A stretch of 64,000 bases of DNA. It comes from Rhizoclosmatium globosum. Its lineage: Eukaryota > Chytridiomycota > Chytridiomycetes > Chytridiales > Chytriomycetaceae. The notes below the pieces were generated by a model. The model saw only the letters and a program-made list of their open reading frames with translations, did not search any database and was not told where the DNA came from. The stretch covers positions 310,001 to 374,000 of the forward strand of contig MCGO01000009.1 in NCBI GenBank assembly GCA_002104985.1, written 5' to 3'. Made by a program: the position numbers and the translations under genes. Shown here piece after piece: positions 1-64,000 of this stretch (within the stretch, counting starts at the first letter, position 1; the number at the start of each line of letters is the position of its first letter).

Positions 1-2801
1 TGTACTACAGTTCCTCCTTCTGCTACATGTTTTACGTCCAACAGCTCCCACCTATCTTCCAGCATTTCTCGATAGTGATCCATCAAATCGTCCATTTCGC
101 TCTGTCGCTCCTCACCAGCTGCGTACTCTTCTCCGGTAAGCTTTTCACCCTCGGCAATTTCATTCCCTTCTAATCCCGTATTGATAAGTTCCAAAATTTT
201 GGACCGCCAGCTCGCGATTCCTTCTTCCCACTGTCTACTTAACGTACTCAATAACACTCTTGCATCTGAAACAGCACGTCGAACAACGAGTCCAATATCG
301 CCGCCCACAACTTTCGCAAAATCCCGTCGCCAAAGCTCAACGTTTTTAATAACTTCATCCGCACCACGATTCTCCCACCCCTCTTTGAAAAAGGCACTTC
401 GTAACTTTTCTACATCCGATTCAAGACTTCCCAGCATCTCGCGACGAAGTAGTTCTGCGTCTTTATACCACTTGTTCTCCAACTCTTCGTTTCCAAGTGA
501 GTTGTAGCAACACGCGGTGAAAAAGACAGCTTGGTGCTGGAGATCTCGGTATAAATGGAGCTGTAAGACCAAGTCCTTCCTTTTATCACTTATGGACATA
601 TCAGCTTCACCACTTTCACTTCCGTCATCTTCGTCACGGTTGGTTACTTCCTCAAGACGAGACAGAGCTGCAGTTGCGTTGTTGATATGATTTCGAATTT
701 CAATTAACGCTGCTCTGTAGATTCCGATAGCACGTTCATAGTCTTTTTTGAATTCAATAAGATGCGCTTTGGTGAACTTTAGTTGAAGTAAATGACGTTC
801 GCTAATGTTGACTGCCGAAATGGCTTGTCGCTTCATAACTTGAAGGACTTGGTGTATTGTCTTGATTTCTGCCGCGCCTCCAGCACCCAGAGCCTTCTTG
901 TTGTGCTGGCCGATTTGAGGGTGACAACTGATTGTTTTAGAGTAAGTATTATTCTGCGAGAGAGAAAACGTGAAAGAGATTACCATATTTGCCTAAGTTG
1001 CAAAAGCCATTGGCGCATTTTAATCTTTCCTTCGTCCTCCGACTTCTTTTTCTTGTTTCTCCGTAGAGAATACCCAGTCTCAGGATCCTGATGCGTTACC
1101 TCCTGCAAGCACAAGCGATACAGTTCATCATAGTAACTCCGTTCAACCCTACTAAACTCTAATTCCACAATCCACTGCCTCTGTGCAGGTAAAACGAGCT
1201 CATCTTTGACACTGGCCTTTGTGTTTCGACACATAATACGTCTCGTCAACTCCTTCAAGTCCCTGAAACGCTCTGGCTTCAAGAACCAATTGATTCCCTT
1301 CCCATAAGTACACTCCACTCCAAGAAATACACCCAACCCATACAGATCGGACACCCCGTGCTTTGAAATCGGAGTCCCCGTAACAACCCACGGATGTATT
1401 CGTGGAATTCGTCGAGCCATCGCTGCCGTATGTGTTGTCACAGATTCAACCATCTGCGCTTCATCCAAACAAACACGCCACCAGTTCACTGTTGTCAACG
1501 GACATTTTGCAGGCTCGTATTCTCGATCATGTCGCGTGTATCGTGGATTGTCTTCAGCATTGACAAAAGGAAACTCCTTCTGGAGAACGTCATACGTCGT
1601 GATAACAATATCATATGAGGATAGCTCATGTGGAGTTGAGTAATCTTGCTTTTTGCGGCCAAGGTAGTGGTAGACGGAGAGGGTTGGCGCGTGTGTGTGG
1701 ATTTCTGAGATCCATTGAGAGAGAATTGAAGGTGGAGTTATTATTAAAGTTGCTGTAGTTGGTAAAAGAGATTCTGGCGTTTTACTAATGCACGTGGAAC
1801 ATCGGTAGGGAGGTGGATTCTTTCTTGGGGGTTTTGATGGGATGCATTTAACACAGTTGAGGTGGTAGCGATATGAACAGAGAAAGCACTGTATTGTTAC
1901 ACCTTTTTTCTCCGAGACAGGACAAGATGAACAGGTGTAAATCGTTGAAGATGCGTCAAGTTCAACTTTGGTTGGAGGCTTAAAGATTTGATTCGTATCA
2001 ATTGGTGGAATAGATGTGCTTGAGCCCGGATGTGCGCAAATTAATGCTAGTATTTCGACTGTTTTGCCAAGACCCATTTCATCTATGACCCGAGTTCAGT
2101 TGTTTGAGCCAACATAAGTTTGCACTCATACCTGCAAGAATACCTCCACAGATATCATTAACATTGTCTGATTTCAAGATGGATGTGTTAGATGAAAAAG
2201 AAGCCATTTCAGTCATTCTGTTGAAGAATAGTCTACTTCCATTCACTGTTGTTAGTGTCTCGATTAACAGCGGAGTGTCTGTTTCAGGGCTTTGTTCTCT
2301 ATGCAGCATCCACTTGAGCGCACGTTTTTGATACGGTAGTAGAGCAGGTTTGAGGTTGTCCACAAACATCGTTTCTTGCTCAGTTAGAGATACGACTGGA
2401 CTGCAAGCAGCAAGCAGGGAGGCAGCATTGCCACCAACTTCTTCGTTTTCTTCGGTTTGGCTGTTCTGGTTTAACGTTTGTCGCAGAGCCGCGCCGAGTT
2501 GAAAGACGGCGTTTTCGTTCGCAAACAACGCCACGTCAATGCGCCGCCGCTCGTCGTCCATCGCCACTTCAACGCGAACTTCGGCGCTGCGAAAGTTTGT
2601 GACGTCGGAGAGAAGTTCGAAGAGCGGCGCGTCGTCTTCGGAGAGTTGTTGGCGGATGTTGTCAAGTAGTGCCCAGTCGTCCACTGATGATTCAGAGAGG
2701 GTTGTGACATATTCAGGCAGCAATTGTTGGAACTGACTAACAAGCTGCGCCTGAGGCGGAGCCGACGATGTCGAGGACGTTGAGGTTGGTGGCAAAGCCA
2801 T
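1..2801 (-). CDS. SHPRH-like SNF2 helicase with PHD finger (3' part outside window)
   Basis: SNF2-family DNA translocase/ubiquitin-ligase type protein of the SHPRH/Irc20 group, expected to act in the nucleus in replication-stress repair. The start is the ATG at 2801 (MALPPTSTSST); the reading frame upstream of it begins with TTG only. Exons are 2801-2132, 2082-984 and 927 to below 1, with introns 2083-2131 and 928-983. Splicing joins GGILA to DEMGLGKT (Walker A) and LRQI to CCHPQIG, a junction typical of SHPRH. A PHD-like Cys/His cluster (CSSC, CFLC, H, C, CSTC) lies inside the helicase lobe at about 1760-1940, followed by TATLIITPPSILSQW and the DEAQ box (CLDEAQ), then the VVTGTPI motif. About 850 residues are visible; the RING and second helicase lobe expected for the family would lie beyond the left edge. 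The coding frame stays open to base 1. No frame break was seen. Confidence 0.9.
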
Positions 2802-2965
2802 TCGAGTTGGGTTGGAAATCAAACAAGCAAAAGGAAATCAATTCGAGACAGAATGAAATGAATCAAAGCAGATAATTATGCTATTTATTATGAGTAGAGT
2901 ATATGCAAAAGGAAAGGGCAAGATCCCTATATAACGTTTTGAGACGATATTGAGGTCGATGTCAT

Positions 2966-3139
2966 TCAAAGGTACATATTGACATAATAGTTTTGAATAG
3001 ATTGTTCAAGTGCTACTGTTGCTTGGGAGCTGCTTTGTTTTGATGAAGTAGTTGCTTTTGCAGATGTGGTTGCTGATGCCGGTGACACTGTCTTTGTGAC
3101 TTGAATCTTAGAGGCAGTAGATGCAATAACTCCTGGCAT
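2966..3139 (-). CDS. Possible small Ser/Thr/Ala-rich ORF
   Basis: An ATG-to-TGA reading frame of 57 codons, very rich in Ser, Thr and Ala (for example SATTSAKATTSS). It has no signal peptide and matches no family I know. It lies between the helicase gene and the repeat-peptide gene, both also on the minus strand. It could instead be the last exon of an unrecognised gene or chance. Its composition, not homology, is the only reason for listing it. Confidence 0.2.
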   Translation of the reverse strand: MPGVIASTASKIQVTKTVSPASATTSAKATTSSKQSSSQATVALEQSIQNYYVNMYL

Positions 3140-3199
3140 GTTCTTGTTTGGATTTTGGTTTTAACGGAGTTTGAAAAAAAAAGTGCAGAGCTGTTTTAT

Positions 3200-3242
3200 G
3201 CCCAAGAATGGTTCGTCAAGCAGAAACCCTCATTTCTTGGGC
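3200..3242. repeat. Short inverted repeat in intergenic DNA
   Basis: GCCCAAGAA at 3200-3208 is matched by its reverse complement TTCTTGGGC at 3234-3242, giving a 9-bp stem with a 25-nt loop. It lies in the otherwise featureless 3140-3431 interval, downstream of the repeat-peptide gene. A role is unknown; an RNA hairpin in the 3' region is one possibility. Confidence 0.4.
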
Positions 3243-3393
3243 TTCGAAATGAAGTCATGTTCACTCAGCAAGAATCTGATTGGTCAGACGGAGTTATGTT
3301 TCGGAAGTGTCGGGCAGAAAGGCATGCGCAGTTGAACATGTGTTTCAGATATTCACCTTCATAAGACCACGTATTCGTCAGTTTAGAAAAAGG

Positions 3394-3399
3394 TTTATT
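3394..3399 (-). terminator. Poly(A) signal of the repeat-peptide gene
   Basis: AATAAA read on the minus strand (TTTATT on plus), starting 33 nt after the stop codon at 3432, at the expected spacing for 3' end formation. Confidence 0.5.
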
Positions 3400-3431
3400 A
3401 AATGACTGTAAGAGAAGGAAGAAAGGAATCT

Positions 3432-4220
3432 TTAACGTCTAATCCAAGAGTTGCAATAGTTTGGCGAGTATCCCTTCCAACAGAATGGAGAACGCTTCAC
3501 TGGCACGACAGCCTTAACTGGAGCTTCTGGTACTGAAACGCTGCTAATTTCGTGAGCAACCTCGGCTGGAGTCTCGACTGGAACAGCAGTATCAGAAATT
3601 GTAGAAACTGGAACATCGCGCTTGCGGATCCAAGAGTTACAGTAGTTTGGAGAATATCCCTTCCAGCAGAATGGAGAGCGTCTAACCAAGGCAGTGACAA
3701 TTCCTTCTTTGACTGGGACTGGAGCTTCGACTGGGGCATCACCAATCGTGGCAACTGGAACGTCGCGCTTGCGAATCCAAGAGTTGCAGTAGTTTGGCGA
3801 GTAACCCTTCCAGCAGAATGGAGACCGCTTGATCAAAGCAGCAGCAAATCCTTTCGTCTTTGGAAGGGTACGAGACACAGGAACTTCATCGACAGTTTCA
3901 ACATCACGCTTTCTAATCCAAGAGTTACAGTAGTTTGGGGAATATCCCTTCCAGCAGAATGGAGAGCGTCTAACCAAGGCAGCAACAATTCCTTCCTTGA
4001 CTGGAACCGAACCTTCAATTGGTGCATCACCAATAGTGGCAACTGGAACATCACGCTTTTTGATCCAAGAGTTACAGTAGTTTGGAGAGTATCCCTTCCA
4101 GCAGAACGGGTCGCGCTTTGCAACAGCAACATCGCCTTGGACAGAAACTGGGGCGGCATTGACTGTCACCGAGGCCAAAAGAGAGAGAACAAGGATGGAA
4201 AGAGTAGTAAAGACTTTCAT
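3432..4220 (-). CDS. Secreted repeat-peptide precursor (Kex2-processed, pheromone-like)
   Basis: 262 residues, no intron. The start ATG at 4220 is followed by a clear signal peptide (MKVFTTLSILVLSLLASVTVNA, cleavage near residue 22). Then come five cores, residues 37-53, 86-102, 133-149, 182-198 and 244-260, each SPFCWKGYSPNYCNSWI (the first begins with D instead of S). Every core is preceded by KR or RR and followed by KKR, RKR or terminal RR, so Kex2 cleavage and Kex1-type trimming would release five copies of one 17-mer with two Cys that could form a disulfide. Spacers carry runs of x-P/x-A dipeptides (DVPVATIGDAPVEAPVPV), possible Ste13-type dipeptidase substrates. This is the layout of alpha-factor-type pheromone precursors and of fungal Kex2-processed repeat proteins (KEPs); the core itself I do not recognise. 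A secreted peptide hormone, pheromone, effector or ribosomal-peptide natural product are all possible. No UstY/DUF3328-like modifying gene is visible nearby. Confidence 0.9.
   Translation of the reverse strand: MKVFTTLSILVLSLLASVTVNAAPVSVQGDVAVAKRDPFCWKGYSPNYCNSWIKKRDVPVATIGDAPIEGSVPVKEGIVAALVRRSPFCWKGYSPNYCNSWIRKRDVETVDEVPVSRTLPKTKGFAAALIKRSPFCWKGYSPNYCNSWIRKRDVPVATIGDAPVEAPVPVKEGIVTALVRRSPFCWKGYSPNYCNSWIRKRDVPVSTISDTAVPVETPAEVAHEISSVSVPEAPVKAVVPVKRSPFCWKGYSPNYCNSWIRR
3441..4112 (-). repeat. Five-copy 51-nt coding repeat (peptide cores)
   Basis: Core units lie at 4062-4112, 3915-3965, 3774-3824, 3627-3677 and 3441-3491. They differ from one another at several wobble positions yet encode the same peptide apart from one Asp/Ser change at core position 1. 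Spacers vary in length and sequence (32, 30, 32 and 45 residues from one core to the next). The pattern shows selection on the peptide rather than recent duplication alone. Confidence 0.9.
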
Positions 4221-4276
4221 GTTTTGATTTGAGATTGTTGTGCGTTGATGTTAGTGATGTGACAACTTGAGTCTGG

Positions 4277-4283
4277 TTTTATA
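4277..4283 (-). promoter_or_regulatory. TATA box of the repeat-peptide gene
   Basis: TATAAAA on the minus strand, 57 nt upstream of the ATG at 4220. A CCAATCA element on the minus strand lies near 4447-4453. The 4221-4524 interval between this gene and the ABC transporter's 3' end holds no convincing coding sequence. Confidence 0.5.
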
Positions 4284-4524
4284 GACTTGCCGCACAATCA
4301 CAGATAGCGGTATGTTTTGGTGATCCATGCCAGATCCCGTTGATACCCGTTGTGACCGTTTGGAACTCCTGATGAAAGCCCGTTGATGGTCGGTTTCGAT
4401 TTTTTTGTGGGGATGGTGGCCTGTTCAGTTGGGCTTGGTCGGCATTGATTGGTTGGCACCAAAAACACAAGGTCCCTTCAAGGCAAAATAGCAGTCCTTT
4501 CTAAGATATAAAATTTATTGGAGT

Positions 4525-7500
4525 TTACGCATTTGCCAGTGCTTTAAGGGCTGCAGCATTCTGCGCCCCAGTTTCATTCACCATAGCGGCGAAAATGCTT
4601 CCTTCCCGATTCAAAAGAGCTTTTGGTGTATCAAACTCAACAACGTTTCCGTTATCCAACACCAGAATCCTGTCTGAATCGATAACAGTGTTCAAACGAT
4701 GAGCAATCGTGAAAATAGTTGCTTCTTTCATGGTTGTGCGAAGAGTCTGTTGGATTTGGTGATCCGTTGCCAAGTCAACGTTTGCTGTACTGGAAACGAA
4801 GATGTTTTAGTTTGTTTTCGAAGGGAACACCAGGTTACCATTCGTCCAAGACAACAAGGGCAGACTTTCTCAAAATCGCACGAGCAAGGCACATCAGCTG
4901 ACGCTGTCCGACAGACATGTTGTCTCCACCAGCATTTACAGCAGCATCTAATCCTCCATCCATAGCAGCCACTGCCTCCTTCAATCCACTCGCGTCTAAA
5001 GCGGACCAAATAGCTTGATCGTCATGTTCATGGAACGGATCCAAATTCAACCGAACCGTTCCAGAAAACAGCAGTGGATCTTGTGGAATGATTGAAAGCC
5101 TTGATCGAAGGTCTTTGAGACCAATCGCCGATGTCGTGATACCATCAATCTCGATTTCACCTGATGGCTCGACAATGCGGAAGAGGGAGAGCATGAGAGA
5201 CGACTTTCCGGATCCTGTTCGTCCAACTACACCAATCTAGCATTTTTCGTCAGTTCTTTCCCGACATGAGGAGGATGATTACCTTTTCGTGCTTCTTAGT
5301 CACCAAAGCCACGTCCTTCAATACAAGTGGAAGACCGGGTTGATAACGCATAGAAACATTCTTGAATTCGACAATGCCTTCACTTGGCCAATGCGCCGGA
5401 GGACGGTGGTCTTCAATAACGCCAGCAGCTTCAGTCTCGACTTTGGTTGCATAATGATGCATACGTTCAATACTGACAAGCTGAACTTCAGCTTCTGTGT
5501 ATTGACGGATGCAAAGTTGAAGAAGCTGTGTTGTTTGAAGTACGTAGGACAGGGCCAATCCCATTAATGCGGGTGAGATGGAAGACTGTAAAAATAAACA
5601 CGATATTAAGAAGAGTGTCAGACGGACTTGTCGAATTCAAACTTACACGAGAACTAACACCAAAGATGGAAGTAGCTAGTACGAGGGCATTTCCAATATA
5701 CTCTAAACGCATTCCCAACCACCGAGCACCAAGCTGTTGAAGATAATACGGGGCATTTGTCTGATCAATCAAAAAGTCGGTCTTGCTGATGAATCGAGTC
5801 TGTTCGCGGTAAGCACGAATCGTATTGACACCCGTCATACTCTCATTAATGTGCGAGTAAAGCGGCGACCGCGTCGTTGCATCCAATCTCTTGAGTTCAC
5901 GCGCCGTCGCACGATACATTCCCTGGATAAAGTAGTATGCGGCCATCAACGGAACGAGAGCAATAAGGAACCATCCGCTGGTAGAATACGACACCAAACA
6001 GAAGGTGGATATCGCCATTCCAAACGAAATGAAGAACATTCTGACTGCATCTGGAAGCGTATTGTCAATAATGTCCTGGTCGCGCGAGAAACGGTTCAAC
6101 ACGCGACCCAGCGGGTTCGTGTCGAAGAAGGAACTTGGAGTATGAATGATGCGACGAAGTGCATCCTGGTGGAGTGTTTTGGCAGCGACAGTTCCTCCAA
6201 TGGCGACCAGAACGGAGAAGAGAATGACGAGGGCGCCTTGTGTGATTCCCAGGCCGAAATATATCCAGCGGTATTGGAGGGCGGTGAGGTTCGCGATACT
6301 GTACTGAGACCAGTATACTAGCCAGAGATCCGTGGCAATACGACAAGCCTGGGCGAGAACGAGGAGGAATATCAAAAGAATTACGACTGGCCAACCTCCC
6401 ATCGCAACGGCGAAAGACACAACAACGGAGGTCTTGACGGCGCCGGTTTCGCGATCTTCAGCCGCAACAAGTTCTTTTCCGACAGAGGTATTCGTTGTTG
6501 GGGCGATTGCTGAAGCCTCCTTTTTGACGACTTTTTCAGCCACTTCTTCTTCTGGTTCTGCATTTTCCGTGACTCCTCCATAGCTATACATCAGTTTCGA
6601 GAACTCTCCTCCAGATTCCATCAATTCTGCATAAGTTCCAAACTCAGCGATAGACCCATTCTTCATCGTAACCACAAAGTCGCATTGAGGAACAAAGTGG
6701 AGCTAACTCACAAACGTCAATTATCGACCTCCAAATAAACAGACACAATCATACCTGATGAGTAACAAGCAACCGCGTTTTACCACCCAAAGCCCCACGA
6801 ATACACTCCGTGAAAATATACTGCCCAACATGCGCATCCACAGCCGACAACACATCATCCAACAACACAATCTCACTATCAAAATAAACCAGCCTCGCAA
6901 GTGAAACCCTCTGCTTCTGTCCCCCAGACAAATTAATCCCACGTTCCCCAATCTCAGCCAAATCACCGCCACTCAACACTTCCAGGTCCCTGCGCAATGC
7001 ACAGACTTCAATCGCGTGGTCATACCGCGCTTGGTCGAAGGGAAGACCGAAGAGGATGTTATCTCTCAGTGTTGCGTTCATGATCCATGCCTGCTGCGGG
7101 ACGTATCCGATGGATCCGTTGAACGTGACTTTCGCGGAGGAGTGTGCGGGTTTGAGTTGGCCGCAGATTGCGCTGAGGAGGGTTGACTTTCCGCTGCCGA
7201 CTTCGCCGATGATGGCGACGAGGGAGCCTGGAGGGATGGAGAGGTTGATGTTGTTAAGGTGGAGGCGGTCTTGTGGGGATTCAGTGGTGGTGGTTGTTGT
7301 TGTGAGGTCTTTGAGTAAAACTGCTTCTGAGGTTTCTGGAGACGATGGCTTGCTTTCGAGGGATTGGGTTGACGCTGTTTCAGGCGTGTCAGCGAGCTCC
7401 CAACGGAAATCGCCGTTCTCGACTTTAACAGCGGAGGGACAGTTCTTATCCAGGATTGGTTCGAACGAATTCTCTTCACTCAACAAGAGAGCCTGAATTC

Positions 7501-8837
7501 TTGAAATCGCAACACTCGCGTCAGCCCATGAACTCAACATCTGAGGAACCCACATCAACGGATTCCTGAGCTGATTAAACAGCGCCAAAACCGTGAAAAT
7601 AACAGTCGGATCAAACACATCACTTGTTGCAGAATACACAATCATCGTGGCCACACTTGCAAGAACGGGGATAACAAACGCGGATGCAGTCACAATCGAC
7701 CGGATCATATTTCCCGAAATAACAGCCTTCAGTTCTTCTGCACGGATCGCAAAGATTCGTTCGAGGAAGGAGTCTTCCCATGCAAAGAACTTGATGACGC
7801 GGATGGAACTAAGGGTTTCGGATGTAAGACGGATACGCTCGTCCGTGGTCTTTGCGTTTGATTTTCGTAGGTTCACGAGGACTTTGATTACCCAGATTTG
7901 GAAGGGAACCATGCAAACGAGGAGTGCGAGACCGGCTAGTGCTGGAGTCCCAATAACATGAATTAAGAGCGTAACGACGATGATAATTTGGGTTGGGAAT
8001 GTCCATTGGAGGTGGAAGAAGACGATGAAGAGTTCCATTCTTGTGAGATCTATCAAATCGAGTTAGAGCAACATAAAGTATGGATTATTATTTTTTTGTA
8101 CCAGTGGAAATAATGTTGGTAATATGGCCTGGATTGAATCGCTGTCGAGCAGCCCCACTGAGTCTCAAAGACTTTCTGTAAATTGCTGCAGTGAGAGTAG
8201 CCCGCATTGACATTCCGTATGCTGAAGCACGCGAAAAGAAGAATTGGATGCAAGTTGACGCTGTCATGTTTAACAAGAACAGGGAAAAGGCGTAAATGAG
8301 CCCCAAATGTAACGGCGGAGGATCAATTCCAGACGATGATTTAATATACGCAAGAATAACTTGCATAAGTAGTGGAGCTGTGCTGTTGATGAGATCGGCC
8401 GTGAACTTAAGCTGAGTAATGGTATTAATAGTGGCGTCAACCGACAACAATTTTCCGAACCAATCCAATCGGAAAGAACCCTTTTCCAAACATATCGACT
8501 AGGATGGATACAGTAGAAGGTTCCTTAGGTGGTTTCTTCTTGGGGTCTGTGTTGGAGGCATACTCCTTTGTTTCTTGTTGGTAGCGTTCAAGCCGGACTT
8601 TCCACTGCTCCTCAAACGAGTCAGCTAGCTCTGCGGCATGGTATCTCTGAGCAAGAGGAAATAGGTCTGATAATCCGAGGGTATTGCGGTACCCGTAGCG
8701 GAAGAGAGGGTCCATCCCTGACAAACACAAGTTAAGGATGTTGACAACCTGCTTTTTATACTCACATGCCAGTGTCACGAAGGACAGAGGGTTTGCTTGG
8801 TTTCCGGCGATACGGTCGGTGCTTTATAAGAGGCCAT
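4525..8837 (-). CDS. ABCC/MRP-type full ABC transporter
   Basis: ATP-driven exporter of the ABCC (multidrug-resistance-associated) subfamily, about 1,320 residues, arranged TMD1-NBD1-TMD2-NBD2 without an obvious TMD0. Eight exons; introns 8718-8765, 8412-8448 (only 37 nt), 8050-8101, 6703-6754, 5586-5646, 5237-5282 and 4790-4838. Splicing restores family motifs such as NPLSFVTLAW-MDPLFRYGYR and VLDE-CTANVDLATD. NBD1 has Walker A GEVGSGKST, signature LSGGQKQR and an atypical Walker B LLDD; NBD2 has GRTGSGKSS, signature MSVGQRQ and LVVLDE, as usual in ABCC. The 5' end is unresolved: the ATG at 8837 (MASYKAPTV) is one base out of frame with the conserved NPLSF exon, so a missing base, another intron or a different start is possible. 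Likely vacuolar or plasma membrane. Its proximity to the peptide gene does not prove a link. Confidence 0.88.
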
Positions 8838-8945
8838 TCCAGTTCCGGAAGAGGTTTTGGATTGCCAAGAAGGTCTGGAGATCTGCTTTTCAGGTGATAA
8901 CAACTGCAAACAACCGGGTGAGAAATCAAATCAAATCACGCGATT

Positions 8946-8955
8946 TATTTAAATA
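8946..8955 (-). promoter_or_regulatory. Likely TATA box of the ABCC gene
   Basis: Palindromic TATTTAAATA about 110 nt upstream of the ATG at 8837. The rest of 8956-9308 is AT-rich intergenic DNA between divergent genes, with no coding sequence seen. Confidence 0.35.
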
Positions 8956-9308
8956 CGAGGCTTTCTTTCTTCGCTCACATAATATCAACAGTCTAAATTA
9001 TTAATTCATTCAATTTTCAAGATTGATTTGAATTGAGCAAAAAGTGTGTCAGCCAATCTACAGAAGTTTACAGTTACTGTTCGAGGACAATGATAATATG
9101 TATTTAATCGGTATGGAATTGACGGAATACGTTTGACTTGTTGTTGATTATCGTAAAACAACACCAATATACGTGAAGAAAGTCTGAAAAATAGGTTTTA
9201 TATTATATATATCATATAAAGCAGTCTTGTGTTGTTGAAGAATAAAATATGGAATATGTAGAAAGGTTGGTTTACTTTTCATCGTTTTCGCTTTTCTGGT
9301 TAGAACAA

Positions 9309-10755
9309 ATGTTTTCACGAGTGACCTCTGTGTTGGGCCGCCGGACTGTGCGCCACGCCTCGACCAAGTACGTGTCTTCCTAGCTATGTTTCCTAGGGCA
9401 GTTGCTAACCCTAGGTCTTCTCTCTGTCACGCAACTAGGCCGTACGACCCGTTCGCGCGCTCACCCCGAGCAACGCCTGAGCTTCCGCTTCCGTCGTCCG
9501 GCGAGCTCTGGAGCAACAACCAAGTGCCGCCGTCGAAGCCGAGCCACGCCGACACGTTCGATCCGGATGCGATCGTGACTCACCCGCTCTTGACCCAACC
9601 TGCGAAACCATACACGGGCATTGGCGAGAAGATGCTTGGCCCGCTGAAGTGGCCCGAGTTTGATCAGTCGGGTTTGCTTGCGAGCACGTGCGTTGTTTTT
9701 TTGATGTTTTGGTGGTGGTTGGTTAACATATCAAACAGTAACCCGCTCGTAAAATCCCCTCCCGGCCCAGACCCTTCCCTCGCTAACTTTGAAAACGCAC
9801 TGGAAGCCCCCATCGGCGCCTACCCTCGCATCACCCACCAATTCACTGAACTCAAAGACCCCTTCAAGTACTGGGACCAGCAGTCTCGCAGAAACTATGG
9901 TGACATTATTGCTGACCAGGAACTCCAAATGAACCACTGGTCTCACGGTCCGGGTGTCAACAAGGGCCCCTTCCTTCAGGCTATTCTCGTTGTCCTTGCC
10001 TCCTTTGCTGCCCTTTATAATGTCATTGATGCATGGGACCCTTCAAAGCACTTGTGGCAGGCCGAAAGAGATTACCCATACGACGGTCTTCACTTGGAGT
10101 TGGGTGCTGATCCGGAAAATTTGGAGGATAACGCTGTTACTGTGAGTGTTTTCACAAAGAAGAGAAATTTGGGTGTCGCGCAGACTGTGAGCGTAGTTGA
10201 GCGCAGTGATTGCAGTGAATGCAGTGAATGCAGTGAGTGTAGCGAGCAATCGAGCAATCGAGCTCGGTGGAGTAATGGATTGACAATGTCGGAGGAGATA
10301 AAATAATGAGAGAAGCGAACACATCAGGAGGTCGAAGAAAAAGTGGAGAAGGGTAGAGAGCAAAGAGTGAGCGGATCGAACATAGATTTTAACGGAGTGA
10401 ACGAAATCTGGGCGTCATGCAGACTGTGAGGCAGTGAGCAATCGAATTCGGCAGTGTGACAGAGTTGGAGAGAAAAATAGTGAGCGGAGCGAACACATCA
10501 GTGAGCACGAAAGAAAAAGTGTAGGACAGCAGGGAAGCAAGAGGACTGACGAGCTCGATGGACTGATGTCGGAAAGAAATTTGAGTGGGACAAACAAGGC
10601 GTGGATAGAGTGAACTTTGTGGAGAAAGAAAGCGAAAGAAACGGAAGAGGCTTAAGCTAGCATCCAATCAGTTAGTATATAATCCTATATCTAAATCTTC
10701 TCTACAGGCCCGCCAATACAAGGATCAGTTCACTGGAACTTACAAGTCCATCTAA
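9309..10755 (+). CDS. NADH:ubiquinone oxidoreductase ASHI subunit (NDUFB8-like)
   Basis: Accessory subunit of mitochondrial complex I, inner membrane. Four exons: 9309-9367, 9439-9687, 9739-10141 and 10708-10755, ending RQYKDQFTGTYKSI. The N-terminus (MFSRVTSVLGRRTVRHAS) is a typical matrix-targeting presequence. Diagnostic family segments are APIGAYPRITHQF, DPFKYWDQQSRRNYGD and a C-terminal membrane helix (FLQAILVVLASFAALYNVID). The second intron is 51 nt with no in-frame stop, so retention would add 17 residues; GTGCGT and AACAG borders and family continuity favour splicing. The last intron is 566 nt, about ten times the local norm, and filled with decayed repeats. The first intron is 71 nt. 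Confidence 0.85.
10142..10707 (+). repeat. Repeat-filled 566-nt intron of NDUFB8
   Basis: Contains diverged direct repeats. A GAAATYTGGG...GCAGACTGTGAG block occurs at about 10163-10191 and 10402-10430, with a shorter trace near 10575. A GCGAACACATCAG block followed by a purine-rich GAAGAAAAAGTG-like stretch occurs near 10315 and 10488. A 9-nt unit (TGCAGTGAA) is repeated about three times at 10210-10238. The sense strand is strongly purine-rich. Confidence 0.7.
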
Positions 10756-10848
10756 GCCAAAGCAGCCACTTGATTCCCCCTTGTTGAAAAAAATAAAATA
10801 TCCTTTGACTATTATATCTGCTTTATTGAAACGTAGTTCTGAGGTACC

Positions 10849-13101
10849 TCAATCATTCCTCTTCTCCCTATCCCCATTCATTCCCATAAACGATTCATTT
10901 CCTTGGTCTGACGCGTTAACGGCCAAGCCTCTCCATGTTCCAGAGGTACTGCTTTGAGCATTCCGTGACATTCCTAAAGGAGATATCGTTGTGCTTCTGC
11001 CAGCAGCAGGAGTATGCCCTGTAGAAAGCCGCCGAGTTGTAGATGCTGCCCTCACTTCAGAGGATGAAGATACTTGACGGTTTGGTGTATCTCCCTTATT
11101 TTCTGGATTCCTGTCTTTCGCGTTCTGTGAAAACTGAGGACGTTGTGGTGACCTTAGCCTTCCAGATTCCAATAATCCTGCACGAGTTGGACTGTCTCGA
11201 GGCCTTTGACCTCGAGATGCGCGCTTCTTTGATGTACCAACACGTCTTCGGGTAAAGAGAGGCTTCATCCATTTTTCATCAAAGTCAATAAACCAGTGGG
11301 ATTCCATTGAGGTACCATCTGGGCTGGTGACCATGAATTCGTCTTCTTCTTCATCCGCCAAAGATCCTCTACGTGTTTTGCTTCTGAGGTTATAAGAATG
11401 CGCTGGAGCCCCGCCTGCACTCAACGACCGAATACCACCAGCGCCGCCAGCCCCTTCAACGCGACCACGACTTCTGAACGCCCCTTCCCCACCATACAAA
11501 GCAATTTCATCATCCCAATCCTCTTCCTCTTCACTACTCTCCCCATCCTCTTCATCCGCAACCCCAGTCTTCACCTTTGTCTCCTCCAACGCAATCCCAA
11601 CTGTCCCTCCAAGCCCCACCACACTCATCACACAAACAATCAACGTCGTCGTCCGCATCGCAGGCGCATTCTTACTCGACATTTCAAAGCTAAGCGCAAA
11701 CGCAATAGCCCCACGTAACCCAGCCCACCACAAAATCGTCTGATAATTCTGCGGCAACAGCGGCTTCCCACCCCCAGCAGGATTCAACCGATTCAACACC
11801 CTCGCCACAGGAAACACACTACACCACCGCGACACCAACACCGCAACAATCGTGAACAGCGTCAACCCGAAACTAAACACCTGCTCGCGATTCGCAAACA
11901 GGGTGACGCCAAGGTATATAAAGACAAAGTTCTCTGAGAGCTGGGAAAGGACTCTGAACATGTATTTCGTTGTTCTTCGCGTGCGGAGGGACATGTTGTC
12001 GTATGCGTAGTGTTTTAGGGTGATTGCGCAGAAGAGGAGGGATACGATTCCTGAGAGGTGGATGGAGTTTGAGAGGAGGTAGGAAGAGTAAGCGAGGAGG
12101 GTGATTATACAGGATTCGAGGGATTGGTGTTGGTGTAGGTGGGTGTGTTTGAGGGAGAGGGCTGTGATGAGGGCGATGAGGATTCCGATCAGGAGAGAGC
12201 CTGTGAATACGGTCAAGAAGGAGAGGGTTCCGTTGAGGAGGGATTGGAGGGTTGCTTCTTGGTCTTGGTATTTGGAGAGGGTTGTGAAGAGAACGATGGC
12301 GACGGAATCGTTCAATACGGATTCACCAAACACGATTGCGAATAAATCCGGGTCGACTTTGAGTTGTTGGAAAATGGCGACAACTGTCACTGGATCTGTT
12401 GAGGATAAAATGGCGCCGAACATCATGCAGTCGAGAAACGTGAGGCGCACAGAAGTAAGGTGAAGTAATACGACGAGGTAGATTAATATTCCCATGACGA
12501 TAGAGGCAATAAATGTTCCCACAAAGGCGAACGAGAGAATCGTTCCAAAGTTCTTGAAGAAGCTTTTCTGTATCAAGCTGTCAGAACATGAATTCAATAA
12601 AACCATGTTATTGACGTACGCGCTTCAAGTCGTATCCAGAGTTCAGAATAATAGGAGGCAAGATCAGGTTAAAGAAGTACCTATTACACATCTGCAAGTC
12701 AGAACCCCTAACAAAAGAACCCCACCCATGAGTCCATAAAAACAAGCTCACCGATGATCAAATGAAACCATCTCAGCAAAGTCCTTCCCTCCAGATCCAA
12801 ACCGAACAATCAGACCCACAAACGCACCCATCCCCAATGCCACAATCGTCTCATGCATAAAGATCTTTCGAATTCGCCGGCGCTCGAAAAAGTAAGAGAC
12901 AAAGAGCGTTGAAAGAAGGAGGGCTATGAGGATTAAAATGGCCCTGGTTTGAAGGTGTTTGGTTCAAAGGGGGATCATTTGATGGGTTGGTTAAGGTGCT
13001 ATTTACCAACTGGTTAAGACTACTTCTTCTTCTCCTCCAACTACTTCAACTGGTGGTGGTGGGGGTATTAGAGGGACTGATGGAAGGTCGCCTGCATCCA
13101 T
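10849..13101 (-). CDS. Endosomal-type Na+(K+)/H+ exchanger (NHX/NHE6-9-like, CPA1)
   Basis: Cation/proton antiporter of 688 residues in four exons: 13101-13007, 12943-12752, 12680-12620 and 12567-10849 (introns 63, 71 and 52 nt). It starts MDAGDLPSVPLIPPPPP. Recognised motifs are FNLILPPIILNSGYDLK, the ion-binding segment SSTDPVTVVAIF, FGESVLNDSVAIVLF and WWAGLRGAIAFALS, all typical of the organellar NHX branch that sets endosome and vacuole pH. About 10-12 membrane helices fill the first two thirds. The last 200 residues are hydrophilic, with an acidic EEEEDWDDE run and Ser/Arg-rich stretches, a likely cytosolic regulatory tail. The 5' end faces the divergent MFS gene across 175 bp. No frame break seen. 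Confidence 0.9.
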
Positions 13102-13276
13102 ATTGTGGTTTTCTTGCTTGGTTTCAAAAACAAGAGAGAACAACAAGAAACGAGATATTATACATATACTCTTGTTAATTCTCTGTTTTTGGTTAGTTGA
13201 TTAATTATACTTGCCTTTTGTTTTTTTCTTGATCATCAGATTGAAAGGATCGCAGGAATCGTTTCAAAGCCCATAC
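13102..13276. promoter_or_regulatory. Divergent promoter region (NHX / MFS)
   Basis: The 175 bp between the start codons of the minus-strand exchanger and the plus-strand MFS gene. It must carry both promoters and 5' UTRs; no clear TATA box was identified. Confidence 0.5.
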
Positions 13277-15083
13277 ATGTCAGCTGCGTCAACCGTGAAC
13301 GACGAAGCTTCCTTTGTCATTGCAGACAAGGAAATCGAGAGCATTCCTCCAGATGCTGCAAGCACTGTATCCGAACCAACAGTTGATATGGCAGATGGTC
13401 CATCAATCCATTTGTCCAGACTCCAATTCGTACTTGTATTTGTCGGACTTGCACTGGCTGTATTCATTTACTCATTGGATCAAACTATTGTTGCTGTTGC
13501 TTTACAAGCTATTGCTGGAGAGTTCAACAGTTTGGATCAGATATCCTGGGTCGGAACAGCGTACTTCATGACCGCAACTGCGTTTATTCCTGTCTATGGT
13601 GTGTACTCTTAAAAGCTCAAAATGACGCTGACTGTCCCATCATCTCATGTGTGACATATAGGTCAATTAGCTGATGTATTTGGTCGAAAAGCCACGTTCT
13701 TGCTTGCCATCGCCATTTTTGAGTTGGGCTCACTCCTTTGCGGTGCTGCAACTAATATGAATATGTTGATTGGGGCTCGTGCTATTGCAGGAAGTGGAGG
13801 GTCGGGAATCTTCTCTTTGGCGATGGTAATCATTGGAGATTGCACAAAAGCCATTGACAGGGGAAAGTACTTGGGTCTCATCACTTCGACATACGGATTC
13901 GCCTCCATCATTGGTCCAATGATTGGCGGTGTGTTTGTGGATCATGTTGGATGGCGTTGGGTGTTTTACATCAATCTGCCAATTGGATTACTCACGGTGA
14001 TTGCTGTCGTCGTCTTCCTGCCATTCCCACCAAACACTCAAAGTGGAAAACGGATGGAAGCTCTTGGAAAGATTGATTGGCTGGGAACCTTTCTATTGGT
14101 CACATGCGTTTGCTGCATTTTGATCCCTATTCAAAATGGAGGATCACTTTATGCATGGAACTCAGCAACAGTAATTTCTCTTTTTACTGTTGGATTTGTT
14201 CTCGCCGCAGTTTTGGTCTACGTCGAGGTCTATATTGCAAAATACCCACTTTTGCCTCCGGCACTCTTCAAAACTCAGTACACGTTGGCAACATTTATCG
14301 TCTCATTTTGTGATGGTGGTTCGTTCTTTATTCTGGCTTTCTACTTACCACTGTGGTTCCAAATCGTCCTTGGATGTATGTACCCACACCCGTTGCCATA
14401 ATTTTGTTAACTCGTTCTACTTTAGCATCGGCCACAAACGCTGGAATCCACATTATTCCGTATATGGTTGGAACCATTATATCATCCGTTGGTTCGGTGC
14501 AGTAACGACTGCTACTGGTCACTTCTTCCCATTCCTTCCCTTCGGTGCTATTTGTACTGCAATCGGCTCTGGACTCTTGACGACCATGAACGAATCCGCT
14601 CCAGTTTGGCAACAAATCGTTTACATGTTCATTGCGGGAATTGGAATCGGCACAGGATTCCAAATGTGTATGGTTTCTGCTCAAGTCAGCGTCACACCTG
14701 ACAAACTCGCTTCGGCTACGTCCACCAATAACTTTATGAACTCTGTCGGGTTGAGTGTTGGTATTGCGCTATGTTCTGCAATCTTCAATGGGAACTTGGC
14801 TTCCAACATTGCATCCAGCCTTGCAGCGCGTAATGTGACCCTCGTCTTGCCTGTAGGAATCCCTGAGGCTATCGTGTATCAAGATCCTTCAGTTATTCAT
14901 AATCCCGCTTACTTTGTGCCTGGCAGTGAGCTACAAAAAGCATTGGTTTCTGGTTACCTCAACACACTTTCTGTTCTGTTTTACCTGCCGTTGGGATTCT
15001 CAGGTATTTGGATTGTTGCGTGTTTGTTTTGCAAGCGAGAAAAGATTCCTCGCGGTACAGCCGAAGTTGTGGCTATTGCTTAA
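13277..15083 (+). CDS. MFS transporter, DHA2-like (14-helix), with one frame break
   Basis: Proton-coupled drug/solute exporter of the major facilitator superfamily, about 560 residues, start ATG 13277 (MSAASTVND). Introns 13599-13661 and 14376-14425. Motif A is [10 protein letters not shown] after the first intron and DHA2-like features include [32 protein letters not shown] and [13 protein letters not shown] [17 protein letters not shown]. The length suits 14 helices. Near 14496-14498 the frame shifts: ISSVGS is followed one base later by [10 protein letters not shown], as expected if TCGGG reads TCGG here. As written the product would stop at codon TAA 14502-14504. A consensus error is more likely than decay because the remaining 190 codons are well conserved. 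Confidence 0.85.
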
Positions 15084-15091
15084 ATAAGTAT

Positions 15092-16318
15092 CTATTTGGA
15101 GCCGAATCCCAATCCAAAATTTCCCTCTTTTTTTTGCACTTGAATGGGCTCTTTGATGCTGTCTTCTCGCTTGCCCAAACCTGAGCCCTCCTTCCAACCA
15201 AGTTTCGAGAGCATCGCTTCACCCACTCCCGCAACACGTGACGCTGTATCCTCCTCTATCATAATATCAGATGTGCTCTCATTCTCAATATGCTGGTTAT
15301 ACAAATGTTCGAGAACGTGTTGCTGTTGTTGTTGGGATGAAAGACGAGATGAATTCACAACTTGAGATTCGACGACACCTTGATTGTTGAAAGGTTCGTT
15401 GTGATTTTCAAACAGTTTTCGCCGTATCGAACTGCGATCTAGATATTCACTTTGGACGCTGTCATACGTAGTTGCTCCAGTCTTTGTTGTTCCCAACAAA
15501 GTCCGTTTCAAATTGTTCAACTCAGCCTTGTGTGTATTCACAATAGACACATTTCCAGTCTGAGGAGCCTCTTTCGCTTTCGATGAGAATGTTTTGATGC
15601 TCGAGTGGGTTTGTACCAGATTGGAGGAAGTTGTTTTACAGCCTGCGCAAGGCCATTCCCGATGAACATGCACTTTGAATTCCGTTGATCCAATCACCAA
15701 TTTAGTATCATGAACAAGTCGCTTTAGCTTCCCTTTCTCTTTTGCATCCGCCACTCGTTCCCCATCCACAAAAGTTCCTTGCGTTGAACCCAAATCGCAA
15801 ATATACACATAATCAGTCCAACCACCATAAACGGGACACAAAACACGCTGCGAGAATATTGTAGCGTGACTACGTGAGACGGACAGTTCTCGAAGAAACA
15901 AGTGACCCTCATCTCGTCCAAGTTGGAAAGATATATTCGAGGTCTCTGGATTGATTGTATCGATGCATATTATCTGATCAGGTGAAAAGTCCTTGAGTGA
16001 AGTGGTTATTACGACTAGGCGGATGATTGGGCTTTGGTTCTGGATTGTTTGCGCAGTTGGCTCCATTATTGTCCAGGCGTTCCTTTGAGGGTCCCAGGTG
16101 CAGTATACTCTTGTTGATGGATCATAGAGAATGTTTGATTGTTTGTGAAGGTGGCAAGGGAACGGAAGGAGGCTGAAGGTAATAGGTTCCCATTCAGATG
16201 TTTCTGGCGCCTCGGATATCTCTCCATCTTCCGTTTCATCCTGATCGTTTTTAATGTCAATTGTTGGCTGAAGTGGTCCCTTTTCGGTATCATAAAATTG
16301 AGTGGAGTTTTGAGACAT
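15092..16318 (-). CDS. AGGF1-like OCRE/FHA/G-patch protein
   Basis: 408 residues, no intron, start ATG 16318 (MSQNSTQFYD). Three domains in the order of animal AGGF1: an OCRE-like octamer segment around residues 63-83 (ILYDPSTRVYCTWDPQRNAW), an FHA phosphopeptide-binding domain around 98-205 (FQLGRDEGH, LSVSRSHATI, LGSTQGTFVDGERV), and a C-terminal G-patch (GVGEAMLSKLGWKEGSGLG). A CxxC pair (WPCAGCKTT) follows the FHA domain. OCRE and G-patch proteins usually act in pre-mRNA splicing, so a nuclear RNA-processing role is inferred. The 3' end lies 8 bp from the convergent MFS stop. Confidence 0.85.
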   Translation of the reverse strand: MSQNSTQFYDTEKGPLQPTIDIKNDQDETEDGEISEAPETSEWEPITFSLLPFPCHLHKQSNILYDPSTRVYCTWDPQRNAWTIMEPTAQTIQNQSPIIRLVVITTSLKDFSPDQIICIDTINPETSNISFQLGRDEGHLFLRELSVSRSHATIFSQRVLCPVYGGWTDYVYICDLGSTQGTFVDGERVADAKEKGKLKRLVHDTKLVIGSTEFKVHVHREWPCAGCKTTSSNLVQTHSSIKTFSSKAKEAPQTGNVSIVNTHKAELNNLKRTLLGTTKTGATTYDSVQSEYLDRSSIRRKLFENHNEPFNNQGVVESQVVNSSRLSSQQQQQHVLEHLYNQHIENESTSDIMIEEDTASRVAGVGEAMLSKLGWKEGSGLGKREDSIKEPIQVQKKEGNFGLGFGSK

Positions 16319-16344
16319 GTTCTTTTCTTTCAATCCACAATTTA

Positions 16345-17259
16345 TTATAATTTTGAAAGGAGAGTTCTGTTTGACACTTGAATTTCTGGAGCGGCCAATT
16401 TCTCAGTTGTGTCCAGAAACTTTCGAATGTTGGCTGCAGTTGTAGTTCCATGGAGGAATGCAGGTTTTATAAGGGCAACTTTCATCATCACAAGAATTAT
16501 CCCATTCAATACCAGAAGGGTCCCGAATAATCCGTTGCTGATTGCGTAGGCCAAGAGAGCATTTTGTGATGGGGATTCATCATCAACGAGCAGTACGTTG
16601 CATACAAAGGTCAGAACGAGAAGAAGCGCGCAAATTGATGCACCAAGTCCATAATTAGCTATCGTTCGATAAGAGACAGGAACTGAAATTGTGTTGTCAA
16701 CCATATTGAAGATTTGTCTTAAGAACGAAAAGCAATAGAAAACGTCCAATATAATCGTGGCAAGTCCTGACGAAGCTCCCGTTAGTAAGTATGCAAGCGA
16801 GGTTTGCTCCCGCGTCATTGAAATCAGCAACACGATAAATGGACCCAAACTCAATGCAGGGAGAATCTGTAACACATACTTCAAAGTACGATACGTTCTG
16901 GTTGACGTTTGCATTTTGAACACCTCTTTGCCACGTAGCCATGAATAATGGGCATAGAATGTTTGGTTACACGCCATAAAAAACGTCTCGGCTTTGTTCC
17001 AACTCGTGTCTCGTCCATTTATATGATAGTTTGCATCAGAGACTAGGTATCCCTGAACGCAAATCAACAGGAGGATAATCAGAGTGTTTGAAGGAGAGAA
17101 CATTGTTGCAAGATTGTAACTTTGACTTCGTGCAGGAATTTCCTTCATGAGTGTGAATACGATTGTAAAAACAAGTAAGCAAGCTGCAACTCCTGCGAGC
17201 GAGAATTCAAAGTACGCTAAACCGTGGCGGTACTCGTATATGAAAGTGGAGTTGCCCAT
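16345..17259 (-). CDS. Orphan multi-pass membrane protein
   Basis: 304 residues, single exon, ATG 17259. Six or seven predicted membrane helices (about residues 15-38, 57-72, 130-149, 153-180, 203-226, 238-265). The N-terminus is short with a glycosylation sequon (NST) and the C-terminal 30 residues are hydrophilic. I recognise no family motif: no DRY or NPxxY of class A GPCRs. It could be a lineage-specific receptor-like or transport protein. It shares a 92-bp divergent promoter with ARP1. Confidence 0.7.
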   Translation of the reverse strand: MGNSTFIYEYRHGLAYFEFSLAGVAACLLVFTIVFTLMKEIPARSQSYNLATMFSPSNTLIILLLICVQGYLVSDANYHINGRDTSWNKAETFFMACNQTFYAHYSWLRGKEVFKMQTSTRTYRTLKYVLQILPALSLGPFIVLLISMTREQTSLAYLLTGASSGLATIILDVFYCFSFLRQIFNMVDNTISVPVSYRTIANYGLGASICALLLVLTFVCNVLLVDDESPSQNALLAYAISNGLFGTLLVLNGIILVMMKVALIKPAFLHGTTTAANIRKFLDTTEKLAAPEIQVSNRTLLSKL

Positions 17260-17351
17260 TGTTGTGGTTGATTTTTGATTGTTCCTGCCGCTGTATTACT
17301 AAAGTTCGAGGGACCATTACTTTTGTTTCAATCGCATAGAATAGTTGGAAA
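17260..17351. promoter_or_regulatory. Short divergent promoter (membrane protein / ARP1)
   Basis: Only 92 bp separate the two start codons, so the promoters of the orphan membrane protein (-) and centractin (+) must overlap. Confidence 0.5.
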
Positions 17352-18849
<1,498 letters not shown>

Positions 18850-18941
18850 ATAGTCTGAAGTGTATTCAAAGAAAGAAATAAAAGGCGGAAATAGTGCACA
18901 TATTTTTGGAACAAAGGAATCTTGATTCTAAACACAGAACC

Positions 18942-20308
18942 ATGCCACAACAACCCGCAGACCCTGCAAATGATTCTACTCGAACTACTGTCCGTCGGCC
19001 TCAGTATCAACCGACTCGAGAAGAACTGTTGGCGGAGAACCAGTCTTTATTTGAGGAAATGAACGCCATGGAAGTTCAACATGAGAAAACCTTGACCGCA
19101 GCTGTCGAAGCACTGGAAAAAAGCGCAAGAGTATGAGTTTTATTGATGGCCGCGTTGTCACTGACAAAGTCTCAGGAACGACGCGCATTAGAACGACAAG
19201 TACACGATCTTCATACTGCGAACGAGCTCTTACAAAAGGAAAAAGTAGAATGGAATCGAGAACGGGATGAACTGAAATCGGAGATTGAGGTATGCTTGCT
19301 TTGGGATATCAGGATGTGTGTCTCAAAAGATTACTATATAGGAAATGAAAAAGGATTATCAATCTGCATCGAATAAGGCGATAACAGCGTTGAAAGACCG
19401 AGAATCTGTTCGATCTCAGCTTATAGCAGTTGAATGTGAAACTGGGAAACTCTTGGATTGGTTAATCGAAGAAGGCCGGTTATTGGAGGCGGAAGAAGAA
19501 GAAACTGAGGAATCACTCTATGAGCCGTCTCTTACCGAAGAAGATGAAGAGGAGGAAGAAGGAAGCTTACTGGAGTTGAAAGAGAAGCTCGAAAAGAAGC
19601 AACACTTTACTCCGAGATTCAGTCGTACCGGAAAGGGAAAGAAAATCGGAAGCAGCAAATTGGGCCAGAGCAGCTCATTATCAACACTCTATGCGACCGC
19701 GATAGCCACAACAGGAGCAATGACACCCCATGCAAGTCACAACAAACTCGTGGCTTCAAATGCATCGTTAAACACAATTGATTCGACAAGCGCCGTAAAG
19801 TCCACCGAGTTTCTAGCCGATGGGACATTCGTCCATCCAACAGAAAAATCGAAAAGCACATCAGCTTCCTCACATTTAAAGCTCTCAGTCTGTTCGCTTG
19901 CAAAACTGGCTGAAGGAAAGATCCCCGCTTCAACAAACATGGATGCCCGCATTCTTGCGCAATTATCTCAAATAACAGAACTTCTCAAAGCTGTGCTGGC
20001 GTTGCAAGAAGAAACCGATAAACAGTTATGGAGTACGCGAAAACGAGCAAAAGTGTTGGAGACTCAGTTAAAGGGATTGAGTTCGTGGAAGGATTGCGTT
20101 ATGGCGAGAGTAGGGGCAATGAACGTGAGAAAGGTTCCACTGGAAGTAATCAAGAGTCCAAGTGATATGAAAGATCCGTTGGAGACAACAAGGGAACTTG
20201 CAAAACGGCTTCAGAATGTAAGTCATAATGAGGTCTTTCTATTTCATTCGCTAAAGAAACAAATAGGCTAACCGCCAAGCTGCTGCCTTTTTGTTGGAGA
20301 GTTGTTGA
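18942..20308 (+). CDS. Coiled-coil protein of unknown function
   Basis: Start ATG 18942 (MPQQPADPAND). Exons 18942-19130, 19176-19289, 19342-20217 and 20267-20308, ending RQAAAFLLESC; product about 406 residues. Residues 30-140 are strongly coiled-coil-forming (ELLAENQSLFEEMNAMEVQH, RQVHDLHTANELLQKEK), followed by a Glu-rich stretch (EAEEEETEE) and a Ser/Thr-rich low-complexity middle, then a second short helix (ITELLKAVLALQEETDKQL). I recognise no named family. A cytoskeletal or scaffold role would fit but is inference. It follows ARP1 by 93 bp on the same strand. Confidence 0.75.
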
Positions 20309-20379
20309 ATATTACGAGATTGGTTTGTGGATAGATAAATACGTTTTTTATTACTTTTGCCTTCTACCTGACAATTTCA

Positions 20380-21625
20380 ATGTTTGCAGAACTACCTAGC
20401 ATCACGAAACGCAGTTTCTACACCCGTAGAAGATGCGTCATTATGTTCATTATAATTTGCTGCATGGCGGTCTTCTGTGTTCTAAAGCTCCAATGCACAA
20501 ATCGTTTGGATAAGTTCATCATTGAATTTGACAGTGATTCACTTCGACCGGACTGCCGCCACTTTCTGCACCACACTAAACACCCCACAGTTCGTTTTTT
20601 GGGACCCAAAGAGATCATAACTGATCGAAAAGAACTCATGAAACTCCAAAAGGCAATACCACAGCAAATTAACTTTATGCACTTCAACAACCACTTTCGA
20701 AATCCTCGATATCTTTGTGGAATTGAATCAGCCGCGAAACAAAATCCAAATCATAAAATCATTGTCCATGCAAAAAATGAGACTGACTTTGAAACACAAA
20801 CGCAAAAATGGATTCAGCTACTTGGGGACAAGATCAAAGATCGTCTGTCTTTTGAGCGGCTGGATTGGGCTCCTATGTTCGAAGATACTCCGTTACAACA
20901 GTGGTGGGCAGATGACTTGTACAAAGAAAGTAAATGGGTTGATCAGAACCTTGGGAATGCATATCGTCTTGCGCTTTTATGGAAACGTGGAGGGATATAC
21001 CTTGACAGTGATATTATTTCTATAAATCCGCTAAGTGGAATGGGTCGTTCAGTCGCAATGCAGCGAGGACCCAGAATAATGAATAACGCCTATTTCAGTT
21101 TCCCAGAGCAAGATCTCTTCGTCTGGGATATGATGGAAGAGTTTGTGTTGGGCTTTAACGGAAGCAAATGGGGCAATAATGGTCCACGTATGGTCGAAAG
21201 GTGAGAATCCATTTTTTTCGTTAACTGACACAACTGAGAACAGGACGTACAATAAATACTGTGCGAACTCCAATCCCGAAGAAAATGTAGATGAATGCAA
21301 CGGCTTGGGAATCGCGGATCCTCCGCGCTTTTTCCCTGTGCCGTACTCAAAGAGGAACCAAATCGCATTACCTTGGACAAGTCATTGCAAGCTAATGAAG
21401 TTTCTGGCTGACGAATCCATCGGGGTTCATTGGTTCAACAAATACTATAAAACACTGGGAATACCAAAGAATTCAGTCTTGGGTACTCTTATGCAGCTTC
21501 ATTGTCCGTCAGTTGTAGAAGCTTTTACTCCAACTGGACTTGGATTTGTTGAAGACGTTGGTGAGAACACTTTTCCGGAGGAGGCTAAGGAATGGATGGG
21601 TTGGGAAAAAGACGATGGATTCTAG
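20380..21625 (+). CDS. Glycosyltransferase paralogue 1 (A4GALT/GT32-like)
   Basis: Type II Golgi membrane glycosyltransferase with Gly_transf_sug and alpha-1,4-glycosyltransferase (Gb3 synthase-like) regions; transfer of a sugar to a glycan or glycolipid is inferred. Exons 20380-21200 and 21244-21625 (intron 43 nt). A membrane anchor follows a basic tail (CVIMFIIICCMAVFCVLKL). Motifs: QINFMHFNNHFRNPRYLCGI, QNLGNAYRLALLWKRGGIYLDSD with the DxD metal/nucleotide-sugar site (DSD), MNNAYFSFPEQD, FNGSKWGNNGPRMVER and ADESIGVHWFNKYY. About 400 residues, frame intact. First of seven same-strand paralogues. Confidence 0.88.
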
Positions 21626-21714
21626 TCGCGTTTTCGGCTATTCACTGTTTGGATAATAAAGGGGTTTGATTTTATGTTCAAGCTTTTTTCTGTGTCAAAC
21701 ACCCTTGCTCAAAC

Positions 21715-23198
21715 ATGAAAGTCCACTTGAAATATCGCCGCCTTATCGTCGCTGCCTTGGCTACTGTCGTATTTCTCTGCCATACATGGAACTGGCTTTC
21801 TCCTCAGCTCTTGTCTTCATCTGACTCAAAGCAAACGGAATCAGGAAACAAGGGGATAGTTCCTCTTGCTGAAGACAAAGTTGCCATTCCAAATGACCCA
21901 TTACTTCCGCCACCGGAAGATGCAGAGCCAGCAACGCCCAAAGACGGCTGTCAAAAGTTCTTTGCCCGTGCAACATCTCCAAACACAATCCTTCTGGGCC
22001 CCACACTCGAATCAGAGCCACAAGAATACGAGAATATCCCCCAAAACATATTTTTCTTGCACTATAACGAGAGGCTTATGAATCCCCGTTATCTGTGCTC
22101 CCTTGAGTCCGCAGCCCGCCAAAACCCAGACCACAAAATCTACTTGTTCGCCAGAAATGCAAAGGACTTTCGGAGAGATGTCAGCAAATGGCTTTCGCGT
22201 GTTGGAGGCGCCATGAATGATATGCTTGAAATTAGAGAACTGGATTGGGCTGACCAAATGATGGGTACACCTTTGGAGCCATGGTGGACAGAAGGCCGGT
22301 GGAAAGATAGCTCCTGGGTAGACCAGAATCTTGGAAACGCGTTTAGAATGGGTCTGATTTATAAAATGGGCGGAGTGTATATGGATCTTGACATAATCAG
22401 TTTGAACCCTGTTCGAGGTCTTGGAAGAGCTATCTCAATGCAGGATAAAGATTGGTTTAACAATGCCGTGTTTAGCCTGGAGAAGGAAGATAAATTCGCG
22501 TGGAAAATGGTTTGTGTCCCTTTACCGACGTTATCGTGCTAAAGCTATGTTCTTGAAGATGGAAGAATTCGTTGACGGGTTTAAGGGACATATTTGGGCA
22601 AGGAATGGTCCACGAATGGTCACGAGGTAAAGACGATGTGCTTTGTGGATTCGGAATATGTTTTAAATTGTTGCCAGAACGTACAAAAAGTATTGTGAGC
22701 AGGACGAAATTGATGAGTCTATGGCAGAAGTCTGTAAAACTTTGGCCGTTATGCCAACGGAACGATTTTTCCCAATCCAGTACGAACAGCGGGAGAAACT
22801 CTTTGAAGCTTTTGACGAAAGCTGTGACTTGATGGAGCAAATATCACGCGAGTAAGTTTATTCAGCTTTAAAACTGCTTTAACTCGTTTTTATTTTGTAG
22901 GTCCGTTGGAATTCATTGGGTGACTAATGTGTTTCTTCCTTAAATAATCAAATTAACTCTTGAATAGTGGAACAAACGCGTACAAACGTCCACGATTTCC
23001 ACGAAAACAATGCTCACGGTACTTATGAAGTCTCACTGTCCTGCTGTGTTCGAATCATTTCCGGAATCTCAACTTGGTGTGGATGAGAAAGCTAAGGTCG
23101 GGGCTCCTGCAGAAGTTAAGGGAGGCGATGCTTCGATGGCCTTTGATAAAAAGAAGAATGGGGTTCTTGATGGACAGAAGCCAAGAAATTTCGCTTGA
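21715..23198 (+). CDS. Glycosyltransferase paralogue 2, five exons
   Basis: Same family as paralogue 1. Start ATG 21715; exons 21715-22509, 22559-22626, 22678-22851, 22901-22919 and 22968-23198. The fourth exon is 19 nt and encodes only SVGIHW plus a split Glu codon; skipping it would break the frame. A signal anchor lies at residues 10-27 (LIVAALATVVFLCHTW). Catalytic core: QNLGNAFRMGLIYKMGGVYMDLDII (DLD). Then FNNAVFSLEKED, MEEFVDGFKGHIW and ARNGPRMVTRTYKKYC. The C-terminus is longer and Lys-rich. All five exons join in frame. Confidence 0.85.
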
Positions 23199-23238
23199 AT
23201 AAATCTTTTGTTTGGATTTCCAGTTTGAACAGATTCTG

Positions 23239-24693
23239 ATGCTCTTCTCCCGAAAACTCCTACATACTCGATGGAAGCTGTCTCCATCCCTCTTTACGAG
23301 TATCAGCAGTCTTTTGCTAGCTTCTATGTATATTGCTCTGTTTTGGTTCAGTATGGATGATGTAGAGCCAGTGAAAACGGAGGAAGTGAATCTTCCCATC
23401 AAGGCCTCATCAATCCAACCAGTCGCGCTTCCTTCTGAAAAAGCTTCAAAACCCGAGTCAAACTTATTCGGAAATCTATCGCTGAAGGTATTCAAATAAT
23501 CACTCCACTAAGCAGTTGTAAACACCACTTTGACAGATCACAACCAGCGATCCATCTTGCCAACGCTTTCTCGATCGCGCCGCCTCACCTGGATCGTACT
23601 TTCTGACTCCAAACGACAGAAACTCAACAAATACATCATTAATATCTCCTCAAATTCCAAAGCAAATATTCTTTCTCCACTACAACAACGAGCTCCAACA
23701 ACCACGCCGGCTTTGCTCAATAGAGTCTGCCGCACGACAGAACCCGGATCATCGAATCATTATTTACGCAAAGAGGAAAAACACATTTGAAACCAAAATC
23801 AAAAAATGGCGAAAAAACGCCGGGTTAGACCGTCGACTGGTTGTAAAGGAGTTGAAGTGGGGTGATGCTATGGTGGACACGCCATTATTTGAATGGTGGA
23901 AAGAAAGGAAGTGGGCTCGATCAAAGTGGCCTGAGCAGAATTTGGGTAACGCTTTTCGACTTGGCATGCTGTGGAAGTAAGGACCATCCTGTCTTTAACA
24001 GGAAACTGATTTTCAAATCTTTCAGGTTCGGAGGGGTTTATTCGGATCTGGATATTATCAGCGTCAATCCCGTCAAGGAGTTGGGGCGAACAGTGGCCAG
24101 ACAGGACAAGAAAAATACCAATAATGCTTTCTTCAGCGTCGAGCCTCGTGATCCATTTATTTGGGAGATTATGAAACAGTTCGTGAGAGGGTTTCGAGGC
24201 GATAAATGGTATCGTCAAGACTCAAAACTAGAGACTGACTAAAACAGATTATGATTTTTAGGGGGCACAACGGACCTGCGGCTGTTACAAGGTGATTATC
24301 AATTCATTTTGTGTGGTGTCTAAAACGTTTTCATGTAGAACTCTCCGCAAGTGCAAGATTCCAGAATGTCAGAGCATTGAACTCGCAGATCCGATGCGGT
24401 TTTTTCCATTCAACTATACTAGTGCCATAGATCAAACATATTGGGACGATTCGTGTGAGATGATGGGCCGAATCGCTGATGAGTGAGTTGAGTTTCTACA
24501 TCATTATGCAGCTAAAATCGATTACAAAAGGTCGATAGGAGTGCACTATTGGGATAAACGTCTCAAAAATATACAGGATCTTCGAAAGACCTCTATTCTA
24601 AGAATAATAATGATATCGCACTGTCCAGTACTCGTCAACACATTTTCCCATAAAGAGCTGGGGATGCGAACCGATGACTCTATGAAGAAATAA
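23239..24693 (+). CDS. Glycosyltransferase paralogue 3, six exons
   Basis: Start ATG 23239 (MLFSRKLLHTRW); introns 23488-23536, 23977-24025, 24209-24261, 24292-24338 and 24483-24530, the most introns of the array. Joined protein reads PKQIFFLHYNNELQQPRRLC, QNLGNAFRLGMLWKFGGVYSDLD (DLD retained, but Ser replaces the usual Met/Leu before it), NTNNAFFSVEPRD and GDKWGHNGPAAVTR. The usual Cys-rich loop after TR is shorter (LRKCKIPECQS). All exons join in frame; about 400 residues with an N-terminal anchor. Confidence 0.82.
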
Positions 24694-24746
24694 ATGGTTG
24701 GGGATCTGCTAATTTTACAAGCTTGCGCTTATCAATAATTCTCACA

Positions 24747-25922
24747 ATGTTTCTCATTCGACTTCCCCCAGCATATCCAGCACAAACACGCAAATTACCT
24801 CGAAGAAGACTAATCTTCCAAGCATCTGTATTCCTGATTGTCACTATTCTCCTCTTCCTCCAGCTAAGAGGCAGACTGACCCCCTTGTCAAAGCGACCAA
24901 CGAAACACGAAACCTTCCTTCGTAACATTCTTCAATCAACGTCAATACCTGAAACATGCAAGAAATTTATTGACCATAGTGTACTCACACTCTCCTCATT
25001 GCCAAACAAACCTTCATCAAAAGTACCCAAAATCGCACACTTTATCCACTACAACCAACACCTCCAAAACCCAAAATACCTCTGCGCAATATCATCTTTC
25101 GCTGCAAAGAATCCAAAGCACGAAATCCGCGTCCACGTAACAAACCGGTCAAACTTCATCGCCGAAACCCCGTCCAACTTGTTTACCCCCAACACACGTA
25201 TTCTCGAAACTTCATACACAGAAGTATTCGAAGGAACACCGTTGGAAGCGTGGCAGACGGATGCAGGAACGAAAGGGAAATGGATCGCGCAAAACCTTGG
25301 AAACGCGCTTCGTCTCGCATTGTTGTATCGATATGGAGGTGTTTATATGGATCTGGATATTATTAGTATCAATCCGGTGCCCCCAGGACGGTTTGTTGCT
25401 TTCCAAGACGGGAACTCACTGAACAATGCGTTTCTGGCGTTTGAAAAAGAGGATCCTATCGTGTGGTGGATGATGGAGGAGTTTGTTTCAGGGTTTCGAG
25501 GTGATATATGGGGCCGGAATGGACCTGAAGTAGTTACGAGGACGTGGAAAAAGTATTGTGCAGGTAAGGAGAAGAACGACGAGTGTGACGGGGTTCAAAT
25601 TCTTCCGAAGGAAGCTGTGTATCCATTTGGATATAAACGAAAACATCTAATGTTTGAATCTTGGGATGGCTTTTGCGAGGATATGGAGGCGATGAGTCGG
25701 CAATCTGTGGGGTTACATTGGTGGAATCGCAGGGCAAAGGAGGTTGAGGTGATGTCAAATCGAAGCGTATTGGCCATAGTCATGCAAGCACATTGTCCAG
25801 CGTTGTTTGAGGAGCTTTCTGAGGGCGATTTGGGAATTGATGCGAATGCTGTTTTGGGTGCAGCAAAACTCACAGCTGAAGATCCAGAACTAATGAGGCC
25901 AAAACAAAAGAATCGAGTTTGA
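24747..25922 (+). CDS. Glycosyltransferase paralogue 4, intronless
   Basis: 391 residues in one uninterrupted exon, start ATG 24747 (MFLIRLPPAYPAQTRK). The anchor is LIFQASVFLIVTILLFLQL. Motifs: VPKIAHFIHYNQHLQNPKYL, QNLGNALRLALLYRYGGVYM then DLD, LNNAFLAFEKED, GRNGPEVVTRTWKKYC and SVGLHWWNRR. Introns present at the corresponding positions in paralogues 2 and 3 are all absent, which suggests retroposition or cDNA-mediated intron loss. Confidence 0.9.
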   Translation: MFLIRLPPAYPAQTRKLPRRRLIFQASVFLIVTILLFLQLRGRLTPLSKRPTKHETFLRNILQSTSIPETCKKFIDHSVLTLSSLPNKPSSKVPKIAHFIHYNQHLQNPKYLCAISSFAAKNPKHEIRVHVTNRSNFIAETPSNLFTPNTRILETSYTEVFEGTPLEAWQTDAGTKGKWIAQNLGNALRLALLYRYGGVYMDLDIISINPVPPGRFVAFQDGNSLNNAFLAFEKEDPIVWWMMEEFVSGFRGDIWGRNGPEVVTRTWKKYCAGKEKNDECDGVQILPKEAVYPFGYKRKHLMFESWDGFCEDMEAMSRQSVGLHWWNRRAKEVEVMSNRSVLAIVMQAHCPALFEELSEGDLGIDANAVLGAAKLTAEDPELMRPKQKNRV

Positions 25923-26029
25923 AAATAAAATTGTTGTTGTCGCCAAAGCACTTGTAATTGTTTTGAGCGGAACCTGTCAAAGTTCCGCACCCCAAACCAA
26001 TCCTCAACTTTAGCTTCTATACTCCGCTT

Positions 26030-27285
26030 ATGCAGGCTCTATCTGATTCTATTTGTCTCAGGAAATGGGTTCCGACCAAGTTCCACAGTAAGAGGCTGCC
26101 GCGCCACAGAATCATTGTTGTCATCATTCTGGTTGCACTCGCCACAGGCCTATATTTCATAAGCATTGCACTACAGCCACCTTCTATAAATTCGGACTCT
26201 GGACTTGAATCGCACCACGTAATCGCACAGCCTTCTCCAACTTTACCTATGCCATCGAAACGGACTTATCAGGACAAATGCACCCACTTTCTGAACCACA
26301 CTTCTTCCCTCACAAGCAATCACTATCTCAACGCAAAGCACAAAGTCCAAATCCCTGAACCTCTGTTCAACCCGTCCATACCAAAAACAATACACTTTCT
26401 TCACTACAACAAAAACCTGGAGAACCCAAAATATCTGTGTGCAATTGAATCAGCTGCAGCAAAAAATCCTTTACATAACGTCATCATTCACGTCATGAAC
26501 ACAACATCATTTTCACTCTCACTTCAGCTTTGGCGCAGCAACCTTCCAACCAACCTCTCAGACCGTATCAACGTCATTGAAATTAACTGGGGAACCACTT
26601 TCCGAGGCACACCGTTCGAAAGTTGGTTCAACAGGCAGGAATACGTGAAGTCCAAATGGATAGAACAGAACCTTGGAAACGCTTTCCGTCTCGCGCATCT
26701 CTGGAAACACGGAGGCGTATATCTAGACCTGGATATTGTTAGCATCAATCCAGTCTCAGGAATGGGTCGGAGCGTTGGTATGCAAGATTCTAAAAGGCTG
26801 AACAATGCTTACCTGAGCTTCCCGAGCGGTGATGCATTTTTAGAAGAAGCGATGCACGAGTTTGTGTCGGGGTGGAGAGGTTATCGGTGGGGACATCAAG
26901 GGCCTGAGCTTGTTACTCGGGTATTCAACAAGACCTGTAATGGAATCAACTGGACGATCGACAGCGAGATATTTGCGATGGGTTGAATATCGCACCTACT
27001 GTGAGGTTCTTTCCAGTAAAGTATGGAGAGCGGGCGTGGCTCTTTGATCCTTGGTACCAGCAGTGTGATTTGTTGGCCAAGTTTGCTGATGAGAGTATTG
27101 GATTGCATTGGTGGAATAAGCGCACTGCAGGAGCCAAAGTCTCGAATGAGACGGCAGTTGCGATTGTGATGAAGCGTGTATGTCCTGCCGTCTTTTCCGT
27201 GTTCTCGGAAGATGAATTGGGAATTGGAGCTGGCGGCGTGATTGGGGCACTTGAGTATCTGAAACAGGAAAAGACAAAGTTCTGA
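26030..27285 (+). CDS. Glycosyltransferase paralogue 5, intronless, one frame break
   Basis: Start ATG 26030 (MQALSDSICLRKW). Anchor at RIIVVIILVALATGLYFIS. Motifs: PKTIHFLHYNKNLENPKYLC, QNLGNAFRLAHLWKHGGVYL then DLD, LNNAYLSFPSGDAF, WGHQGPELVTRVFNKTC. One base is missing between 26940 and 26972: the frame carrying NWTIDSE must shift to continue as ICDGLNIAPTVRFFPVKYGE and run to the TGA at 27285. As written translation ends at 26986. No introns. Either a consensus error or a young pseudogene. Confidence 0.8.
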
Positions 27286-27363
27286 TTCAGCAATACATCT
27301 TTCTCCATTTTTCTTGGCGTTGTGCTTGTGAACAAAAATTCCATTAACATTGTTCCACTGCAC

Positions 27364-28628
27364 ATGAAGAAGATCACCATTGCTGCTCCGTCTCAATCGA
27401 TGATGCTTCCAACACCAAGAAAGATCAAAGCGCTTCACCTTCTTTTGGCAGCGGCAACTTTGATGTCGCTCTTCTCAATTGTGTCGTTGCTGTCACTGCC
27501 GCCACAAGTTGATACTTCACTGGCAGCCGCCGCCACTTCAATCAGAGCAAAGTTTGATCTTGTTCTGAAGTGCGATCACTACATCGACAGGGCCTCCCAC
27601 CCGTCAACCTTCCTCCTAAACGCAACCTCAACATCAAACATCAAGCGACCCTCATCACAAACCGCCTCTATACCCAAAAACATCTTCTTTGTTCATTACA
27701 ACGACCACCTGCAGAACCCAAAGTATCTCTGTGCGATCGAATCTGCCGCACGCCAAAACCCTTCACACATGATCACCATCCACGCTGCAAACCACTGGAC
27801 CTTTGTAAAAGCAATCGGAAAGTGGAAAGCGGCGCTTCCGAGTCATATGCAGAACCGAATCCGTGTCGTATCTCTAAATTGGGAACAAGCGATGACAAAT
27901 ACTCCACTTGAGCTGTGGTTCAAAGAAGAACGTTACAAGGAATCAAAATGGATTGAACAGAACCTCGGGAACGCATACCGTCTTGCTGTGCTCTACAAAT
28001 CGGGTGGCGTGTACTTCGATCTTGATATTCTCTCGGTCAACCCAGTTGGTGGAATGGGACGGTCAATCGTCATGCAAGATTCTACGCGGATGAATAATGC
28101 ATTTTTTAGTATGCAGAAGCGAGACCCGTTTGTGTGGAAGCTGATGGAAGAGTTTGTCGGTACATTCCAAGGATATACATGGGGTGAGTTTCGGTCTTTG
28201 TGTTATTTTACCTATTTACGATGCTCAACTTTATATCTGAAGGTTATAACGGTCCAGACATGGTCACACGGACTTACACCAAAACCTGTGGTGCATCAGA
28301 ACCTCATAATTCTTGCGAGGGTTTACACGTTGCGCCTCTCGCCAGAATGTTTCCCATTCAATACGAACAACGAGGAGACTTATATGATCTCTTCAACGCA
28401 CAGTGCGACAATGCTGTGAAATTTGCAGATGAAGCCATCGGAGTCCACTACTGGAACAAACGTACACAACATACTGGAATCGGAGATAAGACCTTGCTAG
28501 GTGTTATGATGCAATTGGCTTGTCCCGTTGTTTTTGAGACTTTTGGAGGGAATCAACTTGGAGTCAATGAAAATGGAATTGTTGGTAGTGCTGAGTATTA
28601 CCGTGTCGAGAAACAAGATTGGCTATAG
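27364..28628 (+). CDS. Glycosyltransferase paralogue 6, two exons
   Basis: Start ATG 27364 (MKKITIAAPSQS). One intron, 28184-28242, splits the codon in TWG-YNGPDMVTR. Anchor at ALHLLLAAATLMSLFSIVSL. Motifs: PKNIFFVHYNDHLQNPKYLC, QNLGNAYRLAVLYKSGGVYF then DLD, MNNAFFSMQKRDPFVW, DEAIGVHYWNKR. Ends ...YYRVEKQDWL, 36 bp before the end of the convergent F-box gene. Most similar to paralogue 7 by eye, including intron position. Confidence 0.9.
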
Positions 28629-28664
28629 AATAAATCGAATCGGTAAATGTATAGGGTATCTATT

Positions 28665-30070
28665 CTAGTTTGCCTGCAAAATATCAACAACACCCAGAGC
28701 GCAACATTGTTCACTTGTCTCTGCATCCGTCAACTTGAAATTCTTTCTGCGGCGATACTTTTCTATATGCTCTTCGTTACAACTCCAACGATCGCACTTT
28801 GTGCAGACTTGCTTTGTGTCTACTTCACAGGTCGGGCACATGATGGACGTGCAAAACAAGCACTTGATCCATCCAGAAACAGGCATACAGTCCCAACAAA
28901 CGTACTTTCCACAATTCTTGAAACAAAACTTTTTGCGAGACGAATGTTCTCTTCCGGTCCAAAGCTCACAGACCTCACATGGACGATTCGTCGTTGCGCA
29001 TTCTCTGCAAAGAATGACATCGCAATCGTCCTGTTGACACGCACATTCTTGAACAATAAGGCCGCATCCTTCGTGCAAGAACACAAAGAATCGGCAACTG
29101 GTTTTCGCATTTGCTACAGTTTCTTTCATGAACAAATCCCCGTTGCTCTTGTACGTCGTGAGGAACGCGCCATTACATCCACATGCAACAGGTTTCACGA
29201 CAACTCTGTGGATTCTCGACAGATGCCAACATGAGTTCACGAAGCTCTTGAATCTCGTAAAAGAAGTGGTCCGCGTCCTTGACATCGAGGTCCACAAAAA
29301 CCAGGTTCTTGAGCATCAGTGGTGGACCTTCCTTGACAAGGTTGAGTAACGTGCGCATATCGAGTGAGAGGAAATACAAAAACACAGCCTCCAAATTATG
29401 GCATTTCGCCAAAAGAGCCGCAACTGTTTCAGGAAGCTGGACTTGGCCGTCCACGTCTGGCGACAAGTCCGTGATTCTATTGAAACAGCCTAGTACCAGA
29501 ACCGGGGCAACAGTCCGCAACATTGGGAACGACCACGTCTCAATTGGATTTCTCCATAAAATCGGAGTATTAATCAATATAGCACGAGTTGTACGATCCA
29601 GGGCCAAAAGGGTGAGGTTCATACGGAATGCTCTTTTTACGGCATTCTTGAGTGGCCTCGGTTTATTACCGTCTTCATCGTCCTCATCGTCATCGTAGTC
29701 TTCATTCATCGTCGTCGTCTTCGCCGTTTGAATGGCACTCAAGAAAGACTTGGATGAGACTCTCTGTGGGCAAAGCAGCTGTCAAAGAGGGCAGTGGAAT
29801 GAGATCAGTGACAGATCCAGGCGGTATAATATTATAAGCTTCCTGATCAGAGACAGTGCGATCAAGTTCAGTTGGAGGTGCTTTGGGGGTGCGTGTGCAG
29901 GATTCGGTGGCAACCTGAGAAGATCAACTCAATAAGTGTCGTTAAAATCAAAAGAGTCCGCTCACTGAAACAAATGAAACCCGGGTCTCGGTGCGGATGG
30001 TCGTTACAACTTGTCCATTCACAATCGACTTGGTTGTCGTGACTGTTGTTGTGGTTCTCTTGACGGCCAT
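28665..30070 (-). CDS. F-box-like protein with C-terminal Cys-rich domain, one frame break
   Basis: Start ATG 30070 (MAVKRTTTTVTTT). Intron 29915-29965 is clear; a probable intron 29098-29182 joins RETCC to CRFFVFLHEGCG in frame. An F-box-like segment (PLPSLTAALPTESLIQVFLEC) precedes an Asp-rich tract, then KRAFRMNLTLLALDRTTRAI, ILWRNP and leucine-rich sequence (LEAVFLYFLSLDMRTLLNLV). The C-terminal 130 residues hold about 25 Cys in CxxC-like pairs (CRECATTNRPCEVC, CLFCTSIMCPTC, CTKCDRWSC), suggesting zinc binding. Around 29705-29712, inside a GAC/GAT tract, the frame changes (one base extra or two missing). An SCF-type substrate adaptor is possible; no known combination of these domains comes to mind. 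Confidence 0.6.
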
Positions 30071-31483
30071 CTTAAATCGTTTGTGGGTGAGTGTTTTTCA
30101 GGAACCACTCCTATTCTACCCATTTGTACCAGTTTATACCAGTTTATACCACTAATATCACCAGGAAGTGTACCATTTACCGACGGAAGACTTCCTTTTT
30201 ATTCTGAATGAGTGGATGGGATACAATTCACGTTGATCCATTCGTCCTCAATCTGTTTTGTTTTTCCTGCTTATATCAAGTAAATTGTTTGCTTAAGAAC
30301 GAAATCATATCAATGAGAAAACAGCGGTAGCAAATTGTGGTTGCTATAAAAGAAATCCCTATTTCCTCAGAAATTCCCCTGTGCTTTTCCAGGAGGGGTG
30401 ACAATCCTAATAAATGGTGCGTACAGTGGTCCGGTCTGCCTGGCAAAGTCGTTTTGGTACGTGCACCTGATTTTCTTATCCGCCTCTCAGGTGTGCCCGA
30501 AAACATCGCAAGTACGTGCAGGGTTTTCCGGCCTGCCTGCTTCGAAATAACGTTTGCTTGCACCATATATCCGTTCTGCCTGCCAAGACAAAAGGATTGG
30601 GTGTACCCCAAAATATGATACAAGTTAATTGGAGTGCACGTTGTTTGATGATTGGTTTTCTTCCAACTACTCACTTCAAAGGCACTGCACCATAACTATG
30701 GATACCTGGCTGCCTGTGAAAAATGAGTCGAAGGGCGCACGGTTGTCAAAGTTTTATTGGGTTTGTCACTCCTCCTGCTTTTCCCCCGTCAAAACGCCAA
30801 AACAGGGGGTGGCGAACTGAATCAAAAGCCTCCTTTTTCATGTCACTCGTAATCTCTTTTTCCGGCTCAATTCCCGTACCGGTCCAGCTCAACTTGAAAA
30901 GAGTAAGAAGAAAGAAGGAAAAAGAGAGGGGATTTGGAATATGGATAATAAACCTCAAACGAATTCGTTTTCGGAAATGAAATTTATCCCTTTTGCATCG
31001 CTTAGTAATAGACCAATAGTCAAGGTTCAAAGCAGAACATAGATTCATAAAGGGAGTAAAGGTAAGGCGAAGCAAAGAACATAAGGCAAGAATCATTTTA
31101 TTACTCAACGCAATGATTGCGCCTTAAAATGGTGCAGAATTTGCAGCAGAATTTGCCCATAAATTCGGCCATGGCTGATTGTGATTTGCCCCTCATCGCC
31201 TCACTTAAAACCTCAACTTAGACGTCTTGAGACAATGTCTTCAATTCTTCGTCATGCACAACAATTTAATAACAGTTCGAATGTTTTGAACCTGAAAGTC
31301 TTGGCGACCTCACAACTCCTAGCCAAGATACAATAAAATCAATTAAAGTTTATCACATATTTCGAGATTGTGAACTATTCTAATAATATATAACCTCCAG
31401 TGTCTTGAAGAATTGGAGGCACACAAGCAACTGGAAGTTCACAAGCCCAATTGAAATTCGGAGGATCCAAAAACTTCTCACCA
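30071..31483. other. 1.4-kb stretch without a recognisable gene
   Basis: No supported coding sequence. The longest frames (about 130 codons minus, 94 plus, near 30280-30670) overlap each other, lack good starts and match nothing known. Visible structure: a 10-nt unit AGTTTATACC twice in tandem at 30131-30150, and CTGCCTG at 30436, 30533, 30576 and 30710. It separates glycosyltransferase paralogue 7 from the other six and includes the promoters of the F-box gene and paralogue 7. Confidence 0.5.
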
Positions 31484-32793
31484 ATGAAAGGGACGGACAG
31501 CAAGTCAATGAGTACCTTCAGTCCACCACCAATGGGACTTTCAAGGCGGCGGTTAAAGGTGTTCCAGCTTCTGCTCGCAGTGGCAGTGATTGGAGCACTG
31601 GTCCCACTCTGTTCCGTGTTACTATCTTCGGAGGCAACTTCGCCTGGAGACCCAACCGAGGCAGTTGCGTCTGCGTTCCGAGAAAGGCTGCTGCTTTCAT
31701 CATTGTCAGAGTGGAACCGCACAAACTGCACCCACTTTGTCGATCGTGCCTCAAATCACCTTACAACATACCTCCTTGATGAAACCTCATCTGTCCCTCT
31801 TACGCATCCTTCCCCGCAAGCCGAAGCAATCCCAAAATCAATCTTCTTTCTGCATTTCAACGAACGGTTAAAGAACCCAAAATATCTATGCTCATTGGAG
31901 TCGGCAGCACGCAAGAACCCAAATCACACCATCACAGTACATGCCGCAAATCACAAGACCTTCATCAAATCAATAAGGAAGTGGTCGTCAGCGCTTCCGG
32001 AAGATGTGAAGAGTCGGATTGTAGTCAGTCCTCTTAATTGGGAGGAAACATTTCAAGACACACCGCTTGAATCCTGGTTCCAACAAGGCCTATACAAAGA
32101 GTCTACATGGGTCGAACAAAACCTCGGAAATGGATTCCGACTAGCTCAACTCTACAAATCGGGCGGTGTGTACATGGATTTGGACATTCTGTCAATCAAC
32201 CCTGTTGGTGGCATGGCACGCACCCTCGCAAAGCAAGATTGGGGCATGTTCAACAACGCATTTTTCAGCATGAATAAGACGGATGCATTCGTGTGGCAGT
32301 TGATGGAAGAGTTTGCAGAGTCCTTTAACGGATATAAATGGGGTGAGGTTCTATCAGACCATGAAGTGCTGGGTTTTTTAACAATCGCTCTCAATTCTAG
32401 GATTCAATGGACCAGAAATGGTTATGCGTGCATATAATAGTAACTGCCACCCACCAGGAGCCAATATGTCATTGTATCATTCTTCATGCGATGACCTCAA
32501 CGTTGCCCTGAGCACCTCTTTTTCCCTATTCAATACCAAGATAGAGGCCTCCTTTATGATCCTCTTGAAGCTCAATGCGACGGGCCACAAAACTGGTGGA
32601 TGAAAGTGTTGGAATCCATTATTGGAACAAAGCCACTCAAGGAGTAGGAATTCATGAAGATAGTGTCTTGGGATCTGTGATGCAGCTAGTGTGTCCGACT
32701 TTGTTTCAGACGTTTGGAGGTAAAGCTCTTGGCGTGGATTCAAAAGGGATTTTGGGCCAGGATGTTTATTATAACAGCGAAGTATTCGAATAG
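31484..32793 (+). CDS. Glycosyltransferase paralogue 7, two frame breaks
   Basis: Start ATG 31484 (MKGTDSKSMSTFSPPP); intron 32343-32400 at the same place as in paralogue 6. Anchor at VFQLLLAVAVIGALVPLCSVL. Motifs: PKSIFFLHFNERLKNPKYLC, QNLGNGFRLAQLYKSGGVYM then DLD, FNNAFFSMNKTD, FNGPEMVMRAYNSNC. Two single bases are missing, both in homopolymers: CCC at 32506-32508 (frame of LNVA continues as PEHLFFPIQYQDRG) and GGG at 32582-32584 (continues as ATKLVDESVGIHYWNK). The remainder runs to TAG 32793. It is physically separated from the array by the F-box gene. Confidence 0.8.
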
Positions 32794-33026
32794 ATTTTGG
32801 CATATGGCTAGTAAATAAATATCTGATCATGACCTCTTCTTGTTGTTGGGATTGTGAGTGATTGGGATTTTCGTTTAGACACGTTTAAGAAATTACTGTT
32901 CAACTTTCTTGTGCAAGAATCAAACTTGAACCTTAAACTTGAAGAAGTCGAATTTTATATTCAAGAGGGGGATGAAACAAAGAATTACAATAACTGATTG
33001 AAAACGAAAAACTCGTACGACTGTTT

Positions 33027-35508
33027 CTAGTGACCATACAGAGTTACAGGTACGTCTTTGGCTTGGTAATCCACAAGAACAGGGTAGGTCCCAATTGCAG
33101 CTCCAAACGTACAATTGCATCCACCTTGAAAGTGTACGTTCCCTGACCTGCGAGACTTTTAATAAGAGCACCGGCATCAGTAGCCTGCTGAGTAGTCTGA
33201 GTCAAAGGAACCGACTCAGTTTCGGCAAACGCTCCAGGCATAACCGTCACCGGCTTCTGAGCTTATAGTCAACCGTACCCAAGACAGTTGTTCCCTGTGG
33301 GGTAGTCACACTGATTTGAGCCTTGATGGAGGCGAGAGTAAGTGGAGCGTCGAGAGGATTCTGGAACCGGTACACGTTCGTTGTTGGACGTTGTGCGGCA
33401 GCATCGCCTGGGGTAAGAACGGAACTGACAACGAGAACAACGTTTTGAGGGCCGACGAGTTTTGTTGGGATGCTCAGTTTGGCGAAAACAGGTTGCAGAG
33501 ACGCGTAAATGATGGAGCTGGAAGTTCCTGTGATGGTTATGGGGAGAGTGGCGCCGGCAATGTATCCTGACATGATGTGACGTAAAACTTCTTGCGATTG
33601 AGCGTCGGAACCGTTTGCCATAACTGCACTTGCCGTGATGGAATTGGTCCTGGAACAAGCTGCATATTTGGCATGACAGCAGAACCAACTTTGAGTGGCC
33701 CAGCTTGGGTTGTCACATACAAATCCATATTCACGTCAACGTTTGTGTTCAACGAAATCGCGGATGGATTGTTGAGAATCAATTCAACTTGCAGCTTGAC
33801 GCCAGATGTATCTCCCCGACAACCTTGGTGGAGGTAACCGTAATATCTTTGAACCCTTGGAATCCCGAGAGCGACAACGTGTCCGTCAATGGAAGAGCAA
33901 CTTGCGCCACTCCAGCATCAGTAGCAATGATGGCAACAGCAGAACCAGTGATATTAACATTGACATGTTCAGAAAGCGTCAAAGCCCCCAAGAACCCAAT
34001 GAAAGTTGCTTCTGTCCAGAAATAGCTGTCAAAGAGCCGCCACTCACAGCAGTAGTGAGAACGTGTGAATTCTGGTCTGCATTAGCAGGAGCCATATCTG
34101 TGCCCAAATTGGCCAACGCTGCTCTAGTAAGAGGATCAAAGAACTTCAAAGTCTGTTGAACGCTCTTCACATTCACCGAAAACGCATACGGGAGCAAGAA
34201 AGACGTGGTAATTTGTGGGGCGCTCAATGAAACCGCCATTCCAGATTGATCAGCTGGATTCATACTGATTGAGAACGCTGGAATATGAATGTTCGAGACG
34301 ATTGGTTGGGAGAGGATTGGAGAAGGTACAAGGACTTGTAGAACCAATGTCTTCAACGCGGAATTCAACCAAGATGCGTTGATGCTTGATTTTTCTCCGA
34401 CCATGATGGTTTTGAGACCCTTGCCAGAAAGTAAGAACGTGTTCATCATGTATGAAAGCTTGGTAGAGTTGGCAACCTTCATGGCTCCAGTCATGGAAAT
34501 AGAATTTGTTCCTGGAGTTATGGTAACGCCGGTGGCGTTCAAGAAACCAATTGGAGTCATGTCTTGCGCAAACAAGTTGAAAGAAACGTCTCCCATATTC
34601 ATACCAATCTGGGATGGATTCCTGCGAAAAAAAAAGTTTCCATCAATAAAAGTTTCATCAATTTCAATAACTTTTTCCTTACATAATAGCAGCAGTAGTC
34701 TTGATATGAAGCCCGTTTGTAGCGTCAGAGTCTGGCAAATCGAAAGCAGTCACAGCAACACTCTTCAACCCGTCAAACCCATTCAACGTAACCACCTTAT
34801 TAATCGTAAGTCCATTCACAGTCAACCCTCCCGCTTTCGCCTTCGCATTTCCCGTCAACCTCCAAGAAAAATTTTACCGTTCATCATATACGTAGCAAAC
34901 TGCGTCATTGCTTCATCAGAAGTAACAGAAAACGCCGTATTCAGCGCAACGCTTCCAGAACCATCAGACCCAACATTAATCGGCGCGAGGGAAACAGTAC
35001 CCAAAAGCAAATCCGCAGTCCCGTTCTCACGGTTCGTCCATGAAACCGTGATCGGATCTGGAAACTCGAGCGTCGCGGCTAACGAGCCGGCGCCTGACAC
35101 GGATCCCGTGGACGCGATTTGGAATGAGGCCGTGGTTGGGATTGAGATGGATGAGTTTGTTAGAGTAAGTGTGGAACTGTCAATGGAAGATTGAGCGATT
35201 CTGGGTACCGCAACAAATATGACGAGGAGGATGATTGTGAGGAGAAGAACGACAAGAGTGGCGACGGTGGTGATGATTCTTTTCTTGGTCCATTCTATGC
35301 CGCAAAGAACTTTGGACTCTGTGAATTACGACATATCAATACTAGTTTCGTATGCGAAGAGAGAAGAATGTGTATCTAGTGTTACAGGAATCGTACGAAG
35401 GCAACGTAGAGCATAACAACATAGTGTTGAGGCTTTGGAAGTAAAACACTTACTTGGCTTTAGGTCCTGCGAGTCCAACGCAGGCTGAAGAACCTTGCTC
35501 TTTGTCAT
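33027..35508 (-). CDS. Large LEA/DUF3712-like membrane protein, multiply frame-broken
   Basis: Start ATG 35508 (MTKSKVLQPALDS); introns 35319-35453 and 34622-34682. A short cytosolic tail precedes one membrane helix (TVATLVVLLLTIILLVIFVAV), then about 700 lumenal or extracellular residues made of repeated beta-rich segments (SLAPINVGSDGSGSVALN, SFNLFAQDMTPIGFLNATG, LVPGP-NSITASAVMANGSD). These resemble the fungal DUF3712/LEA14-like family of vacuolar-type membrane proteins; the assignment is tentative. At least six breaks, each needing one added base, occur near 33120, 33255, 33645, 33815 (GGGG on the coding strand), 34015 and 34869 (TTTTT on the coding strand). Between them the protein pattern is well preserved. 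Ends CTFGAAIGTYPVLVDYQAKD...GH at TAG 33027. Confidence 0.55.
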
Positions 35509-35789
35509 TTTTTTTCGAGAAAAAGTATTTATTAATACGCATTCCAAAATTAGACTTGTATCTTCTGCGAAATGGCACAACCAACGAAAAAGCCCCGAAA
35601 ATTTATCGTCGGATCTCTCTTCCCATGTCGCCAAATTAATGAACCAAACAATATCATAAAACAAGTACAAAGTAAGAGTGTATAGAGAACCCGCCAGACT
35701 GGCTCAAAAAACTTTATCACACAAAAGTTGAAAACAACAACAAGAAACATACTTAGCTTACAACAAAACACCAAACCAAACGCTCCCCA

Positions 35790-38289
35790 TCACGCAATCT
35801 GTCCCTTTATATCAACACCTTTCCCAACAACCTCATTCATCTTCGCCAAAAACACCCCCACACTCGCCTTCATATCCACAGCCACATCTTCCCACCCAAC
35901 CTCCTTCTTCATCACCCGTTTCACAACTTTAGCCTTCTTCCCCTTCCCCAACGTAACCTCCACCTCAACCTCAGGCCCCGGCACAAAAACAGCACCCAGA
36001 CCCTTCAACCACTCCCAACACTCCAAAACCCCCTCCCTCCTCCTCTCCCCCTCCTCTCCTGCAACAACAAACCCAAGCTCCCCCGCAAGATACGCAACCC
36101 GCAAACTCGGTCGAAACGCGCGCGAAAGCGTCTTGAGCGCCTTCACGCGCTCTCGCTCGAGAAAGAGGTCCATGAGGTATACGGACATGTATGGACACGT
36201 GTTGTATAGTTGGAAGAGGGTGTGGTAGTCGCCTGTTGAGACTGCCATGCGGACGCCGAGGGCGTGCCGGATCGGTGGGGATTGGGTTTCGGGTGGGGTT
36301 AGGTCGGAGAGGATTTTTACTTGTTCTAGTTGTTGTTGGAGGGGGTTTTGTTTTGGTTAGGAAGGTTTGTAGGGGGCGGGGGAGGAGGAGGTGGTGTTAC
36401 CTGTTCGGTTGAGGGTGTAGACCATGTATAGGATTCTGTAGCCGAGGAATTCGTCTTTGGAGCCGGGGAGGCCGAGTCGATAGAGTTCTTTTAGTTGTGC
36501 TTGGCATTGGTTGTATTCTCCAACATCGCCCTTTGTATACGTTGTCAGTTTCTGCAGTTCCGTCCTCTCACATAAATAAAAATAATAACCTTTTCTAACG
36601 CAATACGCGCATGCGACTCATACACTTTGACTGTAAACTCATTCTTGATTCGTTGGACAGTCAGGTCCTGACGCAAACTCTTGAATTGATCGCAAATGTA
36701 CGTGTAGTTTTGATCTTGCTTCCATTTCTGACCAAGCAAGTCGAGCGTTTTCCGAAGGACAGGGAGTGGCCGGACTGTAGCTGGGTCTGGAGCCTGTGGT
36801 CGTGCAGAAACCAGTTAGAACGCAAAAAAACAATCACAGCAGCAAATGATGAAGGAACGAAAATACTCACAGACGTTAATCTCAAATAACTCTTCTCCAG
36901 TTTCTGACAAAGCCCAACAATCGTATACTCGTCCCAATCAATCACATCCTTATTCTCTTCTCCTCGTGCAATAGCCGCCGCCATCAACGCGCGTTCCCGA
37001 GCCGCCTTCGCTTCGTTCTTTTGTTTCTGCTTTGCTGAAGAATTCGCGTCTCCAGACTGAAACCTCTTTGCTCGTTCTTCGCGTCGAGCAACTTCTGCGG
37101 CACGGAGGTGGGCGGGTAGAGAATCTAGAGCTGGAGAGGAAGCTGCGCTGGAAGGTGAGATTGTTGAGTCATCTGTGGAGGAGGTCAGTTTGGGGTGTTT
37201 TGGTTTTAGCAGGGACGCAGAGGAGGTTGGGGACACGGGAACGTTTCCGCGGTCTTCCAAAAGGTCTAAGGAAAACTTTTTTCGTTTTGTTCCTGTTGTG
37301 GTGGTGGAAATGGTTGGTTTAGGATCACCAGGATCGGTTTGAAGGCTGGTTATAATTTGTGAGTGCTATTGAGTCCCAACGAAAATGAACTTACAATGCA
37401 GGTATTCCCATTTTATCCCAATCTGTAGTCTCTATCGCTCCTTTTGTTTGAATGCTTTTAATCAAAGGTCCTAGATATCCTTCAGCTTCGGCACGTCGGG
37501 AAGCTCCAGCTGCAGCAAATACTCGGTCCACAAAGTTCCTTTTCGATAATTTCAGATGATGAGCAATATTTCAACAAAATCGCATACTTCATTTTCAATT
37601 GAGATAGTTGTGAAGGTGTCGCAGGGGCTGGAGCAGTCAGGTTCGCCGAGACAGCATCTGCATATGACGTAGTTCCAGTTTTTACGGGGATATATAACGG
37701 TTCTATTTAATGGATTCGTGGTCAGAATGGAGTGATACTGTCCGATAAGACGTACTCTTCGACTGAGGCTTAAACTGGGCAGCCTTTGCGAGCATTTCCT
37801 GATTTTGCAGTTTTGAAGGAGAGGCTGAAGATTGTGTGTTTGTCGAGGACTTTGCCGCCAGTTCAGCCATTGCTTTCTGCATCTTCCTGATTTGAGTTAA
37901 AGCGATTAGAAGGGAGGAGGACACTGGTGGAAGGGGGATAGTACGTGAGAGGAGGTACAGTAGCCACAGGTTGTTGAATAGATTGAACCGGTTGAATTGA
38001 GTGAGATTGTTGAGATTGTTGGTTGTTCAGTTGAAGGTTATTCAGATGGATGGCTTGTTGGTACTGGGCCAGCCAGGCCTGGTACCACAGCGCGTACTCG
38101 GGCGAGTTGATGTCCTGTGGCGCTCCAGGCGGAATTGCTGCGACGGACGTGGACGAGGTCGATGGGATGGCCGCCCTGGTTTGGTTTGGTTTGGTTTCGA
38201 AGGTTTGTTTGTTTGTTAGGAGAGTGTCTCTAGTGGAAGAGAGAGAGAGAGAGAGAGGGAAAGGGAAAGTACCAGGGATTGTAGCTCAT
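35790..38289 (-). CDS. LENG8/THP3-like SAC3/GANP-family protein
   Basis: 660 residues in nine exons, start ATG 38289 (MSYNPW). Introns 38176-38272, 37887-37944, 37703-37755, 37539-37587, 37346-37394, 36794-36870, 36531-36589 and 36326-36400. The N-terminus is Gln-rich ([16 protein letters not shown]), followed by a basic stretch ([11 protein letters not shown]). The C-terminal SAC3/GANP-PCI region carries [58 protein letters not shown] and [17 protein letters not shown], which match LENG8 and yeast Thp3. The Thp3-Csn12 complex works in transcription-coupled pre-mRNA processing and export, so a nuclear role is inferred. Every exon joins in frame, in contrast to the broken gene next door. Confidence 0.9.
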
Positions 38290-38370
38290 TCGCTTTTAGT
38301 GGTGCGTGTTTGTCGACGAAGTGAAGTGGTTGGTTTGGAGCCTTTTTTGGAAACAACAAAAAGAATAGAT

Positions 38371-39607
38371 TTATGCATCATCATAAAAACGATCAACGAG
38401 CTCTAATGTATTGGTTTCCAACCAGGTCTATTGCAGGCGTTAGTTAAGTAGTGCCTTGATTTCCTCGTTACCTTCAATAGTGTCGGTTTGTCTGAACAGA
38501 TTCCATTTGCGCCACTCTGTCTGCAATATTGTTTAAATATACATTCATTCAAATGATGGAGACTTACTTGACACGGTTCATACTCTCATTCGTGTTGATG
38601 CCTCCACCTGGACCGCCTGCTTCTTTTGATGCTCCCCTACATTCTCCAGTTAATACTCGCTGCAAAAATACTCATGCCTCACCAAATTATAACACTGATT
38701 CCCGCCTTATTTAAAGCTGCAAACCAACTCGGTCTCAACAACCACCACAAATCAGGTGCAATCAACGCACTCTCTCTGTACTCCATCCAATGCGTGAGCC
38801 CAAACAGAGAAAGGAACCAAGACTGTAATCCTCGTGCAAATGAAAACAAGAGTGGAATCTCTGTTCCAAAGTGTTTGACGCAGAGGTTGTTTTGATACGA
38901 CAAGAAAGATCCCCAGACCTGATATTGACACAGCTTAAACCATGGATAAAATCCCAAGAGTTGAAACACTTACAGTGAGATGCTCACGCTTGTATTGTTT
39001 GATGAGATTTCCAACCTTGATCTAATGTCACATTGAGATTCCACTTTCCCCTGTAAATCTTTCGAATAACAAAAACCTCACAATGATTTCCTCGTTTCCT
39101 TCTTTGACGTCAACTTGCATCGGGAAACTATGTTCATAAACCATTTCAAACCAAAGGCACGCACCCAATATACACTTTTTTCAAACCCACCTTCCAAACT
39201 CTTTCAACACTTCCTCAAACAGCGGAATCCGTCTCGCATCCGCATCCGCATTCAACTCTTGTTCCAAATCCTTCAATGCATCAGGAACCACAAGTCGAGG
39301 AAGCTCGTTGTACTCAAAGTCGCTAATCTTCTTCCCAGGCAATCCACACAGTCTCCCCAGATCCGAATCATGGAAGACTACACATTGTCCGTCTTTCGTC
39401 ATGTAGATGTCCATCTATGCTACCTGAGTCAGAGACAAAGCTACATGTAACCTTTAAGATGAGATGTATTACTTCGAGAATGAGATCCACATTCAGACAG
39501 GCGCTGTGTCGAAACGCTGTGAGTGTGTTTTCAATGTGTTCGAGGGACCCGCCGCGGTGAGACATGAGGCGGCATGGGAAGGAGAGCTTGGGTGTAATGG
39601 CTGTCAT
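38371..39607 (-). CDS. Glycerophosphodiester phosphodiesterase A
   Basis: Hydrolyses glycerophosphodiesters or related lipids to glycerol-3-phosphate (or lysophosphatidate) and an alcohol. 287 residues, eight exons; start ATG 39607 (MTAITPKLSFPC). Introns 39415-39472, 39128-39190, 39022-39081, 38919-38973, 38637-38682, 38521-38567 and 38428-38471. GDPD motifs: LMSHRGGSLEHIENTLTAF (catalytic HRG), EMDIYMTKDGQCVVFHDSD (E-D and the second catalytic His), MQVDVKEG (metal ligands) and GGPGGGIN. An internal hydrophobic SWFLSLFGLTHWMEYRE resembles GDPD1/3. First of three copies on the minus strand; it ends 81 bp upstream of the LENG8-like start. Confidence 0.9.
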
Positions 39608-39781
39608 CTCTGTCAACCAAACTATTTGATTTACTATTCAACGGAACTGTAAAACGAAACAAGTTTTGGAATAATCAAACATAAAAGCCGAATCAATTAT
39701 TCAACGTGAAAAGAGATAAACGCAAAAAAAAAAATAGGCAAACCAAAAACAGAAACTGAGAAATGATCGCAATCGATTTCA

Positions 39782-41378
39782 CTAAACTGGAGTAAACGCA
39801 TTCGATACAGCCAACACATAGTTATCTTTCGTCCTAATCCCAGCACGAACAGAAACCCCCTTTTTATAAGCAGAATTTTTCACCCTCATTGATCCGTTAT
39901 TGACATCTGCATCATTCAGAATTAGTGGGCCAGGAAAGAGCAATGAAGCTCCACACGTGGATTTAGGACCAAGCGGGCAAGATATGTCGATGTAAACGAA
40001 TAAAACATCCTGATAATGTGGAGTGTGAAGGCTGGTTTAAAAAGAGGGAAAAATTGGGTTTACTCACATCCAAATTGCGGGGGTCTTGTGGAGAACTCCA
40101 ACTCCAAGTAATCACGTACTCGTCACCTTTTTTGAACGGGAGGCCGCTTGGAAAAGTTACTTCAACGGTGTAGTAGCCTTTGGGTATGGTTGTTGTGGTT
40201 GTGGTTGTGGTTGTAGTCAGTGTAGTTGTGGATGTACTTGTTGAGGTTCTTGATGTGCTGGTGGTTGTGGTTTCTGAGGTGCTTGTGCTGGTTGTGCTGG
40301 TTGAGCTGGTTGTGGTAGTTTCTGAGGTACTGGTAGAAGTAGTAGTTTCTGAGGTTGAAGTGCTCGAAGTTGTGCTGGATTTCGTAGATGTACTGGTTTT
40401 GCTAGTGGATGTTGTGAAGCTGCTAGTTGTCGAGGAAGTGGTTGACGAAGTCGATAAGGTATTGTCTGAGCTGACTAAAGTGGACACTATGTATACTTTG
40501 GACGAGCCAGATTCGACAGACGTACTAATTAACTCTGCGAATGGCAGAGTTTGTGTAACTGGAACTGTTAAGAATCCAACAGCATTCAAGGCAATAAAAT
40601 TCGGACTCATATTGGATCCACTGTCTTTCAAAGTAACTTGCAAAGAAATCTTGAAAAGAGTCCGATTTTCTTCTTTCGCTGAAACCTCGATCCTCGAGTT
40701 GTCCAACGACATCTGCATCGAGAACCACTCGCTTTTGACCGAGGGGTCAAGAATATACCTGAAAGTAACACCGTTTTCGGCAGCTGGAAAGACGCTGATG
40801 TTGTAAGCGAGGATAGAAGGATCTGCTTCAATCGTCGAGAGCAACGGAGCCGTAATCTGGCTCATCAGTCAGATGATTACTCAAATAGTTGAGTAATTAT
40901 AACTTACATCGAACGCAGAGGAGCTCAAAATCAATACAGCAGCATTGGACCCATTCCTAAAGTCAGCGCCGGCAAACGTAATCGCCTTGTTATCAATCGA
41001 AACTTGAAAAACGGAATCAGTTTGAGAAGCGTTAAGTGCAGCGAGTGCAATCGGGGCATGCTTGATCATATCAGTGACTATGACAGCAACGTCGGGGTTG
41101 TATGATGACTGGGAGAAGGATTGTGATGAGCCCTTAACCGAATCTGGCAGATTAGCATTGGTAGTGGGAATGGCGACGGTTGTAGCAGTTGACGTCGTGG
41201 CAGGACTGATTTCACTGACAGTTCTCAAAGCTTGCCAGTTATCAGATTGGATTCTTGTGGAAGTGAGATCGATACGAGACGGAACTGGAAGAACAATATC
41301 GCCGTTACAGTCATGGGGTAGAGGGTTGGCTGCGACAAGCATTGCCGCTTGCAAGAGTGCTGCAATTGGGAGAAACAT
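39782..41378 (-). CDS. Secreted Ser/Thr-rich wall protein (Kre9/KNH-like end)
   Basis: Start ATG 41378 (MFLPIAALLQAAMLVAANPLP), a signal peptide cleaved near residue 19. Introns 40857-40907 and 40010-40067. After about 270 residues of ordinary sequence with N-glycosylation sequons comes an almost pure Ser/Thr stalk of some 90 residues, likely O-mannosylated. The C-terminal domain (YYTVEVTFPSGLPFKKGDEY, ITWSW, then VLFVYIDISCPLGPKSTCGA) resembles the Kre9/Knh1 fold of fungal wall proteins; this is a tentative match. No GPI-anchor tail is visible at the C-terminus (...VSNAFTPV). It sits between GDPD copies A and B. Long plus-strand frames over the stalk are shadows of the Thr codons. Confidence 0.75.
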
Positions 41379-41605
41379 TTTGGGCTTGTTGGAATTCAGA
41401 CACAACAGGTAAATGCTTAAAATTTTATGTTTCGGAGACACATTTATGTCTTACTCATATCATCAGTGTATAATGCAATTTGTGTCCACTGTTGAGGATG
41501 TTATTGTGGGTCAGGACAGGACAGCCTTAAGAGAAGTGAAGCAAAAAAAAGAGTATGGAATACAATTAATAGATTCGCAATCTCTTCTGAACATTTATAT
41601 AAATA

Positions 41606-42635
41606 TTAAGCACTTTGTTCCCGAGAACCCAGCCATTCCTTCAAGAACTCTGGTCTGTCCGTACAAATCCCATCCACACCAATCCTTGTCAACGCTTCAA
41701 ACTTTTCAGGGGTGTTCACACCACCTCCAGGACCACCGGCTTCTTTCCCATTACCCCTTTAAAAACAACGCTTCAATACCGTGGGAACCAATAATCCTCG
41801 AAAAGAAACTCACCAAAACAAAACAAGAATCCCGCGCCTCTGCATCGTCTCAACATATCCCTTCCGCATCAAAATCGGAATATCCGGAATAGCCATGACG
41901 CTTTCTCTGTACGAGATCCAGTCGCCCATGCCGAGCCAATACATTGCGACGGAATATATCACGCTTGATTTACAAAAGTGGAGAGGGATTTCGGGGAAGT
42001 GGGTGTAGCAGAGGTCTGTTTGGTGTTTTGCAAATGTTCCCCAGACTGTGTTGTTTGTGCGGTTGTATTGTTTGATGAGTGTTCCCACTTTGATCTGTGT
42101 TGGTTTGGGTATGAGTTATGGAAGACAGAGGGGTATTAAGGGCAGTTACAATCATTTCTTCTGATCCATGTTTCACGTCAATTGAAATAGGGATGCTATT
42201 ACAGTTTGGTCAGTTTCCCAAGTGTCAACTAAAGAACAAGGTTATACTCAACGACGGATGCGCCCTAAACACGTCCTCCAACAGCGGCATCCTCCTCGCC
42301 TCCAAATCATCCTCCTTCACCACCTTTTCCAAAGTTTCAGGCACAATCAAAAGCGGCAACTGGGCCAGATCAAAGTCGCCCACGCCCCTTCCGAAAAACT
42401 CGTTCCCGCACATTCGGCCCAGATCGTCGTCGTGGAAGACAACAACGTGTCCGTCTTTGGTTGAATGCACATCGAGTTCGAGCATGTTGGCCCCGGCGGA
42501 AACGGCGTGGGCAAAGGCTGGGAGGGTGTTCTCAATGCCCTCGAGCGATCCGCCTCGGTGCGCCATGACGGTCGCTGTGAAGGATACTTTGGGTGGGACC
42601 GGGGCGGGCGGACCGAAGAGCCATGAGTACACCAT
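41606..42635 (-). CDS. Glycerophosphodiester phosphodiesterase B
   Basis: Start ATG 42635 (MVYSWLFGPPAPVPP). Exons 42635-42248, 42195-42150, 42094-41814 and 41756-41606. GDPD motifs: VMAHRGGSLEGIENTLPAF, LELDVHSTKDGHVVVFHDDD, ISIDVKHGSEEM, GGPGGGVN and GICTDRP. The first intron is one base short for a good fit: exon 1 must end TTGAG before GTATAA, but only TTGA|GTATAA is present, so a G appears to be missing at 42247. It has fewer introns than copies A and C (none between NNT and VWGTF). Similar in role to copy A. Confidence 0.83.
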
Positions 42636-42762
42636 GGGAAAGCTCGTTTACACAGAAATTGTAAATTGGCCACAGGATCTCTCCTTTTCAAATCATCCGC
42701 CTATTTATCCGCTTCTTACCAAACACAATATAGAAAGATTATGAGGGAATATGAGGTCTCTT

Positions 42763-43997
42763 TTAATTGTTTCGCTTTGTCACGAATCTATCCACTTTGT
42801 CTAATGGATTGTCCTTCAGCCATTCCTACATGATGCAACAAATTAAAACCTAATACTTCTTCCATTTAGAAAAATTACCTTGAGTAGAGTCGGTCGATCT
42901 GTGCAAATCCCGTTTGCACCGCTTTGCCTATTGTGATCAAGAGGATCAGTCGAAAGTCGATAGACATAATTAGGAGTGCGACTCGCTCCAATATGAAGTC
43001 TTCGCACTCCAGTTTCATGAGGCCACTCAAAGGGAAACTCACCGTATTCTCTCAAACTTCTCAACAGTATTCACACCACCACCAGGCCCGCCACCATCCC
43101 TTCCTCTACCCCACACAATAACATTAATCCCCATCCGATTCAAATCCTCAAACCACCATGGCTTCAAAAGCATTGGATGGTCTGGGACAATTAATGCGGA
43201 TTCCCGGTATCGCATCCAATGTGGTACACCCAAGTATGATAGTGTGTATGACAGTGCTGCGCGTGGGAAAGAGAAGAAGAGAGGGATTGTGGGGCGGTGT
43301 TTTGTGCAGTGTTGGTTTTGAGGGTGTCGGAATGAGCCCCAAACTGTTGTTGATTCCTTATTGTACGATTTGATGAGGTTTCCAACTTTAATCTGGTTTC
43401 ATGATAAATAAGTGGATTGATTATGAAGAGAATCTGGTGTCAGAACTCACCACCATTTCTTCTGATCCTTCCTTCACATCCACTTGCATAGGATATCTAT
43501 TGAATACATGGAGTTAGTTTTGCTGTGTAAATAGCGACCAGGGCACTCAACGTGGGAAACTCCTTCAATACTTGTTCAAACAGAGGGATCCTTCGTGCAT
43601 CCGCATCACTATTCAATTCAGACTCGATACTCCTCAGAGCAGAAGGTACCAGCAAAGGAGGAAGATCCTTGTACTCAAAGTCGCTAATCTTCTTCCCAGG
43701 CAATCCACACAGTCTCCCCAGATCTGAATCATGGAAGACTACACATTGCCCATCTTTCGTCATGTAGATGTCCATCTAACCCAAGCTATTAGCACCCAAG
43801 AAACCCTTCACTTTAAAAAGCTACTGCCAAACCTCCAACAAATCCACCTCCAATTTCGCACTCTTCCTAAATCCAGTCAACGTATTCTCAATCGACTCAA
43901 GCGACCCGCCACGATGACTCATCAATCCACACGTAAATCCTAGTTTCGGGGCAATTGCGGCTGGTTGTTTGATCCAGGGAAAGAAGCGGTGGAGCAT
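42763..43997 (-). CDS. Glycerophosphodiester phosphodiesterase C
   Basis: Start ATG 43997 (MLHRFFPWIKQPAAIAPK). Introns 43776-43832, 43497-43551, 43393-43450, 42929-43042 (114 nt) and 42826-42878. GDPD motifs: LMSHRGGSLESIENTLTGF, EMDIYMTKDGQCVVFHDSD, MQVDVKEGSEEMV, GGPGGGVN, GANGICTDRPTLLKEW. All exons join in frame. The exon encoding MDIYMTK...ISDFEY is almost identical at DNA level to that of copy A, although flanking exons have diverged. Only 43 bp separate its start from the divergent TTC14-like gene. Confidence 0.9.
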
Positions 43998-44040
43998 TTG
44001 TTTTGTTGTTTTGAAACGAGTAGAAAAAGTAGAACTAGAA
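43998..44040. promoter_or_regulatory. Very short divergent promoter (GDPD-C / TTC14-like)
   Basis: The start codons are separated by 43 bp, too little for two independent promoters and 5' UTRs, so transcription must start inside one or both 5' regions or the annotated ATGs are not the true starts. Confidence 0.4.
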
Positions 44041-45280
44041 ATGGAGGACAGGATTCAGACTTGGATTTCTCAGACAAGGACACGGCTTCCTCCTTCATCG
44101 AAACCAGGGAAGGGTAACTTAAGGGTGTCCGTGGTGTCCGTACGTGGATTTGGGAACCTTTGTATGTTGGATGAATGGGCGAAGGAAAGTAACGTTGACG
44201 TGGAGGCTTCCCTTGTGCGTCCGAGTTTGATTGGGTATGGCTTTTACTTTCCTTTGTTTGGTGGAAGTACAAGCTAATGCAGTTTACGATAGGTTGATCG
44301 GATCAGAAGAACCAGAAACTTACAAGTCCCTGTCAAAGCGGCAAAACAAGACCTGGGCGAGAAAGATGTATGCGTTCAATACCTTCATATGTTGTGGTTG
44401 ATGCAAGGGACTAATGGGGAGTACTAAGGGTTATCGAAGGAATCGCTCTGTCCCAAGACAAACTCCACACTGACGCAATAGCAAAATACACGAAAGCACT
44501 TGAAATAGATCCGGAATGCGTCGATGCTTTGGTTGCGCGCGGTGCATCGTAAGTTACTTTTTAGGGATATTCCTTGAAGTAAATCATTTACAGGTACGCG
44601 AACCAAGGCTTTTTTGAGAAAGCTATTGCAGATCATAAAAAGGCGCTTGTGATTGAACCTACGCATCAAAACGCGCATCGGTATTTGCAGAAATGTATGG
44701 TGAGGAAGAAAGAGTTGGATGATGAAAAGAGGAGTGCGGAGACGGGTAACTTTTTGATGGTGAGTGCCCGAGATGTTTTAACTGGAGTTGATCTGTCATT
44801 GTCTTGTATTCTCTGAACGTCCTTCTTGAACTCTGAACACCCTTCACTAATTACTAAATTCGACAGCCACTCGACGAAACACCAGATCGGAGAGGAAAAA
44901 TACTTTTGACTAAAGAGCTCATGTATTCTGATGGGACTGTCGAGCCACACCCCCCTAAGAATCCTCCTCCTCCACCGCACGCACTTTCAGCCTTACAAAG
45001 AAACTACTCAACTTCGTCTCTTGGATCTTCCACAGAAGCAATCACCCAAAAACCTGAGGAATATGGTTTCGTCTTTGATGACGTTGAAGATACAGTTGCT
45101 CCACCGCCTGATTCTTCCTCCTCGTCAAGGAAGCGAAAAAAGGAGAAAAAGAGCAGCAAAGAAAAGAAGAAGCGAAAGAAGGAGAAGAAGGAGAAAAAGA
45201 AGAGTAGCTCAAAAAAGAGGCGGCGGAGGGATTCGGATTCGGATGACAGTAATAGTGACACTGACAGCGATACTGAATAA
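44041..45280 (+). CDS. TTC14-like TPR protein with basic tail
   Basis: Start ATG 44041 (MEDRIQTWISQTRTRL). Exons 44041-44234, 44293-44367, 44429-44548, 44594-44759 and 44867-45280. The segment LIGSEEPETYKSLSKRQNKT plus WARKM and the following TPR repeats (HTDAIAKYTKALEIDPECVD, ALVARGA, FEKAIADHKKALVIEPTHQN) match animal TTC14. The N-terminus holds VSVVSVRGFGNL, perhaps a remnant of the S1 RNA-binding domain. The C-terminus is Pro-rich and ends in a Lys/Arg/Ser tract followed by an Asp/Ser-rich tail, as in many nuclear RNA-associated proteins. A role in RNA metabolism is inferred. All exons are in frame. Confidence 0.8.
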
Positions 45281-45293
45281 ATTCGCACTCACA

Positions 45294-47286
45294 CTAATGC
45301 GATTTATTCCCAAGTCCGTTCTTTATCCAAAACTCCCTCCACTCATCTTCACTCTGTCCGCCCCACCGAACTCCACCGCCAATATCTAACCCCAGAAGCC
45401 CCATGAAAGACCACGGCTCAACTTCATTCCTAGCACCACCCCCAATCGATGCAACCTTCATCCCCAAAACCAAATCCGCAGCCCCATCCCTCCCCTTTAC
45501 CCCTTCCATCTCCCTAATCCCAGCCTCAACACACTCCAAAACCGGATCCATCATCCCCCGCTCTCCATAACTCAACCGCCGTATCCCACAAACCAACCCT
45601 TTAACCCTCTCCACAGCCCCTCCCTCACATCCGGAACAACACTCCACCACATATCCGGCATCCGACACTTCACAAACCACAAACAAACCGCCGCCTCAAA
45701 CAGCGAAAACGCCGTAAGCGAGTGAAGCGTATAATGCCGCCGCCTATCCTCCGGCACACTGCCCTTCCCGCGCCTTCCGTAACATCCACCAGAAACCTTA
45801 GTAAAGTCGAGATATGACACGCGCTTTCTATGCACGCTGTTATCGCCTTTGTGATCTTTGTGAGGGTTTCGGGAGGGGTGTGGCAGGGGCAGCAGGTGGG
45901 GAGGAGGGTTAGGTACATGATGGGACGGTTTATGAGGCAGGTTGAGGCGTGTTTGTTGAATGTTATTTTTAGGAGGTGGGAGATTTCGTATTTCTCTATG
46001 GTGGAGAGTTTTTCGAGGAGGCGCGTGGTGTCGAGAGTTGTTAGGGTGAATGGGGAGGGTGGGATGAAGAGGTACTTTTGGGGGATTGCTGTGTGAATTT
46101 CTTGGAGGGTTGTTTCGAGGGGGTTGGGGTTGGAGAGAGGAGTGGGGAGAGGGTTGGAGGAGGGTTGGTGCAGTGGTGTTTTATGGATATAATGAGGTTG
46201 TAAGTGAGAGGGAATAAGGGGCGAAACCAAATTCGATAAAGTGGCCAGGGACGGCGTTTGTATATTTGAGTTGGTGTGTAGAAGGTTCCAGTATTTGGTG
46301 ATGAAAGTGAGGTGTTAGGCTTTGGACCCAACGTGTTGTGTGCAGAATCTGCCAGAATAGACGCCGGCGCTCTTCTTTTTCGACTACTGAGAGATTATAG
46401 AGACTAGGTATATGGTCGGGGTCAATGTGAAGATTGAGTTGGACTGAAAGAGAGAAGGCATATTGTAAGAATGGGAGTCCAATGATGGGCTGTCCTTTCC
46501 CTATTTTTGTGAACTAAGTCAGATGGAAGTATATGCGCATTAAAGCGATTACTCACACATAGTAAAATAGAAAATGTACAAATGAGCTTGAATATTCCGG
46601 ACTGAAGCTTTGTGTCCATATCGAAGAACAGCTTTCCTTGCTCGCTGATAATATGATAAAATTATATGTTGAGGTAACGGAGGATACGAATAATTGGCGG
46701 CAATAGCACATAGAATGAGCCTGTCAATATGGTTCAGAATTGTCATTCTTGACAAGGCGAGCACAGGTACCGTATCGGAGCCGGCTGCTGAAAGAAACAA
46801 GACAATATCTGCTGCCCATCACACAGATTCAACACAGTAGCCCTCAAATCCGCAGTCATGAATTCCATACGAGGCAATAATCCTGCATAGTGCAATGGAG
46901 ATCCGGATCCTCCAACGTCCAGTCTTCTGCTCCAAGTCCTCAAGCGGTGTTTCGATACATTAGAGATAAGTTCAAGTGGCGTAGTGATGCTGATAGCTTG
47001 GGTGTAAGGTGATTCAGCAATTCCAGTAGACACAGCTCTTCTGCTGAGACATCCAATGCTGTCACAAAGTAGTCGAGGGTACAGTTGCGGATATCGTGTA
47101 ATGGCTCTGGATGTCGCTAGGTGAAACGGGTGGAGAAGGTTCGAGTTGGTCTGGATATCGGCATTCATCGCCGAAGCCTGAGGAGATGCACCTTTCGCAG
47201 GAGGGCCTTGCTAAGCTGCACTTTCGTCTAATGTGGCGGCATCGGAGGCATGGTACGGGTCGGATGAACTTGCCCGCCAAACCCAT
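45294..47286 (-). pseudogene. Zinc-cluster regulator 1, heavily frame-broken
   Basis: Paralogue of the two genes that follow. Start ATG 47286 (MGLAGKFIRPVP), with an intact Zn2Cys6 cluster CLRCRHIRRKC...CERC...C near the start. After that the frame breaks repeatedly: near 47100, around 46940 (in-frame TGA), near 46860, near 46280 and at least twice in 45560-45760. Collinear family segments can still be followed across frames: TLDYFVTALDVS, EDWTLEDPDL, LSCFFQQPAPIRY, LILCAIAANYSYPPL, the intron 46501-46556 restoring MWKGQPIIGLPF, EKEERRRLFW, LLRFLVDVTEG and the C-terminal EPWSFMGLLGLDIGG. With more breaks than its relatives it may be a true pseudogene, although sequencing error could contribute. 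Confidence 0.6.
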
Positions 47287-47340
47287 TTGGGGCTTTTGCA
47301 AGATGTTTTTCAATCTATTTTACTAATATAACATTTGACT

Positions 47341-49239
47341 TTACATTCCGTTCTCTTTCCAGAAATGTCCCCAACGTTCACCCTGCATTCCAGTCCATGG
47401 AACGTTGCCAACATCCAAACCAAGAAGGCCCAAATATGCTAACGGCTCAGTCTCATTACTCGAGTATTCTTGAACGCTTACATCGATTGTATCCTGATAA
47501 CTTGAGACTCCAAGTTCAATCGCCATTGCTTCCATCACGGTCAGAATAGGTCCTCCAGCCGCCTCCTCTTTCATAGTTTGGCGCACGAATATTCGGAAAA
47601 TAGCCATTGCGTCTTTGAGTTCTAAAACATTCAATTTCACGGTCTGCCGCCAGCTTTCTTTCATCCGACATACTAGGAACCAAGCTACTATAGCAGCTTC
47701 AAACACAGGATACCACAAAGAAGTATATGTCAATATCCGGGCGCGCTCCTTTTGATCTAATTGGAGAAGAATTCTCACCAAGTATGACATTTTCAGAGCT
47801 GAATCGTGACATGATAAAATGGCAGTTTGAATCATATCGCGGGTGAACAGGTCTAGCCAGGCTGGACCGAATGCGTCCAAAGCTGATAGATATAATCTGG
47901 AACGATAAAGCATAGATATCGATGCCAAGAGGTCAAGTTGCATCCACACCAAATATCGCATTGTGACTGCGTCATACGATTGGAACATTTGAGGTTCAAT
48001 ATTAATGAGATTATGTAAAGGGATATTTGAGTGGAGTGTTTTGAAAGAGTTTGAGTGAAAGATGTCTTGGATTGAGTGAGGAACATTGGAATAGTGCTTC
48101 TTGACGGCCACGAGGAAATGTTTGGTTTGAATACATGGTTCATAGCTTCGATATGTGTGTAAGAGTCCTGGAATCGGTGTGAGTGGCTTGATGTGTTTGA
48201 GCGAGAGTTCTGGCAGACCACTCTTCAAAGATAAGCTCATTTCCACTACAAGAATATTAAAACGTCATCCCGCTTGAACGCTTACACTTACAGTCGACTA
48301 AAAGAGACAATGCCCAAACGAATCGTCTCCGTTCCTCTTTCTCTGTTTCCGATAAGTCGAATCCAAGAGGAAAAGCCAAATCATCAGGATCAATATCCAT
48401 TTGTAAAGCATTGACCATATCCACCGCCATTCTCAAGAAAGGCAGACCAAGTTCTGTCTTTTTCATTATTTTGGCATTCACATAAATCCAGTAGTAAGCT
48501 TGTGCGAGAGAAGGACGGTCGTTCGCCAGCGAGAATCACGGCTTTCCGAGCACGTTTGAAAAACCACAGAGAAGTTTCTCCGAAATGGCGGGACCGGCGT
48601 AATAAGCGGCGATGGCACAGACTACAAGCCTGTGGGGTTGGGAATGTCATATAAGTCATCGGTTTGGAGCTTAAATCACCACCCACACCAACCACCAACC
48701 ACTACACACTCACCTGAAAGGCGGAGGTTGAATAAAGAACGTATCTAAAAAACCTTTCACGTTGAAAGCCTCATTATCACAACCGTGTTGGATTTGAAGA
48801 AGGCTTGAACGTGATAGTAGTCCTCGTAAGTAGGCATGAGATCGGGATCCTGAATGTCCCAGTCCTCGGTAATATACTCATCCAAGAGCGGTTTCTCCAT
48901 AGCAGTTATGATCTGGTCGATTCGAACGTGTCGCGGAACAAAGTCAGAAACAACACTTCCAGAACCGGAACTTATAGGGGACACGGAGCATTCCAGGCCG
49001 GCATCGGAACAGCTCTCGCACCCGAAAGCATTCTTTACGCATTTCTTGTGATGTTTGGAGCACCGGTCACAGCTTCGCGGGTAGTGTGAGGGGTAAAGTA
49101 GTATGTCACAAGACTCTGCCAATCCCCGTTTCTCACATTGACCACACACGAGGGTTCCCGGAAGAAGGCGGCATCCTCGCTTTGACTTCTGACAGCTACT
49201 GCAGGATGTCCTTTGGGATGGTCGTGATACTGATGACAT
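47341..49239 (-). CDS. Zinc-cluster regulator 2, with two tandem Zn2Cys6 motifs
   Basis: Start ATG 49239 (MSSVSRPSQRTS). Two complete six-Cys clusters follow each other: CSSCQKSKRGC-x8-CGQC-x8-C (residues about 13-44) and CDRCSKHHKKC-x6-CESC-x6-C (about 57-84); most fungal regulators have one. Then RIDQIITAMEKP, EDWDIQDPDL, intron 48630-48713, VVCAIAAYYAGP, EKEERRRFVW, intron 48247-48292 and a 300-residue C-terminal part (MSLSLKSGLPELSL...ETEPLAYLGLLGLDVG...HFWKENGM). Frame breaks occur near 48785, 48590 and 48520, each fitted by one added base. The protein pattern on both sides is preserved. Sequence-specific DNA binding in the nucleus is inferred from the clusters. Confidence 0.72.
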
Positions 49240-49555
49240 AAATTATTTATCTGTGCTATAATTAATGTCGAAACCCTGAAAAAGGATAAATAAAAAACCT
49301 TTCCCGCAATAAAGCGAAGCCTCCTCTATTTGCCTACTTTCTCTTGCCAAGATATGGCTAAATAGACTTCATTCAAAAGCCGTGCCTAGAGCCTGGTTTG
49401 CATGATCGGAACATTCATTGCCGACACCGACACAGCCACATCATATCACCGAATGTGAAAATTTCATGCTGCCGCAAAGGCATTATCGAACCGTGCACAA
49501 TTCGCGAACTTTTATCGCAGATACCTTAAATGCAAAAACTGGAACTATTTATGTA
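49240..49555. other. Intergenic interval between regulators 2 and 3
   Basis: 316 bp that hold the promoter of regulator 2 and the 3' region of regulator 3. No coding sequence, repeat or clear motif was found. Confidence 0.5.
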
Positions 49556-51576
49556 TCAACTCACTCGTTCTTTGTCATATAACTTCCAAAAAGCTTTCCA
49601 AGTCAACTCATTTGTCCCAGGCCATCCAACTCCATTTGCAAGTTCCATGCCAAGAAGCCCCAAGAACGCCCATGGCTCTTGTCCCATGGCTTCAACGCTA
49701 TCAGGTTCAGATAGATTCCCGTCAAGAGACATAACACGCATTTGCAGCACAACGTCATCCAATCCAGAATCACCATCTGCTCTCGTCGTCTTCCCCTCCT
49801 CACGCGTCTCCATTTCTTGAACCATCTCTTTCATGCAGACTAATATCGGAGACATCATTCCAGAATTCGGAGCCTGGATTCTGCCGACACATTCAACCAT
49901 CTGCTTGATCCGCTTCATCACGCTATCATCACTCCCCAATGGAAGTGTAACAGTGACTCTCCACATGGTTTCCATCCGACACTCAACGAACCAAAACACG
50001 AGTACAGCTTCAAACAACGAGTACGCGAGCATAGTCTGTGGAATGAAATACTTTTTCAGTGTTGATGGGATTCTGTCCTTTTCAGGCCCTTCAGTCACGT
50101 CGAGAAGGAAAGCGAGGATGCTTGAGATGGCGTGGGCAGATTCAAGAGATGTGTTTATGGCGGTGATGATTCTATTGACAGCGTCGGGAGTTAGGCAGCA
50201 TGGGCAACATGATTTTAGACTTGATAGATATAATTTTGGGCGAGTCAAGAGGGATTTAGATGCCCAGATATTTAAGTTCATAGCGGTTATGTATGGTATT
50301 TCCATAGGAGGGATAGCTGTGAGCTGAGCAATAAAGCAGTCACAGTCTGATGACGAAACATGGCACGGATTCTCCATGGCTAATAAATATTTTGATTCGA
50401 TTGAGGTATATACATTATTTAGTTGGCGCTGAAGTTCAACACTTCTGTCTGAAGTCATGATTGTTAAAATAGATTCTGGAGCTGTCGAGTGGTGTTTCTT
50501 GATATCACAGATCAAGCGATATACTTCACAAACGGAGCCAAAGAAAGAAAAACTTGTGAATGCAGGGTATGGCTCTGTGATCTCACTCAATTGATTCAAT
50601 TTATCGACTGAAATGGGGATTCCGTAAGTATCTCCTGCAATACTTTGCTCAGTCTTGTACGCATAGAAATAGCTGTAAACAATTCGACGACGTTCCTCCT
50701 TCTCCGCGTCACTAAGCTGAAGAACATTCAACCACGGAGAATCATCTGGATCCACATCAAGTTGGAGCGAGAGAATCATTTCCATTCCGAGTCGAAGAAA
50801 AGGCCGTCCCAAAACGGGCTGGCCTTTCCACATTGTAAATAATAGATATAGAATAATGCCTGACAAGTTCGGAGTGACGGTTTGTCTGCAACTCGCATGA
50901 CGGCCTTTCGTGCTCGACGGTAGTACGATAACACTGTGTCGTCAGATAAAGGTGGTCTCGCATAATGAGCTGCTATTGTACACAGTACGAGACTAAATGT
51001 TTCAGGTGTTGGTGATTTTGTAAAACTGAGTTAAATAGCTCATACTGACCGGAGAGGTGCGGGCTCAGAAAAGAACCCGCTCAGAAAAGCTTTTCCATCA
51101 ATACATACGAGTATCTGCCTGCTGCGTTCATCGGTTGTCAAGAAATTCCCAACAAGCAACCAGTCGCCAGAGTTCCCATAAAGATCAGCGTCCAAAATAG
51201 AACATGGTTCCGGATCATCGTCGACATAAAATGGACTGTCCATTGCACTGAGAATGTGGCTTAAAACCGGGGTTGTTGTTGACAGAGGTTGGATCTTAAA
51301 TCGGGCAGGCGGACCAATCTCTTCATCAACCAAGCTCATTAAGCTGTCGTCCATGGCATTTAAACACTGGTCTAAGCTCGATGATGATTGTCTTAAATAG
51401 AGTGTTTGAAGCTGAGGATTAGGTTCAGGTTGTTGAGAGCTGTCTGGGTCCTCAGATTCATAGTGGCATTCGTCACCAAGTCCAATATCGATACAGCGCT
51501 GACAAGATGGTCGTTTTAAGTTGCATTTTCGTCGGGTAGCTCGGCACTTGTTGCATGGTATGGGTCGTCGAGGCAT
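49556..51576 (-). CDS. Zinc-cluster regulator 3 (Zn2Cys6), one frame break
   Basis: Start ATG 51576 (MPRRPIPCNKCRATRRKC); one Zn2Cys6 cluster CNKCRATRRKC-x6-CQRC-x8-C. Exons 51576-51050 and 50992-49556 (intron 57 nt). Conserved with the two neighbours: LDQCLNAMDDS, AFLSGFFSEPAPLR, LVLCTIAAHYARPPL, YYRRARKAVMR, EKEERRRIVY, ILAFLLDVTEGPE, QEPWAFLGLLGMELA. A single missing base in a T run (AAA at 50837-50839 on plus) breaks IYY-TMWKGQPVLGRPF; regulator 1 has the longer run at the equivalent place. About 650 residues. The best-preserved of the three. Confidence 0.82.
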
Positions 51577-51810
51577 CGTTTGCCTTTGATCTTTTGGATT
51601 GATTTTTATTGCTTACTCACCAGAAGATCAAGAACAAAAAGTATCAAGCTCTATTTATCTAAGTTATCCATGTCGATCCTTGTTGTGACGTCTCAGCATC
51701 GACTTTGCCGTCTCATAAATAGGTTTTAAGTCTAATCTAGTTGTACAGTAACTGCAGCTGTAATTCGATGTTCTTACATTTTCATAACTCTGATGATTTA
51801 TTTGGTTTAA
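51577..51810. promoter_or_regulatory. Divergent promoter region (regulator 3 / F-box LRR 1)
   Basis: 234 bp between the minus-strand regulator start and the plus-strand ATG at 51811. No distinct TATA box or repeat was recognised. Confidence 0.4.
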
Positions 51811-52757
51811 ATGGATGCATTGCCGGTGGAGCTGGCAACACGCATTCTCTGCCACATGACCTTACTGAAGTATTCAAGCTACGCAGGCTGAGCAAATCAT
51901 TCAACAGTCTTCTTGTAACCGAGTACTTTATCACGCAATGGTTCTCCTTCAGAGCATCAAGGAGCAGCACCCAGGCCCAGTTCCTCCCATTAATCTTCTA
52001 CTTTGGCGTACCCGAGCCCTTCAAGCGCATTCTCGCCGCATCGTCAAAGTTGTCGACTCGCCTGGCCTACGCAAAGCCGCCGACAGTCACCGGCGCTCTT
52101 GTGATCCCCGAATCGCTGTCACTTTTCACACGGCTCACCGAACTCCGCCTTGCCGCAAACGCATTCGCCGGATCAGTTCCGCTCAGTTGTCTTCCGGGAT
52201 CCCTCAGAACCCTGTCGCTCGCTTCAAATAACCTCACGGGTTCAATCGAGCCATTCACCCACCTTTCCTCCCTCAACGAACTCTTGCTCAACGAAAATGG
52301 TTTCTCGGGTCACATTCCATCTTCGGTAGAAAACTGGAAGCTGCTTCGAAGGCTGCGTCTTGATGGCAATAACTTGGCTGGTCCTATCCCTCCAGAACTC
52401 GGATCCCTCAAATCACTGTTGCTATGCTCTCTCGCAAAGAACCAATTGAGTGGACCTATTCCATCTTCTATTGGAAACCTGCGCCGGATCATGGTTCTCC
52501 GCCTGAATTCGAATTTACTGACTGGTGAAATCCCAAACGAAATAACGCGATGCACGTACCTTGTTGAATTATATCTTAACGATAATCGGTTGAGCGGGGG
52601 ATTACCGCAGGATATCGCGTGTCTAAATTCGTTGGTTCTATTGTACCTCAAGAACAATCGGTTCAAAGGGAGGGAAATACCTGCGTCCGTCATACATAAA
52701 AGCTTGCTCTGGCGGCTGCTGAGAGAGAATGGATTCAATCGTTCCAAAATAAAGTAG
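51811..52757 (+). CDS. F-box/LRR protein 1 with plant-type repeats, one frame break
   Basis: Start ATG 51811 (MDALPVELATRILCHM), an F-box-like opening that must shift one base between 51855 and 51861 to continue as LTEVFKLRRLSKSFNSLL. Then seven to eight plant-type leucine-rich repeats with the LxxNxLxGxIPxxL pattern (LTELRLAANAFAGSVP, LRRLRLDGNNLAGPIP, IMVLRLNSNLLTGEIPNEI). No signal peptide or kinase, so it is cytosolic, unlike plant receptor kinases. An SCF adaptor with LRR substrate binding is the simplest reading. The stop codon is only 9 bp before the next ATG. Confidence 0.72.
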
Positions 52758-52766
52758 ATCCAGAAA

Positions 52767-53498
52767 ATGAGAACCCGAAACCAAACCATTCGCCTTCACA
52801 ACCTTCCATTCGAGCTTATCATTCTCATCTTTGCATGGATCCATCCAACATCGCTCATGGGCATCCTTCATCTCAACAAGCACTTTCACAGGCTGCTAAC
52901 CGATCCCCGCTTTGCAACCTTCCTCGCGACACAGTGGATCGCATCAACCAACAAGGACTACAAGTGTATACGAAACCTGAATTACGACTGGATTCATTGG
53001 CCACTGTGCTGGCAAAGCGCCTACGCTCGAATCAAGTTTGCAACGGAGACCCGGTTGATTTGGAAAGAAGACAGGAGGCTGTTTGACAGAGCCATTCCTT
53101 CTTGTATATTCCTGGCAACCTCGTTGACACATCTTGTACTTGCTAAGAATAACTTGGATGGCGTAATCCCAAAACCACTCTTTAATCTCGTGAATTTGGA
53201 AGTTCTTGATCTGTCCGTCAACTATCTGACTGGGTCACTGCCAGATGAAGTTGGTCAGCTGAAAGAACTTCGTATATTGAATCTCAACCATAATTGTTTG
53301 GTGGATGCTATTCCTGCCACCTTGACACTTCTTGTCAAGTTGAAAGAGCTTCTTCTGGGATTTAATCAATTTACTGACATTCCTCCGCTTTCTGGATGTG
53401 TTCAATTGGCTGTACTTGACATATCGGCGAACCGTTTTGGGACTCGACCCGACATCTCCAAGACGGCGCTCCATTACCAATGCTGGAAACTGTCATGA
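52767..53498 (+). CDS. F-box/LRR protein 2
   Basis: 243 residues, single exon, start ATG 52767. F-box-like N-terminus (NLPFELIILIFAWIHPTSLM) followed by about five plant-type LRRs (LTHLVLAKNNLDGVIP, LEVLDLSVNYLTGSLPDEVG, LRILNLNHNCLVDAIP). Frame intact. It begins 9 bp after the stop of F-box/LRR 1, so the pair may be co-transcribed or may have arisen by tandem duplication. The TGA at 53496-53498 abuts the next possible ATG. Confidence 0.78.
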   Translation: MRTRNQTIRLHNLPFELIILIFAWIHPTSLMGILHLNKHFHRLLTDPRFATFLATQWIASTNKDYKCIRNLNYDWIHWPLCWQSAYARIKFATETRLIWKEDRRLFDRAIPSCIFLATSLTHLVLAKNNLDGVIPKPLFNLVNLEVLDLSVNYLTGSLPDEVGQLKELRILNLNHNCLVDAIPATLTLLVKLKELLLGFNQFTDIPPLSGCVQLAVLDISANRFGTRPDISKTALHYQCWKLS

Positions 53499-54524
53499 AT
53501 GACGAAAATGAATATTGGCAGAGTATTATGCCATATTTACCTGCAGAATAGAAAAATATATAAGTTATACAATGAACAATACAACCTGTCCAACTCTACC
53601 ACCTCCCGCCGATCTCACCACCTGAGCAACAGCAACGTTGCCCTTGGATTTCTACTTATTCTTGTGAATGCCGGAATCAGTTCAGCGCTTGGTTGGGGCT
53701 TTCTGTCCCGCTTTTTGTCGCAGCAATTCGATGTGTGATTCAGCTCTATGTCCTTGGTCTAGTTTTAAAGCCTGGTGCGTCCTTTTCATGTAACTGTATC
53801 TATTGCTAACTAGTTTAATTAAGCTTTTGAGAATGAGTCTATACTGCTTGTCATTGGGCTGTCAAGTAGGTTACAAATCGTAGTCCACTGTCATCCATTA
53901 TCTAACCTCCAATACGCAGTCGCTATGACGACCATTTCTGCTGTGGAATCTGTTTAACAAGACCAAGTCAAGATACTTTTACATGTTTCCAACCGTCTGG
54001 ATCTGTATTGTGACAAGTGTGTTTTGGCATCCTTCCTTGGTGAGTCAGAACACATCCATAACTTAGACGTAAACTCATATAAAAAATAACAAGGTAATGC
54101 ATTCGCAATCCAAGCAGCGCCGTGGTACGAAGCCCGTAATTACATCCCCATTCTCGGAATGCTACTTGGAAACGCACTCTCAGCCGTCGCCCTCGGCCTC
54201 AACTCTACTCTTACCCAACTCGAATCCCACAAAGACCGTATCGAAATGTATCTTTCATTCGGAGCATCACGATGGGAAGCTGTTCACCCATTGCACGGGA
54301 CGCTATCAAAACAGCCCTCCTCCCAACCATCACGCAAATGAGCGTATGGGATTGATTTCTATCCCTGGAATGATGACTGGACAGATTCTTGGAGGCGCAA
54401 GATCGATGACGCTGTGCGGTACCAACAGATTATTCTGTTCATGATCACGGCGGGGAGTTCTATGGCGTTACGAGTTCTGTTTTGTCGTGTCTTTGGATCT
54501 GTGTGGATGAAGAGTGTCGGTTGA
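53499..54524 (+). CDS. UPF0014 family permease (FetB/ALS3-like), multiply frame-broken
   Basis: Polytopic membrane protein of the UPF0014 family (bacterial FetB iron exporter component; plant ALS3/STAR2). Start uncertain: Met codons at 53499 and 53508 are in frame with the first helix, while ATG 53572 would need a frame change. Collinear segments are LSNSNVALGFLLILVNAGIS, VAAIRCVIQLYVLGLVLKP, FENESILLVIGL, NAFAIQAAPWYEARNYIPIL, GMLLGNALSAVALGLNSTL, MYLSFGASRWEAVHP and GLISIPGMMTGQILGG. Introns: from 53779 (after LKP) to the AG before CTTTTGAG near 53826, one near 53869-53920, and one near 54040-54094. At least six single-base breaks (near 53697, 53955, 54293, 54345, 54403 among them). No ATP-binding partner gene is adjacent. 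Confidence 0.6.
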
Positions 54525-54779
54525 GGTTGGATCGGATTGTGAAGGTGGATAAAAGAAGAAGGCGTTGGGGTTTTGGAGTGGATCTCGGGGTGTGGATATA
54601 TCTGTGTTGTTGTTTCGTGGCGAGGAATGGGACGGATGAGGAGAGACGGCCGTTGGTTTCGTCATAGTGTTCAAGTCATTATAAACATTACTTATAAAAC
54701 CTAAAAACAACAGAAATCTATTTGGGAACAATATATAGCATCAACATTAAGTTATTTTGTTTGGCGCGGTAGCGACAAG

Positions 54780-55970
54780 CTACGGCCTCTTTTCCATCCA
54801 TTTACACAGCACTTTCTGAAATCCGTCCTTCGAATTCAAAACATCTGCAACGAACAAGCTCCAGAGCGTTCCAATAAACATACGGAAATGGATCGTATCC
54901 AATTGCAGGTATTCCACCACTCCCAAATCAAATCCAACATGAGCAAACGTCATGGGAGCAATCAATGGCGAATAATATACAGATCGTGTCCCAGTTGCGG
55001 TACCCAGAGTTATCCAAGCCGATGAATTCGGCGCCAAGTATTGTAGGCGATACTGTGCAACATAGACTGGCTTTTCGACGTGGTACATTCTGAAGAGTCG
55101 AAGTCCGTAACGCCGGCATAGTCTGAAACGGAAGCGGAGCCAGCGGCAGAGAATTTGCTTTCCTCGGATTCAAATTGGGAAAGCTGTACGCTGACGATGA
55201 AGGTTCCGTGAGGGGACCCATCGAAACTGTATCGCTCCCATTTCAAAGTCACATTGAGCTTCGGTTGTCCCGAATTCGATGGAATATTTGCGTTTGTTGA
55301 AGTTGAAGTATCCTGTACCGCCCATATACTCGAGCATTTCGATCGGACGGGTCGGTGAGTTCGAAGAGTCCCCTTCGTGGAATGTGGTCTTGTGGAATGG
55401 ATGGAGCGAGTTCTATTACAAATGGGTCGTCACTTGGAAATCGAAGGTCGGTCAGTATTGATCCTGGGCTCGCACCGACGTGCATTGGGATCCCAGGTGT
55501 GATTTTGAGGGGTGTTATCTGGGCGATGGGGAGGACGTCGTCTGAATCTGTTGGAATAAGACAGATGGTTTCTCGATCAAGATTGAGCGACGGAAATAGA
55601 CTTCAAGTGGCCATTGCTGCTGCACTGATGTTATGTTGGTAGCGTTGTGGCAGGGTCATGATACCACTGATTTCAGCGATGGTAGTTGATGCCATCTGAT
55701 GAAACAGGCAAGGATTATTGGGGTCGGTGTCAGCCTCGTCCAGCCTCAAATGGGGCTGGTTGAGTAAATTGCCTTGGCAAAAAACCAAAAATGATTCTAC
55801 AATTATTAACACTTGGAATCACTGAAAATATCAGAATAGCCTGTTTGTACTGTCGAACTAGGGATTACTGATCCTATGATTATGCTATCATTCTTCCACA
55901 ACGTGCGGTGACGCAATTTCGTTGTTATAAGCGAAACCAGTCCGTAACAAGCAACGAAAAGAACAACCAT
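54780..55970 (-). CDS. Unknown membrane-anchored protein, frame-broken
   Basis: Start ATG 55970 opens with a hydrophobic anchor or signal (MVVLFVACYGLVSLITTKL). Downstream segments, in several frames, read CLFHQMASTTIAEISGIMTL, ICLIPTDSDDVLPIAQITPL, FPSDDPFVIELAPSIPQDHI, ERYSFDGSPHGTFIVSV, YRLQYLAPNSSAWITLGTAT and FDLGVVEYLQLDTIHFRMF, ending CKWMEKRP at TAG 54780. At least three or four frame changes separate them. I recognise no family. The start codon overlaps that of the divergent sulfatase in the tetramer CATG (55968-55971). Confidence 0.4.
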
Positions 55971-57921
55971 GAATCTTGCTCTCCTTCTCGTTGCTTTAAC
56001 GACATCATACTCAGTCCAAGCCGGCAGCTGTTTCTCTGGACCTATTCTGCCACCAACCGTGCAAGGCTCATCTTCATCCGGCCGAAATGCCACAAGTCAA
56101 TCAAACACGCATATTCAGCTTGACATCAAGTTCCCTGACTCTCGCACGGAAATGAAACCAAGGACACTCCAAAACGGCCCAACATCATCTTCCTCTTGAC
56201 TGACGATCAGGATAACATTTGGGGTCGTTGGAGTATATGCCATTTGTCAAGAACATCTGATTGAGAAGGGAACTGTCTTTGAGAATCATTTCGTGACCAG
56301 CGCTATTTGTTGTCCTTCTCGTGTGAGTGTGTTGAAGGGGCAGTTTGCGCATAATACTGGGTTCACGGATGTGTTTGGCCTTTTGGTTTGTATTTCAGTC
56401 ATATTTTCCCAATTTCTAAAGCGATTCTATGTTAAGGTGGTTATGACAAATTCCTTCGTGAAGGAATGGATAACGAATACTTGGCTACATGGCTTCAATC
56501 AGCGGGCTACTGACGTACTACATTGGAAAGCTTTTGAATGGTTATGGTGTCCACAACAAGGAGCAGATTCCAAAGGGATGGACTGAATTCGATGCACTTG
56601 TTCATCCATACATTTATGACAACTTCCATCCTGTCTTTGCAAAGAATGGAGTTATTTCAGATTATGAGGGACATTTCCAGTTGATGTGTGCGTGAGAAAG
56701 GTTTGTCGACACATTGATAAGCCCTTGGAAATGACTCATCTCAAATCCGAACTTAGCTCTCGAAGTTCTTCTGGAGCTCTCAAAACTGTCGACGAAAAGC
56801 CATTCTTCTTGTACCTTGCACCCACAGCTCCTCACACAGAAGTTCTCTTCAACTCTCAATCCAAAGTCGAACAGATCCCAGGCGAGAAACCGTACACCCC
56901 ACAGATCAAGTTCACAGAAGCAGTCCCTGCATCGCGTCACGCCGAATTATTTCCCAACGTCAAGATTCCTCGTCGTGAAAACTTCAACACCGCAGATGTT
57001 CTGGAAAACCACGTTACATTTCCGAATTGCCGCTTTTGAATGACGAGCAAGTTGAGACTTTGGATCACTGGCACCGTCAACGCTTGCGGGCTTTCAGTCT
57101 GTGATGAGTTATTGGATTCGGTTGTGAATGCTGTTGAGGCTGCTGGACAGGGCGATAACACGTTCATCTTTTATTCTTCGGATAATGGGTTCATCTTGGG
57201 TTACATCGATTGAATGCTGGAAAGACGACTCCGTATGAAGATGATATTAATGTGCCTTTTATCGTTAGGTGTGTATCTTCCTGAATGATTACTGATATTA
57301 ATATACAATTTTAGAGGACCTGGAGTGCCAAGGGAGCAGTGCGTAAGAATCTACGACACACACTGATATCGCGCCGACATTCTTGAAGCTCGCTGGTGCA
57401 CAAAACAAAGCATACGCATTCGACGGCTCCCCCATCCCCATTTTCGCACAAGACGCGCCGCAACCAAACCGTGAATCCTTTGCAGTTGATTCTGGCGTCC
57501 AAATGAATCCGAGTTGTTCCCTATCGCAAACGGGAATGAAAACATTTACCGCTCTGTTCGCCTTGTTTCTGACAAGTATTCGTACTTGTATACTGTCTGG
57601 TGTACGGACCACCATGAATTGTATGACTTGAAAAAGGATCCACAGCAATTGGTTAATGTGTACAAAAGCTCACCTGTTTCGTTGATTAATCGGTTGGATG
57701 CGTTGTTGGTTGTGTTGAAGGATTGTGTTGGGAAGGAGTGTCAGTCTCCTTGGACAAAGTTGCATTCGGACGGTAGTGTCAAGAACTTCGGACAGGCGTT
57801 GGATGCAAAGTACGACGGACTGTACCAAAAAACGGAACGGTTGGTTATTTCGGAATGTTTGAATGGATTCTTTCCGGCGAATGAAAAGCTGGTGCCTGCA
57901 CTTCATGCTCATGAGGAATGA
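55969..57921 (+). CDS. Secreted sulfatase (arylsulfatase/GNS-like), multiply frame-broken
   Basis: Hydrolyses sulfate esters; start ATG 55969 with signal peptide MNLALLLVALTTSYSVQAG. Recognised segments: PNIIFLLTDDQDNIWG (metal-binding DD), SAICCPSRVSVLKGQFAHNT with the C-x-P-S-R formylglycine motif, FGGYDKFLREGMDNEYLATW, YIGKLLNGYGVHNKEQIPKG, KPFFLYLAPTAPHTE, FIFYSSDNGF and YEDDINVPFIVRGPGVPREQ. Introns 56386-56436 and 57269-57314. At least eight single-base breaks lie between 56180 and 57520, nearly all one missing base. The motif set resembles N-acetylglucosamine-6-sulfatase and fungal arylsulfatases. The intact catalytic motifs argue for a functional gene with sequence errors. Confidence 0.72.
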
Positions 57922-58022
57922 AGTCGTTCGTGTTTGATCATTAGAATAATATAGCTTGCGATATCTGGTTCTTTGATGTGTGTAATTAAATTCATATTTC
58001 AAGCGATTTACTATCAATCAAA

Positions 58023-59414
58023 TTAAAGGCAAAGAGAAAGAATAAGCGAGGCGAATCCCATCATGGAACCACACTCCATGGCAGAAGACTTGCTGTTACC
58101 AGCAGCCGCATTTCCTGGAGCAGCCGTCACGGCCGTGTTAACGGCAGCACCGGTCGCAGCAGCAGTAGTTGGAGCAGCAGTAGTCACAGTAGTTGGAACA
58201 ACAGCTTGGGCCCACTGAACAACTCCAGTAGAATCCAACTGCTTCAAACCCGCAGAAAACGCGGCAAGAGTAGCAGGTTCAACTGAAGCACGGTAATCGT
58301 TCTGAGTGTTGTTATCCTCCACCTTGTACATCTCAAAGCAAAGACCATCTTCAAGAGTGGGTAATTCGCCAAGAAGGTTGGGTTGAAGAGGAACGAGTTC
58401 CAGAAGGACATGATAGTTTGCGTGCGTCCGATTCCTGCATCGAGTGCAGTTGAAGTCCCGTCGGCGTTGAGTATTCCAATGTGGAAGGCGGAAGCGCATT
58501 CGGAAATAACAAATGGCTTGCTGTATTTAACGGCGTATTGTTGGTAGAAAGAGATTGGACCACCTTCTGGACCTGGAGCCGCATCGATAATTTGAGCAAC
58601 GTAGTTTGAAGGAGCGTTGGTGTTGTGGATCCAAGGGTAATCATTCACGGATCCTTTCCAGTACACACTAACTCCAACCCAGTCCACGTAATCAGGACCA
58701 GGCCAGTACGGATCATACGGCTCATCATTATTTGGTCCATTGAAATTCGGGGACCAGACGAACGCGACGGTTGGAGAAATCTGTGTGACGATTGTGTATG
58801 CACGCTTCCATAATGCAATAAACGCATCTGGCTGCTTTCCGTACACAAACCAGTCACCGTTCATTTCCGGAGCCAAACGAATGAATACATTTCTGCGTGT
58901 TGAGTTCTTTGTTGGAAAAAAGAGGGTTCGAGTCAGATCAAGGTTTTGCTCAATCAAAGGTGGTAGCTTACGATGATTTGGTTGCACTGGTTTCCGAGGG
59001 CTGTCAAGTGATCATCGGTAACAGTGGTAAGACCGAGAGGATAAACGGTAAGAAACACGGCAGCATTTGTCTTGTCGTTCAGTCCGGTCAGATCAATTGT
59101 TCCGTCTGGGTTGTGGTTTGAGGCGGCGTAGTCTGATGCGGGGGCCTCGGCAACGGGACGCGGTGGAAGGTTTTGCCACAGTTGAAAAGCACCTGTGATA
59201 AGGTAATCAAGGGAAGCTTAGACGGTGCGTGTGGGATGTGCACTGACTCACCCGCATTGAACCCAATTCGTGAGTTGTAAGCCAAGGGCGTGTCGCCACC
59301 GGAAACTGGCGCATTCGAATTGTCCAACCAGGCTCCAAAGATGATCTTGCCCGCTGCTGGTTCGAGCTTGCCAAGTGCGAGCACGAGTGGTGCCAAAATC
59401 AGGATTGACAACAT
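58023..59414 (-). CDS. GH26 mannanase-like glycoside hydrolase A, GPI-anchored
   Basis: Start ATG 59414 with signal peptide (MLSILILAPLVLALG). Introns 59193-59251 and 58907-58971. GH26 features: IIFGAWLDNSNAP at the mature N-terminus, RLAPEMNGDWFVYG with the acid/base Glu, VAFVWSPNFNGP, YVDWVGVSVYWKG and KPFVISECASAF with the nucleophile Glu. The C-terminus is Ala/Thr-rich and ends in a hydrophobic tail (GFASLILSLCL) typical of GPI attachment. One base is missing in the AAA at 58335-58337 (FA-FEMYKVEDNN); copy B has AAAA there. Endo-mannanase or related beta-glycan hydrolysis at the cell surface is inferred. Confidence 0.83.
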
Positions 59415-59550
59415 GTTTTTTTTCTTGTTCTTTATTTGGACTCTACGCCTCAGTTTACTTATTTATGGCGAGAAAGGTAAGAGGCGCTGATGGATTTATT
59501 TTTGGCAAATTATGGTGAGAATGAGGCGAGCATTGATGAACCGTGAAAAG

Positions 59551-61017
59551 TTAAAGGATTAAGAACGAAATGAAAGTTGCAATGAAACCAAACATTCCGT
59601 TCATCAGAGAAACTGAGCCACTCTTGGCATTGGCGGCAACAGCACTACCGATGGCAGAGGAAGTCTCAGAAACTGGAATAGTTGTACTAACAGAACCAGT
59701 GCTAGTGTCTGAAGAGATAGTTGCAGTCACTGACACAGAAATTGTTGAAAGGGTGCGATTCGAGCTTGTTGCCACAGCAGGAGCCCCTGGAGCAACAGGA
59801 ATACCACGTCCTCCCGAAGCCCATTGAACAGCCCCACTCGCATCCAACTGCTTCAACCCCGCAGAGAAAGCTGCAAGCGTCGACGCATCCACTGTCGCGC
59901 GATAATCGTTCTCCGTATTATTATCCTCGACTTTAAACATCTCAAAAGCAAACACCATCTTCAAAAGTGGGTAGTTTGCTAAAAAAGTTGGGTTGAATAG
60001 GAAAGAGTTCCAGAACGACATTATAGTTTGAGTACGCCCGATTCCTGCATCTAACGGAGTTGACGAACCGTCTGCGTTCAGTTTCCCCATATGGAACGTA
60101 GAAGCACACTCAGAGATAACAAATGGCTTGTTATATCTGACAGCATACTGATAAATAGAGTCCGGACCGCCTTCAGGCCCTGGCGCGGCGTCAATCAACT
60201 GTGCAACGTAATCTGATGGAGCGTTGGTGTTATGGATCCACGGGAAATCGTAGATACTGCCTTTCCAGTATACACTAACTCCAACCCAGTCCACGTAATC
60301 AGCACCAGGCCAGTACGGCTCATACGGCTCGTCGTTACTTGGTCCATTGAAATTCGGGGACCAGACGAACGCGACGGTTGGGGATATCTTATTGACGATG
60401 GAATACGCGCGTTTCCAGAGTGCAATAAATGCGTCTGGTTGTTTTCCGTATACGAACCATTCACCGTTCATTTCAGGGGCGAGGCGGAGGTATACGTTTC
60501 GTCCCGTTGAGGTCTGTTTGTGTTTGATGTGAATTTCAGGAGGGGAGATTAAGGGGGGTAAGTCCGCCAATGGTTTTACCATTATCTGATTACACTGGTT
60601 TCCAAGTGCTGTCAAGTGATCATCGGTGATTGAAGTTAAGCTGAGTGGATATATTGTGAGGAACAAGGCTGCATTTGTCTTGTCGTTTAAGCCGGAGAGA
60701 TCGATTGTCCCGTCAGCATTGTGGTTGGATGAGGCATAGTCCGTGGCTGGTGCATCTGCGACGGGGCGTGGTGGAAGGTTCTGCCAGAGTTGGAATGCAC
60801 CTGCGATCAAAGGTTATCATGGTTTTGGGGTGTTGGATGTGTTAGAGGGTTCACCTGCATTGAATCCGATTCTGGAGTTGAAAGCAGCGGGACTGTCTCC
60901 ACCAGAAACGGGTGCGTCAGAGTTATCTACCCATGCCCCAAAAATGATCTTTCCGGTTGGTGGTTCCAGCTTCCCGAGCGCGAATGCAGGGTACAAAGTG
61001 TAAGAGATTCAGATCAT
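59551..61017 (-). CDS. GH26 mannanase-like glycoside hydrolase B, GPI-anchored
   Basis: Tandem paralogue of copy A. Exons about 61017-60855, 60800-60580 and 60513-59551; the 66-nt intron 60514-60579 has no in-frame stop and could be read through. Catalytic motifs RLAPEMNGEWFVYG and KPFVISECASTF are intact and the main exon has no break. The C-terminus is Ser/Thr-rich with a hydrophobic GPI-type tail (FGFIATFISFLIL). The 5' exon is unclear: ATG 61017 is followed by a codon and then an in-frame TGA before ...YPAFALGKLEPPTGKIIFGAW, so the signal peptide cannot be read as written. A base error or an unseen upstream exon may explain this. Confidence 0.8.
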
Positions 61018-61174
61018 ATTATGCCCCTTAAAATCACACTTTACAAAATAAAGAAGAAAGATCAGAGGTAATTCTGTAAGTGAGCGAGTGTTACTTCTTT
61101 AACTCGATTAGGTTACTGTCTTTATTACCATACATGATCCTCAATAAAAATGTGATGCAAATATAGAAGCCCTT

Positions 61175-63681
61175 TCAATCAAACTCCGCCAGAACCTTCA
61201 TCAACCTCCTATACCCCTCCTCATCCTTACACCGCACCCTCACAGTCAACACATCCTCTCTCTTGTCTGGTTTATACTCAACTTTCCAATCTTGTACTTT
61301 CAGGACTACAACTGCCGGATGCGTGTCAACTAAAAGTCCTTCCGCGTTTCGCTCTACTTCGCGGATTCCTGTTATGCCGTGGGTATGGGTATGGTGGTTG
61401 TGGCTGCTGTGAGGAGACTTGGACTTGTGCTTCCCTTTTTGGAGGGGGTTTCGGTTTAGAAGGATTTGGGGGGTAGTGGGTGTTTTGTTGTTTTGTTGTT
61501 GTGGAGGGAGTGGGGATCTATTCTTGGTCGGAGCTGTGTGGATGTGGCGGGAGGTTAAGTCGGGAAGAGTTTGGGCACGCATGTATTGGGTGAGGGGGAG
61601 CCCATGTCAGGTATATCGATTGGAGGTGGGTTGGAGGATGTGGTGTTGTGGCCTCATCTGTGGGTGAGCCGCGTAGCGGGACTCTAAAAGGAGAGTATCG
61701 GAATGGTGTATTTGATGAGCCTTCGGAGAATGTGGAGGAGGGTTGGAGGTGGTGGGGTATTTGTTTTAGGATGCTTGAGCTGGAGCTTTTTGTTGACGTT
61801 ACTGTTTCGATACGGTCAAGACCTTTCTTATCGGAAGGTTTGAATGAGGAGAGAAGAGTTTCGACGCTTCCTGAGAAATCAATGCTACGGCGGTGGGGTC
61901 GCTTGGTTTCAGCATTAGGTGGTGGGGATGGGGTGGGTGAAGTGGGGATAAATGCAGCGGATTCGTCAACCACAGCCATTCGTTCCCTCAGTCTGTGTGC
62001 AGCTTCGGTGTGTGCTTTTGTTTGTTCGGAGTACATTCTGGCGTGGTGTGTGTACTGCATTGTAATCATGCAAAGTGGGAATGCAATAATAAATAGAGAT
62101 AGCAGCATGACAATCTAAAGTAAATAAATCAGCAACTTCAGATAAACCAAATAATGCTACACTTACTCCCATCACAATTTTTCCTTGTGGAGTTTCTGGA
62201 ACAGGTCGCCATACCAACAGTCGTCAAAGTCTGCATCAAGCACCACATACAATCCGCAATCGATTGAAACTTGCTCAGTCGACCATCACTGTAATACCAT
62301 ACACCTTTCGCCAAATACCCACTGTTCATCTCCGCGTAAAACAGCACAAACGAGAAAAAGACAACAAACAGCGGAACAATCATAAACAGCAAGAATATTC
62401 CATCTGTGCTATTCGCAACAGCCTTCCAAATCATTCTTATCCGATCCGACTTTTGGCCCACTTTGAATAACCGCAGGATTCGGAATAGACGAAGGAGCCG
62501 CAGGATATCTGGGTTTCCTTCCCAACTATACATCCGGGCTCTGAATTCTGTGAATCCTTCGCCGGTTACTGTACTTTGGATTCCGTATACGATCACTTGA
62601 ACTGCGAATGGAACGACGGCGATTAAGTCAATGAGGAGCCAATTCCATTTCACGTAGTCAGTGTCAAGGTATTGGAATTGTATTTGTCGAAAGCAATGGT
62701 TTTTCGTTTGTTGTCCCATTGAAGAAGGACAGGGTGATTCAGCTTCTTTTGAGGAAGGATGGAAGGCGAAGAACTGTGGGGCTTTATCCACCCTGTACTA
62801 ATGCGTTTCACTTTGTTATCTGTAAATGAGACTGTGTATAGTAACTGGAACAGTTTCGACATTCGGTGATTGAATTTGGGGAACTGAGATCTCATGCATT
62901 GAAACAAGGACATTCTGATACATATCCGTTGAAGGACAATTTCCGTCAAGAATACGGTCATGCAAAAGAATTCGAGCCAGAATATAATCATCACGTCGTA
63001 TGGTTTTAGTACTGGATCTGTTTCGACGCAGAGAAGGATTATCGAGAGGAGGATCACGGTTATTGAGAACGTGTTGATGAGTTTTGAGATCAAGATCTTT
63101 CTTGCGACAGATATGGGGGCTGTAAGATTAAGTGCTGCGTATCGATGCTGGTCTTCTGGGGAAAGAGAGAGGTAGGCTGCCGTGATCAGATCCACATCCA
63201 TCATTTTGAAGGGAACAAGTCGACCAGCATTTTGTGTGATGTACATTCGTGCTCTCCAAGGGGGCATTCCATCTGTTGCAATGTTTACAAATCAAACAGA
63301 CACTTCAAACAGAAACCAGTACCAGTTGCGACAAGGAGCTCCTTTAGATAGCTTTCGAGGATAGTTTCGAGTTCCTGGTCATCTTCCTCGTCGTCTTCAG
63401 CGAGCCAGGACTGGTCTAGTTGGGGTACGATGACAGCAGACTCGTCAATGTTCACCCGAAGTGTCCTGGTCCTCCTCAACATTTGATTCTTGGACAATAA
63501 ACGAAGAATTATTATTATCAGGATTCGGAGTTCTGTTTCTGAGGGCACTGATCGAATCTGGATCGGAAGTTGCATCGGCCTCGTTCGTCGACAGAAACTG
63601 TTGAACTGGGCTGCGTCTCGAGGCCCGCCATTCTTCTTCGTTGATTCCACTCGCGGCTCCGGCGGCGATCGATCCAAACAT
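61175..63681 (-). CDS. Voltage-gated K+ channel-like protein, frame-broken
   Basis: Six-helix cation channel with a cytosolic N-terminus (MFGSIAAGAASGINEEEW). Introns 63273-63322 and 62115-62166. S1 is INTFSITVILLSIILLCVE, S2 WLEFFCMTVFLTEIVL, S3 WNWLLIDLIAVVPFAVQVIV, S4 voltage sensor LRLLRLFRILRLFKVGQK with regularly spaced Arg, S5 FLLFMIVPLFVVFFSFVLFY, then the pore segment DCMWCLMQTLTTVG. Just after TTVG one base is missing (62211-62213), and a second near 62203; in the corrected frame the filter reads TVGYGD, a K+ filter. Further breaks near 63460, 62680 and 61590. S6 is MLLSLFIIAFPLCMITM. The long C-terminal tail is Ser/Pro/His-rich with no cyclic-nucleotide domain seen. Kv-type rather than CNG/HCN. 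Confidence 0.75.
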
Positions 63682-63753
63682 TAACTCGCTTTTCGGAGGT
63701 TATTGCTATTTGTGGATGATTTTGTGTTGTTCTAATTATCTGTTTAACATTTA

Positions 63754-63764
63754 AAATATATATA
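63754..63764 (-). promoter_or_regulatory. Likely TATA box of the K+ channel gene
   Basis: A TATATATA run on the minus strand about 75 nt upstream of the ATG at 63681. The surrounding 63682-63917 is AT-rich and shows no coding sequence. Confidence 0.35.
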
Positions 63765-63917
63765 GATAAGTTCCTTTGTTGTCAGTTATTCGTAATTAGA
63801 TTGAATTTGATTGATACGATTAAGTACGGTAATAAATGGTGTTCGCACATTGAAATAGAACATTACAGAACGAAGCACGTGAGCCAGAAAATGTGGTAAT
63901 TTAAAAGTGGATTGGAA

Positions 63918-64000
63918 ATGTTGAAGAAAACCGTGTCGTTCCTCAAGGCAAAGCTCTCTTGCTCAAGCAGTGAAGTTGAACGCAGTCCTGCTGCGACTCC
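63918..64000 (+). CDS. Possible 5' end of a gene running off the right edge
   Basis: ATG at 63918 opens a frame (MLKKTVSFLKAKLSCSS...) still open at base 64000. It lies in the expected position for a gene divergent from the K+ channel. Only 27 codons are visible, so it may be chance. Confidence 0.2.
   Translation, partial: MLKKTVSFLKAKLSCSSSEVERSPAAT

What the first reader, a model, noticed from the sequence alone, without database searches (positions are those of the whole stretch)
3432..4220. Five-copy secreted peptide precursor with a 17-residue two-Cys core
Seen: signal peptide, five cores SPFCWKGYSPNYCNSWI each bounded by KR/RR and KKR/RKR/RR, TATA box and poly(A) signal. Known: this is the architecture of alpha-factor-type pheromone precursors and Kex2-processed repeat proteins in fungi. 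Inferred: a processed, disulfide-bonded signalling peptide. Chytrid mating signals described so far that I know of (sirenin and parisin of the related Allomyces) are terpenoids, so a peptide hormone here would be new.
Basis: partly seen in the sequence, partly recalled or inferred. Interest (0 to 1): 0.88.

Follow-up and report, generated by a model that had tools for sequence, protein, structure and literature searches.

The report
Five-copy chytrid peptide-signal precursor
A gene in what is likely a chytrid fungus encodes five copies of one two-cysteine peptide set between protease cutting sites, with every DNA difference in the last 16 residues of the peptide silent, so it is predicted to be secreted, cut out and likely used as an extracellular signal, in a fungal group whose mating signals are largely unknown.

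Summary
The minus strand at 3432-4220 encodes 262 residues: a signal-peptide-like start and five cores, [S/D]PFCWKGYSPNYCNSWI, each after KR or RR and before KKR, RKR or terminal RR. A collinear second haplotype carries five more; no paralogue was found. Residues 2-17 carry at least nine nucleotide changes among the five copies, all synonymous, and only the coding frame is invariant. The one variable residue is the X of an X-P dipeptide after the kexin site, the published STE13 signature, so the mature form may be the 15-mer FCWKGYSPNYCNSWI. The genome has kexin, DPP-IV-type and S10 carboxypeptidase matches. [quoted passage not shown] It is not an ascomycete alpha-pheromone by sequence; no STE2 was found, without a positive control. 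Signalling is the best reading; mating is possible but untested. Orthologues in other chytrids could not be tested here.

The parts
3432..4220 (-). Precursor gene, 262 aa, intronless ORF
4155..4220 (-). Predicted signal peptide, residues 1-22 (MKVFTTLSILVLSLLASVTVNA)
   Evidence: Hydropathy; cleavage site inferred by eye, no SignalP
4062..4112 (-). Core 1, DPFCWKGYSPNYCNSWI, after KR, before KKR
3915..3965 (-). Core 2, SPFCWKGYSPNYCNSWI, after RR, before RKR
3774..3824 (-). Core 3, SPFCWKGYSPNYCNSWI, after KR, before RKR
3627..3677 (-). Core 4, SPFCWKGYSPNYCNSWI, after RR, before RKR
3441..3491 (-). Core 5, SPFCWKGYSPNYCNSWI, after KR, before RR and stop
4277..4283 (-). TATAAAA, 56 nt before the ATG; also present in the second haplotype
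   Evidence: function inferred
3394..3399 (-). AATAAA poly(A)-type signal, 32 nt after the stop; also present in the second haplotype
   Evidence: function inferred

Best explanation
The gene at 3432-4220 (minus strand) encodes a 262-residue precursor with five copies of one two-cysteine peptide, each bounded by dibasic sites; it is predicted to be secreted and cut by a kexin, and likely releases a disulfide-closed peptide that would act as an extracellular signal to cells of the same species. Shown by sequence: the cores, the dibasic sites, the silent-only changes at residues 2-17, the second haplotype, and the kexin, DPP-IV-type and S10 peptidase matches in the genome. Inferred: ER entry, kexin cleavage after KR/RR and after KKR/RKR, removal of the C-terminal K/R residues by an S10 (Kex1-type) carboxypeptidase, removal of the N-terminal S-P or D-P by a dipeptidyl aminopeptidase (Ste13-type), and a C-x8-C disulfide, giving FCWKGYSPNYCNSWI (oxidised [M+H]+ 1865.777). 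The receptor would have to be something other than a recognisable Ste2; guiding mate finding or rhizoid fusion is one possible role.
For: Five cores invariant at residues 2-17 with at least 9 nucleotide changes, all silent (pS 0.50, pN 0); the chance of 9 of 9 silent is 3e-7 to 1e-5 for transition biases 1 to 8, treating changes as independent. Between haplotypes: cores 4 silent, 0 replacement; rest of the precursor 6 silent, 9 replacement, codons 54-69 left out. Only the coding frame is invariant. The sole variable residue is the X of X-P after the kexin site, the STE13 signature stated in PMC6339444 (passage). A kexin-like ORF matches yeast kexin 1ot5 at 1.6e-115. DPPIV_N has one match on each of two contigs, presumably the two haplotypes, with a hydrophobic stretch near the start of the neighbouring ORF (by eye). 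S10 carboxypeptidase: 38 exon-level matches. No folded domain is predicted for the precursor (mean pLDDT 44.6, single sequence), consistent with a linear polyprotein but not proof.
Against: No expression, peptide or receptor evidence. No orthologue found: none of the 7,997 candidates scored reached E of 10; none in viral contigs or prokaryote genomes, which are not fungal collections. The protein database lists another protein of this window but not this one, so it apparently lacks this gene and absence there says little. No STE2 match; STE3 matches only below cut-off. The survey PMC6339444 calls Rhizophagus irregularis the only early-diverging fungus with canonical-like STE13 signatures (section 18), and here there is a single X-P dipeptide per core, so the Ste13-type step is weakly supported. 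The second-haplotype copy is frameshifted as assembled; both haplotype contigs show many one-base frameshifting differences, so this may be assembly error, but a real null allele is not excluded. An invariant core would also suit an antimicrobial peptide.
Confidence: 0.6

Rival explanations
1. The precursor releases a secreted antimicrobial or otherwise antagonistic peptide, not a signal to its own species.
For: One KEP survey suggests that some KEP peptides serve as effectors or toxins (PMC7329392, discussion passage); the peptide is aromatic-rich and disulfide-capable; an ABC transporter gene lies just upstream (ABC_membrane and ABC_tran hits).
Against: Little charge (one Lys in the core); identical at residues 2-17 across all copies and both haplotypes, where arms-race peptides tend to diversify (general knowledge); no immunity or tailoring gene recognised among the ten window proteins scanned.
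Confidence: 0.22
2. The cores are scaffolds of a cyclised RiPP of the ustiloxin (dikaritin) kind.
For: Same precursor layout, and a Tyr/Trp-rich core; 22.3% of 7,878 KEP genes have a DUF3328 neighbour (PMC7329392, passage).
Against: No UstYa (PF11807) match in the whole genome (no positive control) and none among the ten window proteins scanned.
Confidence: 0.06
3. The peptides are structural, coating the wall or thallus, like Kex2-released repellent peptides of smuts (recalled).
For: Multi-copy release is also used for abundant wall peptides (recalled); the AAG share of Lys codons is 0.79, highest of 12 ORFs compared, a weak hint at strong expression, though overall preferred-codon share (0.56) and GC3 (0.43) are not exceptional in the same table.
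Against: Short, two-Cys core kept exact at 16 of 16 positions, more than a structural repeat usually needs (inference).
Confidence: 0.09
4. The repeat is not a peptide gene: a chance ORF, an antisense gene, or a decayed chromodomain repeat.
For: A 231-residue ORF is open on the opposite strand; the whole precursor gives a Pfam Chromo score of 24.4 bits, E 2.8e-05, cut-off 25.1, and the core scores above all but 1 of 20,000 shuffles against a recalled chromodomain consensus.
Against: Only the minus-strand coding frame is invariant; the Pfam Chromo match vanishes for a single repeat (0 families at E up to 10), so it comes from counting one short motif five times, and the shuffle test used a consensus chosen after seeing the hit.
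Confidence: 0.03

Closest known systems
Kex2-processed repeat proteins (KEPs), PMC6339444 and PMC7329392
   Same: Signal-peptide-like start and at least three repeats of at least 8 aa between KR/RR-type sites
   Different: No sequence relative found for this core; core invariant at 16 of 17 positions
Ascomycete alpha-pheromone precursors (e.g. F. graminearum WCTWKGQPCW)
   Same: Layout, two Cys, X-P dipeptide fitting the STE13 signature
   Different: Does not fit the published WCXXGXXCW consensus (C-x8-C here); similarity not above shuffles; no STE2 found
STE13-signature KEPs of non-ascomycetes (Rhizophagus irregularis, Trichosporon oleaginosus; PMC6339444)
   Same: Kexin sites followed by a dipeptidase-type signature outside Ascomycota
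   Different: Other cores; that paper calls R. irregularis the only early-diverging fungus with such features
Ustiloxin-type (dikaritin) RiPP precursors
   Same: Repeated cores between Kex2 sites
   Different: No UstYa gene found

Membership tests
Kex2-processed repeat protein (KEP) | ER signal peptide | tested here: inconclusive
   Hydrophobic start with small residues before a likely cleavage site (sequence); no SignalP
Kex2-processed repeat protein (KEP) | At least 3 repeats of at least 8 aa, none over 100 aa, between KR/KK/RK/RR (PMC7329392) | tested here: met
   Five 17-aa cores
Kex2-processed repeat protein (KEP) | A kexin in the genome to cut it | tested here: met
   513-residue ORF in L027 matches 1ot5 at 1.6e-115; that it acts on this precursor is untested
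Ascomycete alpha-pheromone | Core fits WCXXGXXCW (PMC3068285) | tested here: not met
   FCWKGYSPNYCNSWI has C-x8-C; best score reached by 6,362 of 20,000 shuffles, 7,611 with Cys fixed
Ascomycete alpha-pheromone | STE13 signature (XA or XP) after the KEX2 site | tested here: met
   DP or SP after KR/RR in 5 of 5 cores; one dipeptide only
Ascomycete alpha-pheromone | Ste2 receptor in the genome | tested here: inconclusive
   No PF02116 match at E up to 1, no positive control; papers report no reliable Ste2 in Chytridiomycota and Ste2 only in Ascomycota
Dikaritin (ustiloxin-type RiPP) | UstYa/DUF3328 gene nearby | tested here: inconclusive
   No PF11807 match genome-wide, no positive control
Chromodomain | Pfam Chromo score over cut-off, per domain | tested here: not met
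   24.4 against 25.1 bits for the whole precursor, no stretch passing on its own; nothing for one repeat

The most novel reading that the evidence does not exclude
This is the first peptide mating or partner-finding pheromone of a chytrid: an alpha-factor-like secretion and trimming route that yields the cyclic 15-mer FCWKGYSPNYCNSWI, read by a receptor unrelated to Ste2, so that peptide pheromones arose in fungi outside and apart from the Dikarya system.
Probability: 0.22. Interest if true: 0.88.

Novelty: new member of a known kind. Interest (0 to 1): 0.52.

Why it matters
[quoted passage not shown] A defined 15- or 17-residue peptide with a predicted mass, from a fungus that is probably a culturable model, makes that question directly testable: synthesise it and watch zoospores and rhizoids. 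Even if it is not a pheromone, the exactness of the core and the X-P signature give a clean candidate for a receptor ligand in a phylum where a survey found no reliable Ste2 or Ste3 (PMC3251606, passage).

Tried and rejected
Alpha-pheromone homology: the eye-catching FCWKGYSPNYCNSW / WCTWKGQPCW resemblance was tested and dropped, because shuffles do as well. Chromodomain origin: weak Pfam score dropped, because one repeat alone gives nothing. Homologues: the protein database gave none at E 0.001 or 10; viral and prokaryote contigs gave none (in one search five stretches matched a pattern and none was confirmed), as expected for a fungal gene. Three weak own-genome matches (E 0.309, 31% identity) were taken as chance. 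The PDB search of the precursor gave two hits at E 1 and 1.2, taken as chance. Linked receptor: an orphan membrane protein at 16348-17259 had no Pfam match at E up to 0.1, no relative but itself and a poor model (pLDDT 45.6), so no fold search was run. A weak STE3-like match on contig C279 (E 0.0523, 0.0072 for one ORF) is below the cut-off. Organism: the rhodopsin check against PDB did not name the species; I infer a chytrid, probably Rhizoclosmatium globosum JEL800, from paired rhodopsin genes and a recalled assembly size of about 57 Mb. The first haplotype codon comparison was out of register after residue 69; its allelic numbers are discarded and one search is used. Supplementary KEP tables of the two surveys were not readable here, so this protein may already be listed there.

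Full report
OBSERVATION. The minus strand at 3432-4220 holds an intronless 262-codon ORF. After a hydrophobic start it carries five 17-residue cores at 4062-4112, 3915-3965, 3774-3824, 3627-3677 and 3441-3491, preceded by KR, RR, KR, RR, KR and followed by KKR, RKR, RKR, RKR and RR-stop. Four cores start with S and the first with D; residues 2-17 are PFCWKGYSPNYCNSWI in all five. TATAAAA ends 56 nt before the ATG and AATAAA begins 32 nt after the stop.

GENOME CONTEXT. The window is part of a 773-kb contig of a 56.9-Mb, 420-contig assembly. A search with the 17-mer gave 10 matches, five here and five on contig C23; a search with the whole precursor added only three chance-level matches (E 0.309). 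C23 (120,000 of its 121,970 bases compared) follows the window collinearly in six long blocks at 95.6-97.9% identity, and matches 7.2 of the 10 kb tested to the left of the window at 95.5% (alignments of 400 bases or less not printed). So it is the other haplotype, not a paralogue. The C23 copy is frameshifted as assembled after core 1. Long window ORFs show 65 frameshifting differences in 22 ORFs, 14 of them in one 70%-identical ORF; the reverse comparison shows 52 in 19 ORFs, 14 in the same low-identity ORF. Picking long ORFs in one contig biases the other to look broken, and both contigs look error-prone, so assembly error is likely for C23 but a null allele is not excluded.

SELECTION. Among the five window cores, residues 2-17 show synonymous differences at 0.50 per synonymous site and none at nonsynonymous sites; the minimum is nine changes, all at third positions. 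Under random substitution the chance of nine silent changes out of nine is 3e-7 (no transition bias) to 1e-5 (bias 8), assuming independence. The repeats are therefore likely old and held exactly at the protein level. Reading the same DNA in the other five frames gives 7 of 15, 5 of 15, 8 of 16, 1 of 15 and 7 of 15 variable columns against 0 of 16; the frame with one variable column contains stops. Between haplotypes the cores have 4 silent and 0 replacement differences, the rest of the precursor 6 silent and 9 replacement (codons 54-69 left out because the C23 frame is shifted there), and a neighbouring ABC-transporter ORF 36 silent and 9 replacement. The core-versus-rest contrast between haplotypes is small in number (one-sided exact probability about 0.05, my arithmetic); the within-gene contrast is the strong one.

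PROCESSING. One published survey defines KEPs by an ER signal peptide and at least three repeats of at least 8 aa between Kex2 sites (PMC7329392, methods passage); another gives the STE13 signature as XA or XP after the KEX2 site (PMC6339444, passage). All five cores start with X-P, and X is the only residue that varies. The simplest reading is that X-P is removed and X is free to drift, leaving FCWKGYSPNYCNSWI; this is inference, and against it stands the survey's remark that Rhizophagus irregularis is the only early-diverging fungus with such signatures (section 18). The genome encodes a kexin-like ORF that matches yeast kexin 1ot5 at 1.6e-115 over residues 31-469 of 513, one DPPIV_N match on each of two contigs, with a hydrophobic stretch near the start of the neighbouring ORF (by eye), and 38 exon-level matches to S10 carboxypeptidases. 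There are 24 P_proprotein matches in all, so which protease acts is open. A single-sequence AlphaFold model of the precursor has mean pLDDT 44.6, in keeping with an unstructured polyprotein but not proof of it.

WHAT IT IS NOT. The core invites comparison with the Fusarium alpha-pheromone WCTWKGQPCW (sequence from PMC7329813, passage), but the best local alignment score against seven published alpha-type or alpha-like peptides, 25, is reached by 6,362 of 20,000 free shuffles and 7,611 of 20,000 with cysteines fixed, and it does not fit the published consensus WCXXGXXCW (PMC3068285, passage). PF02116 (STE2) gave no match, with no positive control available; STE3 gave only sub-threshold matches. 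Two papers report no reliable Ste2 in Chytridiomycota and Ste2 only in Ascomycota (PMC3251606; PMC12842992; passages). UstYa gave no match, also without a positive control. The Chromo score of the whole precursor (24.4 bits, cut-off 25.1) disappears for one repeat.

RELATIVES. No protein in the large database reached E of 10 among the 7,997 candidates scored. That database holds another protein of this window but not this one, so it apparently lacks this gene and the absence is weak evidence. The nucleotide collections open to me for this were viral and prokaryotic.

LITERATURE. KEPs are known in chytrids: 178 in 19 surveyed strains, 14 of them positive (PMC7329392, table passage). Their role in early-diverging fungi is stated as undetermined and pheromone chemistry as largely unknown (PMC6339444, section 18). 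Text searches for three pieces of the core found no paper. Searches combining chytrid terms with Ste2, Kex2, pheromone precursor, sexual pheromone or mating type listed between one and four papers each: the two KEP surveys, receptor surveys, and papers on other fungi or other subjects; I read passages of five of these and saw the rest as listings. None of what I saw describes a chytrid peptide pheromone. Supplementary tables could not be read, so this protein may be listed there without comment.

VERDICT. A real, conserved, multi-copy secreted-type peptide precursor: high confidence. An extracellular signal: more likely than not. A mating pheromone: possible, untested. By kind it is a new member of the KEPs; its interest lies in giving a concrete, synthesisable candidate ligand in a phylum whose pheromones are largely unknown.

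Noticed in passing
window 16348-17259 (-): Orphan 304-residue membrane protein with six or seven hydrophobic helices, about 12 kb from the precursor; no Pfam match and no relative but itself.
   Followed up: partly
window 4525-8062 (-): ABC transporter pieces (ABC_membrane, ABC_tran at 5491-8062; the last piece 4525-4731 by eye) directly upstream of the precursor on the same strand.
   Followed up: partly
window 20335-32434 (+): Row of similar glycosyltransferase-like ORFs; one was tested and matches Gly_transf_sug, the others look alike by eye.
   Followed up: partly
contigs C410 and C23: Two diverged haplotypes (about 96% identity) in this region; paired matches elsewhere, e.g. rhodopsins on C194 and C399, hint that the whole assembly holds two genomes.
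   Followed up: partly
contigs C43, C390, C420: 21 of 24 P_proprotein matches fall on these three contigs in clusters, suggesting expanded kexin-like protease genes; counts are by exon and may include both haplotypes.
   Followed up: no
L029 1327-3365 (contig C279): Two neighbouring multi-helix genes on opposite strands (by eye), one with a sub-threshold STE3 match (E 0.0072).
   Followed up: partly
window 3537-4232 (+): A 231-residue antisense ORF stays open across the repeats; the antisense frames are not conserved.
   Followed up: yes
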